Assembly (NCBI RefSeq): GCF_900155685.1 | Contig: NZ_LT732547.1 | Coordinates: forward strand, 331,648 to 395,647 | DNA: 64,000 nt | Reading direction: 5' to 3' | DNA from: Paenibacillus bouchesdurhonensis | Lineage (GTDB): Bacteria > Bacillota > Bacilli > Paenibacillales > Paenibacillaceae | Part shown: in pieces, positions 1 to 64,000 of the stretch | How positions within the stretch are numbered: the first letter of the stretch is position 1 | Layout: each line of letters starts with the position of its first letter | Notes under the pieces: generated by a model | Database searches by the model: none | What the model saw: the letters and a program-made list of their open reading frames with translations, nothing else | Told to the model about the DNA's origin: nothing | Made by a program: the position numbers and the translations under genes

Positions 1-45
1 GATGTCGAGACCTTCCTTGAAAGAGAAGAGAATTAATATAGCAAT

Positions 46-74
46 GAAGACCCTGCCAAATTGCTAGGGTCTTC
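46..74. terminator. Hairpin terminator of an upstream gene
   Basis: A perfect 9-bp inverted repeat (GAAGACCCT / AGGGTCTTC) with an 11-nt loop, followed by a pyrimidine-rich stretch. It probably ends a gene lying left of the window. The U-tract is imperfect, so efficiency is uncertain. The rest of bases 1-307 holds no gene I can support. Confidence 0.55.
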
Positions 75-146
75 AGTGCTATATCTTTCTTCTCCAGGCC
101 TTCCTTGATTTAGCGCATGATAAGCGGGTCAGACGGCTATTTTACT

Positions 147-175
147 AAGACAACGGCCAGCAAGTATAGTATAAT
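147..175 (+). promoter_or_regulatory. Possible sigma-A promoter for the MFS gene
   Basis: A perfect -10 box TATAAT (170-175) lies 17 nt after AAGACA, a 4/6 match to TTGACA. It would give a leader of roughly 120 nt before the MFS start at 308. The weak -35 makes this tentative. Confidence 0.4.
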
Positions 176-307
176 GATCCGTTGAATGTGTATTATTGCA
201 TGCGCATATTACGACGAACCATTTTTGCGCACAATACAGAAAAGCACCTAGTCGCGCAGCAGCTCATCAAAGAATAACTGATGTGCCAAGATGGAGGAAT
301 TTGTATC

Positions 308-1537
308 ATGAAAAAACATCCAGAGACTCATTCCCACACGGAGCTGGAATCGGCCTCTCGGGTTTGGCTGTTGATTCTAGGCATTGTTTTCCTAGCCACG
401 AACCTGCGAGCCCCGATTACCTCCGTAGGCCCTTTGGTTGAAATTATCCGTGCCGATCTAGGCATATCCAATACGTTAGCCGGGCTGATCACTACACTTC
501 CGCTAATCGCTTTTGCCTTATTATCTCCCGTTGCTCCGAAGCTGGCTCGCCGTTACGGCATGCCGCTCGTTCTTTTCGTATCTGTGCTGATGCTTGGGGT
601 TGGCGTACTGATTAGATCCGCTTGGGGGATCGGGGCGCTGCTTATCGGTACGGTCGTCTTGGGGCTGGCTATTTCGGTCTGCAACGTTCTTATGCCGAGT
701 TTAATCAAAGAGAAATTCCCGCTGCGCATAGGGCTTATGATCGGCGTATATTCGGTAGCCATGAACTTGACCGGAGCCATCGCTTCCGGGATCAGCGTGC
801 CCGTTGCCGAGGGGGCGGGTCTCGGGTGGAAAGGGGCGCTGGCGATCTGGGCGGTGCTCGCTTTGATCGCTGCCTTGTTATGGGCTCCTCAGCTGCGACG
901 CCAGCGCCAGCAAGCGAATATATCCAGTAAGCTGGACAAGCCTGTGAACGTATGGAAGTCCGCTCTGGCCTGGTACGTGACCCTGTACATGGGTCTGCAA
1001 TCGCTGCTGTTCTATGTCGTTGTAACCTGGCTTCCCGATATATTAAAGAGCCAGGGCATGACGGCGGATTCGGCAGGCTGGACCCTTTCGTTCATGCAGT
1101 TGTCCGTACTGCCAATTACTTTTCTTATGCCTATCATTGCAGGCCGCGTAAAGAATCAAGTCGGTTTGATGATTATCACGGTATCCTTCTTCTTTGTGGG
1201 AATCGGCGGGATTCTGTACGGTAGCGACAAGCTGACGATGCTGTGGGCAATCATGATCGGTATCAGCTTAGGCAGCTCCTTTAGTCTGGCGATGATGCTG
1301 TTCGGACTAAGGACAAGCAACGCTTACGATGCAGCTGAATTATCGGGAATGGCTCAATCGGTGGGCTACTTGCTGGCTGCGGTCGGACCGACGTTTGTCG
1401 GTTACCTGCATGATGCGACGGGCGGCTGGCGGATGCCGATGTATTTCTTGGTTGGTGTAGCCTTGCTCGTGCTTATTTTCGGCATAGCATCTGGACGGAA
1501 CCGACTCATTGGACAATCGGCCACTGGACAATCCTAA
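308..1537 (+). CDS. CynX/NimT-family MFS transporter
   Basis: Membrane transporter of the major facilitator superfamily, 409 residues with about 12 hydrophobic segments. The first helix carries the NLRAPITSVGPL signature typical of the cyanate/2-nitroimidazole (CynX/NimT, YycB) branch, and the helix 2-3 loop has a basic RRYG. I chose ATG 308 because GGAGG lies at 293-297 with 10-nt spacing; an ATG at 281 has no such site. It stands alone, is followed by a strong terminator, and the next genes run the other way. The substrate cannot be told from sequence; members export or import small anions and drugs. Family call is firm, substrate unknown. Confidence 0.85.
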   Translation: MKKHPETHSHTELESASRVWLLILGIVFLATNLRAPITSVGPLVEIIRADLGISNTLAGLITTLPLIAFALLSPVAPKLARRYGMPLVLFVSVLMLGVGVLIRSAWGIGALLIGTVVLGLAISVCNVLMPSLIKEKFPLRIGLMIGVYSVAMNLTGAIASGISVPVAEGAGLGWKGALAIWAVLALIAALLWAPQLRRQRQQANISSKLDKPVNVWKSALAWYVTLYMGLQSLLFYVVVTWLPDILKSQGMTADSAGWTLSFMQLSVLPITFLMPIIAGRVKNQVGLMIITVSFFFVGIGGILYGSDKLTMLWAIMIGISLGSSFSLAMMLFGLRTSNAYDAAELSGMAQSVGYLLAAVGPTFVGYLHDATGGWRMPMYFLVGVALLVLIFGIASGRNRLIGQSATGQS

Positions 1538-1573
1538 ATTCAAGAATGTGAACAAGATACCATGCATACGAAA

Positions 1574-1612
1574 GAAGGAGCCTTCTCCGTCTAGGAGAGG
1601 CTCCTTTCTTAG
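1574..1612. terminator. Terminator between convergent genes
   Basis: Stem AAGGAGCC plus TTCTCC pairs with GGAGA plus GGCTCCTT around a short loop, then TTTCTT. It ends the MFS gene and, read from the other strand, could also end the DUF1266 gene that stops at 1634. Confidence 0.8.
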
Positions 1613-1633
1613 TAATTGAAGGCTCTGGGATAA

Positions 1634-2275
1634 CTAGGGTTTAAACTGCAGCATCGGGCTTTGCCGGAAGCTCATCATTTGCATGATGTATTGCCGATTC
1701 TTGCTGACAAAGCTGGAGGGGGACTCTTGCAGCAGATAGCTTTGACCTACGGCATAGCTGGCGATGTAGGTTTCCCACTCGGAGAAATTTTCCTTAATCA
1801 TGGGAATGATCCGGCCGATATAACTCCACATTTCATCCTCCGATAGATAGCCTACCTGCTTGCCGGCAAAGCATTTCAACATAATCCAGGAAAAATCATA
1901 AGCAGCGATGCCCCCAGGGGGCAGACTCCATAGGTAACGGCTGACAACCGTGAGCTGGCGTCTTCTTTGTTCATTCGTCAGAAGCTGAATATATCGGCTC
2001 CGCTCTGCGGCGGAAAGCATAGAGAGAAGGCAGGAGTCTCGGAAGAATTCATCCCGGCGGCCTGTCTCCAAGTACCATTCTATATCCGCTATCAGTTGTT
2101 CTTTATCATGGAGCTCGTGTTGTTTAAGAAAGCTGCGCATGCGATTCCACATTTCGTACTGCATCTTCGGATTCATCATGAAGTAGCCTACCTCCTGGCC
2201 GATGGAGCATAAGGAAAGCACAGCATGGACGTAAGGCATCCAGGCCTTGCGTTCTTCCTGCGTATTAATATTCAT
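1634..2275 (-). CDS. DUF1266-family protein of the hscC cluster
   Basis: A 213-residue soluble protein. Its C-terminal half has the DUF1266 pattern: a YDFSWIMLKC stretch, GYLSEDEMW, then a SEWETYIASYAVGQSY block. Start is ATG 2275, with a run of six G (2285-2290) as ribosome site; longer in-frame starts would overlap the upstream gene by about 200 nt. It lies 20 nt after the J-protein stop, so it is the third gene of the hscC operon. In E. coli, DUF1266 proteins (YbeU, YbeR) also neighbour hscC, which supports a shared function, but the biochemical role of DUF1266 is unknown. Confidence 0.75.
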   Translation of the reverse strand: MNINTQEERKAWMPYVHAVLSLCSIGQEVGYFMMNPKMQYEMWNRMRSFLKQHELHDKEQLIADIEWYLETGRRDEFFRDSCLLSMLSAAERSRYIQLLTNEQRRRQLTVVSRYLWSLPPGGIAAYDFSWIMLKCFAGKQVGYLSEDEMWSYIGRIIPMIKENFSEWETYIASYAVGQSYLLQESPSSFVSKNRQYIMQMMSFRQSPMLQFKP

Positions 2276-2295
2276 TGGCTTGTATCCCCCCAACG

Positions 2296-4470
2296 CTAAT
2301 TGTAGCGAATATATCTCCATTGTCTGCGCAGCTCCTGCAGAAACGGAATGTAGAACAGGATAAGGAGGAGCGTCAAGTACAGGCTGTTTGCCGGCAGTTC
2401 GGCGATCGGATTGCTCTTGCTGACTCCGTCTTTGACGATGACATAATAATCGGTTAGCGGATAGCCGTCCAAGTAATTGGAGGAACCCGACAGATTCTGC
2501 TGCCAATTATCAATTTCACGCTGGAGCTGCTGGGGTAGAGCAGGCTGCGCACTTCCTGCAATTTCCAACGTCTCCCCTTGGTAAGCTGCCATCGCTTGGT
2601 CGTAATTTGCAATAATGATTACAGAGGCGTCTCCGGCATAACCAATACAGACATACCCGCTAATTTGATTCATCAGCCCGAGCTTCTTGGCTTCGTCCAT
2701 ATGGATATATTGATATGGCGAAGCCTTGTCATCTTCGTCACTGATTTCCAGAATGCCGAGATACTTGATGTTGGTCAGCTTCAATTGAACGGCATGATTT
2801 CCGGTCGGCAATGCTTCAAGTTCAGTGGCATTGTGAATGGCAATTGCTTCGGGCTGTAGAAATAGATGTTTCGCAAAGACCCAAGGGGTTGTGCCAGTAT
2901 GCTTGACTACGGACTGACCAATGATGAGATGAAGAACAATAATGATGGCCAGGATATGCCATCTTCGTGAAAGGAGCAGCATTGCCGCCCTCTGAAGCCG
3001 GCTTCGCAGAGGAAGCCGACCTAGCTGCTCGTTGATTTTTCGCTTCGCATTTTTGCGCTCCTGTCCCTTCAACTGCTGTAATTGCTCTTCGAGACAGCGC
3101 TGAATTTGTGCCAGATAGAGCACGGCTTCGATTTCTTCACGATCTATCGCCAACACTTGATTGAAGGCATTCTGAGCCTGTTCCAGCTGTCCCAGCTTGA
3201 GATGACATTGTCCTGCTAGGGAGAGAGCTTCCGCGTGACGCGGGATTTGGGCCAGAACTTGGTGCACATCCCGAAGCGCCTCATCAGCTTTATTCATCCT
3301 GAGCAAGAAGCGTACACGCAATATTACGGCATCATGGCTATTGGGGTTTAGTCGGATATACTCATTACAGGAGTCTAGAGCATTATCCCAATCGCTAGTT
3401 CGGCGGTAGAACTCGGTTTGCAGCCGGAGTAGATCCTTGTCCTCTTTAAAAATGCTGCGTGCTTTAATTAAATGTACATGAGCTGACCGGATATCGTTCT
3501 CTAGAAGCGCCAAGGCGACGGCTTCCCGATAGCGCAGAAAGTCATCATAGCGGACAAGGGTATCTTGCGCCTGCAAGAGGGCGCCGTAATCCATCTGGAG
3601 TCCGGGGAATTCCATAACGGCATAGGCGTATATTTTTGGATATTGTTCGGCAAAATCTGTATCTTCTATGCTGCGTGCCCGCCAGCGGAAGGAGTCCTCA
3701 AGTAGATGCCAGACTTCACTCGGCAGGAAATAATGCTGCTCGAAATAGTCGAGCAGGATAGCGGATAGCACTCGCTGGTAGTCAATGTTCCAAAGCGTAT
3801 CGGAGCTTAATAGCTCCAGCCAGGAGCGGGTATCCATCCGAGCCGGGAAATTCGAATATAATGCCTTCACCTGCTCCATAAATATACTTACGGGATGCTC
3901 AGGATCATCGTAATCCTCGTCAAGCTCTTCATCTATATCAAACGGATCATCTGCTTCGCCATCATGGCCGAGATCATATTCATCATCCTCAACGTCTTCA
4001 GCTGAATCGTCGTAATCCCCATCGCTCTCTACATTGAACGGTATTTCCTTATTCTCTTCACTTCGCTGATCCAACTTTTCTTCTGCATCGAAAGTGCTCC
4101 ACTTGGGGAGACGAGGAATTCGAGGCATGTCTTGTTCCGTCGATTCCTCTTGTTCGGTTTCGAGCTCAGCCTCCTGATAAGGATTCCATCTGTCTTCTGA
4201 GTCGCTATCCCCGTCCTCATCCTGCCTAGGGTCAAGGAAAGGAGAGGAGGATGTCTCCTCCTCTTCTTCCTCTTCCGTGAATGAATGATGAGCCTGTGAT
4301 TGCTGGTACTGCTTCGCCAGCTTCATGGCTAGATCATAAGCTTCCCTGAGTTGCTGGTACCCTTGTGGATCATCCTCGGGATGATGGATTCGCAGCTTCT
4401 TGGCATAGGCTCTTCGGATCGTCGGTATATCATAAGTTTGTTCTATGCCGAGCGTCGCCCATATCCTCAA
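2296..4470 (-). CDS. Membrane J-domain/TPR protein, putative HscC co-chaperone
   Basis: 724 residues. Residues 1-60 form a J-like domain (helix II basic patch, then H30-P31-E32-D33, so the invariant HPD tripeptide reads HPE). About 65-190 is a long acidic, probably disordered linker rich in Glu/Asp. About 300-460 has helical TPR-like repeats. Hydrophobic segments lie near 502-521 and 697-714, with about 175 residues between them. The start is TTG 4470, which overlaps the hscC stop as TTGA, so the two are translationally coupled. J proteins trigger ATP hydrolysis in Hsp70s; here the natural partner is HscC. Membrane anchoring resembles the DjlB/DjlC partners of E. coli HscC. Client proteins are unknown. 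Confidence 0.8.
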   Translation of the reverse strand: MRIWATLGIEQTYDIPTIRRAYAKKLRIHHPEDDPQGYQQLREAYDLAMKLAKQYQQSQAHHSFTEEEEEEETSSSPFLDPRQDEDGDSDSEDRWNPYQEAELETEQEESTEQDMPRIPRLPKWSTFDAEEKLDQRSEENKEIPFNVESDGDYDDSAEDVEDDEYDLGHDGEADDPFDIDEELDEDYDDPEHPVSIFMEQVKALYSNFPARMDTRSWLELLSSDTLWNIDYQRVLSAILLDYFEQHYFLPSEVWHLLEDSFRWRARSIEDTDFAEQYPKIYAYAVMEFPGLQMDYGALLQAQDTLVRYDDFLRYREAVALALLENDIRSAHVHLIKARSIFKEDKDLLRLQTEFYRRTSDWDNALDSCNEYIRLNPNSHDAVILRVRFLLRMNKADEALRDVHQVLAQIPRHAEALSLAGQCHLKLGQLEQAQNAFNQVLAIDREEIEAVLYLAQIQRCLEEQLQQLKGQERKNAKRKINEQLGRLPLRSRLQRAAMLLLSRRWHILAIIIVLHLIIGQSVVKHTGTTPWVFAKHLFLQPEAIAIHNATELEALPTGNHAVQLKLTNIKYLGILEISDEDDKASPYQYIHMDEAKKLGLMNQISGYVCIGYAGDASVIIIANYDQAMAAYQGETLEIAGSAQPALPQQLQREIDNWQQNLSGSSNYLDGYPLTDYYVIVKDGVSKSNPIAELPANSLYLTLLLILFYIPFLQELRRQWRYIRYN

Positions 4471-6170
4471 TAGTAGTCACTCCACTTCTCCAGATGCTCA
4501 AGCTGTTTGCTGAGCTTCGCAGCAGCCTTTTTCACCTCTTGTTCATTCTGGGAAGCCAGCACTTTCTCGAACTCTAGCAGGAGAAAGGCGATTTCTTCCC
4601 GCTTCTCACCAAGCGCTTCTTCGTACAGCCGTTCGCCCCTAGCGAGGAGCAGCCGGTTTTCGCTCCGCTCGCGCGGATGAATTTTAATATCCTTCAATTC
4701 ATTCAATCGTCTTTGGATGTCTTCTTGCGTCAGGAGCCCAGGGTTTTTCTCGATAATAATCGTTTTCTTCGCCCCTGTGCTCTGTGTCGTTACCTCGACC
4801 TCCAAAATTCCATTAATGTCGTAGGTAAATCGTACATCAATGGATTGCGCTCCCGCTTTATCGGGCGGAACGTCAATCTCTAGCTCCCCAAGCTTGATGT
4901 TATTGGCAACCAAACGGCTTTCTCCTTGATAGACATCGACGGCAATTTGCTTTTGTTGGTCATGAAGGGTGCAGTAGGATTCCACTTTACTTACAGGGAT
5001 TGGCGTATTACGCTCAATTATCGGCGAGAAATGACCATCCTCGAACTGATTGCTGCCCATGCGTTTGGTGGTTTCAATCCCCAGCGTATAAGGACAAACA
5101 TCCGTCAACACAACTTCTTTGAGGCTTTCGTTTCTCTCTTTGAGCGCAACCTGGATAGCCGCGCCAAGCGCGACGGTTTCGTCTGGATTGACTCCAGCAA
5201 ATGGAAGGCGGCCGAACATCTTGGTGACAATTGATTTGATGATCGGCATACGTGTTGCGCCCCCGATAAGAATGACCGCGTCCATGTCACGGGGAGATAG
5301 CGCGGCATCTCTCAGAGCCCTTTCAATAGGGTGACGAAGACGGAGCATGAGCTGAGCGGAAATTTTCTCGAATTCGTCACGATTCAGGCTCATCTCATAA
5401 GTGGCATCATCGATGATGAAGGTCATGGAGCCGGAAGATTCCTGTCCCAAAGCCCGTTTGCATATTTCGGCCTGCTTGAACAAGGCGGAACGTGCTTTGA
5501 GATCGAGGGCGGAATAATCTAGCCCATGCTTCTGCACAAAATAAGAGACGAGCAGTTCGGTGAAATCCTCGCCGCCCAAATAGTTGTCTCCCGCAATCGA
5601 CTTGACTTCCATCACGCCTTCGAAAAATTCAAGGATCGACACGTCAAAGGTGCCGCCCCCAAGATCAAAGACTAGAAACTTGGTCTCCGATTCCTCCTGA
5701 TGCAGCCCATAGGTGATCGCTGCTGCCGTCGGCTCGCTAATCAGCCGCTCTACCTTCAACCCGGCAAACTCTGCCGCGCGCTTTGTTGCTTTACGCTGGG
5801 TGTCATTGAAATAAGCGGGCACGCTAATGACTGCCTCGATCACTTCCTGGCCAAGAAAAGCTTCCGCATCAGCCTTTAGCGACTTTACGACAAATGAAGA
5901 GAGCTCCTCGGGTGTAAAAGTATACTTGCCCATGCGATAAAGCTTCTCTGTGCCCATGTAGCGTTTAAAGGTAGAGGCGGTAAGATCGGGATGTGTCATC
6001 AACCGCTCCTTTGCGATTTGCCCGACTAAAATTTCACCAGTATCATCTACGCCGACCACCGATGGCGTCAGATGTTCCCCATATACGTTCGGTATTATTT
6101 TTGGACCTTCTTCCGTCCAGTAGGCCACAAGACTATGGGTCGTCCCCAAATCAATCCCAATCATCGTCAT
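4467..6170 (-). CDS. hscC: HscC-type Hsp70 chaperone
   Basis: 567 residues, the short length of HscC (E. coli about 556) rather than DnaK (about 610). The ATPase domain shows IGIDLGTTHSLVA at the N-terminus, VISVPAYF, the EPTAAA and FDLGGGTFDVS phosphate loops, and GGATRMP. The substrate domain follows from about 385, and the helical lid is truncated, lacking the EEVD-like end. Start ATG 6170 has AGAGG 8 nt upstream. HscC proteins are specialised Hsp70s that work with membrane J proteins, and here such a J protein is coupled directly downstream. The stop overlaps the J start. A 23-codon ORF abuts the start. Confidence in HscC over DnaK is high because of context and length. Confidence 0.9.
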   Translation of the reverse strand: MTMIGIDLGTTHSLVAYWTEEGPKIIPNVYGEHLTPSVVGVDDTGEILVGQIAKERLMTHPDLTASTFKRYMGTEKLYRMGKYTFTPEELSSFVVKSLKADAEAFLGQEVIEAVISVPAYFNDTQRKATKRAAEFAGLKVERLISEPTAAAITYGLHQEESETKFLVFDLGGGTFDVSILEFFEGVMEVKSIAGDNYLGGEDFTELLVSYFVQKHGLDYSALDLKARSALFKQAEICKRALGQESSGSMTFIIDDATYEMSLNRDEFEKISAQLMLRLRHPIERALRDAALSPRDMDAVILIGGATRMPIIKSIVTKMFGRLPFAGVNPDETVALGAAIQVALKERNESLKEVVLTDVCPYTLGIETTKRMGSNQFEDGHFSPIIERNTPIPVSKVESYCTLHDQQKQIAVDVYQGESRLVANNIKLGELEIDVPPDKAGAQSIDVRFTYDINGILEVEVTTQSTGAKKTIIIEKNPGLLTQEDIQRRLNELKDIKIHPRERSENRLLLARGERLYEEALGEKREEIAFLLLEFEKVLASQNEQEVKKAAAKLSKQLEHLEKWSDYY

Positions 6171-6242
6171 TTAGGCAACCTCTTTCTCTATTATGTATTG
6201 GTTTACTAGGTATATATCGACATATTTTATCATAAATTTCAT
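6171..6242 (-). CDS. 23-codon leader ORF upstream of hscC
   Basis: A short ORF beginning ATG 6242 with a good GGAGG site (6248-6252, 5-nt spacing) and ending TAA at 6171-6173, directly against the hscC ATG and in the same frame. Its last codons contain the AGAGG that serves hscC. The peptide starts MKFMIKYVDIY and is hydrophobic with a charged end. It may be a translational-coupling leader for hscC. It could also be chance in AT-rich DNA; comparison with relatives would decide. Confidence 0.45.
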   Translation of the reverse strand: MKFMIKYVDIYLVNQYIIEKEVA

Positions 6243-6409
6243 AAATTCCTCCAGATGCAATCTATGTCCTAATCGTTGATTATTCATAGGATAGGGGAAT
6301 TGCGCCATTTGAATCATATCACCCCATAAGCAAATGTGATACTATTCAAATTCAGTAGGTGAATTATATCACTCCTTATTAGAATGGCCTGTAATGGATA
6401 AAATTTAAT

Positions 6410-6438
6410 ATGACCGAAGCGTCATAATGATATATAAT
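6410..6438 (+). promoter_or_regulatory. Sigma-A-like promoter of the symporter gene
   Basis: ATGACC (6410-6415), 17-nt spacer, TATAAT (6433-6438). This places transcription start near 6445, after the ATG at 6437, which supports the downstream ATG 6473 as the true start of the symporter. Confidence 0.6.
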
Positions 6439-6472
6439 GGTTGGAAAAATTAAGATAGATGGAGTCGATATA

Positions 6473-7828
6473 ATGAGTGCGCAGAGGAATAATAGTATAA
6501 GTAATAGTGAAAGGAAGAAGGATCGCTTCTCTTCTACTGGATTTATATTGGCTGCGATCGGCAGTTCCGTCGGCCTGGGGAACATGTGGAAATTCCCCTA
6601 TATTACCGGTGAAAACGGAGGGGCCGCTTTCTTCCTGCTCTTTATAGTTTGCTTGGTCATCATTGGTTTGCCGGTGCTTCTGGCAGAGCTTGCGATAGGA
6701 CGCAGTGGGCGGGGCAGCGCCGCGACGGCATTCGTAAGAGTCGGCGGAAAACGGGGATGGAAGAGCCTCGGCATTCTGCAAGTGCTTGCTCCTTTTTTGA
6801 TTTTATCTTTCTATATTATTGTTGCAGGCTGGACGCTGCACTATGCCGTATCGGCGTTTAGCGGCAATTTGTTCAGCAATCCGGATTTTGAGGGGCAGTT
6901 CGCTCATTTTGTCTCAGGCTATATGCCGCTCTTCTGGCAGTTCGTTGCCTTGCTCATTACCGGCGGCGTGGTTATTCTCGGAATTTCCGGCGGTATTGAG
7001 AAATTCAATAAAATATTAATTCCGAGTCTTGTCGTTCTGTTGATCGTCTTGATGATTCGGGCGGTGACGCTTCCAGGGGCTGAGGCGGGGGTATCCTTCT
7101 TCCTCCAGCCGGATTTCTCGCAGCTGACGGCAGAATCGGCATTGGTTGCTTTGGGACATGCCTTCTTCTCCCTGTCGCTAGGGATGGGGATTCTATTAAC
7201 ATATGGCTCCTACGTACGGAAGGAACAATCGTTAGGTTCGGCTACACTGGCTATCGGTGCGGGTGACCTGATTTATGCATTCATAGCGGGGCTCATCATT
7301 TTCCCGACAACCTTCTCGTTTGGCATCGCTCCGGATCAGGGGCCATCGCTAGTCTTTATCGCTTTGCCGGCTGCCTTCTCGGCGATGCCTCTAGGTTCGT
7401 TCTTCGGCGGCTTGTTCTTCATTCTGCTGGCGATTGCTGCGCTGACATCTGCGGTGTCCCTGCTGGAGGTTCCTGTGTCTTATACGATGGAGCGCTTCGG
7501 CTGGAGCCGTTCGCGTTCCGTATGGATTCTGATAGGGCTGATATTTCTGATCGGTGCGCCCTCTGCGTTGTCGCTTGGCATGGTTCCCGAGCTTTCGTTT
7601 GGCGGTAAGGCCTTCTTCGACTGGGTAGATTTTATCACGTCCAACATCATGCTGCCTGTCGGAGGTCTTGCGATAACGATATTTGCAGGATACTTCTGGA
7701 AAGGGGCGGCGGAATCGACCGGCTTGCGTGCCGGCTGGTTCCGGGTGTGGCTGTTCATGCTGCGGTATATTGCGCCGATTCTCGTATTCCTAGTACTGCT
7801 GCATACGTCGGGCATCATTAAATTTTAA
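6473..7828 (+). CDS. Neurotransmitter:sodium symporter family transporter
   Basis: 451 residues, 11-12 membrane helices. The first helix carries AAIGSSVGLGNMWKFPY, the sodium and substrate signature of the NSS/LeuT family, followed by ENGGAAF. Such proteins take up amino acids or related amines with sodium; Bacillus YocR and YhdH are of this type. Start ATG 6473 is chosen because GGAG lies 8 nt upstream and a promoter -10 box overlaps the earlier ATG at 6437. It is monocistronic, divergent from hscC, and ends in a very strong terminator. Substrate not determinable. Confidence 0.88.
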   Translation: MSAQRNNSISNSERKKDRFSSTGFILAAIGSSVGLGNMWKFPYITGENGGAAFFLLFIVCLVIIGLPVLLAELAIGRSGRGSAATAFVRVGGKRGWKSLGILQVLAPFLILSFYIIVAGWTLHYAVSAFSGNLFSNPDFEGQFAHFVSGYMPLFWQFVALLITGGVVILGISGGIEKFNKILIPSLVVLLIVLMIRAVTLPGAEAGVSFFLQPDFSQLTAESALVALGHAFFSLSLGMGILLTYGSYVRKEQSLGSATLAIGAGDLIYAFIAGLIIFPTTFSFGIAPDQGPSLVFIALPAAFSAMPLGSFFGGLFFILLAIAALTSAVSLLEVPVSYTMERFGWSRSRSVWILIGLIFLIGAPSALSLGMVPELSFGGKAFFDWVDFITSNIMLPVGGLAITIFAGYFWKGAAESTGLRAGWFRVWLFMLRYIAPILVFLVLLHTSGIIKF

Positions 7829-7894
7829 TGCATTTTAGGTAATAGATAATCATTGGAAAGAGACGGCAGATCGAAATACAATATATAAATTAAC

Positions 7895-7929
7895 AAGACC
7901 GATCGAATTAAGAATTCGATCGGTCTTTA
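7895..7929. terminator. Perfect 15-bp hairpin terminator
   Basis: AAGACCGATCGAATT (7895-7909) pairs perfectly with its complement at 7913-7927 around a 3-nt loop, then TT. It separates the symporter (+) from the convergent EamA gene (-) and may act in both directions. Confidence 0.8.
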
Positions 7930-7989
7930 TGTTATTATCAGGAGAATCATGTTGTGGGAAAGCGCTTTTTGAATCATGGCTGTAGCAGG

Positions 7990-9006
7990 TTAGAGGACGG
8001 AACGGTTAGTTTGAGCCTTTCCAGTCGCTGGTGAGCTAGCAGCACCGTGAATTCTAGCCTTCCGCTCAGCGGGCTCTTGTCGCTCCTTATGCCTTTTGCG
8101 CTGAACTAAATTGTTGCGAACGATCGCAAAGATGACGAGCAGCGTACCGTAAATTTCAAACATGGAGACATGATAGCCCTGAAAGGCCATAATGATCAAG
8201 GTAGTGATTGGTACAAAGTTGATATATAAAATCCCGTTGAGTGGCGTTAACATTTTTAATCCGGCATTCCAGCTTAGAAGAGCCACGATCCCCGGCAAGG
8301 TGATCATAAAGGCCATCTCCCACTTCACGGAGCTAAGCGTCTCTATGGAAGGAGCAGGCAGAAGGCCAAGCAGTGTAGCAAATGAGACAATGGCGAGCGA
8401 CACCAGGCTTCCCAGCAGGCAAGTGAGTGTTGAATAGCGTAGAACCGACCAGTCTTTAAATCGGCTTCCGCCCATGGAATACAGTACCCAGCCCGTAACT
8501 CCAATGAAAATAAGCAATAGCGGGAACAAAGACTTGCCTGCCATCGCAAAGAAGGCCAGTTTGCCATTGGTAATAACAAGCAATGCCCCGGCCAGACATA
8601 GAATCATGCTGACAATCGTATATCTGGGCGGTTTGGCCTTGGCGGTAATCCATACGTAAAGTATTGAGATCATTGGCATAAGAACCTCAATTAAAGAAGC
8701 GGTAATTGTACCGGTATCGCCCATAAGGTACTGTCCCGAGAATATGAACATGTTATACACGGTAAAGGCCATAGTTCCATAGAATACGAGAGCTTTTCCT
8801 TTCCCCTCCAGGCGAAAAGCCGCTAATCCTTCCTTCACCCATAGTATCGCTGATAGAATGACGGCCACAACGGCATACCGGATGAATGAGAAATAGAAGG
8901 GATCTATTTTTTGCAGAGCGACTTGCGCAACCGGGAACATTGCTCCCCAGGACATACTTGCGATGAGGCATAAGACTGAGCCGATGATGATTTGTTTTTT
9001 ATTCAT
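7990..9006 (-). CDS. EamA/DMT-family transporter
   Basis: 338 residues, ten predicted membrane helices arranged as two EamA repeats (first repeat with SWGAMFPVAQ, second from about residue 165). Such proteins usually export amino acids or metabolites. Start ATG 9006 follows AAGGAG with good spacing; an earlier in-frame ATG (9039) lacks a site. The C-terminal 35 residues are a charged, low-complexity cytoplasmic tail. It is transcribed away from a LysR-type regulator 160 bp off, the usual layout for a regulator and its target exporter. Cargo unknown. Confidence 0.85.
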   Translation of the reverse strand: MNKKQIIIGSVLCLIASMSWGAMFPVAQVALQKIDPFYFSFIRYAVVAVILSAILWVKEGLAAFRLEGKGKALVFYGTMAFTVYNMFIFSGQYLMGDTGTITASLIEVLMPMISILYVWITAKAKPPRYTIVSMILCLAGALLVITNGKLAFFAMAGKSLFPLLLIFIGVTGWVLYSMGGSRFKDWSVLRYSTLTCLLGSLVSLAIVSFATLLGLLPAPSIETLSSVKWEMAFMITLPGIVALLSWNAGLKMLTPLNGILYINFVPITTLIIMAFQGYHVSMFEIYGTLLVIFAIVRNNLVQRKRHKERQEPAERKARIHGAASSPATGKAQTNRSVL

Positions 9007-9166
9007 TAAATTCGTTCTCCTTAACAATATCCGTACCATTATTCAATACAAATGATAGATTAATCACAGACAACAGTAAAATGATTGTAAATTAACTTCT
9101 TCATCATTTATAATGATACCTGAAACAGAAAGCATGACGAGTACATGGGGCAGGAGGAGATGGAGA

Positions 9167-10036
9167 TTGGATTTGAATGATTTGCGAATATTTCAAATGG
9201 TTGCACTTCACGGCAGCGTCAGCAAGGCAGCGCTGGAACTAAACTATGTTCAGTCCAATGTCACGGCCAGAATTAAGCTGCTGGAGCGTGAACTGCATAC
9301 CCCGTTATTTTATCGCCATAAGCGCGGCATGATTCTTAACACGGAAGGAAAGAGGCTGCTGGAATACGCTAACGATATTTTGGCTAAATTCGATGAGTTG
9401 AAGAAGGTGTTTCAGGACTCGTCCACTCCGTCAGGGCTTCTGGAGATCGGTATTGTGGAAACGGTGATTGCACTGCCGAATTTGTTGTCCTCCTACCTGC
9501 AGACTTATCCTAATGTTGACCTGTCCCTGAAGGCGGGGGTTACGGAGCAATTGCTTCAGGAAGTGATTGACTTCAAGCTGGACGGTGCGTTTGTGACGGG
9601 CCCGATCCAGCATCCGATGATTGAGCAATACGAGGTATTCCAGGAGGAACTGGTTATTGTCTCTAAGGGGGAGTGCTTCTCGCTTGACGATATTACGGTC
9701 AAACCTCTCCTGTTATACAATAAAGGCTGCAGTTACCGCGAAAGACTGGAGAGCTGGTTAAGGGAAGAGGGCATCGTTCCTAAGAAAATCATGGAGTTCG
9801 GCACGTTCGACACGATTATTGGCAGTGTGGCGGCAGGCATCGGGCTGACGATTGTTCCTGAATCCACGGTCGGTTACATGGCGATGCAAGGCACAATACA
9901 TTGCCATCGGGTGCCTGATCCTTATCGGGAGGTAACTACGGTATTCATCCGTCGTAAAGACTCCCATATGACGAGTTCAGTCGAGGCTTTTATCGAGGAA
10001 ATCAAAAAGGTAACCAGCCCGCTGATGATGGCTTAA
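9167..10036 (+). CDS. LysR-family transcriptional regulator
   Basis: 289 residues. N-terminal winged helix begins MDLNDLRIFQMVA, then SVSKAALELNYVQSNVTARIK as recognition region; an effector-binding domain follows from about 90. I place the start at TTG 9167 because AGGAGG sits at 9152-9157 and this gives the standard LysR N-terminus; longer readings from 9113 add residues not seen in the family. It is divergent from the EamA transporter and probably controls it in response to a small metabolite. The effector cannot be inferred. Confidence 0.87.
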   Translation: MDLNDLRIFQMVALHGSVSKAALELNYVQSNVTARIKLLERELHTPLFYRHKRGMILNTEGKRLLEYANDILAKFDELKKVFQDSSTPSGLLEIGIVETVIALPNLLSSYLQTYPNVDLSLKAGVTEQLLQEVIDFKLDGAFVTGPIQHPMIEQYEVFQEELVIVSKGECFSLDDITVKPLLLYNKGCSYRERLESWLREEGIVPKKIMEFGTFDTIIGSVAAGIGLTIVPESTVGYMAMQGTIHCHRVPDPYREVTTVFIRRKDSHMTSSVEAFIEEIKKVTSPLMMA

Positions 10037-10133
10037 ATGGGGAATGTCTTTGGGACGGCTTTTTTTGATGAGTATAGCCGAATGAATTTTAATAGCCTTT
10101 GAAACATTTTTCAACTTTAATGAGGTAAAGTCG

Positions 10134-10167
10134 GTAATTATGCATTATAATTTAGTAATTATACATT
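10134..10167 (+). promoter_or_regulatory. Direct-repeat operator candidate and -10 box before ald
   Basis: GTAATTATGCATT (10134-10146) and GTAATTATACATT (10155-10167) are 12/13 identical and start exactly 21 bp apart, two helical turns. A TATAAT (10146-10151) lies between them. This looks like a regulator binding site over the ald promoter; the regulator is not identified. Confidence 0.45.
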
Positions 10168-10204
10168 CGGCTCTTGCTGAGAGAAACTAAAGGATGGTGT
10201 ATAC

Positions 10205-11323
10205 ATGATTGTAGGGGTGCCTAAAGAGGTCAAGAACAACGAGCACCGCGTCGGGATGACGCCTGCTTCGGTGCTGTCTTATGTCCAGGCCGGTCATGAA
10301 GTGTGGATCGAGAGCGGGGCAGGGGTCAGTGTTGGATTCAATGATGAGGACTATAGCGCAGCAGGGGCGAAGATCGTGCCTACGGCCGCAGAAGCATGGT
10401 CTGCTGAGATGGTCGTCAAGGTCAAGGAGCCCGTGGCCGAGGAGTTTTCATTTTTGCGGGAGGGCTTGATTTTGTTCGCTTACCTGCATCTGGCTCCCGA
10501 GCCTTCCTTGACGAAGGAACTGACCGATCGCGGTGTGGTTGCTATCGCTTATGAGACGATCCAACTGGATACGGGCGCACTGCCGCTGCTGTCGCCGATG
10601 AGTGAGGTTGCGGGCCGGATGGCGATACAGATTGGCTCTCATTTCCTGGAGAAATCCAATGGCGGCAAAGGTGTGCTGCTCAGCGGAGTGCCTGGCGTAG
10701 AGCCTGGCAAGGTAACGATCATCGGCGGAGGCATGGTCGGCGTAAATGCAGCCAAAGTAGCCCTCGGTCTAGGGGCCGACGTACGGATCATTGATTTGAA
10801 TCTGGATCGGCTGCGGCAACTGGATGATTTGTTCCAAGGACGGGTCAAGACATTGATCTCGAACCCATTTTGTATTGCAGACAGCGTCAAACAGGCCGAT
10901 CTTCTGATCGGAGCCGTTCTGATTCCGGGAGCGCGTACGCCAAGGCTCGTCAGTGAAGAAATGGTAAAGACGATGTCTCCCGGCTCTGTCATTGTCGATG
11001 TAGCTGTAGATCAGGGCGGTTCAATTGAGACGATCGACCGGATTACGACGCATGACCAGCCGACTTATGTGAAGCACGGAGTGATCCATTATGCCGTAGC
11101 GAATATGCCTGGGGCAGTAGCCCGTACTTCAACGTTGGCATTGACGAATGTCACAACGCCGTATGGCTTGCAAATTGCTACTAAGGGATATGTGCAGGCG
11201 GCTTTGGATAACCGGGCTTTGGCCAAGGGCATTAACGTCATGGACGGGCATGTAGTCTATCAGGCTGTAGCCGATGCGCAGAACCTCCCTTATAAAGATA
11301 TTTACGCTCTGCTGAATGCATAG
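10205..11323 (+). CDS. ald: Alanine dehydrogenase
   Basis: 372 residues, the normal family length. It converts L-alanine, NAD+ and water reversibly to pyruvate, ammonia and NADH in the cytosol; in Bacillus it matters for alanine use and sporulation. Visible are the N-terminal MIVGVPKE, the lysine in VKVKEP (K74) and histidine in AYLHLAPE (H95) that bind pyruvate, the IIGGGMVG Rossmann loop, and the AVANMPGAV segment. ATG 10205 follows an AAAGGATGG site. An unusual pair of direct repeats precedes it. A hairpin follows at 11379, inside the reading frame given to the next gene. Confidence 0.95.
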
Positions 11324-11360
11324 GGCTGTAACAACTTACAACTTAAGATTTATGTAAGAA

Positions 11361-12677
11361 ATGAGTAAGAAAAATGATAACACCCCTCTTTATGATGAAG
11401 TCATGAGAGGGGTGTTTACTATTCAGCAGTCGAGTGATTCGGTCAAAGGTTCGTTGATTCGCAATCGAACGTTCATGTTCTTCATAGCCTCCATGATATT
11501 TACTAGTCTGACGACGCCGATGTATATGTTGATTGAGAGCTGGTACGTTGTTGATTATCTCCATATGCCGACCATGCTTGGAATCGTTCTGATGGTGACG
11601 GCCATCCCGCGGGTAATACTCATGACCGTGGGGGGTGTTTTATCGGATCGATTCTCTAAGACAAAAATTATGTTTCTTTCAGACTTTATACGCTTCCTTC
11701 TGCTGATCAGCATGGCGGTTCTATTTGCGCAGGGCCTGCTCACCTTTGGCGTGCTGCTTGTTTTTGCGGCGCTTTTTGGCATTCTGGAGGCATTCTATTG
11801 GCCTGCTTCATCTTCGATTATTCCTACTCTGGTTGCTCCGGAACAGCTTGGGACAGCGAATAGCTTGAATGTCATTATTCAGCAGCTGGGGATGTTTGCT
11901 GGGCCGGCGGTCGCTGGACTTATTCTCACGTTTGGCTCATTTCAGCTATCATTTATCGTGCTTGGCCTCTTACTGCTGATCGGTGCAATATGTCTGTTCC
12001 TAGTTCGCGAATCAAGACAAAGGCCTGCGGATCGTCGGGAATCGATGTTATTTGAAATGGGCGAAGGGTTTCGTTATATAAGCCGTGATCCCTTTAAATT
12101 GTCCATTATAGTTACCGTTGGCATTGCCAGCTTCTTCATTTCCGGGCCGGTGAGCGTAGCGTTTCCCACTCTGGTAAAAGAGGTCTTTCAGGGGACGGCC
12201 ATGGACTTGACCTATTTGCAGGTATCCTTTGCAGCCGGGAGTATACTTGGCGGCTTAATGCTCGTCGTTCTTCGCCAGAAGGGAAATATGACGCTCCGGG
12301 CTTATGCTGCATTTGTTTTGTTGTGCCTAGGTATTGTTGGCATGGGCTCGGTGGATCAATTATTATATGCGATCATCATTAGCGGATGCGCGGGAATGAT
12401 CTCGGCTTACGCGAACATGCTGCTGCTAACAGTATTTCAGCTCAGTCTGGATCAAGATAAACTGGGCCGAGGCATGAGTGTATTTACAATCGCCTCGACG
12501 GGGCTGTATCCTCTGTCTACAGGGCTTGTGCCGGTGCTGCTGGGCAGTGGCTGGAGTATTTCGGAAATATTAAGAATTTCGGGCATGGTGGCCGGGGGAT
12601 TTTTGCTTATCGTTATTTTAAGTGTAAGGGCACTGCATTCGCCCTCTGCGGGGGCCTCGTTAAATACAGAAGACTAA
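11361..12677 (+). CDS. MFS transporter (drug/siderophore efflux type)
   Basis: 438 residues by the longest reading, 12 membrane helices. Motif A-like GGVLSDRFSKTK lies between helices 2 and 3, and FALFGILEAFYWPASSS-like residues mark helix 4-5 of the MFS_3 group (macrolide or enterobactin exporters). The start is unsure. ATG 11361 has no clear ribosome site, and a strong hairpin (11379-11416) lies within the first codons. TTG 11454, just before the first helix, is an alternative. It follows ald and may be co-transcribed by read-through. Substrate unknown. Confidence 0.8.
   Translation: MSKKNDNTPLYDEVMRGVFTIQQSSDSVKGSLIRNRTFMFFIASMIFTSLTTPMYMLIESWYVVDYLHMPTMLGIVLMVTAIPRVILMTVGGVLSDRFSKTKIMFLSDFIRFLLLISMAVLFAQGLLTFGVLLVFAALFGILEAFYWPASSSIIPTLVAPEQLGTANSLNVIIQQLGMFAGPAVAGLILTFGSFQLSFIVLGLLLLIGAICLFLVRESRQRPADRRESMLFEMGEGFRYISRDPFKLSIIVTVGIASFFISGPVSVAFPTLVKEVFQGTAMDLTYLQVSFAAGSILGGLMLVVLRQKGNMTLRAYAAFVLLCLGIVGMGSVDQLLYAIIISGCAGMISAYANMLLLTVFQLSLDQDKLGRGMSVFTIASTGLYPLSTGLVPVLLGSGWSISEILRISGMVAGGFLLIVILSVRALHSPSAGASLNTED
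11379..11416. terminator. Hairpin after ald, overlapping the MFS 5' end
   Basis: AACACCCCTC (11379-11388) pairs perfectly with GAGGGGTGTT (11407-11416), with a loop that can fold further. It may be the ald terminator, although the U-tract is poor, or an attenuating structure over the MFS start. It argues that the MFS start lies farther downstream. Confidence 0.5.
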
Positions 12678-12702
12678 GCGAGAGAGAGGAGGAGCATTGA
12701 AC

Positions 12703-12879
12703 GTGCGGAAGCATCAAATTATGAAATGGATCTTGTATCTTTGCCTAGTCTCATTGCTCATTAATGGAACGATCTATATGGCGACTAAATCCAATGATTC
12801 GTTGATCAGTCTGCTCAGCGCTGCAGGATTAGGCCTGATCATGGGCATCGGTGCCCTGATGACGCGTAAGTCTCGATAG
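12703..12879 (+). CDS. Small two-helix membrane protein
   Basis: 58 residues with two hydrophobic helices (WILYLCLVSLLINGTIY, and a Gly/Ala/Leu-rich second helix) and a basic C-terminus. GTG 12703 is favoured over TTG 12697 because AGGAGGAG (12687-12694) then has normal 8-nt spacing. It lies 25 nt after the MFS stop, so it is probably co-transcribed. Function unknown. Confidence 0.6.
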   Translation: MRKHQIMKWILYLCLVSLLINGTIYMATKSNDSLISLLSAAGLGLIMGIGALMTRKSR

Positions 12880-12944
12880 AAAGATCCTTGATTCATATGA
12901 TGATTAAGGCGAAATAACGTTTGTGTGATGTTGATAGGAAACAG

Positions 12945-12970
12945 GGCGTCCCATGAGGGGCGCCTTGTTA
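12945..12970 (+). terminator. Terminator after the ald-MFS group
   Basis: GGCGTCCC and GGGGCGCC pair (one G-T) around ATGA, then TTGTTA. It ends the ald/MFS/small membrane protein group. Confidence 0.65.
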
Positions 12971-13015
12971 GGTTTGTGTTAAACTATATTCAAAACTATG
13001 GTTAGGGGCAAAGCG

Positions 13016-13249
13016 ATGTATTCAGCAGATGATGTTGCTAAGTGGATGGTACAGGAGATTAAGTTCAGAGGAATGCTTCGACAAGAGGAGGCTATTGCTC
13101 ATGTCAAGGAGCACTTTGGGGAGGAGTATGTTTTTATCAATGATAAAGGAAATCCGTCCCTTTCTAAGGAGGTAAAGAAGGCTTTTCGAAAGCTGCATGG
13201 CGGGAGAGTCGCCTGGGATCGCGACGGTTTCTTTTGGGCTTGGACTTGA
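13016..13249 (+). CDS. DUF6953-like small protein
   Basis: 77 residues, soluble. The conserved end reads SLSKEVKKAFRKLH followed by VAWDRDGFFWAWT, and the N-terminal half resembles a small winged-helix fold (AKWMVQEIKFRGMLRQEEAI). This pattern is common to short Bacillus/Paenibacillus proteins I recall as DUF6953. Start ATG 13016 has AGGGG at 13004-13008; ATG 12998 has none. No function is known. Confidence 0.65.
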   Translation: MYSADDVAKWMVQEIKFRGMLRQEEAIAHVKEHFGEEYVFINDKGNPSLSKEVKKAFRKLHGGRVAWDRDGFFWAWT

Positions 13250-13349
13250 CTGTGCTGTGATCAGTTTGCAGAAAGATTCTGGATATCATATACTTTGAAT
13301 GTTCTCAATTGGGAATATACGGAAAAGGCAGTGAGGAGTGTTGATATCC

Positions 13350-14393
13350 TTGAAGCAGAATCATGATGATTTACACAAGCCGTCATATCGTCCTGTATCC
13401 ATGCTGTTCAGACGTATAGGGGCAACTGTGATTGATTATTTATTGTTCGCAGCACTAATTCGATCGGCGATTGATATAGATAAGATATTTATGGTTCGGA
13501 ATGAATTTCACGCTCAACTATGTGTTATTGCTCTTATATTATTTTACTATGTGCTGCTCGAAGGCTTAACGGGAAGTACGATTGGGAAATGGATGATGCG
13601 CATTCGAGTGGTCGATCGGGATGGAGCTGCACCGGGACTGCTCAAAGCGTTCATCCGTACAGTATTTCGGGCTATAGACAGCAATCCATTGCTGTTTGCC
13701 GGTCTGCCCGCTGCCCTGGGAATTGTTATGACGGAGCGGAGACAGCGGCTTGGAGATTGGGTAGCCCGTACTTATGTGATCGAGGTGGGGCGGTTGCCCT
13801 CGCATAAATTGAACCGCGGCAGGGAGGCCGTGGTTTTAACCTTGGCAGCTACGCCTATTTTGCTGGCGATGATTCTTCCTATGGTTGTCCGATTGAATCC
13901 TCTATCTGAGGGGGAGCGTTCCAAGGAAACAAGCTATAGCGATGAGAAGATACATATCAGTCATAACGGAAAGTTTAAAATTACGACGAGCCCAGATTGG
14001 CTCTTTGACCCTAATCTGGACAATCAGGCGGAGATTTCGATATCCAATCGGTTTTCAAATAAATATTTAGCGGTATTCTCGGAACCCAAGAAGCGCTTCA
14101 AGAGAGGGAGCACACTTGAACAGTATCAGAAATACGCCGAACAAAGCTTTGCTGCTGCCCTTGCCCACTCGCCGATTTATAAACCACGGCCTCTCATAAT
14201 CAATGGATACCATGCGTATCAGTTTGCCGTCGAACAAGAAGTGAACGGGGTAAAGGTGGCTTACATCGTCACTACGATCGAGACCAAATTATACTATCAT
14301 TGGATTACTGTATGGACGGATGCGGCTAAATATAAGGAATACCAGCAGGAGCTGCACTCGGTAATCAGCACTTTTAATAATTTTACCACTTAA
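13350..14393 (+). CDS. RDD-family membrane protein with C-terminal domain (copy 1)
   Basis: 347 residues. About 10-150 is an RDD domain: FRRIGATVIDYLLF, then a second helix, GSTIGKWMMRIRVV, and RQRLGDWVARTYVI at its end. A further helix near 160-180 leads to an outward-facing domain of about 165 residues with no signal of its own. GAGGAG (13333-13338) is too close to GTG 13338, so TTG 13350 is preferred. The paralogue at 24759 has the same arrangement. RDD proteins are linked to transport or ion homeostasis, but the role here is unknown. Confidence 0.75.
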   Translation: MKQNHDDLHKPSYRPVSMLFRRIGATVIDYLLFAALIRSAIDIDKIFMVRNEFHAQLCVIALILFYYVLLEGLTGSTIGKWMMRIRVVDRDGAAPGLLKAFIRTVFRAIDSNPLLFAGLPAALGIVMTERRQRLGDWVARTYVIEVGRLPSHKLNRGREAVVLTLAATPILLAMILPMVVRLNPLSEGERSKETSYSDEKIHISHNGKFKITTSPDWLFDPNLDNQAEISISNRFSNKYLAVFSEPKKRFKRGSTLEQYQKYAEQSFAAALAHSPIYKPRPLIINGYHAYQFAVEQEVNGVKVAYIVTTIETKLYYHWITVWTDAAKYKEYQQELHSVISTFNNFTT

Positions 14394-14421
14394 TGATGCG
14401 AGGACTATTTGGAGCAAAAGG

Positions 14422-14470
14422 ATAGTTCCGTTGTTTAACCTTGAGTTGAACGACTGGAGCTATTTTTTTT
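14422..14470 (+). terminator. Terminator after RDD copy 1
   Basis: ATAGTTCC...GTTGTT pairs with AACGAC...GGAGCTAT using some G-T pairs, followed by eight T. A clear intrinsic terminator. Confidence 0.8.
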
Positions 14471-14575
14471 GGACGCTCGGGACTTTAGGATTGGAAGCTT
14501 GACTTTTTGGGCCTACAGTTTTAGATAATTGTGTATAGTAATTTCTACAACGCTGTGACGAAGGATGTGTAGTCA

Positions 14576-16330
14576 TTGTCAAAGTTTATCCGGATCAACA
14601 CGTTGCGCAACCAAATCTTTCTTGGCTTTATGCTGGTGATGATCATCGTACTCGCTTCAGTCAGTTTTTTTACGTTCGATCAAGTATCGATATTGTTGCG
14701 TAACAACGCTGAGAAGCATATTCAGCAAACGGCCGTTCAGGCGACAGGGAAGCTGGATGCCTTGTTGCAGCAAATCAATACGCTTACAGCCCAGGTTGCA
14801 ATGAGTGCAACGACCCAGCGCTTGCTCACCGAGGAAACGATGGGCGTGCCAATCAGCTTTGGAGATCGCCAGCTGCTTCAGCAGGAGGTGCGTAAATATG
14901 AAGCCTATGCGACCGGCATACGCTCGCTTGAGTTATATACGGCTGATTTCAAAAGGCTGCTGCCGCTGGATGACTTTAGATTGACCGAACGGGCCTCCAG
15001 TGAATGGATTGAGCGGGTAGACGAGGAAATGGGCCGACTGGTATGGTTTGGCCTTGATCCTCAGAATCCAGATGGCGTTATCGCGATTCGCAGCATTCGA
15101 TTAATCGATAAGTCCTTTTCGCATGCCGGGTATTTAATGGTTCATATTGAGAAAAGCTACTTTGAGCTTACGGATGCAACGTCGGAGAGCGAAATGCGCG
15201 AATCGATGGGACTGTTTGATAAAAGCGGGAGAACAATATTCTCCGATTTTCCAGCAGAGGTAGATTCGAAGATGCTCCTCAGTCATGTCGGCGAAAGCAT
15301 TACGATTGGCGGCAAAGGGTATATTGCAATTCAGAAGCAGTCTGAGGCTACAGACTGGACGCTCGCGATTTTGACGCCCATGGATTATGTTACCGAGGGG
15401 ATTTCTGTGCTCCGTACGAATATTCTCGTATCCGGTGTAGTTGGCGGCTTGCTCTTTCTGATATTTACCTTTATTCTATCCACGATGATTACGCGGCCCA
15501 TTTTGAATCTGATTAAGGCGATGCGGGGTGCTCGATTTGGCACGCTGAAGCCAAGTCCTATTACGTCAACGACGATGGAGATCAATGAGCTCAACAATTC
15601 ATACAACCAAATGGTCGTCGATCTGAACGAGCTGATTGAAGTTGTCTACCAGAAGGAAATCATCCAGAGCCGTACGGAATTGAAGGCGCTCCAGGCTCAG
15701 ATTAACCCGCACTTTCTTTTTAATACTCTAGAAGCATTCTACTGGGAACTGGAAGATAAAGGGGAGGAGGAGCTGGCTCAAATTGTCGTGGCGATGTCCG
15801 GCCTATTCCGTTATGTCATCAATAAAACGGATGAGGATGAATGGGTCACGCTCGGAGATGAATTGGATCATGCGGAAAGATATTTGAAGATTATGGAGAT
15901 GCGCATGGTGGACAGATTATCATGGCGAATTGAGGCAGACGAGGACTGCCGTCGAGTACCCGTACCTAAGCTGCTGATCCAGCCGCTAGTTGAGAACGCT
16001 ATCCTGCATGGTGTAGAGCAGCGGGTCGGCCCTGGAACGGTTGTATTGCGGGCAGAGCCTAGCAGCAGACCCGGGTTTACCCGGATTACCGTAGCGGATG
16101 ACGGGTCGGGAATGGATCAGGAGAAGCTTCGTTCCTTATATGCCGTTATGAGAAAAGGGCATGTAAGTGCTACTAAAGGGCATGGCATCGGGATGGTCAA
16201 CGTGGAAAGGAGACTAAGGCTGAGCTATGACTCTGAGGCTGACGGGCTTGAAATCAGGAGCGAGAAGGGGCAAGGAACGACGATAGCCTTTGAAATACCG
16301 AATGAATATGGGAGTGACAATAAGCCATGA
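14576..16330 (+). CDS. YesM-type sensor histidine kinase
   Basis: 584 residues. A membrane helix at about 14-36, an extracytoplasmic sensing region (about 37-280), a second helix (about 283-305), HAMP (about 305-355), a His_kinase domain with the phospho-acceptor in QINPHFLFNTLEAF (H379), and HATPase_c with DDGSGM and GHGIGM. TTG 14576 follows AAGGATG at 8 nt. The stop overlaps the response regulator start (ATGA), so the two form one system. This LytS/YesM type usually senses carbohydrates, often with a binding protein, and switches on the adjacent ABC transporter. Confidence 0.9.
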   Translation: MSKFIRINTLRNQIFLGFMLVMIIVLASVSFFTFDQVSILLRNNAEKHIQQTAVQATGKLDALLQQINTLTAQVAMSATTQRLLTEETMGVPISFGDRQLLQQEVRKYEAYATGIRSLELYTADFKRLLPLDDFRLTERASSEWIERVDEEMGRLVWFGLDPQNPDGVIAIRSIRLIDKSFSHAGYLMVHIEKSYFELTDATSESEMRESMGLFDKSGRTIFSDFPAEVDSKMLLSHVGESITIGGKGYIAIQKQSEATDWTLAILTPMDYVTEGISVLRTNILVSGVVGGLLFLIFTFILSTMITRPILNLIKAMRGARFGTLKPSPITSTTMEINELNNSYNQMVVDLNELIEVVYQKEIIQSRTELKALQAQINPHFLFNTLEAFYWELEDKGEEELAQIVVAMSGLFRYVINKTDEDEWVTLGDELDHAERYLKIMEMRMVDRLSWRIEADEDCRRVPVPKLLIQPLVENAILHGVEQRVGPGTVVLRAEPSSRPGFTRITVADDGSGMDQEKLRSLYAVMRKGHVSATKGHGIGMVNVERRLRLSYDSEADGLEIRSEKGQGTTIAFEIPNEYGSDNKP

Positions 16331-17115
16331 AGACGATTCTAATCGTAGATGATGAACCGAGGACAAGAGAAGGGGTTCGCAAAACCTTAGAGGCATGGTC
16401 CTCGGGGCGTTACCGCATTGAGACAGCGTCCAGCGGCGTGGAGGCTTTGGCATGGCTGGAGGAGCACGAGGCCAATCTGCTCGTAACCGATATACGGATG
16501 CCCGAAATCGGCGGGCTCGATCTTATTGAGAGACTGGAGGATATGAAGAATCCTCCGGTCGTCATCGTGATTTCCGGTCATCCTGAATTCGACTATGCGC
16601 AAAAGGCGCTGAAATTTGGCGTGATTGAGTATTTATTGAAGCCGCTGGATAAGGCCAAGCTCGTTCAGGCCGTTGAGCTTGCACTCCAACGGGAGGAGAA
16701 GATCCACCGGATTGAACGGATGGAGAAGCTGGTCGACCCCAAGCTCATGGAGACGATGGAGCACGAGAATGTTTACAGCACTCCCGTGCGGGAGGCGATT
16801 CGTTATTTGGACGAACATTTGCATGAATCGGTATCCATGCGCGATCTGGCCGATCATCTTCACATGAACGCCAGCTATTTCAGCGTGCTGTTCAAGGAAC
16901 AGACCGGGCTTACCTTTAGCGAATATTTGACGAAGCAGAGAATCCAGCGGGCGAAAGTGCTGCTGACAACGACGACGCTCCCTATCGCTGAAATTGCTGA
17001 AAGGGTCGGATATCAGACAGCAAGGTACTTCGTGAAAGTGTTTCGTGAGCTCGAACAGGTGAGTCCAGGGCAATATAGGAGCAGAGTGAATGATTCGGCG
17101 GACATTATCCAATAA
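16327..17115 (+). CDS. YesN-type response regulator (receiver plus AraC HTH)
   Basis: 262 residues. The receiver domain has the acidic pair DDE (8-10), phosphorylation site D55 in LLVTDIRMP, and K in LLKPLDK. After a short linker an AraC double HTH runs from about 155 to 255 (MRDLADHLHMNASYFSVLFK and IAEIAERVGY). It overlaps the kinase gene by four bases. The length is half that of YesN proteins of about 530 residues, a compact form. It should activate the ABC operon that begins 110 bp downstream. Cognate kinase is clear from coupling; the target is inferred. Confidence 0.9.
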   Translation: MKTILIVDDEPRTREGVRKTLEAWSSGRYRIETASSGVEALAWLEEHEANLLVTDIRMPEIGGLDLIERLEDMKNPPVVIVISGHPEFDYAQKALKFGVIEYLLKPLDKAKLVQAVELALQREEKIHRIERMEKLVDPKLMETMEHENVYSTPVREAIRYLDEHLHESVSMRDLADHLHMNASYFSVLFKEQTGLTFSEYLTKQRIQRAKVLLTTTTLPIAEIAERVGYQTARYFVKVFRELEQVSPGQYRSRVNDSADIIQ

Positions 17116-17186
17116 TAATGGCATAAATCCCAATCCCTCTATCATTACGGTATGATCACACCATTGTTACAATTTAATTAAGCGGA

Positions 17187-17203
17187 ATGAAACCGCTAGC
17201 ATT
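17187..17203 (+). promoter_or_regulatory. cre site (CcpA operator) before the sugar ABC operon
   Basis: The 17 bases match the cre consensus WTGNAANCGNWNNCAWW at every defined position. The site lies 22 bp before the GTG of the binding-protein gene. Known CcpA biology predicts glucose repression of the transporter, either by blocking initiation or elongation. Confidence 0.75.
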
Positions 17204-17224
17204 CGTAGAAAAGGGGTTGTAAAC

Positions 17225-18556
17225 GTGTTCAAGAAAAAATGGACGATGCTGCTATTAACGTCATTGTGTCTGGCTTTGGTCTTAGGAGGCTGCGGTTCGA
17301 AAGGAAATAACGCTGGCGATACCTCTCAGGGGGGCGGCGAAGGCAAAGGCGGCGAACAAGTTACAGTTAGCTTCATGCACCTATGGCCTGAAGGCGTGTC
17401 CGCTGGTCAGAACAAAATCGTGAACCAAATCATTACGGAATATCAGAACGAGAACCCTAACGTGAAAATCAAGCAAGAAGTGTTGGATAACGAGCAGTAC
17501 AAGAACAAACTAAAAGTACTTTCCGCATCTAACGAGCTGCCTGATGTAGGTGTAACCTGGGCAGCGGGATTCTTGCAGCCTTATGTGGAAGGCAATTTAT
17601 TTGCTCCGGTGGATGATCTGCTGAGTGGCGAATTGAATGGAAAATTCGTTGCCGGAACGACTGAGGCATATAATATTGACGGAAAAACGTATGCGCTTCC
17701 ACTAGAGTTTAATATTGCGCCGGTGTATTACAATAAAGCGATTTTTGAGAAATACAATCTTGAAGTTCCACAAACGTACGAACAATTTAAAGAAGTTGTG
17801 AAAACGCTGTCTGATAACGGGGTAGCACCAATTGCACTGGGCAACAAGGATCGGTGGACGGGCTCCCTATGGTACATGTACATGGCTGACCGGATTGCAG
17901 GACAGCAAACGCTCGCTAACGCGATTAGCGGCTCAGCCTCCTTCAAGGATGAAGGATTGCTGAAAGCAGGCGCCGAGGTTCAGGCTTTGGTTGACAGCAA
18001 CGCATTTGTGAAAGGCTTCAACGGCTTGTCCAATGAAGAGGCGAAGTCTGAGTTCCTGAATGAAAAAGCGGCAATGTATATGATGGGTTCCTGGGATCTT
18101 CCGAACTTCACAACGAATGAGGAAATTCCGTTGGAGTTCCGTAACAGTGTTGGTTTCTTCAAATTCCCGACCATCGAAGGCGGCAAAGGCGACATCAACA
18201 GCTGGGTTGGCGGACCAGGCGTAGGCTTGTTCGTGGCTGAGAACTCCAAAGTGAAGGATGAAGCCAAGAAATTTGTAGAATACTTTGTTACTAAATGGGG
18301 TGAGCAATCCGTAACTGGCGCAGGTGTTATTCCGGCTACGAAGGTAGATACGTCCAACCTAGAGTTGCCACAATTGTACATCGACCTGTTTAATGAAATG
18401 AATCAAGCAAGCAGCATCACGTTGTTTGCAGACGTTCAAATGCCAGCGAACGCGGCAGAGACACACCTTAACATGATCCAGGCTCTCTTTGGCAAAGCGG
18501 TAACACCGGAGAAATTCTCGGAAGAGCATGACGCGGCAATTGCCAAAGGACAATAA
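17225..18556 (+). CDS. Sugar ABC transporter substrate-binding lipoprotein
   Basis: 443 residues. A signal peptide with lipobox LVLGGC gives a lipid-anchored C23, then a Gly-rich linker and a family-1 extracellular solute-binding fold (VSFMHLWPEG, QEVLDNEQYKNKL, ALPLEFNIAPVYYNKAIFEK, AAMYMMGSWDLPNF). It captures a carbohydrate outside the membrane for the two permeases downstream. GTG 17225 follows AAGGGG. A perfect cre lies just upstream. The sugar is not certain; the nearby beta-xylosidase suggests a xylo-oligosaccharide, which is inference only. Confidence 0.9.
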   Translation: MFKKKWTMLLLTSLCLALVLGGCGSKGNNAGDTSQGGGEGKGGEQVTVSFMHLWPEGVSAGQNKIVNQIITEYQNENPNVKIKQEVLDNEQYKNKLKVLSASNELPDVGVTWAAGFLQPYVEGNLFAPVDDLLSGELNGKFVAGTTEAYNIDGKTYALPLEFNIAPVYYNKAIFEKYNLEVPQTYEQFKEVVKTLSDNGVAPIALGNKDRWTGSLWYMYMADRIAGQQTLANAISGSASFKDEGLLKAGAEVQALVDSNAFVKGFNGLSNEEAKSEFLNEKAAMYMMGSWDLPNFTTNEEIPLEFRNSVGFFKFPTIEGGKGDINSWVGGPGVGLFVAENSKVKDEAKKFVEYFVTKWGEQSVTGAGVIPATKVDTSNLELPQLYIDLFNEMNQASSITLFADVQMPANAAETHLNMIQALFGKAVTPEKFSEEHDAAIAKGQ

Positions 18557-18669
18557 TAGCTTCGTTTCAAAGACATTTTTGCAACAGGATGATTGGATCT
18601 ATCCGGCAGCATTGCCGGATAGTCTTTTCTCAAGGAGAAAACGACTATGAAGGAAAGGAGTCGGACAAC

Positions 18670-19551
18670 GTGGACAAGGTGCTCTCAAATAAAAAGATAA
18701 TTGCACTCTATGTACTGCCATCACTGCTACTCATTTTAGGCGTCGTTTACATTCCAATCCTACTTACCGGCTACTACGGATTGAATAAGTGGAATGGAAT
18801 CAGTGCCATGGAATTCATCGGCATGGAAAACTATCTGGCTCTAGCGAAGGATAGCGCATTCTGGAGTAGTGCTTGGCACTCGCTTCTGCTAGCTTTGTTC
18901 TCCACACTTAGCCTCGTTATTTATTTAGCTGTAGCTATGGTTCTTGCTACCCGTATTAAGGGGGCGAACCTGTTTCGTAAAATTTATCTCATTCCGATGC
19001 TGTTGTCATCGGTTGCGATCGCGCAATTGTGGCTTAAAATTTACCACCCGACAAACGGGATTGTAAACAGCTTCTTGGAATCTATTGGTTTCGCTAATCC
19101 TCCTGCATGGCTCGCAGAGACATCATTGGTATTGCCTGCTCTTTTTATTCCGATTCTGTGGCAATATGCAGGTTTCTATATTTTGATCTACTATGCAGCT
19201 CTGAAGAATATTCCGGCATCCCTTGAGGAGGCGGCGAAGATCGACGGTGCCAATGCACTGCAAATCGCCTGGAAAATCAAGCTTCCGCTTGCGATGGAAG
19301 TGATCAAGGTGACGATCGTTCTTGCCGTAGTCGGGTCACTGAAATACTTCGACCTGATTTACGTCATGACCGATGGAGGACCTAACGGAGCCAGTGAGGT
19401 TATGGCCTCCTACATGTATCGCGTAGCTTTCCGAGCCCATGATTTCGGCTACGGTAGCGCGATCGGTTTCTTCCTGCTTGTGATTTGTCTTATCATTACG
19501 TGGATTATTCGTAAATTAACCGCTACTAAAGATACCATTCAATATTCCTAA
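18670..19551 (+). CDS. Sugar ABC transporter permease 1 (MalF-like)
   Basis: 293 residues with six membrane helices. The coupling EAA motif reads LEEAAKIDGANALQIAWKIKLP, the site that contacts the ATPase. GTG 18670 is chosen because AAAGGAG ends 9 nt before it; the longer reading from 18589 includes untypical residues. It lies 113 nt after the binding-protein gene. No ATPase gene is in the operon, so a shared MsmX-type ATPase elsewhere is expected, as is usual in Bacillus and Paenibacillus. Confidence 0.9.
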   Translation: MDKVLSNKKIIALYVLPSLLLILGVVYIPILLTGYYGLNKWNGISAMEFIGMENYLALAKDSAFWSSAWHSLLLALFSTLSLVIYLAVAMVLATRIKGANLFRKIYLIPMLLSSVAIAQLWLKIYHPTNGIVNSFLESIGFANPPAWLAETSLVLPALFIPILWQYAGFYILIYYAALKNIPASLEEAAKIDGANALQIAWKIKLPLAMEVIKVTIVLAVVGSLKYFDLIYVMTDGGPNGASEVMASYMYRVAFRAHDFGYGSAIGFFLLVICLIITWIIRKLTATKDTIQYS

Positions 19552-19564
19552 GGAGGGACGCTTC

Positions 19565-20449
19565 ATGATATCTGGAACCGCGGGACAGCTTCAGGGCGGG
19601 CCGGCTAGCTCAGGGGCAACCCTTGGACGCAAACTAGGTTATGGTCTATTGTATATTATTTTGATTCTTGTGGCAGTTCTTCAAGTGCTGCCGCTAGTAT
19701 GGCTGTTGTTCTTCTCGCTAAAAAATAATCAGGAAGTGTTCAACCTCCCGCCTTTCTCGCTCCCTATGGATCCTAAATGGGAGAACTATTCAAAGGTATG
19801 GAGTGCGGGGAATATCAATGTGTACTTCTTGAACAGCGTATGGGTTACCGTGCTGGCGACCGCGCTGACGGTCATTCTGGGCAGCCTGGTCACGTATGCC
19901 GTGACGAGAATGAAGTGGAAGGGAAGCTCTTTCGTACTGGGCCTCTTCATGGTCGCGATGATGATTCCCGTTCACTCGACGCTTATTCCTTTGTTTAGCA
20001 TATATAACAAAATTGGTTTAACGGATCATCCGTTATCGCTTATATTTTCATATGTTGCATTCAATATGCCCATTACGATCATGATTTTGCTTGGCTTTTA
20101 CTATGCTTTGCCGCGTGAAGTAGAGGAGGCAGCGGTGATCGACGGGTGCTCTGTGAACCGAATGTTCGCACGAATCGTGCTCCCGATGACCAGCTCCGTA
20201 CTGGCGACGACGGCCATTATCAACATGATTTATAACTGGAACGAATTTATTTTCGTAAATACGTTCATCAGCTCGGATATCTACAAGACCTTGACGGTCG
20301 GCGTTCAGAACTTCATCGGTCAATATACGACGGATTGGGGTGCCATCGGTGCTACGCTTATGATTAGCATTCTGCCGATTCTGATCACCTTCCTGTTCCT
20401 TAGCGACAAGATTGTGGAAGGGATCGCTGCTGGATCGGTTAAGGGCTAA
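19565..20449 (+). CDS. Sugar ABC transporter permease 2 (MalG-like)
   Basis: 294 residues, six membrane helices. EAA motif EEAAVIDGCSVNRMFARIVLP near residue 190, and the C-terminus EGIAAGSVKG is typical for MalG-type permeases. AAGGAGG lies a few bases upstream, 13 nt from the stop of permease 1. It pairs with permease 1 to form the channel. The operon ends with a strong terminator directly after this gene. Confidence 0.92.
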   Translation: MISGTAGQLQGGPASSGATLGRKLGYGLLYIILILVAVLQVLPLVWLLFFSLKNNQEVFNLPPFSLPMDPKWENYSKVWSAGNINVYFLNSVWVTVLATALTVILGSLVTYAVTRMKWKGSSFVLGLFMVAMMIPVHSTLIPLFSIYNKIGLTDHPLSLIFSYVAFNMPITIMILLGFYYALPREVEEAAVIDGCSVNRMFARIVLPMTSSVLATTAIINMIYNWNEFIFVNTFISSDIYKTLTVGVQNFIGQYTTDWGAIGATLMISILPILITFLFLSDKIVEGIAAGSVKG

Positions 20450-20503
20450 GTTGAAATCGGCAGATTTGAGCGATATGCATTCCAACTACCGTAGAGTTAT
20501 TTC

Positions 20504-20534
20504 ACACCGCGCAGCTTCTAGTGCGCGGTGTTTT
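20504..20534 (+). terminator. Terminator of the sugar ABC operon
   Basis: ACACCGCGC (20504-20512) pairs perfectly with GCGCGGTGT (20523-20531), followed by TTTT. Confidence 0.85.
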
Positions 20535-20628
20535 GCTGTATGACGGCGGTCGGTCGGCCACATGAGCCAATATGCATTCGAACTACCGCCGGGATTCGGC
20601 GCAATGCTAGGTGCAGGTTCACATAGTT

Positions 20629-20686
20629 GTGCTGAGGTTATAAAGGTGGGGTAAGTAGTGTTGAGGCTATAAAAGTGCGGTAAGTA
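20629..20686. repeat. Two 29-bp tandem repeats
   Basis: GTGCTGAGGTTATAAAGGTG-type units at 20629-20657 and 20658-20686 differ at few positions, and a third partial copy begins at 20687. They lie at the left edge of a gene-free repeat block that runs from 20450 to 21918. Confidence 0.7.
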
Positions 20687-20752
20687 GTGTTAAGGCATAC
20701 TAAGAGCTCGTTAAGTTTTGTACGGAGGCATATAGCGTCCGAGCCACGCAGA

Positions 20753-21018
20753 GTCCATGTCCGTGCAACGAAGAGGCGAGGTACGAGCAATGACAAGTCC
20801 ATGTCCGTGTACAACACAGAGGCCAGGTACGCGCAATGACAAGTCCATGTCCGTGCAACGCAGAGGCCAGGTACGAGCAATGACAAGGTCATGTCTGTGC
20901 AACACAGAGGCCAGGTACGCGCAATGACAAGTCCATGTCCGTGCAACGCAGAGGCCAGGTACGCGCAATGACAAGTCCATGTCCGTGCAACGCAGAGGCC
21001 AGGTACGAGCAATGACAA
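20753..21018. repeat. Minisatellite: six tandem copies of a 44-bp unit
   Basis: Units at 20753-20796, 20797-20842 (46 bp, two extra bases), 20843-20886, 20887-20930, 20931-20974 and 20975-21018. They start GTCCATGTCCGTGCAAC, carry AGAGGCCAGGTACG and end AATGACAA. There is no spacer between copies, so this is not CRISPR. A decayed seventh copy follows. The unit length is not a multiple of three, yet two minus-strand frames stay open through it. No protein role is supported. Confidence 0.9.
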
Positions 21019-21184
21019 GCCACGTCCGAGCAATGCGCAAGCCATTTTGCTGCACGAGCAAATGAAGAAGCAACCAGCGTTCAAGCAATCGTGTCGGGTG
21101 GTCAGAAGAGCTTGACAAACCTAGGTTAGAGAGAGATAGGGAAAAGCTGGAGGTTTGAATAAGATATTGTTACATCTACAGCTG

Positions 21185-21220
21185 AATAAAGAGCCTGGGG
21201 CGAGCCCTAGGCTCTTTATT
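21185..21220. terminator. Orphan bidirectional hairpin
   Basis: AATAAAGAGCCT pairs perfectly with AGGCTCTTTATT, extended inside by GGG/CCC, with A and T tracts on both sides. A strong terminator on either strand, but no gene I can support ends here. It may mark a lost gene or an unannotated RNA within the repeat block. Confidence 0.65.
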
Positions 21221-21373
21221 CTCTTGGGGAGCGGATTAACATAGGGATGAATGTGGGCTATACAGTGTAAACTGCTGCGAGCAGTAAGTTGTAATGTTCT
21301 AGATGAATGCACGAAACAGTAGCAGTGTGGTATAGAGCGGCAGTGAGGTATCCAATACTAAGAGCGCAGCTTG

Positions 21374-21558
21374 CTAACGGTTATAAGTTCCGCTATTGCT
21401 CCATAATGCGCGGATTTATAGATCTAACGGATGCCGTAGCCCTTATTGAGCCTAACCACCCTGAAAATAGGATGATTAAGGGCGAATAGCGGCTCTGAGA
21501 TCCGTTAAAGTTGTAAAAAGCTTTGTTTTGCAACAATAACGTTATCTGTATCCGTTAG
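21374..21558. repeat. Nested palindromic element with TAACGG half-sites
   Basis: Outer arms begin CTAACGG at 21374 and end ATCCGTTAG at 21558; inner arms begin CTAACGGAT at 21424 and end ATCCGTTA at 21507. The inner arms pair imperfectly over about 24 bp, including AGCC/GGCT and TATT/AATA. This looks like a MITE- or REP-like intergenic element. It encodes no protein I can support. Confidence 0.6.
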
Positions 21559-21697
21559 GATTCAGTAGAGCAGCCCAGATGCCAATCGATGTACCGCAAG
21601 AACGCCTCAGGGCGCCGAATTGTTGTTCGGCATGCTGGTAGTCGGCCCTGTTGCGGGAAGATATCGGCATACAGGGAATATTAGTGTAGTTAATCGC

Positions 21698-21850
21698 AGC
21701 AATATACAAGCGACACACAAGCAGCGTACGAGCAACGAACAAGCAACGGACGGACAGCGTACAAATGGTGTACAAGCAATATACAAGCGACACACAAGCA
21801 GCGTACGAGCAACGAACAAGCAACGGATGACAGCGTACAAGCGGTGTACA
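21698..21850. repeat. Two 76-77-bp direct repeats
   Basis: Copies at 21698-21774 and 21775-21850 are nearly identical, each starting AGCAATATACAAGCGACAC. They contain GTACGAGCAACGAACAAG, close to GTACGAGCAATGACAAG of the 44-bp minisatellite 700 bp upstream, which suggests a common origin. Internally they show shorter AGCAACG-like periodicity. No gene here. Confidence 0.8.
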
Positions 21851-21870
21851 AGCAACGAGCAATCACAACA

Positions 21871-21911
21871 ACAGGCCGCGTTTGGGATACCCTGTCCCTG
21901 ACGCGGCCTGT
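21871..21911 (-). terminator. Terminator of the GH43 gene
   Basis: ACAGGCCGCGT (21871-21881) pairs perfectly with ACGCGGCCTGT (21901-21911); it lies 8 bp after the minus-strand stop at 21919. The T-run is poor (TTGTTGT). Confidence 0.65.
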
Positions 21912-21918
21912 CATTAAA

Positions 21919-23526
21919 TTAATTGTTCTTGTAAATGAAATAGTCGAAGTCGGCTGGCTCGTTCTGGCCGGAGGTATCCTGGCATTGCATGCCTACGAAT
22001 GCTCCTGTAAAGAACCCTCCGCCTTGGATGTAATCGTCGGACAGCTTATAAGAATAGAAGTTGACCGGGATGACAGTCCAATCCTCTCCATCGAAGGAGT
22101 AGGAGTAACGGTACACATCTGTTTCTACATCTACGCGCAAGTACACATATTCAACATCCGCAGGAACTGCGATTTCATTGCCTTGCAGCGGGGCAGAGAA
22201 CGTAAAGTTGTCGCAAACGACGAGTTCCAGAATTCTTCCCTTGTCTTCGTTCCAGGAGATTTGGCAGGAAGTCCAGTTCTGCGTGTTATAGTAATTCACT
22301 AATCCTGCCGACTGCTGGAAGGTTGTTGGATTGAACGCTACCTTCGTTTCCGCAGTGAAATTGAAATGCTGCCAGCGTCTCGCAATGAATGCCTGCGTAA
22401 ATTTGGATGTCAGCGATTCTTTACCGTACAGGCGCAGATGCCCTGGCTTGTCGGTTAGCGATACAATATTGTCGCCCAGCGGAATCCGTAAGCTTTGGAA
22501 GTGCAGATTCTGCTTGTCGCTGTCAAAATCGTCCTTCTCCGGGAAGTCCGGCTCCCATTTTACTTCCGGAATGTTAGGCCCTTCGATTTGCAGGGAAGGC
22601 TGGTTGCCGCCCACAACGTATGGCCAGTCATTCTTCCATTCCAGGCGCTGAATAGCTGTCTCTCTGCCAAGTGGGCAGAAACCGCGAGGATCAAGCAGCG
22701 GCTGACCTTCCCGGGACAGCGGTCTTCCCGTTAAGTGAACGAGGAACCATTCGTCGGTATGCGTCTGCACGATCGAAGCATGTCCAGCCTTTTGCAGCGG
22801 ATTACGCGGTACGGAGAACGACGAGATAAGCGGGTTCTCTGGATGTACTTCGTAAGGGCCACGTAAGTTTTTGGAACGGGCAATCGTAGCGCAGTGGTCA
22901 TACTTGGTGCCGCCTTCAGCCGTAAGCAGGTAGTAATATCCATTTAATTTATATAGGTGTGGCGCTTCCGTCAGCTTGATATCGGTTCCTTTAAAAATAA
23001 TCTCTCTGTCGCCGACCAGCTTCCGCTCGCTGGCACTATATTCTTGGAGCACGATGCCGTAGAAGCTGTGGTGACCGACACGCTGATCCCACAGCATGTT
23101 GACCAAGTACTTTTTCCCGTCTTCATCATGGAATAACGAAGGATCGAAGCCCGAGCTGTTCAAGTAAATCGGCTCTGACCATTCGCCGTCGATCGTGTCG
23201 CAGGTAACGAGGTAGTTATGGCAATCCTTCCATTGTCCGTCTGTTACTTTAACATCGGTGTAAATCAGCCAGAATTGACCATCAGCGTAGGACAACTGAG
23301 GTGCCCAAATCCCGCCGGAGTCCGGATTCCCCATCATGTTGAGCTGGCTCAGGCGATTCAATGGTCTGGTGACCAATCTCCAGTTCTTCAAATCCTTCGA
23401 GTGGTAAATGCCCACGCCGGGGAACCATTCAAAGGTGGATACAGCAATATAATAGTCCTCGCCTACGCGGCAAATGCTAGGGTCTGGATTAAAGCCTGTC
23501 AAAATCGGGTTTTGAATTGTAGCCAT
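21919..23526 (-). CDS. xynB: GH43 beta-xylosidase
   Basis: 535 residues, no signal peptide, so cytosolic. Beta-propeller GH43 domain (about 1-310) plus a C-terminal beta-sandwich (about 340-535), as in XynB enzymes of about 533 residues. The catalytic triad is visible at the expected places: base D15 in GFNPDPSI, D128 in GFDPSLF and acid E187 in LTEAPHLYK. It should release xylose from short xylo-oligosaccharides, possibly with arabinofuranosidase side activity. It is divergent from an AraC regulator 230 bp away, its likely controller. The ABC transporter 1.5 kb away may supply its substrate. Confidence 0.92.
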
Positions 23527-23757
23527 GCTTCTTCTCCTTTAACATGTTATTTGTTTTAAAAAAGTGGGAGCTTGAATTGAGGTTCACAAAGATAAATTAC
23601 CCATTTCCTTTTGAAGGATGTCAGGGTTCTATCCATGTTATAATAACTATATTGTATCAATGTTACTTGGATGATCCCATATCCATTGCATGTTGATATT
23701 TATCCAAATCGATCAAGTTGAATGTTAGCATTTATTATCCAAAAGGGGGCACGAAAA

Positions 23758-24642
23758 ATGGAGGTAAAAATGGAGCGCATACGAAGAGAAATGATGCTTC
23801 CCGACATGGAGTCCACCTTTCGCGTGTTTGCAGCCCACTGGCGAACAGTTGACCCGGATTGGAAGTTCCCCTCGCATAAGCATCCGCTATTTGAGGTGAA
23901 TTTAGTCCTTTCGGGTACGCAGGAAATGATCGTGAACCGGACAGTATATGTGCAACGGCCGGGTGATCTCCTTTTGCTGGGGCCTGACGATGTTCATGAA
24001 AGCCGAGTGCTCGGCGGTGAAGAAATGACGTATTATTGCTTGCACTTTGACGTCGATGAGATAGCGTTTCGCGAGCTACTATATCGTAAAGAGGCCTGCT
24101 ATCATGCCTCGGAAAGCGAATTGGCGTCTACGATTCGGCCTGCACTCGATAAACTGATTGCATTGACGTCGGAGGAGGCGGTCGTCCGCGTCGAATCCCG
24201 TATGGCAGCCCTTTCGGCAATATTCGAGCTTTTTGCAGGAATGAGCGGAACGCTTAGCAAACGGGTTGGAGATGGGCCTCCGTCACGAATGTCGCATACT
24301 GCATCTCAGGTGGCTGCCCTGCTGGAGCAAGCTGTGGATGAGACTGCGGATGGGAGCAGAGAGGGACGGGAAATGGAGACGATCGAGTCGATCGCTGCGG
24401 CGGTAGGCTATAGTACGTCTTCCATCAATCGGATGTTCACATCTGTATTCGGCGTATCGCCTCGTCAATATATGTCCAACTTAATGCTGAAAAAGTCCAA
24501 GCTGCTGCTCATGGATCCCGAGCTGACGATCGAGGATATTTCCAGCAGGCTTGGTTACAAAAACATTGCTCATTTCAGCCGCCAGTTTAAGCGCTGGACT
24601 GGTGAATCGCCAAGCAGTTTTCGCGCTCGTTTTCACACATAG
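23758..24642 (+). CDS. AraC-family regulator (likely of the xylosidase)
   Basis: 294 residues. N-terminal cupin-like sensing region (SHKHPLFEVNLVLSG, RPGDLLLLGPDDVHES) and a C-terminal AraC HTH (about 200-292; IESIAAAVGYSTSSINRMF and IEDISSRLGYKNIAHFSRQFK). The cupin histidine pattern fits direct binding of a sugar. ATG 23758 has GGGGG 8 nt upstream; ATG 23770 is a possible alternative. It is divergent from the GH43 gene, so it probably activates it on xylo-oligosaccharide or xylose. Target inferred from position. Confidence 0.87.
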   Translation: MEVKMERIRREMMLPDMESTFRVFAAHWRTVDPDWKFPSHKHPLFEVNLVLSGTQEMIVNRTVYVQRPGDLLLLGPDDVHESRVLGGEEMTYYCLHFDVDEIAFRELLYRKEACYHASESELASTIRPALDKLIALTSEEAVVRVESRMAALSAIFELFAGMSGTLSKRVGDGPPSRMSHTASQVAALLEQAVDETADGSREGREMETIESIAAAVGYSTSSINRMFTSVFGVSPRQYMSNLMLKKSKLLLMDPELTIEDISSRLGYKNIAHFSRQFKRWTGESPSSFRARFHT

Positions 24643-24758
24643 GTCTTAATGTCTAATTTTGGGTATAACATTTACAGAAGTAAAAATATAACATATACTC
24701 CTTACAGTTTGAGCCTATAAGCAGGGATTTATTTATAAAGTAAGGAGTGATTTTATCT

Positions 24759-25889
24759 TTGGATCAAACTTCAATTACAAATGCATCAGTGACAGACGAA
24801 AGCGCAAGTTCTAACCTCAGTTCAAATTCCTCGGGGCCTCCTCCATGGGGGAAGTATACGGGCTTTCCAGTCCAACCGGGTGGTACATTCCCTTCCGTTC
24901 CAGAACTGATCGTGTACAGCTATAGTTCATCCATTGTTTTTAGGCGCTGGGCTGCTACGATACTAGATGTTCTAGTTTTGGCAGGCTTATACGGTACAGC
25001 TATCTTTTTTAATAGCAATATTCTGTTTTACCTCGTTCTCGGATTCACTCTGCTGTATTATCTGCTGCTGGAGGGCTTTACCGGCCATACGGCTGGTAAA
25101 TACATCCTGCGTATTCAGGTTGTGCGTGAGGACGGAAGGCCTCCCGGATTTGTAAAATCCCTTATACGAACGTTACTGAGGATTGTAGATACGAACCCTG
25201 GACTATTAGGCGGCTTGCCAGCCGGGATTTGTGCTTTGGTGACGAAGAAGAAGCAGCGGTTAGGAGATATGGCAGCAAATACATATGTAATAAAAGTAGC
25301 CGATTCGCACGCTATAAAGCCGCCAAGTCGTAGAACGAAGATGACATTAGCCGTTATATTTTTTACCATTATTTTATTTGCGGCAGTGCCGAACGTAATT
25401 GCTTGGACGACAACCGGTTATCCTGAAACCCAACCCAAAACTGTTATACATATGAGTGAAGATGGTAAGTTTCAGATCATGGATCGAAGCAGCCTGAAGC
25501 GTGATTCTTCGGGGGCGGCTGAGCTCGGCGCCAATTTAGCGTTATCCAATGCGTTAAACACGAGACATATCGTCGTATTCACGTATTCCAAAGAGGAGAT
25601 AGGAACGGAGCATACTTTGGAGGATTTTTATCTAGAGATGCAGGATCTGCTGCGCGATAATGTGACATCTGGTTTTCAGGAGAGGAAATTCGCCGTAGAC
25701 AGTGGACTCGGATATGAGATGACTTATCAGCAGACTATTGATGGAGAACCTTATATGTATATCGCGGGTTATGTGGAGACCTCGGAACATTTTCATGAAG
25801 TTACCGCTATCATGGACGTAAGGAATTATGAGAAATACGGGGCTGAGCTCCGTGCAGCCATAGCAACGTTTAGGGAAGTAGATCCATAA
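24759..25889 (+). CDS. RDD-family membrane protein with C-terminal domain (copy 2)
   Basis: 376 residues, a paralogue of the protein at 13350. A Ser/Pro-rich N-terminal tail (about 1-50), an RDD domain (FRRWAATILDVLVL, GHTAGKYILRIQVV, KQRLGDMAANTYVI), one more helix at about 200-220, then an outward domain starting HMSEDGKFQIMD, which matches HISHNGKFKI of copy 1. As in copy 1, an AAGGAG overlaps an in-frame GTG (24747), and a TTG (24759) lies 11 nt downstream; I take the TTG. Function unknown. Confidence 0.75.
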   Translation: MDQTSITNASVTDESASSNLSSNSSGPPPWGKYTGFPVQPGGTFPSVPELIVYSYSSSIVFRRWAATILDVLVLAGLYGTAIFFNSNILFYLVLGFTLLYYLLLEGFTGHTAGKYILRIQVVREDGRPPGFVKSLIRTLLRIVDTNPGLLGGLPAGICALVTKKKQRLGDMAANTYVIKVADSHAIKPPSRRTKMTLAVIFFTIILFAAVPNVIAWTTTGYPETQPKTVIHMSEDGKFQIMDRSSLKRDSSGAAELGANLALSNALNTRHIVVFTYSKEEIGTEHTLEDFYLEMQDLLRDNVTSGFQERKFAVDSGLGYEMTYQQTIDGEPYMYIAGYVETSEHFHEVTAIMDVRNYEKYGAELRAAIATFREVDP

Positions 25890-25922
25890 GTTGAATTTGT
25901 ATCTATGATATATGTTATATTC

Positions 25923-25955
25923 ATAAACCTCCAATTGAAATGGGGGTTTATTTCG
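25923..25955 (+). terminator. Terminator after RDD copy 2
   Basis: ATAAACCTCC pairs with GGGGGTTTAT (one G-T), then ATTTCG. The remaining intergenic DNA to 26243 is AT-rich and shows no further gene. Confidence 0.65.
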
Positions 25956-26243
25956 TATGAATATTAAAGAATGATTTGTTTTCGTAAGAGATATGGGTTG
26001 GTATATTTGTCATAGGCTATATGTACTAAAATTGTGTTGATTTGAGCAGGAGAATTTAGGAGGATGTAGAATTATTAAGTTTATAGAATTGAAGGAACTA
26101 ACAGTTATGGTGAATTAAATAAACATTGGAAGCCGTGGGGATCTTCGCGGTTTCGATATAAGACGTTAAGTATTAAAAGTACCAAAAAAGTCAAGAGTTT
26201 ATAGCCCTTAATAGAATACATAATTGTTTAGGAGAGTGTTTTT

Positions 26244-29012
26244 GTGATGTCTCAGACCTATAAACAAGATGAGAATCTCGACATTTACATAGGAGCTAGG
26301 CCGCTGAAAGATCAAATTTATATGATTATGCCTACATATGATTTGCTCAAAGAGCAAATTGATCATATAAGATCTACCGCGCAACAGTTCGCCTCTAACA
26401 AAAATTCCGACATAGTAAAAAAGGAAAGCAATAATACGATTGGTGTATTCGGCTCCAGAGGAACGGGGAAAACTTCAGCAATTTATACCGTTCAGGAATA
26501 TTTATTGGAGGGAAAAAGGGGGGAGGAAAACATCCTTCTCCCTATTATTGAACCTGATAATTTTGGGGAAAACACAAAAATTATGGGATCTATAGTTGGG
26601 CTATTGAAGGAAACGGTTAATGACCTTCTTACAGAAATACGAAAACAAAATGGTAATGAGATTGAGGAACTTAATCATTTCTATAACAATTGTGTACTTA
26701 AGGATAACAATGTACTACGACAGAAAATGGATGAGCTTATTGAATATCACTTATATACGGAGAGTCAATATCGCACGCTGCTTAGTCAGAATTATGATGA
26801 TCTTGCGACACATATCAATAAGTCATCCCGCCTTCTTATTCCAGATATAAAATTTAAAAAGAAACTGCTTGCTCTTATTGATGAAATTGTGGCTACTCAG
26901 AAAAAATTGTACAAAATAGAAAAGGAAGTATTGCTTTTTATTTTTATTGATGATATCGATTTGAAAACGACCAAATGTCGGGAACTCGTAGATTCCCTCC
27001 TTCAATATGCAAACCATCCAAACGTGGTAACTGTGTTGTCTGGTGATTACAACATTTTGGTGGAGTCCTTTACAATCGCTTTGCTTCATGATGAAAATTT
27101 GAGTTTAAGTCAGCTTTCTCCTAATACAAAACTACGTGAAAGAGAGAATCGAAGCTTGGGGGAGGAGGAAGACATTACAATTCTTGAACGTAAATTGGAG
27201 CTGTCTCATGAATATTTGAAGAAAATCATTCCTCCTGCACGTAGACATCAGTTGGTCAATTGGAATATGGAAACTATCCCTCAATTTGCATTTGGGGAAA
27301 TAACGTTAGCCTCTCAATTGCAATTACTCATGAGGAATAATCAAATATTTGGCTATCATGATATCTCTAAAGAAATTTCTAAAGGTAGTTTGCTGCCTAT
27401 CAAGAATAGCTTTGCAATTTTTGATAAAAAAGCTCGCGGACTGGTCAATGTCTATTATCATATCCATCAAATCAATCAGATTTTGTCGAGTGCTCAATAT
27501 TTGGACTCAACCCCTGAGGAACAGGAAAAAATTAAATTTATACATATAAAAGCGCTTATAGACACGATCATTCTATCTTCGGGAGAACTCATTGTTGATC
27601 AGCAGCAATTTATGGATAAGCTTATACGCTGGGGAAGTAATCAGGAAAGCTCGTATATTGATTACGAAACAGATACTCTACAACTAGAGTTACTGATTAT
27701 GGGTGAGATTATCAAAGAGCATCTTCCAAAGATTCGTTATGATGAGGCCGCATTTTCTGGAATGAAAAAGGTGTTGTTTCATGAACTAGCACTTTCGGAA
27801 AGCGATAAAAGAAACGCTGCTAATGATAATAGCAGCTTCATTAAACATGCGAACAAATGGCGGTATCCGCTCTATCGCATTGTACGAGGTATTCTTATTC
27901 ATACTAAACCTCGAAGCGCTCTTTTGCTACTTGAATATCTGTCACGAGCTAGTGGAGAGTCATATTATTATGAATACCATCATTCTCCAGAGCGGTATGA
28001 AAAGGATCGATTCATATTTATGAGTATATATAAGCTCAGTGTTGAGGACGAGAACTTTTTGATTGATTTGTATGAACAATCGCATAGTTTCAAAATCAAT
28101 GAAGTAAATGAGAGCATAAATTTCCTAAATGATATTTGTGCTGTTTCAGCAGAATATTCACTTACAGAAAGAATGTTTGATAAGCTCCTGAGTAAATTTC
28201 GCGTTGAAGTCGATAAATCAACTGCTCCTGATGAACGCGTGAAGGCGAAGGACTTATATATTAAGAGAGAGTTATTTATAAACACACTAGTTCAGCTAAG
28301 TAATATTTTGGATATAGACAAAAATAATGATAGTAAAAAAAATAAGGATGTGTACGGTACCTTAATACATGAAGATTTATTATCAAAAGAATATAGAATG
28401 ATGTTGAAAATTAATAGGAATTTTAATGAGAATAAGAACCTTTCTGTCAGTTTATTAAGAATGCTGGATGCTAGTGTAAATAAATTAGGTGATTTATTAT
28501 ATGAACGGTTAAGCAGTTCATATATTGTTGTAGGTATAACAAGGGAATTTAAGGATGAGTATTCGAAATTTATTAACGGGGAGAATGGAGAAAATACAAA
28601 GTACACCCGTGTAAAGAGAGAAATATCCCGGATAATTAAATTAAACCAAATTGATTCCATGAATAATTATATAAAAATTGAAGAATTTATATCTCTGTAT
28701 AAGGAAATTGATAAATTGTCCAAAAATAATCGTGTGTGGTATGGACAGTACGAGGCGATTCGTTTCCTTGCTGTTATAAAAAGAACGGCATATATTGAGT
28801 CTGACTTTTTTGCGGGAAATGAAATACCATTTCTGCAAGAACTGGCAAAGTACTATAAAGGCAGCAATTTATCGATTAAAACAGATATTGAATTTGAGAA
28901 GGCAAAAAAGGACATGAGTGTTATGCTCAAAAATGCTTACGATGTAATCCGGGGAAATATAGAAGAGTCATTGGCAGAATTCGACATGTCACTGGAAGAT
29001 GATGAAAACTGA
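26244..29012 (+). CDS. rdrA: RADAR anti-phage ATPase RdrA
   Basis: 922 residues, the size of RdrA. N-terminal P-loop ATPase: Walker A GSRGTGKT at 70-77, Walker B LLFIFIDDID at about 230-239 with a DD pair. The remaining 600 residues are alpha-helical with no other recognised domain. In RADAR, RdrA rings assemble with RdrB and drive a defence response to phage infection. GTG 26244 with GGAGAG 7 nt upstream, or ATG 26247, is the start. The stop overlaps the rdrB start (TGATG), so both are coupled. Codon use is markedly AT-rich against neighbours, a sign of transfer. Without the partner the ATPase would be just generic; the pair makes the call firm. Confidence 0.85.
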   Translation: MMSQTYKQDENLDIYIGARPLKDQIYMIMPTYDLLKEQIDHIRSTAQQFASNKNSDIVKKESNNTIGVFGSRGTGKTSAIYTVQEYLLEGKRGEENILLPIIEPDNFGENTKIMGSIVGLLKETVNDLLTEIRKQNGNEIEELNHFYNNCVLKDNNVLRQKMDELIEYHLYTESQYRTLLSQNYDDLATHINKSSRLLIPDIKFKKKLLALIDEIVATQKKLYKIEKEVLLFIFIDDIDLKTTKCRELVDSLLQYANHPNVVTVLSGDYNILVESFTIALLHDENLSLSQLSPNTKLRERENRSLGEEEDITILERKLELSHEYLKKIIPPARRHQLVNWNMETIPQFAFGEITLASQLQLLMRNNQIFGYHDISKEISKGSLLPIKNSFAIFDKKARGLVNVYYHIHQINQILSSAQYLDSTPEEQEKIKFIHIKALIDTIILSSGELIVDQQQFMDKLIRWGSNQESSYIDYETDTLQLELLIMGEIIKEHLPKIRYDEAAFSGMKKVLFHELALSESDKRNAANDNSSFIKHANKWRYPLYRIVRGILIHTKPRSALLLLEYLSRASGESYYYEYHHSPERYEKDRFIFMSIYKLSVEDENFLIDLYEQSHSFKINEVNESINFLNDICAVSAEYSLTERMFDKLLSKFRVEVDKSTAPDERVKAKDLYIKRELFINTLVQLSNILDIDKNNDSKKNKDVYGTLIHEDLLSKEYRMMLKINRNFNENKNLSVSLLRMLDASVNKLGDLLYERLSSSYIVVGITREFKDEYSKFINGENGENTKYTRVKREISRIIKLNQIDSMNNYIKIEEFISLYKEIDKLSKNNRVWYGQYEAIRFLAVIKRTAYIESDFFAGNEIPFLQELAKYYKGSNLSIKTDIEFEKAKKDMSVMLKNAYDVIRGNIEESLAEFDMSLEDDEN

Positions 29013-31756
29013 TGCTTAATAAAATTAATTTACTGATACACGTAGCTACTTTCCCTTTTAAGGATCTGGAGTTTTATGGGCAAGAGGAAATCCTTCAGGT
29101 TCTATCAGATACGCTGAATACTGATAGTAGCATTAAAGAAGCGGAGAAAAAGAAGAATCGGAATCGAATGGTTCAAAAACTGCACAAAAATATTTTACTC
29201 AAGTGTTCTCCAAATAGCCTGGATGAAATAAATTTATTAATGGCCAAATTTCATCCCATGCTATGTGCTACTCAAACTAACCGACCACAGCATGTGGAGT
29301 ATGATCTATATCAACATTATTTCAATATTTTAGAGGAGTTTTCCGAATCGCTAATTTCTCATCGTGACGGTGAAATCATATTCAAATATTGGAAGAGTGG
29401 GATGAAGGGGCACAAAAAAAGAAAATTCGATGATTTTCTAAGCGAGTATAAAGAACAAGATAAAGTACATTTTTTTCATTCCATTAGTCGGTTTATCCCT
29501 ATGGATATCCTAGTGGCTGTTCATTATTCCATCAATAGTATATATGACCCGATCCAACTGGATGGCTTCTATCAGCATGTCAATTTAGCTGATGCCCCAT
29601 TGCATGATGTGCTAGAGCGTGGAGTTGCAGAAAATCATATTCATGCGACTGCTGCCTTTAATTTCTCTATTCTATGGGAATCGGTCATGAATGATAAGCA
29701 GGCAACGGATTATTTGAGAAGGTTTGAGACCAATCATCTAGCTACATCTACAAAGGTATATGAGTATATCTTGACCGCCCAATTGTTAAGAATGATTATG
29801 GTGTTATATTTGGATGAAGGCACCGATATTGAATTATTCAAATGGTTAAAAACCATGTTTGGCCAATCCTCCAGCCTTCTGCATTCGATTCATTCTATTT
29901 TGACAGGTCAGAAAAACGAATTTGAGAATGTTAGCTGCTTGCAGGAAATTATTGAGGAAGTTAAGAAAACCATTGGTCTGTATGATGGAGACAGAGATCA
30001 TGACTTTATATATTCTATTATTCGGCGGGACAAGCATATTAAAACCTATGGAGAAAATATATTCCTGCAAATGGTCATGAAATACAAGGAATCTACCTCG
30101 CAATCGATCGTTATGAAAAATCATTTTGAACAGTTTTTTAGAGTATTCTTTAAATATGCTGCTATCAAAAATGAGTTTTATCAGCAAGTAACCCAGGCGA
30201 CATCGATCCAGGGGCTTGATTTTTTTAGGGGGTATTTTGATCGAGCAACAGACGGCTTCAGCAAAGGAAAGAATTATTACAAAATGCTGCTTCGTACTCT
30301 ATTTCAGAATTCATACCTTAAGATGGTGGAGCTCCGTCTATCCTTACAAAAAAGTGAAGGTCAAAATAGGAAGACTATTCTCAGTATACTCCAATCCTAT
30401 CATGATATTTTGAAAGAAGACTATGGTCTTGGCAAGGATTTAAATAGTGACTTTCCTCGAATCGGAATCATATACCATCTTATTAAGCAAGCTGACGATA
30501 TTGAGAAATGCTGGAGCTTATATGAAGCGCATAGAGATCATACGATAGAAAATCTTCATTATGGGAAAATACAGCAGACTTATTTAAGACAGATTGAAAT
30601 ACTACAAAGTCTGCGCAAGAGGATTCCGCTTCTTACTAACTTTATTGTCGGTATTGATGCGGCTAGTCTTGAAAATAATACGCCAGTTCAAGTCTTTTCC
30701 CCCGTTTTTGCGGAGGCGAGAGACAGCCAATATGATTCGATTAGGGTTGTTAACCGTGATGGCTACATCATGAAAAATCAAAGCTTGTTTTTTACTTTTC
30801 ATGCAGGTGAAGATTTTAGACATATCAACTCAGGACTTCGACGAATGGATGAGGTTATAAGCTACTGCAAGTTCCATTCTGGGGATCGAATTGGCCACGG
30901 CATTGCGCTTGGCGTCAATGTAAAGGATTGGGTGTCTAAGAATCCAGTTGTCGTTTTGCCGCGAGGTGAATATTTAGATAATTTGCTTTGGATTTGGGGA
31001 GTTTACAGTAAGTCTACAGGCTTAGATTCTAGAACATATGTTTATCTGGAGCAACGCATTTATGAGGTGGCTAAAGAGATTTTTCAAGTTACTACTGCCT
31101 TAACGATCCCGTTATTGTATGAAGTATACCAAAGAAGATTTAAAGCTATCCGAAATGAAATTGAAAGCCTTATAACTGATAATAAATATAGTTGTTCTAC
31201 CATTAGAACAAAAGATGCTCCAGATGCACATAACGTACATATATGGGGTCAGGAGAATCTGTTTTTGGCTTACCACTGCAAGCGGTATTTGGAACGTATG
31301 ACAGAGCCAGTTTATGTTAATACGACAGATGTTGAGGAGAGCATGTCCGTGGATATGCAAAACTATCTGATTCAAAAAATATCAAAATCTGGTATTGTCA
31401 TTGAGGTGAATCCATCGTCAAATGAGGCTATTGGAGAAATAGATTCTATCTTCGGTAATCAGTTGTTTAGAATTCAATCCCCTGACAATAGTGAATTGTC
31501 TAATATTATGGTCAATATTAATTCTGACGATCCTATGGTGTTTAATACGAATGTCAGCAATGAAATTGCTTACTTGTACTATGGGATGCTAAAACAAGGT
31601 ATTGGTAAGGAAGCAGCTCTCATATGGATAGAAAAGCTCAGAAAGTCGGGAATGGACACGTCTTTTATTCGTGGAAATACTAGCAATCAGGATTATATTT
31701 ATGCACTGGAGACGACAATTTCTGCTTTGGAGGATCCCTTTTATTGTGATGGATAG
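29012..31756 (+). CDS. rdrB: RADAR adenosine deaminase-like effector RdrB
   Basis: 914 residues, over twice the size of ordinary adenosine deaminase, as in RdrB. All metal and catalytic motifs of the deaminase family are present, spread by insertions: HxH (H209, H211) in ENHIHATAAF, H597 and E600 in FHAGED, H629 in GDRIGHG, VNPSSNEAIG, and D839/D840 in INSDDPMVF. RdrB deaminates adenine nucleotides or RNA adenosines to inosine during infection. It is coupled to rdrA by a one-base overlap. No SLATT membrane gene (rdrC type) follows. AT-rich like rdrA. The active site looks intact, so the enzyme should be functional. Confidence 0.88.
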   Translation: MLNKINLLIHVATFPFKDLEFYGQEEILQVLSDTLNTDSSIKEAEKKKNRNRMVQKLHKNILLKCSPNSLDEINLLMAKFHPMLCATQTNRPQHVEYDLYQHYFNILEEFSESLISHRDGEIIFKYWKSGMKGHKKRKFDDFLSEYKEQDKVHFFHSISRFIPMDILVAVHYSINSIYDPIQLDGFYQHVNLADAPLHDVLERGVAENHIHATAAFNFSILWESVMNDKQATDYLRRFETNHLATSTKVYEYILTAQLLRMIMVLYLDEGTDIELFKWLKTMFGQSSSLLHSIHSILTGQKNEFENVSCLQEIIEEVKKTIGLYDGDRDHDFIYSIIRRDKHIKTYGENIFLQMVMKYKESTSQSIVMKNHFEQFFRVFFKYAAIKNEFYQQVTQATSIQGLDFFRGYFDRATDGFSKGKNYYKMLLRTLFQNSYLKMVELRLSLQKSEGQNRKTILSILQSYHDILKEDYGLGKDLNSDFPRIGIIYHLIKQADDIEKCWSLYEAHRDHTIENLHYGKIQQTYLRQIEILQSLRKRIPLLTNFIVGIDAASLENNTPVQVFSPVFAEARDSQYDSIRVVNRDGYIMKNQSLFFTFHAGEDFRHINSGLRRMDEVISYCKFHSGDRIGHGIALGVNVKDWVSKNPVVVLPRGEYLDNLLWIWGVYSKSTGLDSRTYVYLEQRIYEVAKEIFQVTTALTIPLLYEVYQRRFKAIRNEIESLITDNKYSCSTIRTKDAPDAHNVHIWGQENLFLAYHCKRYLERMTEPVYVNTTDVEESMSVDMQNYLIQKISKSGIVIEVNPSSNEAIGEIDSIFGNQLFRIQSPDNSELSNIMVNINSDDPMVFNTNVSNEIAYLYYGMLKQGIGKEAALIWIEKLRKSGMDTSFIRGNTSNQDYIYALETTISALEDPFYCDG

Positions 31757-31844
31757 CATCATGTATACGATATCGTGAGTGTTAACAGAGCAGCAAAAAA
31801 TATGTTATTAAGAACGTTGGTCTTTTGGATTAAGGCAATAACAA

Positions 31845-31888
31845 TCCCCCTTCCGATCTGATGAAGATTACGAGGGGGAGTCTTTTTT
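31845..31888. terminator. Terminator after the RADAR operon
   Basis: TCCCCC (31845-31850) pairs with GGGGGA (31874-31879), followed by TCTTTTTT. It separates rdrB (+) from the convergent AraC gene ending at 31887. Confidence 0.7.
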
Positions 31889-32738
31889 ATTTGGGATAAG
31901 CTTGGTTCTCCTTGCGTTTCCTGGAGGCTCGGGGCGACTGGCCAATCACCTTCTTGAACATCTTCGAGAACAGGAACGGGTCGGTATAACCGACCGAGCG
32001 GGATACGTCGCTGACGCTAAGATCAGGATTGCGGAGCAGCTCCACGGCACGGTTCATGCGATATTCCAGCAAAAAGGTTTGCAAAGATACGCCGAATTGC
32101 GCTTTGAATAGTCCGGATAAATAGGTTCGATCCAGCCCGACGGAACGGGCGATGTCCATGACGCTGATCTTCTGGCTGTAGCTGCTTTCGATCCATTCGA
32201 TCGCTTTGCGTACATAGACTTCCTTAGGGTATGAGGTCTTCTTCTCCGTGGCCAAATCCGGCGGCGAGCAGGCAATCAGTTCGGCCATAACTCGGTAAAG
32301 GATGCTCTGAATCAGCACATCTCCGCCGCGCTCCGAACGAGCTCGGGCCAGGTCATCGTAAAAAGCTTCGAATACAGGGCTGTTCGAGTAGAATACAGGG
32401 CTTGCAGGAAATAGATTGGCTCTCTGCAATAATGATTTGGCATGAAGCCCCCTGAATCCGATCCAAGAATATGTCCATGGACATTGGGCATCGGCTTCGT
32501 AATAGACTAAGGTCTCCGGTGGAATGAGAAAGCCGTGGCCTCTAGTCAGTTCATAAGTTCGGTCATCAATGCGGAAGCGCCCGGAACCCTCATGGACATA
32601 ATGAATAATGTAGCAGTCCCGCAGGCCGGGACCCCATGCATGCCCAGACAAGCATTCCTCCATGCCGAAGAACAGTAAATTCAAATCCATCTGATTTTGG
32701 AACGTCTCGTTAAAGTGAACAATATCGATGCGGCTCAC
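31887..32738 (-). CDS. AraC-family regulator (likely of melA)
   Basis: 283 residues. N-terminal AraC-type cupin (YIIHYVHEGSGRF, RGHGFLIPPETLVYYEAD) and C-terminal double HTH from about 175 (VMDIARSVGLDRTYLSGLFK and VSDVSRSVGYTDPFLFSKMFK). The form resembles MsmR-type regulators of raffinose/melibiose genes. It is divergent from melA with 190 bp between, so it probably activates melA on an alpha-galactoside. ATG 32738 is the only reasonable start. GC content returns to the background level here, marking the end of the RADAR island. Confidence 0.87.
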   Translation of the reverse strand: MSRIDIVHFNETFQNQMDLNLLFFGMEECLSGHAWGPGLRDCYIIHYVHEGSGRFRIDDRTYELTRGHGFLIPPETLVYYEADAQCPWTYSWIGFRGLHAKSLLQRANLFPASPVFYSNSPVFEAFYDDLARARSERGGDVLIQSILYRVMAELIACSPPDLATEKKTSYPKEVYVRKAIEWIESSYSQKISVMDIARSVGLDRTYLSGLFKAQFGVSLQTFLLEYRMNRAVELLRNPDLSVSDVSRSVGYTDPFLFSKMFKKVIGQSPRASRKRKENQAYPK

Positions 32739-32930
32739 CTTTGCTTTCCCTCCTGGCTGTACACATCTATGCTATTTGCATTATAACAGGTTCCATATAG
32801 GAGATAAACGAAGTATACGAATTATTAAATGGGATTATGACATGTTTTAGCGGGAAAGAGCCATGTTCATCCTTCAGCTTTGCGCTTATAGTTAAGGTAC
32901 ATTTTAACGAATAGTGGAGGCGATAAAGCA

Positions 32931-34229
32931 ATGGCGAAAATTACATTTATGGGCGCAGGAAGTACGGTTTTTGTCAAAAATGTTCTCGGAGATGTCATGC
33001 TGACAGAATCATTGCAGGGCTTTGAGCTCGCTTTGTACGATATCGATATGGAGCGGCTAAGAGATTCGGAAAATCTGTTGAACAGCCTCAAAGCATCGCT
33101 AGGCAGCACCTGCGTTGTAAAGGCTTACAGCGACCGCAAAGAGGCGCTCCGGGGTGCAAAATATGTCATTAACGCGATCCAGGTGGGGGGATATGACCCG
33201 TGTACGATAACAGATTTTGAGATACCAAAAAAATACGGCCTGCGGCAGACAATTGCCGATACCTTGGGGATTGGCGGCATTTTCCGCAACCTGCGGACGA
33301 TTCCAGTCATGCTTGATTTCGCCAAGGATATGCAGGAGGTATGTCCAGATGCCTGGTTCCTGAACTACACGAACCCGATGGCGGTACTGACGAATGTGAT
33401 GAATACGGCTGGCGGCATTAAGACGGTGGGGCTATGCCACAGCGTGCAGAAATGCATTCCCGAGCTGTTCGGAGCACTAGGCTTGAGCGAAGAGGGATTG
33501 GAGACGAAGATCGCAGGAATCAATCATATGGCCTGGCTGCTGGAAGTCAAGCGCGACGGAAAGGATCTGTATCCGGAAATTCGTAAGCTTGCCGCTGAGA
33601 AGCAGAAGGAGAGCCACCATGATATGATCCGCTTTGAGCTGATGCTGCGCTTTGGCTACTATGTAACGGAATCATCAGAGCATAATGCGGAGTATCATCC
33701 GTATTTCATTAAACGCAATTATCCTGAGCTGATCGAGCGTTTTAACATTCCGTTGGACGAATATCCACGGCGCTGTATTGAGCAGATTGAAGGCTGGAAG
33801 GAGCAGCGCGAGAAGCTCTTTGCCAGCAAAAATATCGAGCATACCCGCAGCCTGGAATATGCCTCGTACATTATGGAGGCCATGGAGACGAACCGGCCAT
33901 ACAAAATCGGCGGAAACGTGATGAACACGGGGCTTATAACTAATCTCCCGCAGGAAGCTTGCGTAGAAGTGCCTTGTCTGGTCGATGCCTCAGGCATAAC
34001 GCCGACCTACGTCGGAGCTCTGCCGCCGCAGCTTGCCGCTTTGAACCGGACGAATATCAACACGCAGCTGCTCACCATCGAAGCAGCCGTCACCGGGAAG
34101 AAGGAGCATATCTACCATGCAGCGCTGCTTGATCCACACACGGCGGCTGAGCTTTCAATCGATGATATCGTTGCCATGTGCGATGACCTGATCGAGGCTC
34201 ATGGAGATTGGCTGCCGAAGTTCAAATAG
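32931..34229 (+). CDS. melA: GH4 alpha-galactosidase
   Basis: 432 residues, equal to Bacillus MelA. NAD-dependent GH4 enzyme with GAGSTVF nucleotide loop at 8-14, NYTNPMAVLT, the metal-binding cysteine in GLCHSV and histidine in GINHMAWLL. It hydrolyses melibiose, raffinose-type sugars or their products in the cytosol through an oxidation-elimination mechanism needing NAD+ and Mn2+. GGAGG precedes ATG 32931. It is divergent from its probable AraC regulator; no transporter gene is next to it, so uptake must be encoded elsewhere. A terminator follows. Confidence 0.93.
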   Translation: MAKITFMGAGSTVFVKNVLGDVMLTESLQGFELALYDIDMERLRDSENLLNSLKASLGSTCVVKAYSDRKEALRGAKYVINAIQVGGYDPCTITDFEIPKKYGLRQTIADTLGIGGIFRNLRTIPVMLDFAKDMQEVCPDAWFLNYTNPMAVLTNVMNTAGGIKTVGLCHSVQKCIPELFGALGLSEEGLETKIAGINHMAWLLEVKRDGKDLYPEIRKLAAEKQKESHHDMIRFELMLRFGYYVTESSEHNAEYHPYFIKRNYPELIERFNIPLDEYPRRCIEQIEGWKEQREKLFASKNIEHTRSLEYASYIMEAMETNRPYKIGGNVMNTGLITNLPQEACVEVPCLVDASGITPTYVGALPPQLAALNRTNINTQLLTIEAAVTGKKEHIYHAALLDPHTAAELSIDDIVAMCDDLIEAHGDWLPKFK

Positions 34230-34320
34230 AAGAGATTAATGCTACCCTTTATTCGATTCTAGCTATTGCTATTGACGGTACTTGATAAGGTTTGTTATTA
34301 TTTGGTCAAAATGACGAGGA

Positions 34321-34364
34321 ACGTCTTCAATCACCATTGCGTGGTTTGGGGGCGTTTTTTTTAT
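34321..34364 (+). terminator. Terminator of melA
   Basis: ACGTCTTCAA pairs with TTTGGGGGCGT using G-T pairs, followed by eight T. Confidence 0.65.
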
Positions 34365-34416
34365 TTTCCAAGTCGTTTTTTATTTTACTAGTTTGATTGG
34401 AGGGGAGTTATCTCAG

Positions 34417-34587
34417 ATGATGACTTTTGTGGAAGCGCACACAGCTTTTATTCAAGATCATTTGAGTCGTCGAATCGGTGAGCGAAGGAGCAGACTGGAA
34501 AGAGGGCATGGATATGGGGAAGTCCTTTTTGCGGAGAATATATGGTGGCCGCTAAAAGGAAACTTTGATGATCTTCATCCTGAATAT
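34417..34587 (+). pseudogene. 5' fragment of a hypothetical gene cut by the IS
   Basis: Opens with GGAGGGGAG and ATG 34417. The 57 residues (EAHTAFIQDHLSRRIGERRS, ENIWWPLKGNFDDLHPEY) match the start of a widespread Bacillus/Paenibacillus family that I recall as having an endonuclease-like fold. The frame runs straight into the insertion sequence at about 34588. The 3' part is not visible on the other side of the element, so it was probably lost in a deletion. Family identification is from memory and moderate. Confidence 0.5.
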
Positions 34588-34627
34588 GGACTTCTGTCAA
34601 GAAAGTGGACACCTATTAAGTGAAAGT

Positions 34628-35499
34628 TTACGCCGTCTCCTTCTTGAATTGCGCAGCAAATTGAACCGGCGACACATAGCCGATTGAACTGTGGATTCGT
34701 TTGCGGTTGTAGAAAAATTCAATGTACCTGTAAATGGTCTCGTAAGCCTGTTGTTTGGTCTTGAACTTCGTTCTGTAGATGAGTTCTTTTTTCAAGATGC
34801 TGTGAAATGACTCGATACAAGCGTTATCGTAGCAATTCCCTTTACGACTCATGCTAACCTTCATGGAATACGATTCCAGCTTGTCACGGTACTCCTTCGA
34901 TGCGTACTGTGAACGCGATCGGAATGGTGAAGCAATCCCTTACCTGGTTTTTTCGCATCATATGCGGCTTCTAGAGCATCTAAGACAAGTTCTGTTGTCA
35001 TCCGGCCGTAAAGCCGCCTACCCACGATCTCGCGTGTGCACAGATCCATCAGACTAGCCAAGTACAGCCGTCCTTCTCGGCAGGGGATGTAGGTAATATC
35101 TGCAACCCACACTTTGTTCGGTTCAGATACGGCAAAGTTCTGGTTCAACTCATTGGGAGCAATGGGTGAGTCATGATTGGAATCGGTCGTCTGCACCTTA
35201 AATTTACGGGAGACACAAGAACGCAACCCCAGTTCTTTCATGTAGATGCTAACTGTGCGCTCCGCGACCTGGATACGCTCTTTCCACAACATTCGGGTAA
35301 TCTTAGGACTGCCGTAGCGTTCCCCGGAGTCATGAAAATGATACTTGACTCTCTCCAGAACCTTCGCCTTTCGAAGTTTCTGCTCGCTAGGCAATGCCTT
35401 TTGCCACTTGTAGAAGCCACTCCGAGACACTTGTAAAACCTTGCACATCTTCTCCACCGAAAACTCGGAGCGATGTTCTTCAATGAATTGGAATCTCAA
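34628..35499 (-). pseudogene. IS3-family transposase OrfB, frameshifted
   Basis: The integrase reads well from TTG 35499 (HTH_21-like start, VWVADITYI with the first Asp, MDLCTREIVG) to LLHHSDR, then shifts frame. The rest (GNCYDNACIESFHSILKKEL, the catalytic Glu and the C-terminus) is in another frame ending at 34628. Inserting one G after GATCGCG (near 34915) restores GSQY, the family sequence. So a single-base deletion breaks the gene, unless it is a sequencing error. The start overlaps the orfA stop (TTGA). Confidence 0.85.
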
Positions 35500-35810
35500 T
35501 TCCTTTCTTTGCTGAAGATGTGCAGCGCCTTTTTTAATATAGCGAGTTCTTCCTGGAGATCTTGATTTTCCCGCTCCTTCTCTTGATTCTCCAGTTCCTT
35601 ATTACGCAGTTGTTGTTCGAGTTGACGCACTCTCTCCGGTGTGACTAAAGATTCCAGCTGGATTTCATCGCGGTAAAGTGCTTTCCAGTTGTGCAACACA
35701 CCGGCAGATATACCGAGTTCTTCGGCCAACTGCGGCATGGACTTACTTTGCTCTAAAATATACTTCACTGTCTGCTTCTTAAACTCTTCACTGTAACTAT
35801 TACGTTCCAT
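35496..35810 (-). CDS. IS3-family transposase OrfA
   Basis: 104 residues: HTH (SEEFKKQTVKYILEQSKSMPQLAEELGIS, in two parts) and a C-terminal leucine-zipper-like coiled coil rich in E, Q and L (about 60-100). It binds the IS ends and supplies the first part of the OrfAB fusion made by -1 frameshifting. ATG 35810 follows GGGAGAG. Intact, unlike orfB. Confidence 0.85.
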   Translation of the reverse strand: MERNSYSEEFKKQTVKYILEQSKSMPQLAEELGISAGVLHNWKALYRDEIQLESLVTPERVRQLEQQLRNKELENQEKERENQDLQEELAILKKALHIFSKERN

Positions 35811-35892
35811 CCGGACATCTCTCCCTTAAGAATTATTATCTAGGTTCACTTAAGGACTGTCCACTTTTTATTCTAGTTGCAGTTCTACAGTT

Positions 35893-36313
35893 GGTTGCTC
35901 CCGATATAGCAAATGTTAATGAACCAAGTGTACGAAGTACATGTAGATACAGCTATCTTTTCATAGTTATGTAGCTAGTTTGCCGAGGCTCTGTTCAGCG
36001 GCTAAATTGTCAATGCTGTGCAAAATAGTTAATTTGTAATTGCTGTGCGAAATAGTTAATTCATAATTGCTGTGTTGATTAGTTGTCTGGTGGCGGCAGG
36101 TCAATTGCTAAATTTGGAATGTTCAACTTGGAATGCCGGATGCAATCAAAAAAGGGGCTCCTGTGCTCTAATAAGAGCAAGGATCCCTTTTCTTGGGTAA
36201 TGAGTGGGCGTATAGCCGGATACCTGTGTAAATGTGCAACGGGCCAATCGAATGAAGGCGCGCCGCATAGGTGTGTGCACATATCCGGCAAGCGTTTCTC
36301 GTAACCATTCAAC
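35893..36313. other. Gene-free stretch with short repeats and a hairpin
   Basis: Between the IS and the small membrane gene. It holds 27-bp repeats with the core ATTGCTGTGCGAAATAGTTAATT at about 36011-36037 and 36038-36064 and a decayed third copy, then a terminator-like hairpin at 36150-36191. No gene is supported. It may contain debris of the gene cut by the IS, but I could not recognise it. Confidence 0.55.
36150..36193. terminator. Terminator of the MBOAT-SGNH operon
   Basis: AAAAGGGG...TCCT...TGCTCT pairs with AGAGCA...AGGA...CCCTTTT around AATA. A and T tracts at both sides allow it to work in either direction; on the minus strand it would end the three-gene envelope operon. Confidence 0.65.
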
Positions 36314-36499
36314 TTAGAAGTTCATATAAATAAATTCCTGCGATTCGCCCGAGAAAAATAGGATGCCTAGGACGATAGCTATGATGACAATGGCTCCACC
36401 GACCGCTGTTCCCAGCATCATCAGTGCTCGGCCGACACGATGACTGAGGCGATTGGTTTTTGCTTGGGCTAGCTTGGCACTACGAGTTTGTAATTCCAT
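36314..36499 (-). CDS. Small membrane protein of the MBOAT operon
   Basis: 61 residues with one strong helix (VGGAIVIIAIVLGILFF) and a basic N-terminus, so probably N-in. It overlaps the 3' end of the SGNH-like gene by 20 nt and has only a weak AAGAAG site, which points to translational coupling. It is likely the third member of an envelope-polymer acylation unit. No family recognised. Confidence 0.55.
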   Translation of the reverse strand: MELQTRSAKLAQAKTNRLSHRVGRALMMLGTAVGGAIVIIAIVLGILFFSGESQEFIYMNF

Positions 36500-37640
36500 A
36501 TTGCGTCAACTTCTTATATAAAATTTCGCCGAACATCTTGTTGCCTTCATCCAGGAGGTGGGACGGGTCGCGATATAATTTATGCGGGATTGTATTCTCT
36601 TTCCCTTTGTTAAATTCAATATAAGGATAGCCTCGCGATTCGATCAGCTCCTGATAAGCCCCCATCACCTTATTGTAGTCTTCCCAATTCAGCAGCTTTT
36701 TCTTGGTAATATGCTCTTTATCGAGCGGAGCTGAATAGAAAACTGCTGTCTTGTCATGCTCCTGCAGCAGATCAAGCGTCTTCTCGATCATAAACAGGCC
36801 GAAGCTCTCGTCTTTATCAAACGGCTTATTCCAAACGTACAGCTGTTTGAAATGGTTGTCGATCTCTTCTTTATGTTTGTCCTGCATTTTATCATACGCC
36901 GTGTACATCGGAGTATAGCTCGGCGTTACGCCATTTTTCTTGTCCTGCTCGTTTTTGATTTCCCGGCGGATTTTCTCCATCGGAGTACGTGTCTTGAACA
37001 GCTTGTAGCTGATCACATCGCGATCATGATACAACGTCCATTTGCTTAGGAAATTGGATGTTGCCCAGTTGTGAATCTCGCTGGGGAGCGACTGGCGATT
37101 CTTATCCGGGAATTCATTCAGCCAGCTCCGCGGAATGTTCTGATCCAATTTCGTAATGAGGGACGGATACACGGTTACGTTAGGCTCATTATCTGATACA
37201 ACGGCGATTCCGTAGTTGATTTCATATACGACATAATCGACTTCATCTATGATGGAGGCGAGCACGGCATAGGTCTCGGTGAACCTGCCGCCGGTAAGCC
37301 CCATATTGAGTATGCGGCTGTCCTTCAGATGAACCTGGAGAACTCCGGCAGAAGTGTTGGCCCCTTTCATCACCGTCGTTCCGAAGACCGTAGAGGGCCC
37401 GAATAAGCCGACTACCTGCTTCCCGTCATCCGGCTGCTCCTTCAAATATTCAATCCAGAGCGGCGTATAGACGATTGAGTCGTAAGCCGGAACCCGCAGT
37501 TCTTTTTTCGCATGGGTCACGACATCCTCTTTCATATGATCCACAATCGGACTTGCTCCGTCACTAATTCCGATCAAACCTGCGATAGCAAGCGAAACCA
37601 TCATGACGGTTACCGTCTTATTCATGAATAAATTCGGCAC
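36480..37640 (-). CDS. SGNH-like/DltD-type membrane-anchored protein
   Basis: 386 residues. One N-terminal membrane helix (KTVTVMMVSLAIAGLIGI), then an extracytoplasmic domain. GLFGPSTVFG has the Ser of SGNH block I; DPSHLLDEGNKMFG near the C-terminus has the Asp-x-x-His of block V. Such proteins pair with MBOAT acyltransferases (DltD with DltB, AlgX/AlgJ with AlgI) to acylate wall or exopolymers outside the membrane. GTG 37640 follows GAGAGG at 8 nt; TTG 37664 has no good site. It begins 27 nt after the MBOAT stop. Confidence 0.75.
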   Translation of the reverse strand: MPNLFMNKTVTVMMVSLAIAGLIGISDGASPIVDHMKEDVVTHAKKELRVPAYDSIVYTPLWIEYLKEQPDDGKQVVGLFGPSTVFGTTVMKGANTSAGVLQVHLKDSRILNMGLTGGRFTETYAVLASIIDEVDYVVYEINYGIAVVSDNEPNVTVYPSLITKLDQNIPRSWLNEFPDKNRQSLPSEIHNWATSNFLSKWTLYHDRDVISYKLFKTRTPMEKIRREIKNEQDKKNGVTPSYTPMYTAYDKMQDKHKEEIDNHFKQLYVWNKPFDKDESFGLFMIEKTLDLLQEHDKTAVFYSAPLDKEHITKKKLLNWEDYNKVMGAYQELIESRGYPYIEFNKGKENTIPHKLYRDPSHLLDEGNKMFGEILYKKLTQYGITNS

Positions 37641-37667
37641 TTTGTAAACCTCTCTTTCTTTCAATGC

Positions 37668-38864
37668 TTAATATCGTAAACCAAGCAAGCGCAGCATTAA
37701 ATCCCATCCGTCCACGATCGGCAAAATGAAGAACACTCGGCTCATCGTTACGCCAAAAAACGTAATTAGAATAGCGATCAACGTTGTTCCTGGCTTCAGC
37801 CATTTCGGAACAGGCTTCAACTTAGGTTTGATTTGCTTCACATGGAATCTATGAATACATAACATCACGCCATGAAACATTCCCCAGACGACAAAGTTCC
37901 AAGCTGCTCCGTGCCATAGACCGGATACCGTCATCGTAGCCATCAAATTCAGATAGACTCTCGGAGCGGCCACGCGGCTGCCGCCGAGCGGAAAATACAC
38001 ATAGCGGGTGAGCCAGGAGCCCAGAGAGATATGCCAGCGATTCCAGAACTCGGCAACACTGCGAGCGAGGTATGGAAAACGGAAGTTCTCTGGAACGACG
38101 ATACCGAACAAGCGCGCTGTACCAATAGCAATGTCTGAATATCCTGAGAAGTCGAAGTATATAACAAACGTATAAGCGATCAGTGAAATCCATAGCGTTC
38201 CAATATCAGCTCCGACAATCCCGGCTTTAGAGTAGACCGGCTGAGCCAACAGATCGATTGAGCCTGCCAGTACCAGCTTCTTGAACATACCAAACCCAAT
38301 CCGGGTAACCCCAATCAAAACATGGTTGATCTGGAATTTGGCTTTGAGCTGCGGGTAGAACACCTGGAATTGCTTGATGGGGCCCGCGACCATCGTTGGG
38401 AAGAAGAAGATGAACGACAGCAGCCCCTCCGGTCTATGCTCCGGCAAATTTCCGCGCTTGCGTTCAACCAAGTAATGAATGAGCTCGAACGTAAAATAAG
38501 AAATCCCTAACGGGAGGACGATTTGTTCCGCCTTCGGGAAAAACGGCTGCTGCATAAAGGCGAACAGGTCATTTAAGGTATCGAGCAGCATATTCGTATA
38601 CTTGAAATAACCGAGCACGAGAATAACCCCGATGATTGCGGCGGGGTAAATCCAGCGTTTACTCCACTTGGCAGCGGCCTTGACGACGATAATTGCGATG
38701 ACGACCTCGGCCAGCAGCAAGAAGAGGTAGGAGCCTGCGTAGTAGTAATAAAAAGTGACGCCTGCGGCGAACAGCACCCAGGGTCTGATTCGATGCGGCA
38801 TAATGTGATACGTGACAACAGCCACGAGCACGAACAGCCAGTATATCCAGTCTGTATAAATCAT
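37668..38864 (-). CDS. MBOAT-family O-acyltransferase
   Basis: 398 residues, about ten membrane helices. The MBOAT core shows YFDFSGYSDIAIG, RFPYLARSVAEFWNRWHISLGSWL and the catalytic His in SGLWHGAAWNF, all as in AlgI/DltB/PatA. It transfers an acyl group, often acetyl, across the membrane to a polysaccharide or similar acceptor. It heads a three-gene operon with an SGNH-like partner and a small membrane protein. Not the dlt operon, since dltA/dltC are absent. The polymer is unknown. Confidence 0.87.
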   Translation of the reverse strand: MIYTDWIYWLFVLVAVVTYHIMPHRIRPWVLFAAGVTFYYYYAGSYLFLLLAEVVIAIIVVKAAAKWSKRWIYPAAIIGVILVLGYFKYTNMLLDTLNDLFAFMQQPFFPKAEQIVLPLGISYFTFELIHYLVERKRGNLPEHRPEGLLSFIFFFPTMVAGPIKQFQVFYPQLKAKFQINHVLIGVTRIGFGMFKKLVLAGSIDLLAQPVYSKAGIVGADIGTLWISLIAYTFVIYFDFSGYSDIAIGTARLFGIVVPENFRFPYLARSVAEFWNRWHISLGSWLTRYVYFPLGGSRVAAPRVYLNLMATMTVSGLWHGAAWNFVVWGMFHGVMLCIHRFHVKQIKPKLKPVPKWLKPGTTLIAILITFFGVTMSRVFFILPIVDGWDLMLRLLGLRY

Positions 38865-39156
38865 AATATTTCGTTTCCACCATCCAAGTTGTTTACTGTC
38901 TCTACTATTACTGCTTGTTCATGATAGCACAACATGAACGTACCCGGTTATATCAAAATTCGCTAAATGCACCAAATAACTGGAATATGAGTTTTGTTCA
39001 GAATACAAAATTCGCCAAATTACAATACATATCCTTCTTTTTAATATAAAAAGACGCATCGCATATAGTCTATAGATTAGACGCGTTTGCCGCACAAAAG
39101 TTCCAGTATTTGCGGATCGCAATCGAGATCTGCGCGAAAATCGCTGTCTGCGTATA

Positions 39157-39186
39157 GCACGAAAAAAACGCTGCCTGCATACAATA
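39157..39186 (+). promoter_or_regulatory. Sigma-K-like promoter of tgl
   Basis: GCAC (39157-39160) as -35, 17-nt spacer, then CATACAATA (39178-39186), which fits the sigma-K -10 consensus CATANNNTA. Transcription would start about 20 nt before the GTG 39213. Tgl of B. subtilis is made late in the mother cell under sigma K, consistent with this reading. The remaining intergenic DNA (38865-39150) shows nothing else. Confidence 0.6.
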
Positions 39187-39212
39187 AAGTAATTCGCCTA
39201 GGAGGTAGGGTC

Positions 39213-39944
39213 GTGATCATTACATTAAATATGGAGCCTGGACGGCTCAAACAGCTTTCAGCGTCGGAAGTGGAACGGAATATCATGAACCAGCTAAGAT
39301 TGAGCCCGGCTGTTCACATCTATCGCTTGCCGGAACAGCTCGATTTTGAATTGCGCACGAGAGCGGCGATTGTGAAGGCTGCAAAGGATTTTTACGCAGG
39401 AGGAACCAAATTTGCGACCTTCAAAAACTCAAGGGCTAACGAGCAGTATTGGACACGCATGTCTAACGGTGGATTTAGCTTAAAGGAAGAGGCGCTGCCT
39501 TCAGAAGCGATTGTCGATATATTTAATAATGGCTATAGATATGCTATGGAGTGCGCCACGGCGATGGTCGTTATTCTTTATAAAGGAGTGCTGGATTCCA
39601 TCGGCGCCGAGGCTTTTAATAGGCACTTCAATCAACTGGTGCTCTACGATTGGCAATATGATAGTGATCTGCAACTGATCCAGACACAGCAGGCTGCTGC
39701 GGGGGATGTTGTCTATTTTGAGAATCCCGATTTCAACCCGCAAACGCCTGAATGGCAGGGGGAGAATGCGATTGTATTGGATAATAGCCTCTATTTCGGT
39801 CATGGGCTCGGTATTTCATCGGCTGAATCTATAATTGATGCCTTGAACGCAAAAAGAAAGCCAGGAAGCACGACCTCCGCCTTTTTATCCAATCTGATTG
39901 TGCATCCGGATTTTGAATATATTCGCAGACTTGGGGGGGCATAG
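39213..39944 (+). CDS. tgl: Spore coat transglutaminase
   Basis: 243 residues (B. subtilis Tgl 245). It cross-links spore coat proteins such as GerQ by forming gamma-glutamyl-lysine bonds. The catalytic Cys lies in YAMECATAMVV (C114 here). GTG 39213 follows AGGAGG (39200-39205) and gives the family length; the longer frame from 39087 adds untypical sequence. Monocistronic, preceded by a sigma-K-like promoter. This shows that the organism makes spores. Confidence 0.9.
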   Translation: MIITLNMEPGRLKQLSASEVERNIMNQLRLSPAVHIYRLPEQLDFELRTRAAIVKAAKDFYAGGTKFATFKNSRANEQYWTRMSNGGFSLKEEALPSEAIVDIFNNGYRYAMECATAMVVILYKGVLDSIGAEAFNRHFNQLVLYDWQYDSDLQLIQTQQAAAGDVVYFENPDFNPQTPEWQGENAIVLDNSLYFGHGLGISSAESIIDALNAKRKPGSTTSAFLSNLIVHPDFEYIRRLGGA

Positions 39945-40097
39945 CTAGCGACAACGATCGTTCGACATATTGCGAGAAAATACTACCAATTATTCAAATT
40001 TATTTCACAATATAAAATATTTTTCTAGACCTAACTGATGGACTATGTTATACCGATAATAGGTTAAGGAAAACTTATTATCGTAGGGGGAAAAATC

Positions 40098-40310
40098 GTG
40101 GAAAAAAGTCCAAAATCGTTTGTTGCTGCACTACTATTAGCTTTCTTTTTGGGATCATTAGGAGTTCATCGTTTTTACGTTGGCAAGGTTGGAACAGGAA
40201 TTCTTCAGCTGCTTACTCTAGGTGGTATGGGAATCTGGACATTAATCGACTTTATTCTCATCGCTGTAGGCAGCTTCAAGGATAGTGAAGGCAGACCAAT
40301 CAAGGCTTAG
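40098..40310 (+). CDS. TM2-domain membrane protein
   Basis: 70 residues. Two helices with the TM2 signature: FFLGSLGVHRFYVGKVGTGI between them, then GIWTLIDFILIA. GTG 40098 with AGGGGG (40085-40090). TM2 proteins are small two-helix membrane proteins of unclear role, sometimes linked to envelope stress. Single gene with its own terminator. Confidence 0.8.
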   Translation: MEKSPKSFVAALLLAFFLGSLGVHRFYVGKVGTGILQLLTLGGMGIWTLIDFILIAVGSFKDSEGRPIKA

Positions 40311-40388
40311 GTTCAATACATAAGACAAGCTGTAGAACTTCAAGTCGATAGTGCTTTAAATGCGCTATTTCACAAGACATACTTAAAT

Positions 40389-40435
40389 GAAAGCGACCGT
40401 GCTTTGGCTTAGTGCCGAGTGCGGTCGCTTTCGCT
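40389..40435. terminator. Terminator between convergent genes
   Basis: GAAAGCGACCG (40389-40399) pairs perfectly with CGGTCGCTTTC (40422-40432). It serves the TM2 gene and possibly the convergent SDR gene ending at 40441. Confidence 0.75.
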
Positions 40436-40440
40436 TTCAT

Positions 40441-41100
40441 TTATTGAGCGTATTGCTCGATTTGCTCAGAAGAATATATGGCCGTTTGCTTAGGGGCGCT
40501 CATAGCCATGCGGTACATTGCCCGGGCTACGGTCTTCGCCTCTATAGCTCTATATTTCCTTAGGGGGCCGATAAATAGGAAGGACAGGGCTTGAAAGATC
40601 ACGCCTCCCCATCGTTCGGCAAGGCGATATTCCTGGCGATCGCCCAGCAATAGAGAGGGGCGCAGAATGGACAGACTGTCGTAAGGCATTTCGCGGAGCT
40701 CCCGCTCGGCGATGCCCTTGATCCGGGAATAGAATGCCGGGGAGTCGGCATTGGCTCCGATCGCGCTGATGAACAGAAAATGCCGTGCCCCTTGCCTCAG
40801 CGCCAGCTTGGCAACCGTTAGCGGATATTCGACATCGATTTTGTACATGGCATCCTGTGTTTTGGCCTTTTTAATCGTCGTTCCCAGGCAGCAAAATACG
40901 TCGTCAGCGGTGAAATGCTGCTCGTAATGCTCCAGTTGGTCAAAGTTGATTATAAGCTCGGTGAGCTTCGGATACTCCACATGAAGGGGAGCCCGGACGA
41001 GGGCGACCACGGAGTCGTAATGCTGCTCCTCAAGCAGTATATGGAGCAGCTGACGGCCAACGAGGCCACTGCCACCAACAATCAGGGCTTTTTTTATCAT
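40441..41100 (-). CDS. Atypical SDR, NAD(P)-binding oxidoreductase
   Basis: 219 residues with an N-terminal Rossmann loop VGGSGLVGRQLL (GxxGxxG), CCLGTTIKKAKTQDAM, FLFISAIGAN and YSRIKGIAE with a Tyr/Lys pair. This pattern fits the HTATIP2/TIP30-like SDR group (NmrA-type). It probably binds NADPH; substrate unknown. ATG 41100 follows GAGAGGAG. Stands alone. Confidence 0.8.
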   Translation of the reverse strand: MIKKALIVGGSGLVGRQLLHILLEEQHYDSVVALVRAPLHVEYPKLTELIINFDQLEHYEQHFTADDVFCCLGTTIKKAKTQDAMYKIDVEYPLTVAKLALRQGARHFLFISAIGANADSPAFYSRIKGIAERELREMPYDSLSILRPSLLLGDRQEYRLAERWGGVIFQALSFLFIGPLRKYRAIEAKTVARAMYRMAMSAPKQTAIYSSEQIEQYAQ

Positions 41101-41291
41101 CGTAATGCTCCTCTCGAATAAATCAAGTCTGCGGGATAGGTGTATGCATTTAGTTTACTATAGTTGAATTGCTTATGGATTTGTTTTGCAGCGCTCGCAA
41201 GTGTACAATGTGGACGAATGAAGGTTCATCCTTCTATTATTGTTTCAAATTCAGTTAGGATGAGTTGTTAGTTACTTAAGGAGGGATTAGG

Positions 41292-42185
41292 TTGAAGTAT
41301 CGGAGATTAGGCAAAACAGAATTGAACGTATCGGTCATCGGCATCGGAACATGGCAGTTTGGCGGTGAATGGGGAATGCAGTTCAATCAGGATGAGGTGG
41401 ATGCCATCCTCGATAAAGGCCAGGAATGCGGCATTAATCTCATTGATACAGCAGAATGCTATGGCGACCATCTCTCTGAGTCGTTCATCGGCGATTATTT
41501 GAGCCGCCGCAAGCGGGAGGATTGGATTGTCGCAACGAAATTCGGCCATCATTTTCACGAGCGCTTCACCCGTACGGATGTATTTGATGCAGAGGATGTG
41601 CTGAAGCAACTGGATGCCTCGCTTAAAGCACTGAAGACGGATTATATCGATTTGTATCAATTCCATTCGGGGCCCGATCAGGTCTTCGATAATGATAAAT
41701 TATGGACGATGCTGGACAAGCAGGTTGAGGCCGGCAAAATACGCCATTTAGGTACTTCAATCGGCAGCAATGATAATTTGCACCAGACCGATGCATCGAG
41801 CGAGGTCAATTCCAAGGCTATCCAAGTCGTATATAATCGCCTGGATCGCGTACCGGAGAATCGGGTATTTCCCTCTTGCGAACGTCAGGACCTCGGCGTG
41901 TTGGCTCGGGTTCCGCTGGCTAGCGGCTTCTTGAGCGGCAAATACAAGCCTGGAGCCCAATTCGATGCAACCGATGTGCGGCATCGTCAGGATGCTGAGG
42001 TCGTGCGCCGCAAACTGGAGGAGGTAGAGCGGATTCGCCGGGAGGAAGTACCGGCGGGCGTGGAAATGGCGCAATGGGCGTTGGCTTGGTGCCTTAAGAA
42101 TCCTATTGTGAGCTCTGTCATTCCTGGTTGTAAAAATCCTGACCAGGTTGCATCCAATGCAAGCGCAGCGGATTTAGTAGAATAA
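41292..42185 (+). CDS. Aldo/keto reductase
   Basis: 297 residues, TIM barrel. Catalytic tetrad visible: Asp and Tyr in LIDTAECYGD, Lys in ATKFGHHF, His in LYQFHSG. NADPH site near the C-terminus (SSVIPGCKNPDQV). Reduces aldehydes or ketones; the natural substrate cannot be told. TTG 41292 follows AAGGAGGG. A single gene followed by a clean terminator. Confidence 0.88.
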   Translation: MKYRRLGKTELNVSVIGIGTWQFGGEWGMQFNQDEVDAILDKGQECGINLIDTAECYGDHLSESFIGDYLSRRKREDWIVATKFGHHFHERFTRTDVFDAEDVLKQLDASLKALKTDYIDLYQFHSGPDQVFDNDKLWTMLDKQVEAGKIRHLGTSIGSNDNLHQTDASSEVNSKAIQVVYNRLDRVPENRVFPSCERQDLGVLARVPLASGFLSGKYKPGAQFDATDVRHRQDAEVVRRKLEEVERIRREEVPAGVEMAQWALAWCLKNPIVSSVIPGCKNPDQVASNASAADLVE

Positions 42186-42191
42186 ACGAAT

Positions 42192-42236
42192 AATGAGGCC
42201 TCGTTGGCGTTGGACGCTAGCGGGGCCTCATTGTGT
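42192..42236 (+). terminator. Terminator after aldo/keto reductase
   Basis: AATGAGGCCTCG pairs with CGGGGCCTCATT (one G-T), with a further GGCGT/ACGC inside. It lies 6 nt after the stop. Confidence 0.75.
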
Positions 42237-42407
42237 CAAGGGTCTATAGAAACAGCCAATAGCTGACGTTCCAATGCATGAAGTGTCAAATACAGAGTAC
42301 TAAGTAAAAATTTCAAAGGTCATAGTGCCAAAGTGCAGCCTTCAAGCTGCCGATTGGCAGTAGCCCGTGTTAGTCGGCCAAAGTGTTAAAGGACAGCTTG
42401 GCTGCTT

Positions 42408-43652
42408 TTAAGGCTGCACCTCATGCGCCTTCAGGACGATCACCGCGTTATGTCCGCCGAACCCGAAAGAGTTGGATATCCCGATGCGCAGCTTGGATTG
42501 TCGAGCCTGATGGGGTACATAGTCCAGGTCGCAAACCGGGTCGGGAGCATCCAGATTGATCGTTGGCGGAATAATGCCCTGCTCCAGTGATTTGACGAGG
42601 GCAACAGCTTCGACGGCGCTCGCCGCACCAAGCATATGCCCGGTCATCGATTTATTGGCTGTAATCGGGACTTGATAAGCATGTTCGCCGAACAGCTTCT
42701 TGATTGCTTTCGTCTCTGACCAGTCGCCTACCTCTGTACTCGTTGCATGCGCACTGATTACGTCCACGTCCTGCGGCCCGATATTAGCCTCTTTCAGCGC
42801 AAGCTTCATAGCGCGGTAAGCTCCGATGCCCTCGGGATGCGTCGCGACGATATGATAGGCGTCGGAAGTCGCGCCGTAGCCGATGATTTCGGCGTAGATG
42901 CGGGCGTTTCTCTGTTTGGCATGGGTGAGCGATTCGAGGATAAGGATGCCGGCCCCTTCCGCCATAACGAAGCCGTCGCGGCCTTCATCGAACGGCCTGC
43001 TTGCCTTGGTGGGCTCGTCATTGCGCGACGAGAGCGCCGTGGCATTGCCGAAACTTGCTACGGAAATGTCCGTAATCGCCGCCTCCGTTCCTCCGGCAAT
43101 GATAATGTCGGCACCGCCCGACGCGATGAGGCGGTAGGCTTCCCCGATTGACGTATTTCCAATGGAGCAGGCAGTCACTGGCGATAATGTAGGACCGACG
43201 GCTCCGTATTTAATACTGATCATGGCGGCAGCCATATTCGAAATCATCATCGGAACGAGAAGCGGGCTAATTCGCTCGGCTCCTCGTTCTTGCAGCAGGC
43301 GGCTTTGCTCAAGAAGTGTTTCTATTCCCCCTGTGCCTGAGCCGACATACACCCCCATGCGCTCCTTATCGATTTGCTCCAAATCCAATCCGGAATCAGA
43401 CAGCGCCTGATCTGCGGCAGCCAGCGCGAATTGGCAGAAGCGATCCATCCGGCGCGCTTCTTTGTGGCCGAACATAACTTCGGCATCGAAGTCCCGTACC
43501 ATGCCCGCGATTTTGGTCTTATGCCTGGAGGTATCAAAACTATCAATGAGGGAAATTCCTGATTTTCCGTGAATAAGCTGATCCCAGAACAACTCTACTT
43601 GATTGCCGAGCGGTGATATTATGCCCAGCCCCGTAATTGCGACTCTTTCCAT
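42408..43652 (-). CDS. fabF: Beta-ketoacyl-ACP synthase II, stand-alone copy
   Basis: 414 residues, normal FabF length. Condenses malonyl-ACP with acyl-ACP in fatty acid elongation. The active site is complete: C162 in TACSIG, H302 in AHATST and H339 in TGHMLG, with SNSFGFGGHN at the end. FabF usually has TACATG; here SI replaces AT beside the Cys. AAGGAGG lies 6 nt before the ATG. It is not in a fab cluster but stands alone, divergent from an XRE/MmyB regulator, which suggests a second, regulated copy. Confidence 0.88.
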   Translation of the reverse strand: MERVAITGLGIISPLGNQVELFWDQLIHGKSGISLIDSFDTSRHKTKIAGMVRDFDAEVMFGHKEARRMDRFCQFALAAADQALSDSGLDLEQIDKERMGVYVGSGTGGIETLLEQSRLLQERGAERISPLLVPMMISNMAAAMISIKYGAVGPTLSPVTACSIGNTSIGEAYRLIASGGADIIIAGGTEAAITDISVASFGNATALSSRNDEPTKASRPFDEGRDGFVMAEGAGILILESLTHAKQRNARIYAEIIGYGATSDAYHIVATHPEGIGAYRAMKLALKEANIGPQDVDVISAHATSTEVGDWSETKAIKKLFGEHAYQVPITANKSMTGHMLGAASAVEAVALVKSLEQGIIPPTINLDAPDPVCDLDYVPHQARQSKLRIGISNSFGFGGHNAVIVLKAHEVQP

Positions 43653-43688
43653 AAGAACCTCCTTGAGAGCTGTGATGGGACTTATTGT

Positions 43689-43735
43689 GTCATATGACTT
43701 ATCCTATTACAAGTTGTTGATTATTATAGTATAAT
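43689..43735 (+). promoter_or_regulatory. Promoter and palindrome between fabF and its regulator
   Basis: TTACAA (43707-43712), 17-nt spacer, TATAAT (43730-43735) is a good sigma-A promoter for the regulator. A perfect palindrome GTCATATGAC (43689-43698) lies just upstream, between the two divergent genes, and is a candidate operator for the MmyB-type regulator. Confidence 0.6.
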
Positions 43736-43774
43736 CAGTACCACTTTAAGTAGGGCTTGAAGGAGGAGTATGAA

Positions 43775-44629
43775 ATGAAGCAGCAGGCGCGATTGCAGGA
43801 ACTATCCGCTTTCTTGAAGGCGCAGCGCGCCAAGATCGTTCCGCAAATGGTTGGACTGCCGATAGGAGGCCGGCGCAGAACGCCGGGGCTGAGAAGGGAA
43901 GAGGTGGCTCAATTAGCTGGCGTAAGCACCACCTGGTATACCTGGCTGGAGCAAGGAAGGGACATCAAAGTGTCCGCGTCTGTACTCGATAATATTGCTG
44001 CCGCCCTGCGTCTTACTCGGGATGAGCGCAATTATTTGTATGCGCTCGCGATGGATACGGGGGGAGGTACGGGCGCCGCAGGCCTGCTTCTGCAGGAAGG
44101 TCAGCCGGAGATCAGCCCCTCCCTGCAGAAGATTCTGCAAGAGCTGAAATACTGTCCTACGATTATTTCAGATCGAAGATGTCAGATTGTCGGCTGGAAT
44201 GAGGCGGCTTCTCATGTGTTTCTTGATTTTGAGGAGATTCCGTTAGAGCAGCGGAATATGATCTCATTGCTCTTTACTAGGCAGGAGTTTCGCAGGCTGG
44301 CTGTAAATTGGGAGCAATTTGTGCGAGGCTTCCTGGCTATTTTTCGCGCTTATTATGGGCAATATGTGGAGGATGAGTGGTATAATCATTTTTTGTCAGA
44401 AATGAAGGAGGCTCATCCTGATTTCAATCATCTCTGGGAGCAAAGCGAGGTCAGCTCGGCACCAGAGGTGATTCTGGAGTTCAGGCATGCGAAGGGGGGC
44501 AAAATGCACTTCCAGCTTACCTCGCTGCAGGTGCACGGAAACGTGGATTTACGCTGCAGTATTTATACCCCTGCACCGGAAACAGCTACGGAGTTTAAGC
44601 TGAGGCAGCTGATGGAGCGGGAAGAATGA
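43775..44629 (+). CDS. XRE regulator with MmyB-like ligand-binding domain
   Basis: 284 residues. N-terminal HTH (RRTPGLRREEVAQLAGVSTTWYTWLEQGRD, read in parts) and a C-terminal MmyB-like domain (about 105-260; SDRRCQIVGWNEAASHVF, RNMISLLFTRQEFRRL). The MmyB domain is PAS-like and is thought to bind a fatty-acid-like ligand. ATG 43775 is preferred over TTG 43757, because AAGGAGGAG (43760-43768) lies between them. Its divergent partner is fabF, so it may adjust fatty acid elongation to a lipid signal. That link is inference. Confidence 0.8.
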   Translation: MKQQARLQELSAFLKAQRAKIVPQMVGLPIGGRRRTPGLRREEVAQLAGVSTTWYTWLEQGRDIKVSASVLDNIAAALRLTRDERNYLYALAMDTGGGTGAAGLLLQEGQPEISPSLQKILQELKYCPTIISDRRCQIVGWNEAASHVFLDFEEIPLEQRNMISLLFTRQEFRRLAVNWEQFVRGFLAIFRAYYGQYVEDEWYNHFLSEMKEAHPDFNHLWEQSEVSSAPEVILEFRHAKGGKMHFQLTSLQVHGNVDLRCSIYTPAPETATEFKLRQLMEREE

Positions 44630-44774
44630 GGGGCCCACAAATTACCAAGTCCCTTTTTGGCGTGCTATAATTATAATGTTCAGAAGAGTAGGCTGGAGAT
44701 GTGAATCGAAGGCGAAATACGTATAGACAAATAGAGTCAAGGTTAATCTAGACAGGTTAGGCAAGGAGAAAGGT

Positions 44775-46703
44775 ATGGGTATGGAGCGAATACACGCATG
44801 GTATAAGTCGAAGCTAGTCATGACAGGCTTACTGTTCGTCCTCAAGCTGATGCTGTTGCGGATGTTCTTTTTTGGAGAAATATATTGGAGCGGTTTGCCC
44901 GGGGAACTATTGGCCGTTCTGGGACTGCTATGTTTAGTAGAGCTGTTAACGCCAGATAGGGCCAAAGCGGTCGTTTATTGGAGCCTGAACGCCATCTTTT
45001 CTTTTCTTCTGTTCTCGACGGCTCTTTATTATGCCCATTTTGGGACAGTGCCTACGTATGCTGTATTAAGCGGGCTGAATCAAGTTCCCCAAGTACGGGC
45101 TAGTGTCAGTGCGCTGCTGCGGCCGGAGCAGTTTTTGTTTTTTGCCGATTTCGTGCTCGCTGCGGGTTGGCAGGTTATCCGTGCCTTAAGACGGCGCCGA
45201 AAGGGTTCAGTTTATACATTTATGCTTAAGGAGCAAACGAGTCGGAAATGGGCTTGGAACACTGTAGTAACGGTATTGCTTCTAATCAGTGCTGCCTCAT
45301 CCTTATATTATGTGCGGCAAGGCAAGCTAATCGACAATGAGCTCGTTCGGGCAGAGAAGGTCGGGTTTCTGAACTATCAAGTCGTGGCTGCGATCAGCAG
45401 CCGTGAGGAAGACCAGATGATCGCGGAAGGGAACATCGAAGAGACGAAGGCTAACATTGAAAAGCTGCAGAGCAGCTATCCTTACCGCACTGAGACAGAC
45501 GCTGTAGACGGAATGAGATCCCCCGATTATTTCGGGATCGCGGAAGGGATGAATCTGATCGTCATCCAGATGGAATCTTTTCAGAATTTTCCCATTAATT
45601 TAAAGCTGAATAATGGAGCTGAGGTCACGCCGGTATTAAATAAATTGGCTGGAGAGGGCATCTATTTTCCCCACATTTATCAGCAAATCGGACAAGGCAA
45701 CACATCGGATGCAGAATTTATGTTCAATACCTCTATTTATCCGACGGCGGCCGTGGCGATGTCTACGGGCTATGGCGACCGCGAGTTGCCCAGCCTGCCC
45801 AGATTGCTGCAGCAGCAGGGCTACACCGCTAATACGTTTCATGTCAACAACGTGACGTTCTGGGATCGAAACAAGCTGTATCCTGCGCTTAATTTTAATC
45901 AATATTATGATAAGCCTGCCTTTAACAATGATCATTTCAACGATTATGGAGCTTCTGATGAAGAGATGTACCGGGTCGGCGTAGAGAAGATGAAGGATCT
46001 TCATGCGAGGAACAAGCGTTTTTATGCCCAGTTTGTTACGACCTCCAGTCATTCGCCGTTCGTCGTTCCGGAGTCTTTCCAGCAAATTGAGCTGCCGGCC
46101 GAACTGGAAGGCACGAATCTGGGAAATTACATGAATGCGATCCATTATACCGATTATGCTATCGGCGAGCTGATCGGGCAGTTAAAGGAAGCCGACTTGT
46201 GGGATAACACCATGCTTGTTTTCTATGGAGACCATTTCGGCCTTCAGCCGAAGGAGACAAGTGCGCAGGAAATCGAGGCGCAGCTTGGCGTGCCGTATGA
46301 TGACACGATCAGCCGTTTCAATATTCCATTTATCATTCATGTGCCTGGCAAGCCGCTTGGCATTGTGTCGGAGCGGGCCGGGGGACAGGTGGATATGCTG
46401 CCGACTGTAGCGAATATCCTGGGCCTCTCCTTGAAAAGGGAGCAATTCACCGCATTCGGTCAAGATTTGCTAAATATTGATCGTAATTTATTCGGCGTCC
46501 GCTATTACCTGCCGACGGGCTCCTTCTTCAACGACGAAATTATGTTCATACCGGGACAAGGTTTCGAGGATGGACAAGCCATATCGATTAAGACGTTGGA
46601 GCCTGTGGCCGACTTTGCCCAGTATCGTCAGGATTATGAATATGTAACGTCGCTCATGAAGCTGTCGGATGAGTATGTGAAGCTACTGCCGAAGCGCCGC
46701 TAG
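44775..46703 (+). CDS. LtaS-type glycerophosphate transferase
   Basis: 642 residues. Five N-terminal membrane helices (about 10-185), then an extracellular sulfatase-fold domain. Catalytic Thr in GQGNTSDAEF (T310), metal ligands E267 in QMESFQNF and Asp-His in FYGDHFG, and SSHSPF. LtaS proteins take glycerol-phosphate from phosphatidylglycerol to build or prime lipoteichoic acid. GGAGAAAGG precedes ATG 44775. The family has several paralogues (LtaS, YflE, YqgS, YvgJ); I cannot say which role this one has. Confidence 0.88.
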   Translation: MGMERIHAWYKSKLVMTGLLFVLKLMLLRMFFFGEIYWSGLPGELLAVLGLLCLVELLTPDRAKAVVYWSLNAIFSFLLFSTALYYAHFGTVPTYAVLSGLNQVPQVRASVSALLRPEQFLFFADFVLAAGWQVIRALRRRRKGSVYTFMLKEQTSRKWAWNTVVTVLLLISAASSLYYVRQGKLIDNELVRAEKVGFLNYQVVAAISSREEDQMIAEGNIEETKANIEKLQSSYPYRTETDAVDGMRSPDYFGIAEGMNLIVIQMESFQNFPINLKLNNGAEVTPVLNKLAGEGIYFPHIYQQIGQGNTSDAEFMFNTSIYPTAAVAMSTGYGDRELPSLPRLLQQQGYTANTFHVNNVTFWDRNKLYPALNFNQYYDKPAFNNDHFNDYGASDEEMYRVGVEKMKDLHARNKRFYAQFVTTSSHSPFVVPESFQQIELPAELEGTNLGNYMNAIHYTDYAIGELIGQLKEADLWDNTMLVFYGDHFGLQPKETSAQEIEAQLGVPYDDTISRFNIPFIIHVPGKPLGIVSERAGGQVDMLPTVANILGLSLKREQFTAFGQDLLNIDRNLFGVRYYLPTGSFFNDEIMFIPGQGFEDGQAISIKTLEPVADFAQYRQDYEYVTSLMKLSDEYVKLLPKRR

Positions 46704-46755
46704 TATCATAACTTTTTATACGGCTCCCTAAGAAAATAATCTTCGGGAAAAGCGC

Positions 46756-46783
46756 CGAAAGGCGTTTTTTTCATTAGGTTCTA
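46756..46783 (+). terminator. Terminator after the LtaS-type gene
   Basis: AAAAGCGCC, GAAA loop, GGCGTTTTTTT: a short GC stem continued by A-T pairs and followed by a T-run. Confidence 0.7.
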
Positions 46784-46927
46784 CCGCTGATAATTGTTCC
46801 GTTTTGCCCAAATGCCAGAAAATTTTAGGCAATGAAGAAACTTTTGCCCGTCTGGACACGTCAAATAGTCAAGGCAACGGTAATATGGGTAAGTTACCTA
46901 TATCAAGACATAGGAGGGGTTAAGCAA

Positions 46928-49900
46928 GTGAGGAAACTATGGATAACTATTCTATCAGCACTATTAATTTTTCCATTAGTATTACAGACGCAAGCTCATG
47001 CAGCACAAGCCATCAGCATTTATATTAATGGGGTCAGACTGCCGACCGATCAGGCGCCGATCCTGGTCAGCGGCCGGGCGATGCTGCCGCTCCGCGCTAT
47101 ATTTGAAGCATTGGACGCGGAGGTGGACTGGAACAATAAGACGAAGACTGTAACCGCCTGGAAAGACGGAACTTCTGTCGTGCTAAAAATAAACAGCAAA
47201 ACGGCTACGATCGACAATCAAACGGTGGGCCTCGACGTTCCCGCACAGAATGTCAAAGGCAGAACGATGGTTCCCGTTCGTTTTGTCAGCGAAGCATTGG
47301 GCGAGGAGGTAGTGTGGGACGCTAACAGCAAGACAGTGTATGTGACCACGAACACTACTCCGGTGGCGGCTGAGCCGGTCGGGTACGTATCCGCCAGGGA
47401 TATCGCCAATAACGGGGACGGGCGCGACTTGCAGGTCAGCTTCTCGCGGGCGTCGAATCAGTCTTCTATCGATCATTACCGGGTGTTCATCGTTAAGACC
47501 AACAAAACTTCTAGCTTTAATCTGGCAACTGCCTTGAAGGTTCCTTCTGCAAATTATACGAGCGTATCGGTCGGAAGCGTTGATCCTACGGTCACATTGA
47601 CGTCTCAATCTCGTGACGTGGACGGGGATTTGATTAAAGCGAACCAAGCTTATGTTGCTTATGTTGTCTCGGTCGGCAAGGGCAGCTTAGCCAGCGCACT
47701 GTCTTATCCATCCGCTGCCATCACATTGGGCACTAGCCATTCCGTGGAAGCAGCAACGAATGTTAGAGTCAGTGACGTCAGCGATTATGGAGACGGCAGA
47801 GATTTGTATGTAACATTTACGAAGCCATCCAAAGATAGCGACATTTCCAGCTACCGCATCTTTGTTGTGAAGACGAAGGATGCCGGAAAATTTGATCTTG
47901 CTGCGGCAAACAAGCTGTCCAGCCAGTATTACACCGTTGTCAATAAAACATCGAACAGCACGCTGACAGCTGCATTGAGTTCCAGCGCGCGCGACACTTC
48001 CGGAGATTATATTAAGAACGGCGTCTCTTATACTGTATTCGTACAGTCCGTCAGCAATAACACCGCCACGGCATCGCATAAGCTGTCTGCAGCGTCATCT
48101 TCGATTACGCTGAACAGCGGATCCGTTGCGGCGCCTGTCATAACACAGGTCATCGATGAAAGCGATTATGGAGATGGCCGCGATTTGCGCATCAGCTTCA
48201 CGAGGCTGTCGGATGAATCAAGAATTAGCGGTTATCGCGTGTTTGTCGTGAAGGCTAACGACTATGGCTCCTTTAACCTAGCAAAAGCAAACAATGTATC
48301 TAGCGCGAACTATACGGAGTGGAGCAAAGACGGCTATAACTTTAATCGTAACTTGCCCTCCGGAGCAAGGGATGTCGATGGAGCAACCATTCGCAATGGC
48401 GTCAGCTACCGGGTATTCGTAATGGCGGTTGGCAATGGCGCTTATGCAGGCAACAATGCACTGTCCAATCCGTCTTATGCCATTACTCTGCTCAATAACT
48501 ACAGTGTGGGCACGATTTCTAACTTAAGCGTAAGTGATGTCAGCGACTATAATGATGGCCGCGACTTGTTAGTCTCGTTTAACCGGGCATCGGATGAATC
48601 CAATCTGAGCCATTACCGCGTGCTTGTCGTGAAGGCTTCGAATGCGGACAGTTTCAACCTGGCAAAAGCAAATAATGTAAACAGCTCGAATTATACGCAA
48701 ATCAATAAAGGCAGCAACAGCTATGTGCAGCAAGCATTGTCATCCGGTGCGAGAGACGTCGACGGGGCAGCGATCCGCAACGGTGTTAGCTATCGGGTGT
48801 TCATCCTGTCGGTAGGCGGCGGCAGTTATTCGGGCAGCAATACGCTATCCAAGGCATCCTCTACGATTACATTGTCTAACAACTATAGCGTAGGCGCCGT
48901 AAACGGCCTGGATGTAAGAGATGTGAGTGATTATAATGATGGCCGCGATTTGCAGGTCTCATTCAATCGGGCTTCTGATGAATCGAATATTAGCCACTAT
49001 CGTATTTTTGTTGTGAAGGCAGCGAATGCCAGCAGCTTCAATGCTTCCAAGGCTATCAGGGTTTCGAGCAGAGATTACACCCGCGTCGACAAAGCAGGCT
49101 CTTATCTGAGTCAGACGCTTCCTTCTTCCGCAAGGGATGTCGATGGAGCGGCCATTCGCAACGGCGTCAGCTACCGTGTATTCGTACTTTCGGTAGGCTA
49201 TGACGGCTCCGTTAGCCAGAACGCTTTGTCCTCCCAATCCGCGGCGATTACGCTGAGCGGGAATAGCGCGGTAGCAGCGGTCAGCAATTTAACAGCGACA
49301 GTGAACGGCAATAACGGCGACGGCAGAGATATCGTCGTCAGCTTCACTCGATCCGCTACGGAAGACAATATTGCAGAGCATCGTATTTTAGTTGTGCCGA
49401 CAAGTCAGGGCTTCGGCAAGGAAGAGGCCAATGGGGTACGATCTGCGAACTACACAGCGGTAGCGGCGGGCAGAGATGTTTCCCAAGCCTTGACGGCTGC
49501 TACCCGTGATGTGAACGGCAACGTGCTGAAGACGGGCGAGACCTACCGGGTATTCGTTCTGTCCGTCTCTAAGAGCAACACGGCTTCCTTGAATGCTCTG
49601 GCCGGTCCGTCCGGCGAGCTCAGATTGACGGTCGTTGATCCTGTGGCTCCGGCGGCTTCGGGCGTGAGCGCCTGGGCGGACAGCAATGCGGCAAGCCTGA
49701 TTGTCAGCTTTACCAAGCCAGCGAACGAGAACGGAGTATCCTCGTATGCGGTGCTGCTCGTACCGGCAGGCGAGGGAATGACGGAGTCCCGGGCAAGTGG
49801 ACTTGGGACAGGAGCGTATAAAACCGTCAGCAAAGGCGGAACTCCGATCGTAACCTTCACCGAAGCTGACTTGGACGCATCGGGTAATCCGATTATGGCC

Positions 49901-50023
49901 GGTGTAACCTACCAGGTTTATGTGCTATCGATTGCCGACGGAACGAACGCAACAGTGAACCGTTTGTCCGATCCGTCTAATTCTGTAGTTCTCGTCAGCA
50001 GTAATCCTTTAGAAGCCAGATAA
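46928..50023 (+). CDS. Secreted stalk-domain protein with seven Fn3-like repeats
   Basis: 1031 residues. Signal peptide (RKLWITILSALLIFPLVL, cut after AHA). About 33-145 is a copper-amine-oxidase N-terminal (stalk) domain: VSGRAMLPLRAIFEAL and VKGRTMVPVRFVSEALGEEV, each with the PxR. Then seven repeats of 125-128 residues follow, the first six starting with an (N)DGRDL motif, DNA period 375-384 bp. Repeats 3-5 are the most alike (SDYGDGRDL, SDYNDGRDL; RNGVSYRVF). The last lacks DGRD. Likely a cell-surface or matrix protein; no sortase or S-layer anchor is visible, though the stalk domain may bind the wall. GTG 46928 with GGAGGGG; the longer frame lacks a signal peptide at its start. Confidence 0.8.
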   Translation: MRKLWITILSALLIFPLVLQTQAHAAQAISIYINGVRLPTDQAPILVSGRAMLPLRAIFEALDAEVDWNNKTKTVTAWKDGTSVVLKINSKTATIDNQTVGLDVPAQNVKGRTMVPVRFVSEALGEEVVWDANSKTVYVTTNTTPVAAEPVGYVSARDIANNGDGRDLQVSFSRASNQSSIDHYRVFIVKTNKTSSFNLATALKVPSANYTSVSVGSVDPTVTLTSQSRDVDGDLIKANQAYVAYVVSVGKGSLASALSYPSAAITLGTSHSVEAATNVRVSDVSDYGDGRDLYVTFTKPSKDSDISSYRIFVVKTKDAGKFDLAAANKLSSQYYTVVNKTSNSTLTAALSSSARDTSGDYIKNGVSYTVFVQSVSNNTATASHKLSAASSSITLNSGSVAAPVITQVIDESDYGDGRDLRISFTRLSDESRISGYRVFVVKANDYGSFNLAKANNVSSANYTEWSKDGYNFNRNLPSGARDVDGATIRNGVSYRVFVMAVGNGAYAGNNALSNPSYAITLLNNYSVGTISNLSVSDVSDYNDGRDLLVSFNRASDESNLSHYRVLVVKASNADSFNLAKANNVNSSNYTQINKGSNSYVQQALSSGARDVDGAAIRNGVSYRVFILSVGGGSYSGSNTLSKASSTITLSNNYSVGAVNGLDVRDVSDYNDGRDLQVSFNRASDESNISHYRIFVVKAANASSFNASKAIRVSSRDYTRVDKAGSYLSQTLPSSARDVDGAAIRNGVSYRVFVLSVGYDGSVSQNALSSQSAAITLSGNSAVAAVSNLTATVNGNNGDGRDIVVSFTRSATEDNIAEHRILVVPTSQGFGKEEANGVRSANYTAVAAGRDVSQALTAATRDVNGNVLKTGETYRVFVLSVSKSNTASLNALAGPSGELRLTVVDPVAPAASGVSAWADSNAASLIVSFTKPANENGVSSYAVLLVPAGEGMTESRASGLGTGAYKTVSKGGTPIVTFTEADLDASGNPIMAGVTYQVYVLSIADGTNATVNRLSDPSNSVVLVSSNPLEAR

Positions 50024-51234
50024 CTGCTTGGCCGAGCTCAATGGTAAACTTATTATTTAGTAGTAAATTGTGTCTTCTTAATTTCCTAAGTTATGAACTA
50101 TACGTGGTGTGGATAGGTTATCTTTGAAACCAGATTGATGTTATTCGCACTTCAATTTTCTAAAGTACTAAGCAGTCTTAATTGGGTATTCTACCTGATA
50201 AGGCTGCTTATTTTAATAGAATCTTTCGGGTAAAAGTAGGTTGATGGTAAAAGTTATATATCTCACTTGTTTTTCAGGTTTTAGATTTTAGTCAATTTCA
50301 ATTCATTTTGTTCTATAGAATACTAATTTTCATGGCTTTTCTTAAACTATATACAACTTAATTATGATTAAAAGCTGATCAATAGGCAGGCAATGGATCC
50401 TAGTGAAACTCTTGATTTTTGGATTGCTTGAAGTATTAATAGGTAAAATAAAACCTTCAAATAATAGCTTGACCCTCCATTCACCTTAAGGGTGCATAAG
50501 AATGGGCATCAAGCGTTGTATACAGTAGTTTGTTGGTTGTCATGAAGAAGATAGCGAGATAAAAGTAATATGATAATAACCATAAGTTCTCCGTTAAGTT
50601 CTCCGTTTCACTGTTTGTACAAGTTCGTTAATCCCTTCCAAGTAATCCATTGATCATCTTGTTGTGGAACCAGTGGAGAGTGCCTCCTTAATGCAGCTTA
50701 ATCGTTCTGACCCAATTCAGAGATTTTTGCATCATACGTTTAAGCTGATAGGCACGGTTATTTAGATTGTTGTCGCATCAGAGCTTCTCTTGTGTAATTT
50801 TCTTGTATGTGAGCTTTCCAATTCAAAAGTCAAGATGATGCCATTCTTTACTTCAGAGTCATCCATTCCCTACAAGCCGGACAAGCAAATATTGAGCCGT
50901 ACTCGGAGTAAAAATTCTTCTTAAGCATGTATTTCACCTTTTTTGTTCCTAATATCCTCCAAATAAAGTATTTTACTTTGAAAATCTACTGGATTCATCT
51001 TATCTTTACTGCTGTGTGTGAGATTATCTTCATTCATCACGCCCTAGTAACATGTTATCTAGAGCAATCAATAAAGTTATTGAAGCTTTTATTAACACCT
51101 TCAATTACAATGTTTTGATTACTTGAATATATTACCTATTAATGGTGTTATTGGGATATTATAAGTTAGAGAGTATAAAGTTGTGGTATTGAACAATTCT
51201 TGTCATCGTTGAAACTATTTTAAGGAGGGTATTT
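50024..51234. other. 1.2-kb AT-rich stretch without a convincing gene
   Basis: Contains the terminator at 50170-50214. The rest is AT-rich with many stops. A 63-codon frame at 50927-51118 is hydrophobic but has no ribosome site, and I reject it. The stretch may hold decayed genes, but I recognise none. Confidence 0.5.
50170..50214 (+). terminator. Terminator of the repeat surface protein
   Basis: AAGCAGTCTTA pairs with TAAGGCTGCTT (one G-T), then ATTTTAAT. It lies 150 bp after the stop. Confidence 0.7.
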
Positions 51235-52368
51235 ATGAAACGTACATTATTAGCAGTTTTTATTTTTGTTTTGATTTTTAGTCTCCCAGTACAAGCAGTT
51301 GATTATGAAATTGTTAAAATTGATGGAAGTGTAAGCAAAGATGATGCATACGAACTAAAAGCTATTATGCTAACCCTTGACCCTGAAGATAGAGAGAATG
51401 TACTTGTTATTAAACCAGATGGAAGTTTTCTGGCAAATAAAAGGGAAATCAGGGACGAATTTATAAAACAAAACTCTGGGAAATTTGAAGAGAATGGTAG
51501 ATTGAAAACAAGGCATATCAAATCCTCTGAAGAGATCAATGAATCTTACGTTACTGCTACAGTAGAGGATAGTAAGATTTATAATTATGGTTTAGGCGAG
51601 GAATTTACAACAATGGCTTACACAAACCCATCTCTTAATTGTCTTAATACAGTATCATCTGCTAATAGCACAGGGCCTTTTAGAAGAGTAGAATCTCAAA
51701 AGGGATTTACAAGATTTGAAAGTAATATTTATTTACCATCTAAAGCAGATTCAGATGTTTTTATAGCTGATAATACAACAATTGCGACATCCAATGATAA
51801 AGCATATATTTATACGGGAGGCAATGCTTACAGTTCTAATGGGCAATTTGTTGCAGGAGTTGATTTGGGTCTAGCTCTAAATTATCCAGCAGGGTCATCT
51901 CCAAGTAATGAGACATGGGGAATGTATGCTAGCGGTGGAGTGATTGAAGATCCAACTCAATTAGGGAACTTTAAAATGGGACAAACAGTATTTATGAAAT
52001 ATTATATTTCTGCAGATAATTATCATGCATTAAATGTTCAAGGACAAGCTAAAAATGGTACCCCTATCACAAGGACTGTAGTTATGATAACAAGTGGTAA
52101 CTATTTTACTGAAGCAAATAAAGCCAACATTACTGTAAGAAGAGTGACATCAATTGCACAGACACGTAATAGGGAAGCAACAGGTTCTTTTGTTAAAAAT
52201 GTGAATTGGACGAACTCCAAGGTTGGTGTAACCCCTACAGGAATGAATTTAATGAATTCCTCAAATACCTGGTATCAATGTGGTTATGGATTATCTAATG
52301 TATCAGTAGATTATGTCAACCAAGCAAATGAAAAAGTATGGATTAATACTAATACTCTTCCAAAATAA
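51235..52368 (+). CDS. Secreted protein of unknown function
   Basis: 377 residues. Signal peptide (KRTLLAVFIFVLIFSLPVQA), then a mature protein rich in Ser/Thr/Asn/Tyr with beta-like segments (FTRFESNIYLPS, DKAYIYTGGNAYSSNG, FVAGVDLGLALNY). Weak resemblance to the secreted YrpD proteins of Bacillus, from memory. AAGGAGGG precedes ATG 51235. AT-rich compared with the upstream surface protein. It is followed 52 bp on by another secreted gene, perhaps in one transcript. Function unknown. Confidence 0.65.
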   Translation: MKRTLLAVFIFVLIFSLPVQAVDYEIVKIDGSVSKDDAYELKAIMLTLDPEDRENVLVIKPDGSFLANKREIRDEFIKQNSGKFEENGRLKTRHIKSSEEINESYVTATVEDSKIYNYGLGEEFTTMAYTNPSLNCLNTVSSANSTGPFRRVESQKGFTRFESNIYLPSKADSDVFIADNTTIATSNDKAYIYTGGNAYSSNGQFVAGVDLGLALNYPAGSSPSNETWGMYASGGVIEDPTQLGNFKMGQTVFMKYYISADNYHALNVQGQAKNGTPITRTVVMITSGNYFTEANKANITVRRVTSIAQTRNREATGSFVKNVNWTNSKVGVTPTGMNLMNSSNTWYQCGYGLSNVSVDYVNQANEKVWINTNTLPK

Positions 52369-52420
52369 AGTTTAAAAACTACTATATATTTTAAACTGAT
52401 AGTTTAATAAGGGGGGCAAA

Positions 52421-53251
52421 ATGAAAAGATTGAGTTTGTTATTTTCATTGTTTGTATTGTGCTTTGTGCTTATCAATTCGAAAACCTCAAAGGCAGCAGT
52501 ATTCGAAGAGGGCAATGTCATTTTAAAGTTGAATAATTCCTTTTTGGTATACTCTCAACAGGAAATGCCTCAAATTAATAATGGTCATGTATTCATACCA
52601 ATTCGAATGATTGGGGATTTGATGGGGACTAATGTTATTTGGAATAATATGAGTAAAAGCATTATAATTCAAGATGATGACAAAACAATAAAAATGAGTC
52701 TTAACGAAAAAGCAGTTACGGTTAATAACGATGAAATTATTCTAGAGACCCCACCTTTTTTTAAAAACAATACGGTGTTTGTTCCATTGAGATTTCTAAC
52801 GGAAGTTATGAATATTAATGTTAATTATTATGAAGATAAACGAGTTGTCGAGGTACAAAGTGAGAAATTCTTAAACACTGAAACTGTTTCAATAATTGAT
52901 GAAATGATGAATAAAGATGAAGCTTACGAGGGGATGATTGTCCCATTATCCGTGAAAACCAAGCAAGAAAAGCATGGTAATACCCTACTTATTGAAGTAC
53001 AAAATTATTCAGAAACTACGATTAATAAATATGAGTTGCATAGGAATATTATCTTTTTTAGAAGCGAAACTTCTGTTGCTTTTGCCGGATCAAAAGGTGA
53101 GAATTACCATCAAAGTACCCCTGGATATAATAAAGTTGAGATTGGGGCAAATGGAAGAATTACAGATGAAATCCCTCTTGTAAAGGATATACAGGGAGAT
53201 AGACTAGGTAATTACAAATACATTTTAAGTAATTACTTTAAAATCAAGTAA
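52421..53251 (+). CDS. Secreted stalk-domain (CuAO-N) protein
   Basis: 276 residues. Signal peptide (KRLSLLFSLFVLCFVLINS), then a copper-amine-oxidase N-terminal domain (about 30-145): NGHVFIPIRMIGDLMGTNV and NNTVFVPLRFLTEVMNINV with the PxR pair. The last 120 residues are a beta-rich domain with no match I know. AAGGGGGGC precedes the ATG. AT-rich like its neighbour. Such domains are common in secreted Paenibacillus proteins and may bind the cell wall. Confidence 0.75.
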   Translation: MKRLSLLFSLFVLCFVLINSKTSKAAVFEEGNVILKLNNSFLVYSQQEMPQINNGHVFIPIRMIGDLMGTNVIWNNMSKSIIIQDDDKTIKMSLNEKAVTVNNDEIILETPPFFKNNTVFVPLRFLTEVMNINVNYYEDKRVVEVQSEKFLNTETVSIIDEMMNKDEAYEGMIVPLSVKTKQEKHGNTLLIEVQNYSETTINKYELHRNIIFFRSETSVAFAGSKGENYHQSTPGYNKVEIGANGRITDEIPLVKDIQGDRLGNYKYILSNYFKIK

Positions 53252-53345
53252 CAAATCTTGGTCAGATGTAAACATTAAGTTCTTGATAAGGCGTTGGATA
53301 AGGTTTGTTTACTCGACTATCTAAAGGATAAAGATGTAACTTATA

Positions 53346-53386
53346 AAATAAAGCCATTCGAAATAAACGAATGGCTTTATTTTATC
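53346..53386 (+). terminator. Perfect 15-bp terminator, target of the intron
   Basis: AAATAAAGCCATTCG (53346-53360) pairs perfectly with CGAATGGCTTTATTT (53368-53382). It ends the secreted-protein genes. The group II intron starts only eight bases beyond the stem, the habit of class C introns. Confidence 0.85.
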
Positions 53387-53389
53387 CTG

Positions 53390-55293
53390 GTGCGCCCGGC
53401 ATGGGCGATAACTAGGTGGTGAAAGTCCACTACAGGCTTGGCAGTAGGAACTGTTAGCCGAAGGCAAGGGTGTCGACCGTGAGGCCGAATCTGAAGGAAG
53501 CCGGAGGCAAACCCTCGGTCTGACGAACAGAAATCACATACAAGGCATGATGAGACGGACGAGCTTGCCAGACAAAGCAAAGTCCAATACTGCCCGAATC
53601 TCATGATGTAAATGTGGCAGATAGATGAGGAGAAAGTTATCGCTCTTACCCGGGGAGGTCTCACAGACGTGGAGTAGGAAAAAAAACCGAAAGACGAAGT
53701 AAAGCTTGCTGTGAGAAGTCAGCAGAAGCCATAGTACGCAAGCCGCGAAAGCGACTAGCAGAAGGGCTGAACAATCGCAAGTCTCGAATACAGACTGAAA
53801 GGAGAATCGGTGCGATGAAGGCAGAATACCGAAAGGGCTGCCTGCAAAGAGATAGCGTGGAACGCGAAGGGTATGCAGGAGTGCGGAGTATCGAAGCTCG
53901 GGAAAGTAAAGAAAGAGACGGTGCAAAGAACCTGATGGAACGTATCCTGGACAGAGACAATCTGAATCGGGCATACAAGCAGGTCAAAAGCAACCACGGA
54001 GCGCCGGGAGTCGATGGGATGACGGTCGAAGCGGCGCTGCCGTGGCTGCAGGAACATAGAGACGAGCTTTTGCAAAGCATCCGAGAAGGCAGCTACAAGC
54101 CAAGCCCGGTGCGGCGTAAGGAAATCCCCAAGCCAGATGGAAGCGGAGTACGAAAGCTAGGCATCCCGACTGTAGTGGATCGGGTGATCCAGCAAGCGAT
54201 TGCCCAGCAACTGCAACCGATATTCGAGCGGATCTTCTCGGACGGAAGCTACGGCTACCGTCCGGGGCGCAGTGCGCAGCAAGCCATTCGAAAAGTAAAA
54301 GCATATGCCGAGCAAGGCTACGGACATGCGGCTGAAATTGATCTGTCGAAATACTTCGATACATTGAACCACGAGCTCCTTTTGAACTTGCTGCGCAAAC
54401 AAATCCAGGACAAACGCGTTATTGACCTAATCAAGAAGTATCTGAAAAGCGGCGTGATGGAGAACGGCGTGCGCCACGCGACGGAAGAAGGATCGCCGCA
54501 AGGTGGGCCATTGTCCCCGCTATTGGCAAACATCTATCTGAACGAATTCGATCAGGAGATGGCAAGCCGAGGCGTGAAGATTATCCGTTACGCGGATGAT
54601 ATCGTCGTGCTCGCGAAAAGCAAGCGGGCAGCCACAAGGTTGCTGGAATCCAGTCGAACGTATTTGGAGAAGAAGCTTAAACTCCAAATGAACATGCAGA
54701 AAAGCAAGATCGTCAGTGTCGTGGCGCAGAAACATTTCAAATTCCTCGGATTCGCACTAGGAAAGAACGGAAACGGCGTATACATACGCGTCCACCGTCA
54801 ATCCCTAGCCAAGGCAAAAAAGAAGCTGAAAGAACTAACGAAACGAAGCCAAGGCAGGAGTGCGCGACAGGTCATGGAGAAAGTGAAGGCCTACATTCGC
54901 GGCTGGATCGGTTACTTCTACGTAGCGGATATGAAGCGAATCCTGCAAAACTGGAACGAATGGCTGCGAAGACGGATACGCATGTACATCTGGAAGCAGT
55001 GGAAAAAGCAGAGAACGAAAGTACAGAACCTACGCAAGCTGGGTGTGCCGGAGTGGCAGGCCTACCAATGGGGGAATACGAGGCTTGGATATTGGCGCAT
55101 CGCCGGTAGCGTGGTGCTGCAACGCTCTATTACAAATGGAAAGCTCGTACAAGCAGGGTATTATGACTTCCCAGCTCAGTACGAGCGTCTACGTCAAATG
55201 CACTCAAGCGATTGAACCGCCGTGTACCGAACGGTATGCACGGTGGTGTGAGAGGTCTCGGCTGCTCAACTAATGGGCAGCCTCCTACTCGAT
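53390..55293 (+). mobile_element. Group II intron, class C type (about 1.9 kb)
   Basis: The 5' end reads GTGCGCCC (GTGYG rule), followed by a structured 5' region typical of domain I. The RT/maturase lies inside. After it, GAACCGCC...GAACGGT...CGGTGGTG forms domain V, and GGCTGCTCAACTAATGGGCAGCC with the bulged A forms domain VI; the 3' border near 55293 is approximate. It sits right after a terminator and in no gene, so it does little harm. All parts look complete, so it may be mobile. Confidence 0.85.
53815..55215 (+). CDS. ltrA: Group II intron reverse transcriptase/maturase
   Basis: 466 residues. RT blocks are intact: YKPSPVRRKEIPKPDGSGVR, RVIQQAIAQQLQPIFE, the AEIDLSKYFD aspartates, EGSPQGGPLSPLLANIYL and the catalytic YADD (259-262). 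A maturase domain X follows (RQVMEKVKAYIRGWIGYFYV) and the RLGYWRIAGS motif typical of class C. No HNH endonuclease domain, as in class C proteins. It helps splicing and copies the intron into new sites. ATG 53815 follows AAAGGAG. Confidence 0.93.
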   Translation: MKAEYRKGCLQRDSVEREGYAGVRSIEARESKERDGAKNLMERILDRDNLNRAYKQVKSNHGAPGVDGMTVEAALPWLQEHRDELLQSIREGSYKPSPVRRKEIPKPDGSGVRKLGIPTVVDRVIQQAIAQQLQPIFERIFSDGSYGYRPGRSAQQAIRKVKAYAEQGYGHAAEIDLSKYFDTLNHELLLNLLRKQIQDKRVIDLIKKYLKSGVMENGVRHATEEGSPQGGPLSPLLANIYLNEFDQEMASRGVKIIRYADDIVVLAKSKRAATRLLESSRTYLEKKLKLQMNMQKSKIVSVVAQKHFKFLGFALGKNGNGVYIRVHRQSLAKAKKKLKELTKRSQGRSARQVMEKVKAYIRGWIGYFYVADMKRILQNWNEWLRRRIRMYIWKQWKKQRTKVQNLRKLGVPEWQAYQWGNTRLGYWRIAGSVVLQRSITNGKLVQAGYYDFPAQYERLRQMHSSD

Positions 55294-55573
55294 TGTACTC
55301 GAGGGGAAGCTTATTATTCTATTTATGATGATTTTATGGATAATGCACTATTAGTAAGTGAGACCTGCATGTTCCACGCTTCAAAAACAATAAAGGAAGA
55401 CAAAATCATGATTCATTTCACTGCGAATGTTATATAAGATTGCTTTACTCAAACTGAAATAATATTAACTTCAAGATAAGATTTCGACAGAACGATTCTA
55501 ATGAAGGGTTGTCAAGAAGCGTCATAACACAGTAGTCATGCAAATCCCTATTTTTAATACTTGTGAACTTATC
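55294..55573. other. Intergenic stretch after the intron
   Basis: AT-rich, no ribosome site with a sensible frame and no hairpin I would call. Presumably the 3' exon side of the old intergenic region, originally continuous with bases before 53390. Confidence 0.4.
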
Positions 55574-56188
55574 CTATTTGACGAGATGCACGGGCGGCGG
55601 GCCGTCGCTCTTGAGCATGCTGAAACAGGCGATATCGATGAATTTGCCGTCAGCAAATTCGGCCTCTCGTTCGACTCCTTCATGGCGGAAGCCTAGCGAT
55701 AATAGCATGCGCTGATCGGCTTGATTACTGCCCTCGATTCGGGCTTCGATTCGGTTCAGTTCCATGGTGTCGAAGCCAAAGTCAGTCAGCGCGCCTAATG
55801 CTTCCTTAAGAAACCCCCGTTTTCGGTATTCGGGATGGATCTCGTATACAAGCTCAGCCTTATAATGAGCTTTGTTCCAATGGGAGAAACCACAGGAGCC
55901 GATCATTCGGTTGCTGTTATTCAAATAAATTCCAAAACGGATGCCTCTCTGCTCCTGATAAGGGGTCATGAACCATTCCTGAATGCGGTAGGCTATGGCC
56001 TCGCGTTCTTGAAATCGTGGCTCGCGGGCTTCCTTTTTCGCCTGAACTGGCAGGTGCTTGTTATGTCCCGGACGAGTCTTCATCATTACGGAATTTCCAT
56101 ATAACTCTGCGGCCGCGTCCATATCCTCCAGCGTCACTTCTCGCAATTGAAGACGCTCGGTGGATAGGGCGGGGAAGCGGTCAAACAT
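55574..56188 (-). CDS. GNAT-family N-acetyltransferase (RimJ/RimL type)
   Basis: 204 residues. Starts LSTERLQLREVTLEDMDA as RimJ/RimL-type proteins do; the acetyl-CoA loop reads HPEYRKRGFLKEAL (RxxGx), with LNRIEARIEGSNQADQRML after it. A linker of about 40 residues (GHNKHLPVQAKKEAREPRF) is longer than usual. Probably acetylates a protein N-terminus, amino acid or antibiotic; not determinable. AAGGAGG precedes the ATG. Single gene. Confidence 0.82.
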   Translation of the reverse strand: MFDRFPALSTERLQLREVTLEDMDAAAELYGNSVMMKTRPGHNKHLPVQAKKEAREPRFQEREAIAYRIQEWFMTPYQEQRGIRFGIYLNNSNRMIGSCGFSHWNKAHYKAELVYEIHPEYRKRGFLKEALGALTDFGFDTMELNRIEARIEGSNQADQRMLLSLGFRHEGVEREAEFADGKFIDIACFSMLKSDGPPPVHLVK

Positions 56189-56378
56189 GGTGATCCTCCT
56201 TGGTACATCATTATTCTGCGGTCCTAGTATCCATATCCTATATATTATAACCGATGATTGCCATAATCGCTTCTTGAGACGGATTGAAAACCCCCACTTA
56301 TTTCATCGAAACCTGTCGTTTGACAATCAAACCTAACGTTAGTACCCTTACAATAATAACTTGTACCCGAAAGGTATC

Positions 56379-57424
56379 ATGATGAAAGATATGCATGAAA
56401 TGAACGATGTTCTTATATATGTATCCAAAAGCGGAGAGCTGGATGATCGATATATTTGGAGAAAAGAGCAACTTTATCGGGGGATGAACGGCAAATTTGT
56501 TGAGCGCTTCTATATCCCCTCGGGGCAGAGCTACATCTTCAAGCCGGTAACGCATGAGGGGAGCAGGGATCGCGAGGCCTGGGTATACGAGCATATTCTA
56601 TCTGCCTTTCCACCTATATATCCGCAGCTGCTCGGCTGTTCTACGCCTGGGCAGGGCGAGGCAGGCTGGAGTATCTTTGAGGATCTCGGCGCCTTGAGTC
56701 ACCGGTTCGATGTGAAGCATGCTCTGTTCATTGCCAAGCAAGTGGCTTGGTGGCACTCTTTGCCCAAGGATCATTGGCAGGATGTGCCGACGCGGGACAG
56801 AAGCCGAATATGAAGCAGATGTTGGCCGATTTGCAGCGCCGTAAAGAAGAGGCGGAGGACTCCCTGGAAGACATCGCGATGCCGCGGGAACTGGTGGGCG
56901 AAATGCTGTACAAGCTGGATCAACAGGCTTCAAGCCTGCTGGACGAGAAGGCAGAAGTTTTGTCTCACGGTGACTTGCATTTAGGCAATTATGCGATAGC
57001 GAAGAACGGTAAGCTGTACATTTTGGACTGGGAGCATGCTCATCTGAACGTCCCCTACTGGGATTTGTATCATTTGCTCGATATGTCGCATCCACGTTAC
57101 CCGAAGCAAATAACGCCTGCTTCCAGGGAACGGATACTGCGGTATTATTTGAAGCAGTCCGCCTATTACGGGAAGACTTGGAATGAGGAAGCTTTCATCA
57201 GAGATTACTGCCTTTTTGCTGCGGCATTCTCACTATGGATGCTCATTCTGATCTCAGATGATTTACTGCGGGGAAACAGTGTATGGTCGAAGGAAGAACT
57301 GCTGTCTCAGCGCAATGAGGTGAAGGCCAGCTTGAGCGATTGCTGGAGTAGGGCAAAGACCGTACACGATCAGGGCCAGGGCCATCATTTATTGCACAAC
57401 ACAGAAAGGGCGGGGAATCAGTGA
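56379..57424 (+). pseudogene. APH-fold phosphotransferase, frameshifted
   Basis: A kinase of the aminoglycoside phosphotransferase (APH/CotS-like) fold in two frames. The first (56379 to about 56797) has the N-lobe (SYIFKPV with the ATP lysine, EDLGALSHRF); the second (to 57424) has the catalytic loop LSHGDLHLGNYAI and YILDWEHA. Adding one G in the GGG run near 56795 joins them (PTR then GQKPNMKQM), so one base is missing: a true inactivation or a sequencing error. The 3' end overlaps the glycosyltransferase start by four bases. AAAGG lies before ATG 56379/56382. Confidence 0.75.
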
Positions 57425-58419
57425 AAAAAGTCGGTTTAGTTATGCGTAAAATCCAGTTTGCCGAAGCCCAGGGGCCTCGTGTTTTTGCGGAGCGCCTCCG
57501 GGCTATGGCTGCGGAGCTTGGAGTAGAAATTATCTTTATCTCGCCAGAGCGTCATGTCAGCGGCCATGATTGGGTTCCGGGCTATGAGCATGAAAAAGGG
57601 GATCTGGTGAATTACGATATCGTCTTGGATCAAATTCACGCCCAGGGGATTGAGCATGTCATCTTTACCGTCTCAGGCTTCACTTATTTGAAGATGTTCA
57701 TCGAGAAGAGCGTATTATTTCCGCACAGCTTCCCTGACCCGGCGCTGACAGGCTACGAGATGATGAAGCCCTTTTACAGTATCGTTGACAAAGCCATCGT
57801 GCAGACCGAGTTTTTAAAAAAACAGTTCGACAGTGTGTTCGGCGTCACCGATGTCGATGTGATTCCAATTGGCTTCAACGAGGAGCTGGCGCATCGCTAC
57901 TTTGATCCCGGCGCGATCGTGCACAACCGCGTGCTGTGGATCGGCCGGGATGAGGAGAATCGCCGGCCGGATCTGGTGCTGGAATATGCCCGGCGCAACC
58001 CGGATCAGGAAGTGTATATGGTATTCGGCGGCGAGCGCTACCGGGAGAGCATGAAGAAATATGACATCCCCAGCAACGTTAAGCTGCAATTCGCCCTGTC
58101 GCAGGCGGAGATTTTTCAGTTGATGAACTCAGCTAAAGTATACTGGAGCTGCTCCAGATTCGACACGTTTGCGATGCCGCTGACGGAAGCGCTGGCGATG
58201 GGCAAAATCATCATCAAGCCGGAGCATCCGTGCTATGACCATATCAGCTCGCGTCACGCCTTTGCGGGAAATGAGCAGAATTGGTTCGAACTGCTCAATA
58301 TGGCATTGGCGTCGCCCATGTCCCACTCTATGGATAACCGGGAGTATGCCTTTGATAAGTTTTCGAGCAGCGTGATGAAGGAAGGGTATCGCCAGTTTTT
58401 TGACGGCTGGCTGCGATGA
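57421..58419 (+). CDS. GT4-like glycosyltransferase coupled to the kinase
   Basis: 332 residues with a GT-B fold: VLWIGRDEENRRPDLVLEYA in the nucleotide-binding domain and SCSRFDTFAMPLTEALAMGK with the E(x7)E-like site. No membrane segment. GTG 57421 overlaps the kinase gene (GTGA), so the two products probably act together, for example in modifying a surface or spore sugar; the CotS/CotSA kinase-glycosyltransferase pair of Bacillus spore coat is a comparable case. Acceptor unknown. Confidence 0.78.
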   Translation: MKKVGLVMRKIQFAEAQGPRVFAERLRAMAAELGVEIIFISPERHVSGHDWVPGYEHEKGDLVNYDIVLDQIHAQGIEHVIFTVSGFTYLKMFIEKSVLFPHSFPDPALTGYEMMKPFYSIVDKAIVQTEFLKKQFDSVFGVTDVDVIPIGFNEELAHRYFDPGAIVHNRVLWIGRDEENRRPDLVLEYARRNPDQEVYMVFGGERYRESMKKYDIPSNVKLQFALSQAEIFQLMNSAKVYWSCSRFDTFAMPLTEALAMGKIIIKPEHPCYDHISSRHAFAGNEQNWFELLNMALASPMSHSMDNREYAFDKFSSSVMKEGYRQFFDGWLR

Positions 58420-58484
58420 CGCCCCGCTAAAATAGCTGCAGCTATGCGGAAGCGTTGTTAAGGGGCAACCGCGTCCGAAGCTGT

Positions 58485-59657
58485 TTAATCCGTACGCAAA
58501 GCGTAAATCGGTCGCAGCTTGGCTGCCTTATTGGCTGGTATCACACCAAATACAATACCGATGAATAACGAGAAGCTGAATGAAATAATTACTATGGACA
58601 TAGAGACCTCGGTATTTAAGGTGGACATGCCGGCGATTAAAGCGCTGGCTCCGAAGCCGAGCGCGACGCCGATCAGGCCGCCAAAGCCGCTTAGCGCAGT
58701 GGATTCCACCAGGAACTGCAGCAATATATCCCTTTTTTTGGCACCAATCGCTTTACGCACGCCGATTTCCCGTGTTCTTTCACTGACGGACACGAGCATA
58801 ATATTCATAATGCCGATGCCGCCGACCAGAAGAGAAATACCGGCAATCCCGCCCAGAGCCAACGAGAGCATTTGTGTGGTCGAATTCAGCGTGTCCATCA
58901 TCTCTTGAGCGTTAAAGATGCTGTATGCATTGTCGGCGTTCAGAAACTTCTCATCCAGCCAGGCTTCCAACCGGGCTTGCGTACTTTGGACGAGATCTGT
59001 CGAGGCTGCTTGCACAGTAATAGAGCGAATCCCCCGGCTTTGCAAGAAGCGCTCGGCGGTGGTAATCGGAATAAGAATTTTATCATCATTTGAGCCTGTC
59101 GCGCTGGTGCCGATTGTCTCCAGCATGCCGACGATTTTGAAGCTTATCCCGTTTAATTGCAATGTCTCCCCGACCGGATCTTTATTTCCAAAAAAATCGC
59201 TGGCTACCTCGGAGCCGATTAATGCAACCTTCATGCGGTATTCATTATCGATATCCAGAATATACCTTCCTGACTGGATGTGGAAATTGTTCACTTCTTC
59301 ATAAGCTGGCGTAATGCCTTCTACGGAATAGGAATCGTTAACAGTTCCTTTCTTCACGGTGACATTCCCTGTAATTATGGGGGAGACGGCTTGTACCCCG
59401 CTGATCTCGTTCAGAGCCATAGCTTCATCATAGCTGAGCGAGGTAGCGGCTCCCCGGCCCATGATATTAACGGTGAGCAGATCGGTACCCAGCCCCTGAA
59501 GCTGTTCGGTGATGGAGGACGTCGTGCCCTGACCAACCGAGACCAGGGTGATCACGGAGGAAACACCGATAATAATGCCGAGCATGGTCAGGAATGAGCG
59601 TGTTTTATTGCCGACAATGCTCTTAAAGGCCATCCTGATGCATTGGTAAATGTTCAA
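58485..59657 (-). CDS. MacB-like ABC transporter permease
   Basis: 390 residues. One N-terminal helix (SFLTMLGIIIGVSSVITLVSVG), an extracellular MacB-type domain (about 50-240) and three C-terminal helices ending AAKLRPIYALRTD. Equivalent to YknZ of Bacillus. It works with the ATPase and the adaptor encoded just before it. TTG 59657 overlaps the ATPase stop (TTGA). Such mechanotransmission exporters remove toxic peptides or drugs. Confidence 0.88.
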   Translation of the reverse strand: MNIYQCIRMAFKSIVGNKTRSFLTMLGIIIGVSSVITLVSVGQGTTSSITEQLQGLGTDLLTVNIMGRGAATSLSYDEAMALNEISGVQAVSPIITGNVTVKKGTVNDSYSVEGITPAYEEVNNFHIQSGRYILDIDNEYRMKVALIGSEVASDFFGNKDPVGETLQLNGISFKIVGMLETIGTSATGSNDDKILIPITTAERFLQSRGIRSITVQAASTDLVQSTQARLEAWLDEKFLNADNAYSIFNAQEMMDTLNSTTQMLSLALGGIAGISLLVGGIGIMNIMLVSVSERTREIGVRKAIGAKKRDILLQFLVESTALSGFGGLIGVALGFGASALIAGMSTLNTEVSMSIVIISFSFSLFIGIVFGVIPANKAAKLRPIYALRTD

Positions 59658-60373
59658 ACCACAGTCCCCCGATCTTCGACAATTTTGCCGTCCATGATCC
59701 GGATGATTCGCTTGGCCTGTTCGGCTATGTTCAGGTCGTGAGTAATGATAATAATCGTATGGCCCCGCTGGTTCAGCTCCTGCATTTGGGCCATGACTTC
59801 CGCGCCCGTCTTGCTGTCGAGCGCACCTGTCGGCTCGTCCGCCAAGAGCATTGGCGGATTGCCTGCAATGGCGCGGGCGATCGCTACGCGCTGCTGCTGG
59901 CCCCCGGACAGTGCTGAGGGGCGGTTATGCATGCGATCCTCCAACCCGACCAAACGCAGCGATTCCGCAGCGGCCCGCCGCCGTTCTTTATGCGGAACGT
60001 TGCGGTAGATGAGGGGCAGCTCGACGTTTTCGAAGGCGGATAATTTGGGAAGCAGATTATACTGCTGGAAGATGAAGCCTATTTTTTCATTGCGAATTTG
60101 CGCCAACTTATTGTCGGACAGCTTGCGGACATCCTGCCCATCCAGCCAGTAACTCCCTTCATTAGCCACGTCGAGGCAGCCAAGCATATTCATCAGAGTC
60201 GATTTTCCCGAGCCGGAGGGCCCGATAATTGCAACAAATTCTCCGTGATGGATGGTAAAAGTAATATTTTGCAGCACGGGCATCATTTCTCCAGCCATGA
60301 CGTAGCCATGGCCAAGGTCATTGACTTGGATTAACGGCTTCGATGAGTTCGGCGATGGCTTGGTTGTCATCAT
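59654..60373 (-). CDS. MacB-like ABC transporter ATPase
   Basis: 239 residues. Walker [11 protein letters not shown]-loop [10 protein letters not shown], signature [14 protein letters not shown], Walker [13 protein letters not shown] and H-loop IIITHDL, typical of the LolD/MacB/YknY group. Starts one base inside the adaptor stop (TAATG) and overlaps the permease start, so all three are tightly coupled. Confidence 0.93.
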
Positions 60374-61749
60374 TAGAAACCGCCTCCGCCGCTGCCGCGC
60401 GAAGCTTCTCCGCCGGACATTCCTCCGCCGCTCGGCATGCCTCCAGACACACCGCCCATACCTCCGCTACCCCCGCTAAAACCACCGCCGGACATGCCGC
60501 TCCCTGACATGCCGCCTCCGGGCATCATGCGCTGTTCGCCTTGAGTATTGGAGGAAGAGGCTCTTCGGATCGTCGGGATGACAACCTCATCGCCCTCCTG
60601 CAGTCCGCTTATAATCTCAATGCTTGTTTCATCGTGTACACCGACCTCAACCTTTTGCATTTGACTTGCGGCTGTACTTCCGCCACGAGCTTCGCGCCCT
60701 GATTCAGGTGCCGATCCAGGTGCCGATCCAGATTCAGATGCTGAAGCATTCGGAGATGGCCTATTCCGTTCATTGCCTGCAGGAGCCTCCCCTGCAGAAG
60801 CCTCCGTGCTGGAGGAAGCCTTGGCGGGGAGAAGCACCATATAATCTTCTCCCATTTGCTGCACAGCCTCGATAGGCAGGGTCAGCACGTCTTTTTTCTC
60901 CTCAAGTATAATGGTTACCTCTGCCGACATGCCTGCGCGAATGCTTTCAGGCTCGTCTAATTTCACCGTAACATCAAACAGAGATACTCCCCCAGAGGCC
61001 TTGCCTTCGTTGGCGATATCGGCAACAAGGGCTGTAAAGACTTGATCAGGGATCGCATCCAGCGTAACCTCTGCCCGCATTCCGATCTGCACCTTGGGGA
61101 TATCCAGTTCGTCGATGCTGACCATAGCGCTTAATGTTTTATAGTCCATAATCGTAAAGAGCTCGTTTCCTTCTTTTGCACGTTCGCCGGATGAAATATT
61201 AATCGTGGTCACCGTCCCGTCGATCGGAGCCGTTAGCGGGTCTGGGGCGATCATATCTTCTTTCAAGGAAGCTATCTCATCCACAATGTTTTGGATGCTC
61301 TTCTCCTGTTTGGTAATAGACAATTTGATAGATGCGAGAGAGTCTTCGCTTCCTCCTTCGTGGACTTCGCGCTTGAATTTCTCCTGCAATTCCTCCAAAT
61401 TCAGCTGCTCGGTTTCCAGGGAGGATTCTTTGGCGGCGATACTGTCGCTTAAATCATCGGCTTCAAAGGTAAGAAGCACCTGTCCCTTGGCGACGACATC
61501 CCCAGCTTTGACTTTGACTTCGTCGACGATGCCTTCATCCTTGGTGCGCACCGTTTCACTTTCCGTGGTAATGACACTTCCAGCTCCCGAGACGCTGACA
61601 AGGATATCTCCTTTGGCTGCTTGCGTTGTGTTCTGCTCCATTGCTGGTTGCTCGGCTCGCTGATTATGAGCTGTAGCTATGTAGAAAACGACTGCCATTA
61701 AGAGGACAGCAATAATTCCCGATCCGAGCCAAAGCCATTTTTTCTTCAT
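60373..61749 (-). CDS. MacA/YknX-like membrane fusion protein with Gly/Met-rich tail
   Basis: About 458 residues. One N-terminal helix (WLWLGSGIIAVLLMAVVFYI), biotinyl-lipoyl-like halves (VKAGDVVAKGQVLLTF and PIDGTVTTINISSGERAKEG) around a coiled coil (about 105-160), and a beta-barrel domain. From about 395 a low-complexity tail of some 60 residues follows, made of G, S and M (MPGGGMSGSGMSGGGF-like), preceded by a Ser/Ala/Pro-rich linker. The tail is unusual for MacA/YknX. ATG 61749 is favoured over 61773, but both have weak sites. Confidence 0.82.
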   Translation of the reverse strand: MKKKWLWLGSGIIAVLLMAVVFYIATAHNQRAEQPAMEQNTTQAAKGDILVSVSGAGSVITTESETVRTKDEGIVDEVKVKAGDVVAKGQVLLTFEADDLSDSIAAKESSLETEQLNLEELQEKFKREVHEGGSEDSLASIKLSITKQEKSIQNIVDEIASLKEDMIAPDPLTAPIDGTVTTINISSGERAKEGNELFTIMDYKTLSAMVSIDELDIPKVQIGMRAEVTLDAIPDQVFTALVADIANEGKASGGVSLFDVTVKLDEPESIRAGMSAEVTIILEEKKDVLTLPIEAVQQMGEDYMVLLPAKASSSTEASAGEAPAGNERNRPSPNASASESGSAPGSAPESGREARGGSTAASQMQKVEVGVHDETSIEIISGLQEGDEVVIPTIRRASSSNTQGEQRMMPGGGMSGSGMSGGGFSGGSGGMGGVSGGMPSGGGMSGGEASRGSGGGGF

Positions 61750-61882
61750 GAGACTATTCCAACTTTCTATCATAATTATGTATGTACAATCGTAGGAGAG
61801 CTTATATATTAGTTTAAATTGGGAGAATGAAACAAACCTTAAATCAAACTGAAAGATTGCTGAAAGTATCTACGGAAGCAGC

Positions 61883-61930
61883 AAAAAGGCCTATCGCCGA
61901 AACCGATGAAGCCTCGGTTCGCAATAAGCC
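61883..61930 (-). terminator. Terminator of the PAS-GGDEF-EAL gene
   Basis: On the minus strand GGCTTATTGCGAACCG pairs with CGGTTTCGGCGATAGGCC, with two bulges, and ends in TTTTT. It lies 50 bp after the stop at 61980. A small GCCC/GGGC hairpin sits at 61938-61949 between them. Confidence 0.8.
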
Positions 61931-61979
61931 GTCTTAAGCCCTTTTGGGCATTTATTTGCTATTTTGATTCATGCGTGAA

Positions 61980-63701
61980 TTAATCGCTGCCGCAAGTTGA
62001 CCTCAGCAGCTGTTCGATCGCCTGTTCTTCCAACGGACGGCTGTAGTAGAAGCCCTGGATTTGATCACATCCAATTTCCTGCAGGAATTTGAATTGCTCT
62101 TCGGTTTCGACGCCTTCCGCCAATACGGTCATACCTAAAGATTTGCCCAGTTCGATAATCGAGCGGAGCAGAGAGCTGTCCCGCTGGGAGGACGGTGTTT
62201 CCTGAATAAATGTTCGGTCGATTTTTAGTACATGTAAAGGCAGTGTCTTCAAATAGTAAATGGAGGAATAGCCCGTGCCGAAGTCGTCCAGAGACAAGCT
62301 AATGCCCCGTTCCTTTAAGGAATCAAGCTTTTCCTTGATCATTACCGGGTTGTTAATAAGAGATTCCGTAAGCTCAAGCTCCAAATATTCCGGAGCAAGC
62401 CCCGTCTGCTCCAGCACATGTTTAACCATATGAACAAAGTGGGGATGCCTGAACTGAACGGCAGAGACGTTTACTGAAATGGGCAGCTTTGCATATCCGG
62501 CATCCTGCCACTTCTTATTCGTGCGGCAAGCTTCCCAGAGCACCCATTCCCCCAACTGCACGATAAATCCGGTATCCTCGGCGATTGGAATAAACGAAGC
62601 AGGCGAAATGCGTCCCAGCTCGGGATCATTCCAGCGAATTAACGCCTCCAGTCCGGTAAGCGTCCGGGTAGCGGCATCGATTTTCGGCTGATAATGCAGC
62701 TCGAACTCTCCTTCAGCAAGCGCTCGCGGCAGTTTTTTCTCAATGTTGACCCGTTCCAGCAGCTTATCCAACAAATAATAATCGAAATAATGCGGGCCGT
62801 TGAGCACTTCTATTTTCGCTTCCTTCATCGCGAGCTCGGCATGTTTGAGCAGGATTGCCGATTCAGAGCCGTCATCCGGATAGAGGCTGATGCCCATCGC
62901 AAATCCAAGCGTTATTTCCTCATCGGTTAAAACATAAGGCCTTCTCAAGGCATCATTCAGCTCATTAGCGATCTCGTGAACTCTCAGCGGGTTGGCAATA
63001 CCGGATAGCAGAACGATAAAGTCATCTGCGAAGCTGCGGCAAATCGGCGTACCTTCTTTTAAGGTCGCTTTGAGCCTTAATGCCACTTCTTTAAGCAGCT
63101 CGTTGCCGGTGCTTTCCCCATAGCTCTCATTGATGTACCGAAAGCGGTTCAGATTCAAGCGAATGACAGCCGCCGTGTGGGTTTTCGTTTCCGTTTCCTG
63201 AAAGGCCCTCTTCATCGCTTCCCGAAAGCCGTTGTTGTTCAGAAGTCCAGTGAGAGGATCGAAATTGGAGAGCAGTTTAATTTTTTGCTCGGAGGCATCC
63301 CGCTCTTCCATCTCCTTGGTCACATCGAACTGTAGGCCAATGAAATAGGTCGGCTCGCCATCTGAGTTCACGACAGGGGAAATAATAAACTGGTTCCAGA
63401 ATGTGCTTCCATCTTTTTTGTAGTTTTTAATCGTAACGCTATCAGTTCGACCTTCCTTGATCGCTTGGCGGATAACTTCCAAATGGCCATCGTCCGTCTC
63501 CTCGCCTTGCAGAAACCGGCTATTGCGCATGAGAACCTCTTCGCGAGTGTATCCGGTAATCAATTCAAAGCCCTGGTTGACATAGACGAGTGGGTTATCC
63601 TTCAAATTAGGATCGGTAATAGCTAAACCGATCCCCATCTTATCAATGGATCGCAGCAGTGTGGCCGAATCGATAATTGATTCGATACCGGAATGACTCA
63701 A
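61980..63701 (-). CDS. PAS(LOV-like)-GGDEF-EAL protein, likely c-di-GMP phosphodiesterase
   Basis: 573 residues, no membrane helix. A PAS domain (about 15-130) has the LOV hallmark NSRFLQG at 60-66, but the flavin-binding Cys of NCRFLQ is Ser61. GGDEF domain (about 150-305): the active site reads SFADDF, so cyclase activity is unlikely. EAL domain (about 315-565): GLEALIRW, SVNVSAVQF, ELTESLI, LDDFGTGYSS, LKIDRTFI and AEGVET are all kept, so it should degrade c-di-GMP. Upstream of ATG 63701 the leader is AT-rich. The signal sensed by the PAS is unknown. Confidence 0.88.
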   Translation of the reverse strand: MSHSGIESIIDSATLLRSIDKMGIGLAITDPNLKDNPLVYVNQGFELITGYTREEVLMRNSRFLQGEETDDGHLEVIRQAIKEGRTDSVTIKNYKKDGSTFWNQFIISPVVNSDGEPTYFIGLQFDVTKEMEERDASEQKIKLLSNFDPLTGLLNNNGFREAMKRAFQETETKTHTAAVIRLNLNRFRYINESYGESTGNELLKEVALRLKATLKEGTPICRSFADDFIVLLSGIANPLRVHEIANELNDALRRPYVLTDEEITLGFAMGISLYPDDGSESAILLKHAELAMKEAKIEVLNGPHYFDYYLLDKLLERVNIEKKLPRALAEGEFELHYQPKIDAATRTLTGLEALIRWNDPELGRISPASFIPIAEDTGFIVQLGEWVLWEACRTNKKWQDAGYAKLPISVNVSAVQFRHPHFVHMVKHVLEQTGLAPEYLELELTESLINNPVMIKEKLDSLKERGISLSLDDFGTGYSSIYYLKTLPLHVLKIDRTFIQETPSSQRDSSLLRSIIELGKSLGMTVLAEGVETEEQFKFLQEIGCDQIQGFYYSRPLEEQAIEQLLRSTCGSD

Positions 63702-63884
63702 AATATTAGCCCCCTCAAGTTGAACCGCGAATTTATGTAGGACTTATGGTATGAGCATATTGGATTATGCCTTTAAAAATATCATATTGCGGACTGTGCA
63801 GGAAATCAATGGATAGGGTATAAGAAATTCAGGAAAAGTGGAGATTTTTGTCGAATTATCGCAATCTCTTCAGAGATGAGCGAA

Positions 63885-63919
63885 GAATTGGGTAATTCCA
63901 GAGTGAAATTGGGTAATTC
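63885..63919. repeat. Short repeated palindrome at the right edge
   Basis: GAATTGGGTAATTC (63885-63898) recurs as AATTGGGTAATTC at 63907-63919, about two helical turns apart, with a further pair of ATTTTGTAT copies just to the right. It could be an operator for a gene beyond the window or for the EAL gene about 190 bp away; no gene is visible in 63702-64000. Confidence 0.4.
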
Positions 63920-64000
63920 ATGACTGTTAAGTAGTCTGGAATTTTGTATGAGGTCACTAAATTTTGTATTGGTTTGACCCGTCCAAGAGGTTCATTTTAC

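Follow-up and report, generated by a model that had tools for sequence, protein, structure and literature searches.

What is the secreted, repetitive protein encoded at this locus of the soil bacterium Paenibacillus bouchesdurhonensis, and have its repeats multiplied recently? The gene lies in a 64,000-nucleotide stretch of contig NZ_LT732547.1 (positions 331,648 to 395,647), which is called the window here. The original prediction, made from the letters alone, had described seven similar modules behind a stalk domain. The reading that we favour, with a probability of roughly 60%, is that the product would be a wall-attached surface rod of seven modules with a fibronectin type III (FN3) fold, made under envelope stress through an ECF sigma factor.

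Gene, start codon, and domain order

The gene is held by the open reading frame 46832-50023 of the plus strand, with a probable GTG start at 46928 and a stop codon at 50021-50023. From this GTG, the product has 1031 amino acids and consists of a signal peptide, one PF07833 domain, and seven modules. The features are as follows:

46837..46862, plus strand: candidate ECF-sigma-type promoter (GAAAC at 46837-46841, 17-nt spacer, CGTC at 46859-46862), located 91 nt upstream of the start codon
46912..46919, plus strand: Shine-Dalgarno-like AGGAGGGG, seen in the sequence
46928..47002, plus strand: GTG start and putative signal peptide (VRKLWITILSALLIFPLVLQTQAHA), from the sequence and similar N-termini in relatives; cleavage site placed by eye
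47021..47344, plus strand: PF07833 Cu_amine_oxidN1, the stalk domain, Pfam E 5.6e-37
47363..47737, plus strand: module 1, DGRD at 47417-47428, seen in the sequence
47738..48118, plus strand: module 2, DGRD at 47792-47803; best stretch of the Pfam fn3 match (residues 310-412)
48119..48499, plus strand: module 3, DGRD at 48173-48184; the most constrained module
48500..48883, plus strand: module 4, DGRD at 48554-48565; modelled, FN3 fold
48884..49264, plus strand: module 5, DGRD at 48938-48949, seen in the sequence
49265..49642, plus strand: module 6, DGRD at 49319-49330, seen in the sequence
49643..50020, plus strand: module 7, the C-terminal end, no DGRD; the least conserved module

GTG 46928 is very probably the real start, because the Shine-Dalgarno-like sequence stands upstream of it, the relatives have similar N-termini, and the promoter falls inside the longer frame. 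To collect these relatives, named genomes were scanned; 127 stretches were confirmed, and the best 80 loci were analysed. The best named matches came from Paenibacillus ihumii and P. woosongensis, although the nearest records may be absent from the genomes scanned. The N-terminus (V/L/M)(K/R)(K/R) was found in 67 of the 80 relatives, whose start codons were picked by rule; 13 lacked the usual N-terminus, and some picks clearly lie too far downstream. In addition, LPxTG was absent from the whole window protein and from the C-terminal 60 residues of its relatives, and neither Pfam nor NCBIfam gave an SLH match in the window protein. A literature search by titles and abstract openings returned no paper concerning it.

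The repeat array and its age

The seven modules are 125, 127, 127, 128, 127, 126, and 126 residues long, with a DNA period of 375-384 bp. All 21 module pairs scored 11.9-50 SD above shuffled modules, so the repeat is far beyond chance, and the described number and period of the modules are borne out. Between pairs of window modules, the identity is 27-66% in protein and 42-62% in DNA (the best DNA pair in a larger alignment reached 63.7%). The middle modules had been called very similar, which overstates the case: modules 3-5 share 58-66% protein and 60-62% DNA identity among themselves, and Tandem Repeats Finder reported no array at the gene.

To place the modules in their family, all 600 modules of the 81 proteins (the window protein and its 80 relatives) were compared, including those scoring 60 bits or less or having 111 or fewer residues. 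For 578 of the 600, the closest relative belonged to a protein other than their own. Furthermore, the nearest module in another protein belonged to the same position class in 570 of the 600 cases (first 81/81, second 79/81, third 79/81, middle 190/195, penultimate 66/81, and last 75/81); a 98-residue fragment in one protein (L089) was left out, and its last counted module is therefore perhaps not the true last. Judged from these comparisons, the array is old. Thus, the recent internal duplication that had been proposed is unsupported for the window gene: a recent amplification is rejected by the diverged modules, their closer relatives outside the protein, purifying selection, and the lack of a reported tandem array.

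The proposed length variation holds between species but not among the five closest relatives checked. The stalk and 5-10 modules were present in all 80 relatives, with five modules in 2, six in 7, seven in 37, eight in 27, nine in 4, and ten in 3. Among the nearest relatives that were checked, the first five (L010-L014, 82-92% identical) each have seven modules, and the next one (L015, 74% identical) has six. Recent duplicates exist in some relatives, such as modules 6 and 7 of L067 (91% DNA identity) and modules 6 and 7 of L052 (85%). Since the position classes are kept and some duplicates are recent, species appear to differ in length through duplication of inner modules, which has not been recent in the window gene.

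With regard to species distribution, 146 genomes including the own genome were searched, and the array was found in 58; among the genomes listed, it was present in 38 of the 40 of the genus, the list leaving out 68 genomes that had no match. Profile searches, again counting the own genome, gave hits in 34 of the 398 genomes (7 of 145 genera) searched for the class and in 6 of the 398 searched for the phylum. No other copy of the module was found in the own genome up to E 1. Cargo of mobile elements was considered and rejected: the repeat region (residues 178-1063) was unmatched at E 1e-5 in 50,697 phage and 72,556 plasmid records. One PHROG match (phrog_23118, of unknown function, E 1.1e-9) lies on the stalk, at residues 33-96 of the GTG-started protein.

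The fold of the module

The module is confidently predicted to have an FN3 fold, made larger by two inserted helices and an extended E-F part. For the modelling, 35 of 593 modules were excluded for scoring 60 bits or less or having 111 or fewer residues. From the resulting pool of 558, two modules per locus were drawn at random, this set was cut to 140, and these were aligned with six of the seven window modules. On this alignment of 146 modules, the AlphaFold2 model of module 4 reached a mean pLDDT of 95.4 and a pTM of 0.90. When the model was compared using VIA-align, nearly all 50 chains listed were FN3 chains (Z 10.2 to 9.3), the top one with an rmsd of 2.8 over 100 residues. With Foldseek, no match reached E 0.001, the best E being 1.9e-3. 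In a viral model library, mostly FN3-named and tail proteins were matched (best E 7.1e-4).

Searching solved structures with the module sequences found no relative; the profile of the 146-module alignment reached a best E of 0.033, with RPTP-delta at the top and fibronectin and Tencon chains as the others. On the whole protein, Pfam fn3 (PF00041) scored 41.9 bits against a cut-off of 25, aligning 103 residues onto 70 profile positions, and 20 of the 146 single modules matched it at E 0.01. Ig_ILCR1 (PF23608) scored 50.1 bits (cut-off 27) on the whole protein and matched 31 of the 146 single modules at E 0.01, a match that gives no function here. Module 4 of the window matched no Pfam family at E 0.01.

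An FN3 domain has about 90 residues. The modules resemble FN3 in the predicted fold, in the whole-protein score above the cut-off, and in a tyrosine at the F-strand position, which is present in essentially all 600 modules. However, they are 125-128 residues long because of the inserts. In the numbering of module 4, strand C (36-45) is followed by two helices (46-51 and 54-58) before the next strand (66-69) begins, and the E-F part is extended by residues 80-95, which include a conserved RDxxG. The module would represent an FN3 subfamily that is largely missed by the current Pfam models. The original prediction was to fall if the modules matched a described domain with a known function; the predicted fold does match a described one, FN3, but this fold gives no function.

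In the full-length model, a stalk of two similar halves, each made of strands and one helix, is followed by similar elements seven times. Its pTM was 0.29, and therefore the arrangement of the modules, hence a straight rod, is not predicted.

Selection along the protein and the adhesin alternative

In five comparisons, dN/dS was 0.02-0.12 in every segment, which indicates purifying selection throughout the protein; the lowest values (0.02-0.03) belong to module 3. Mean identity to the window protein was 60% for the stalk, 46% for module 1, 60, 58, 59, and 52% for modules 2-5, 39% for module 6, and 31.5% for module 7 among the 37 relatives with seven modules, 43 of the 80 relatives having been left out of this alignment for another module number.

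These results bear on the main rival to the envelope-stress rod, namely an adhesin with at least one module that binds a ligand outside the cell (polysaccharide, or plant or animal matrix), the remaining modules serving as a stalk. FN3 arrays are common binding scaffolds. The protein is secreted, its conservation is position-specific with module 3 most constrained, and it changes fastest at the C-terminal end, all of which would suit an adhesin. However, all segments are under purifying selection and a diversifying tip was not seen, and the sequence searches of solved structures gave no adhesin. In addition, the presence in nearly every listed genome of the genus makes the array look more like a core part of the envelope than a niche adhesin. 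Periscope-type adhesins carry tandem Ig-like or FN3-like modules that are near-identical repeats and vary in number between strains. The window protein is similar in having tandem modules of this kind in changing number, but its repeats are diverged, and the five nearest relatives examined all share its module number. We keep the adhesin as a possible but unlikely reading.

A probable promoter upstream of the gene

The region upstream of the gene counts among the evidence for the envelope-stress rod. For 81 genes (the window gene and its 80 relatives), the 300 nt upstream of the rule-picked start codons were examined, and first-order Markov resamplings served as random controls. A word count found GAAACTTT in 52 of the 81 regions. 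GAAAC-N17-CGTC occurred exactly in 47 regions (random mean 0.17, maximum 2; opposite strand 2), and the spacer was 17 in all 47 exact cases although 15 to 18 were allowed. The degenerate forms were even more frequent: 61 of the 81 regions contained AACWTTT-N-CGTY (random mean 0.25, maximum 2), and 76 contained AAC-N-CGTY (random mean 7.3, maximum 20), with a spacer of 17 in 74/81 occurrences of the latter.

The words recognised by ECF sigma factors are AAC in the -35 and CGT in the -10 element (PMC4153023), and both stand upstream of the gene at a fixed spacing. The conserved element is probably an ECF-sigma promoter. A scan of 46600-46950 found no sigma-70-type promoter, and a search for a riboswitch or RNA leader matched no Rfam family at the gene. 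The ECF sigma factors of B. subtilis are described as serving cell-envelope homeostasis (PMC4153023); control by such a factor would most likely make the gene part of an envelope-stress or envelope-maintenance programme.

In the own genome (5.82 Mb), the strictest promoter pattern matched the window gene alone. A second pattern also matched at C7:3411521, antisense to a FliF-like flagellar-type gene (named by eye), which looks like chance. A third also matched at C7:432826, 105 nt before a gene whose protein has PF07833 and a sub-threshold PKD match; its reversed control pattern matched once. The chance of one random match before a PF07833 gene is about 7e-4 (40 stretches of 200 nt relative to both strands of the genome) and about twice that for two extra matches, figures to be read with the loosening of the patterns after looking in mind. 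Since the match at C7:3411521 looks like chance, that at C7:432826 may be chance too. The genome has 26 sigma-like places; several of the 20 inspected have AAC-N-CG sites nearby, which are too unspecific to choose between them.

The DGRD loop

A DGRD loop had been expected at the same place in each module, as a possible site for calcium or a ligand. It is present in six of the seven window modules (residues 196, 321, 448, 575, 703, and 830, numbered from the frame start 46832) and absent from module 7. In module 4, D19-G20-R21-D22 (here NDGRD) lies between strands A and B. We take it from FN3 topology that this A-B loop, together with the C-C' and E-F parts, stands at the C-terminal pole, towards the following module.

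Counted without alignment, DGRD occurs in 72 of 81 first, 81 of 81 second, and 79 of 81 third modules (232/243 for modules 1-3), in 132 of 195 middle and 15 of 81 penultimate modules (379/519 for all non-last modules), and in 2 of 81 last modules. Its frequency falls in a gradient towards the tip, a pattern that general relaxation in this direction might also produce. In the alignment, 509 of the 519 non-last modules have kept D22, as have 11 of the 81 last ones. Both D19 and R21 are present in 391 of the 519 non-last modules, neither in 100, and one only in 28; NGSD (37) and NASD (14) occur as variants. Since D19 and R21 come and go together, they look like an internal ion pair.

Covariation was also considered. 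In mean-field coupling, D22-R40 ranks 32nd among the pairs inside the module; the last modules account for this link (p 0.007, n = 81), which the other 519 do not show (p 0.30). Among 519 neighbouring module pairs (337 effective), no inter-module signal stood above noise: the top pair, D22-G89 of the next module, reached 4.7 SD, whereas the strongest pair within modules reached 22 SD. A structural loop with internal ion pairs fits these sequence patterns, and a role at the module junction also fits. At the pole facing the next module, the loop would brace the fold or the junction.

It is quite improbable that the loop is instead a calcium site stiffening the array, as in cadherin-like repeats. 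The loop is acidic (D13, D16, D19, and D22 in module 4), D22 is nearly invariant in non-last modules, DGRD is mostly lost from the last ones, and the expected position is next to the following module, on FN3 topology and the strands of the model. However, the conserved positive R21 lies inside the motif and goes together with D19 like the partner of an ion pair, and coupling between modules does not rise above noise.

The stalk domain

The stalk domain expected at the front of the protein was confirmed as PF07833 (126.4 bits, cut-off 24.2). In the own genome, this family has 40 matches, 37 of them above the cut-off. According to the surfaceome paper PMC4137172, PF07833 is often found in wall hydrolases. 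In C. thermocellum OlpC, a domain of the PF07833 kind is reported to bind secondary cell-wall polymer, as a paper on C. clariflavum cites from Pinheiro et al. (PMC4582956). By analogy, it is plausible that the stalk holds the protein to the wall. This wall-binding precedent is distant, and a different PF07833-classed domain dimerises.

Two known systems are similar in architecture. The scaffoldins OlpC and ScaG of C. thermocellum and relatives are secreted proteins combining PF07833 with a further module (PMC4582956, PMC3413522), but they carry one cohesin and no FN3-like array, and OlpC is likened by description only. The Cys-less Cu/Zn-SOD of Paenibacillus lautus is a secreted Paenibacillaceae protein with a PF07833-class N-terminus (PMC10432803); unlike the window protein, it has an enzyme domain. 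Its N-terminal domain dimerises, and the similarity of this domain to the stalk here is weak.

To look for partner genes, the flanking ORFs of 80 loci (90 aa or longer) were clustered by single linkage, and among the clusters from 12 loci upwards no conserved partner was found. The largest cluster, ABC-ATPase-like, covers 21 loci at scattered places. A sulfatase/LTA-synthase-like gene stands upstream in 18 of the 80 loci and is alike, by eye, to the upstream gene of the window.

It is very improbable that the protein is a soluble secreted homodimer which stabilises or carries another secreted protein, with the stalk as a dimer interface only: the PF07833-classed domain of the P. lautus SOD is indeed a homodimer interface in crystal structure 8IMD (PMC10432803), and a stalk profile of 14 sequences reaches it at E 0.0014, but over 30 positions only, the N-terminal part of copper amine oxidase chains being matched better (E 4.1e-6), and the loci share no partner gene.

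A model for the rod and its meaning

We return to the wall-attached envelope-stress rod. An ECF sigma factor would switch the gene on; the protein would be exported by Sec, and its N-terminal PF07833 domain would then attach to the cell wall, by analogy with OlpC, and may also pair two copies. The seven FN3-fold modules would project outward, acting as spacer and as binding surface, and the tip would carry no enzyme. The rod would lengthen or shorten across species; modules 1-3 retain their identity, and the recent duplicates lie in the middle and later part of the array.

A bolder version is rather unlikely to hold in full. It would make the protein an unnamed, family-wide envelope-stress rod, in which neighbouring modules are locked together through the pole formed by DGRD and RDxxG, and the rod length would therefore follow from how many inner modules there are; a dedicated ECF sigma factor would control it and also at least one other stalk protein. 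The FN3 subfamily with the helical insert is part of this version.

PF07833 is abundant in this genome, and a role has been assigned to few of its members in the literature cited here. A strongly conserved member that is joined to a module unique in the genome and preceded by an ECF-type promoter would give direct entry to the stalk proteins. It would predict the kind of stress response, the cellular place of the protein, and the parts of first interest, which are module 3 and the pole loop.

Genes and elements around the array gene

Besides the array gene, the window included the following features.

26000-32000, further AT-rich stretch (GC 36%)
44775-46703, sulfatase-fold (PF00884), LTA-synthase-like membrane protein, immediately upstream of the array gene
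50024-53400, AT-rich stretch (GC 33%, against a window mean of 46.7%)
51235-52368, ORF inside the stretch 50024-53400
52421-53251, second PF07833 protein, inside the same stretch
53473-55215, group II intron
53815-55215, reverse transcriptase/maturase ORF within the intron

In 18 of the 80 loci, a gene close to the array gene resembled the sulfatase-fold gene when judged by eye. The AT-rich stretch 50024-53400 is possibly an island, and its ORF at 51235-52368 had no Pfam match at E 0.001. The intron was recognized by its maturase ORF and by Rfam matches to domains D1-D4 (53473-53644 and 53692-53767).

Array genes in relatives

Array genes with 7-8 modules were also seen beyond the Paenibacillus group, in Lysinibacillus (loci L061, L064, L069, and L070), and a box similar to GAAACTTTT lies upstream of them. 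These genes might have arrived by gene transfer. In Paenibacillus pini (L089), a last module is held in a separate 98-aa frame that overlaps the end of the main frame, and this split reflects either a broken reading frame or a misassembly.

A second gene with an ECF-type promoter match

Besides that of the array gene, the ECF-type promoter patterns had two further matches in the source genome. One of them (locus L146, G000:C7:432826, minus strand) lies 105 nt upstream of a gene for a PF07833 protein, which also had a PKD match below threshold. This protein may be a co-regulated partner of the array gene.
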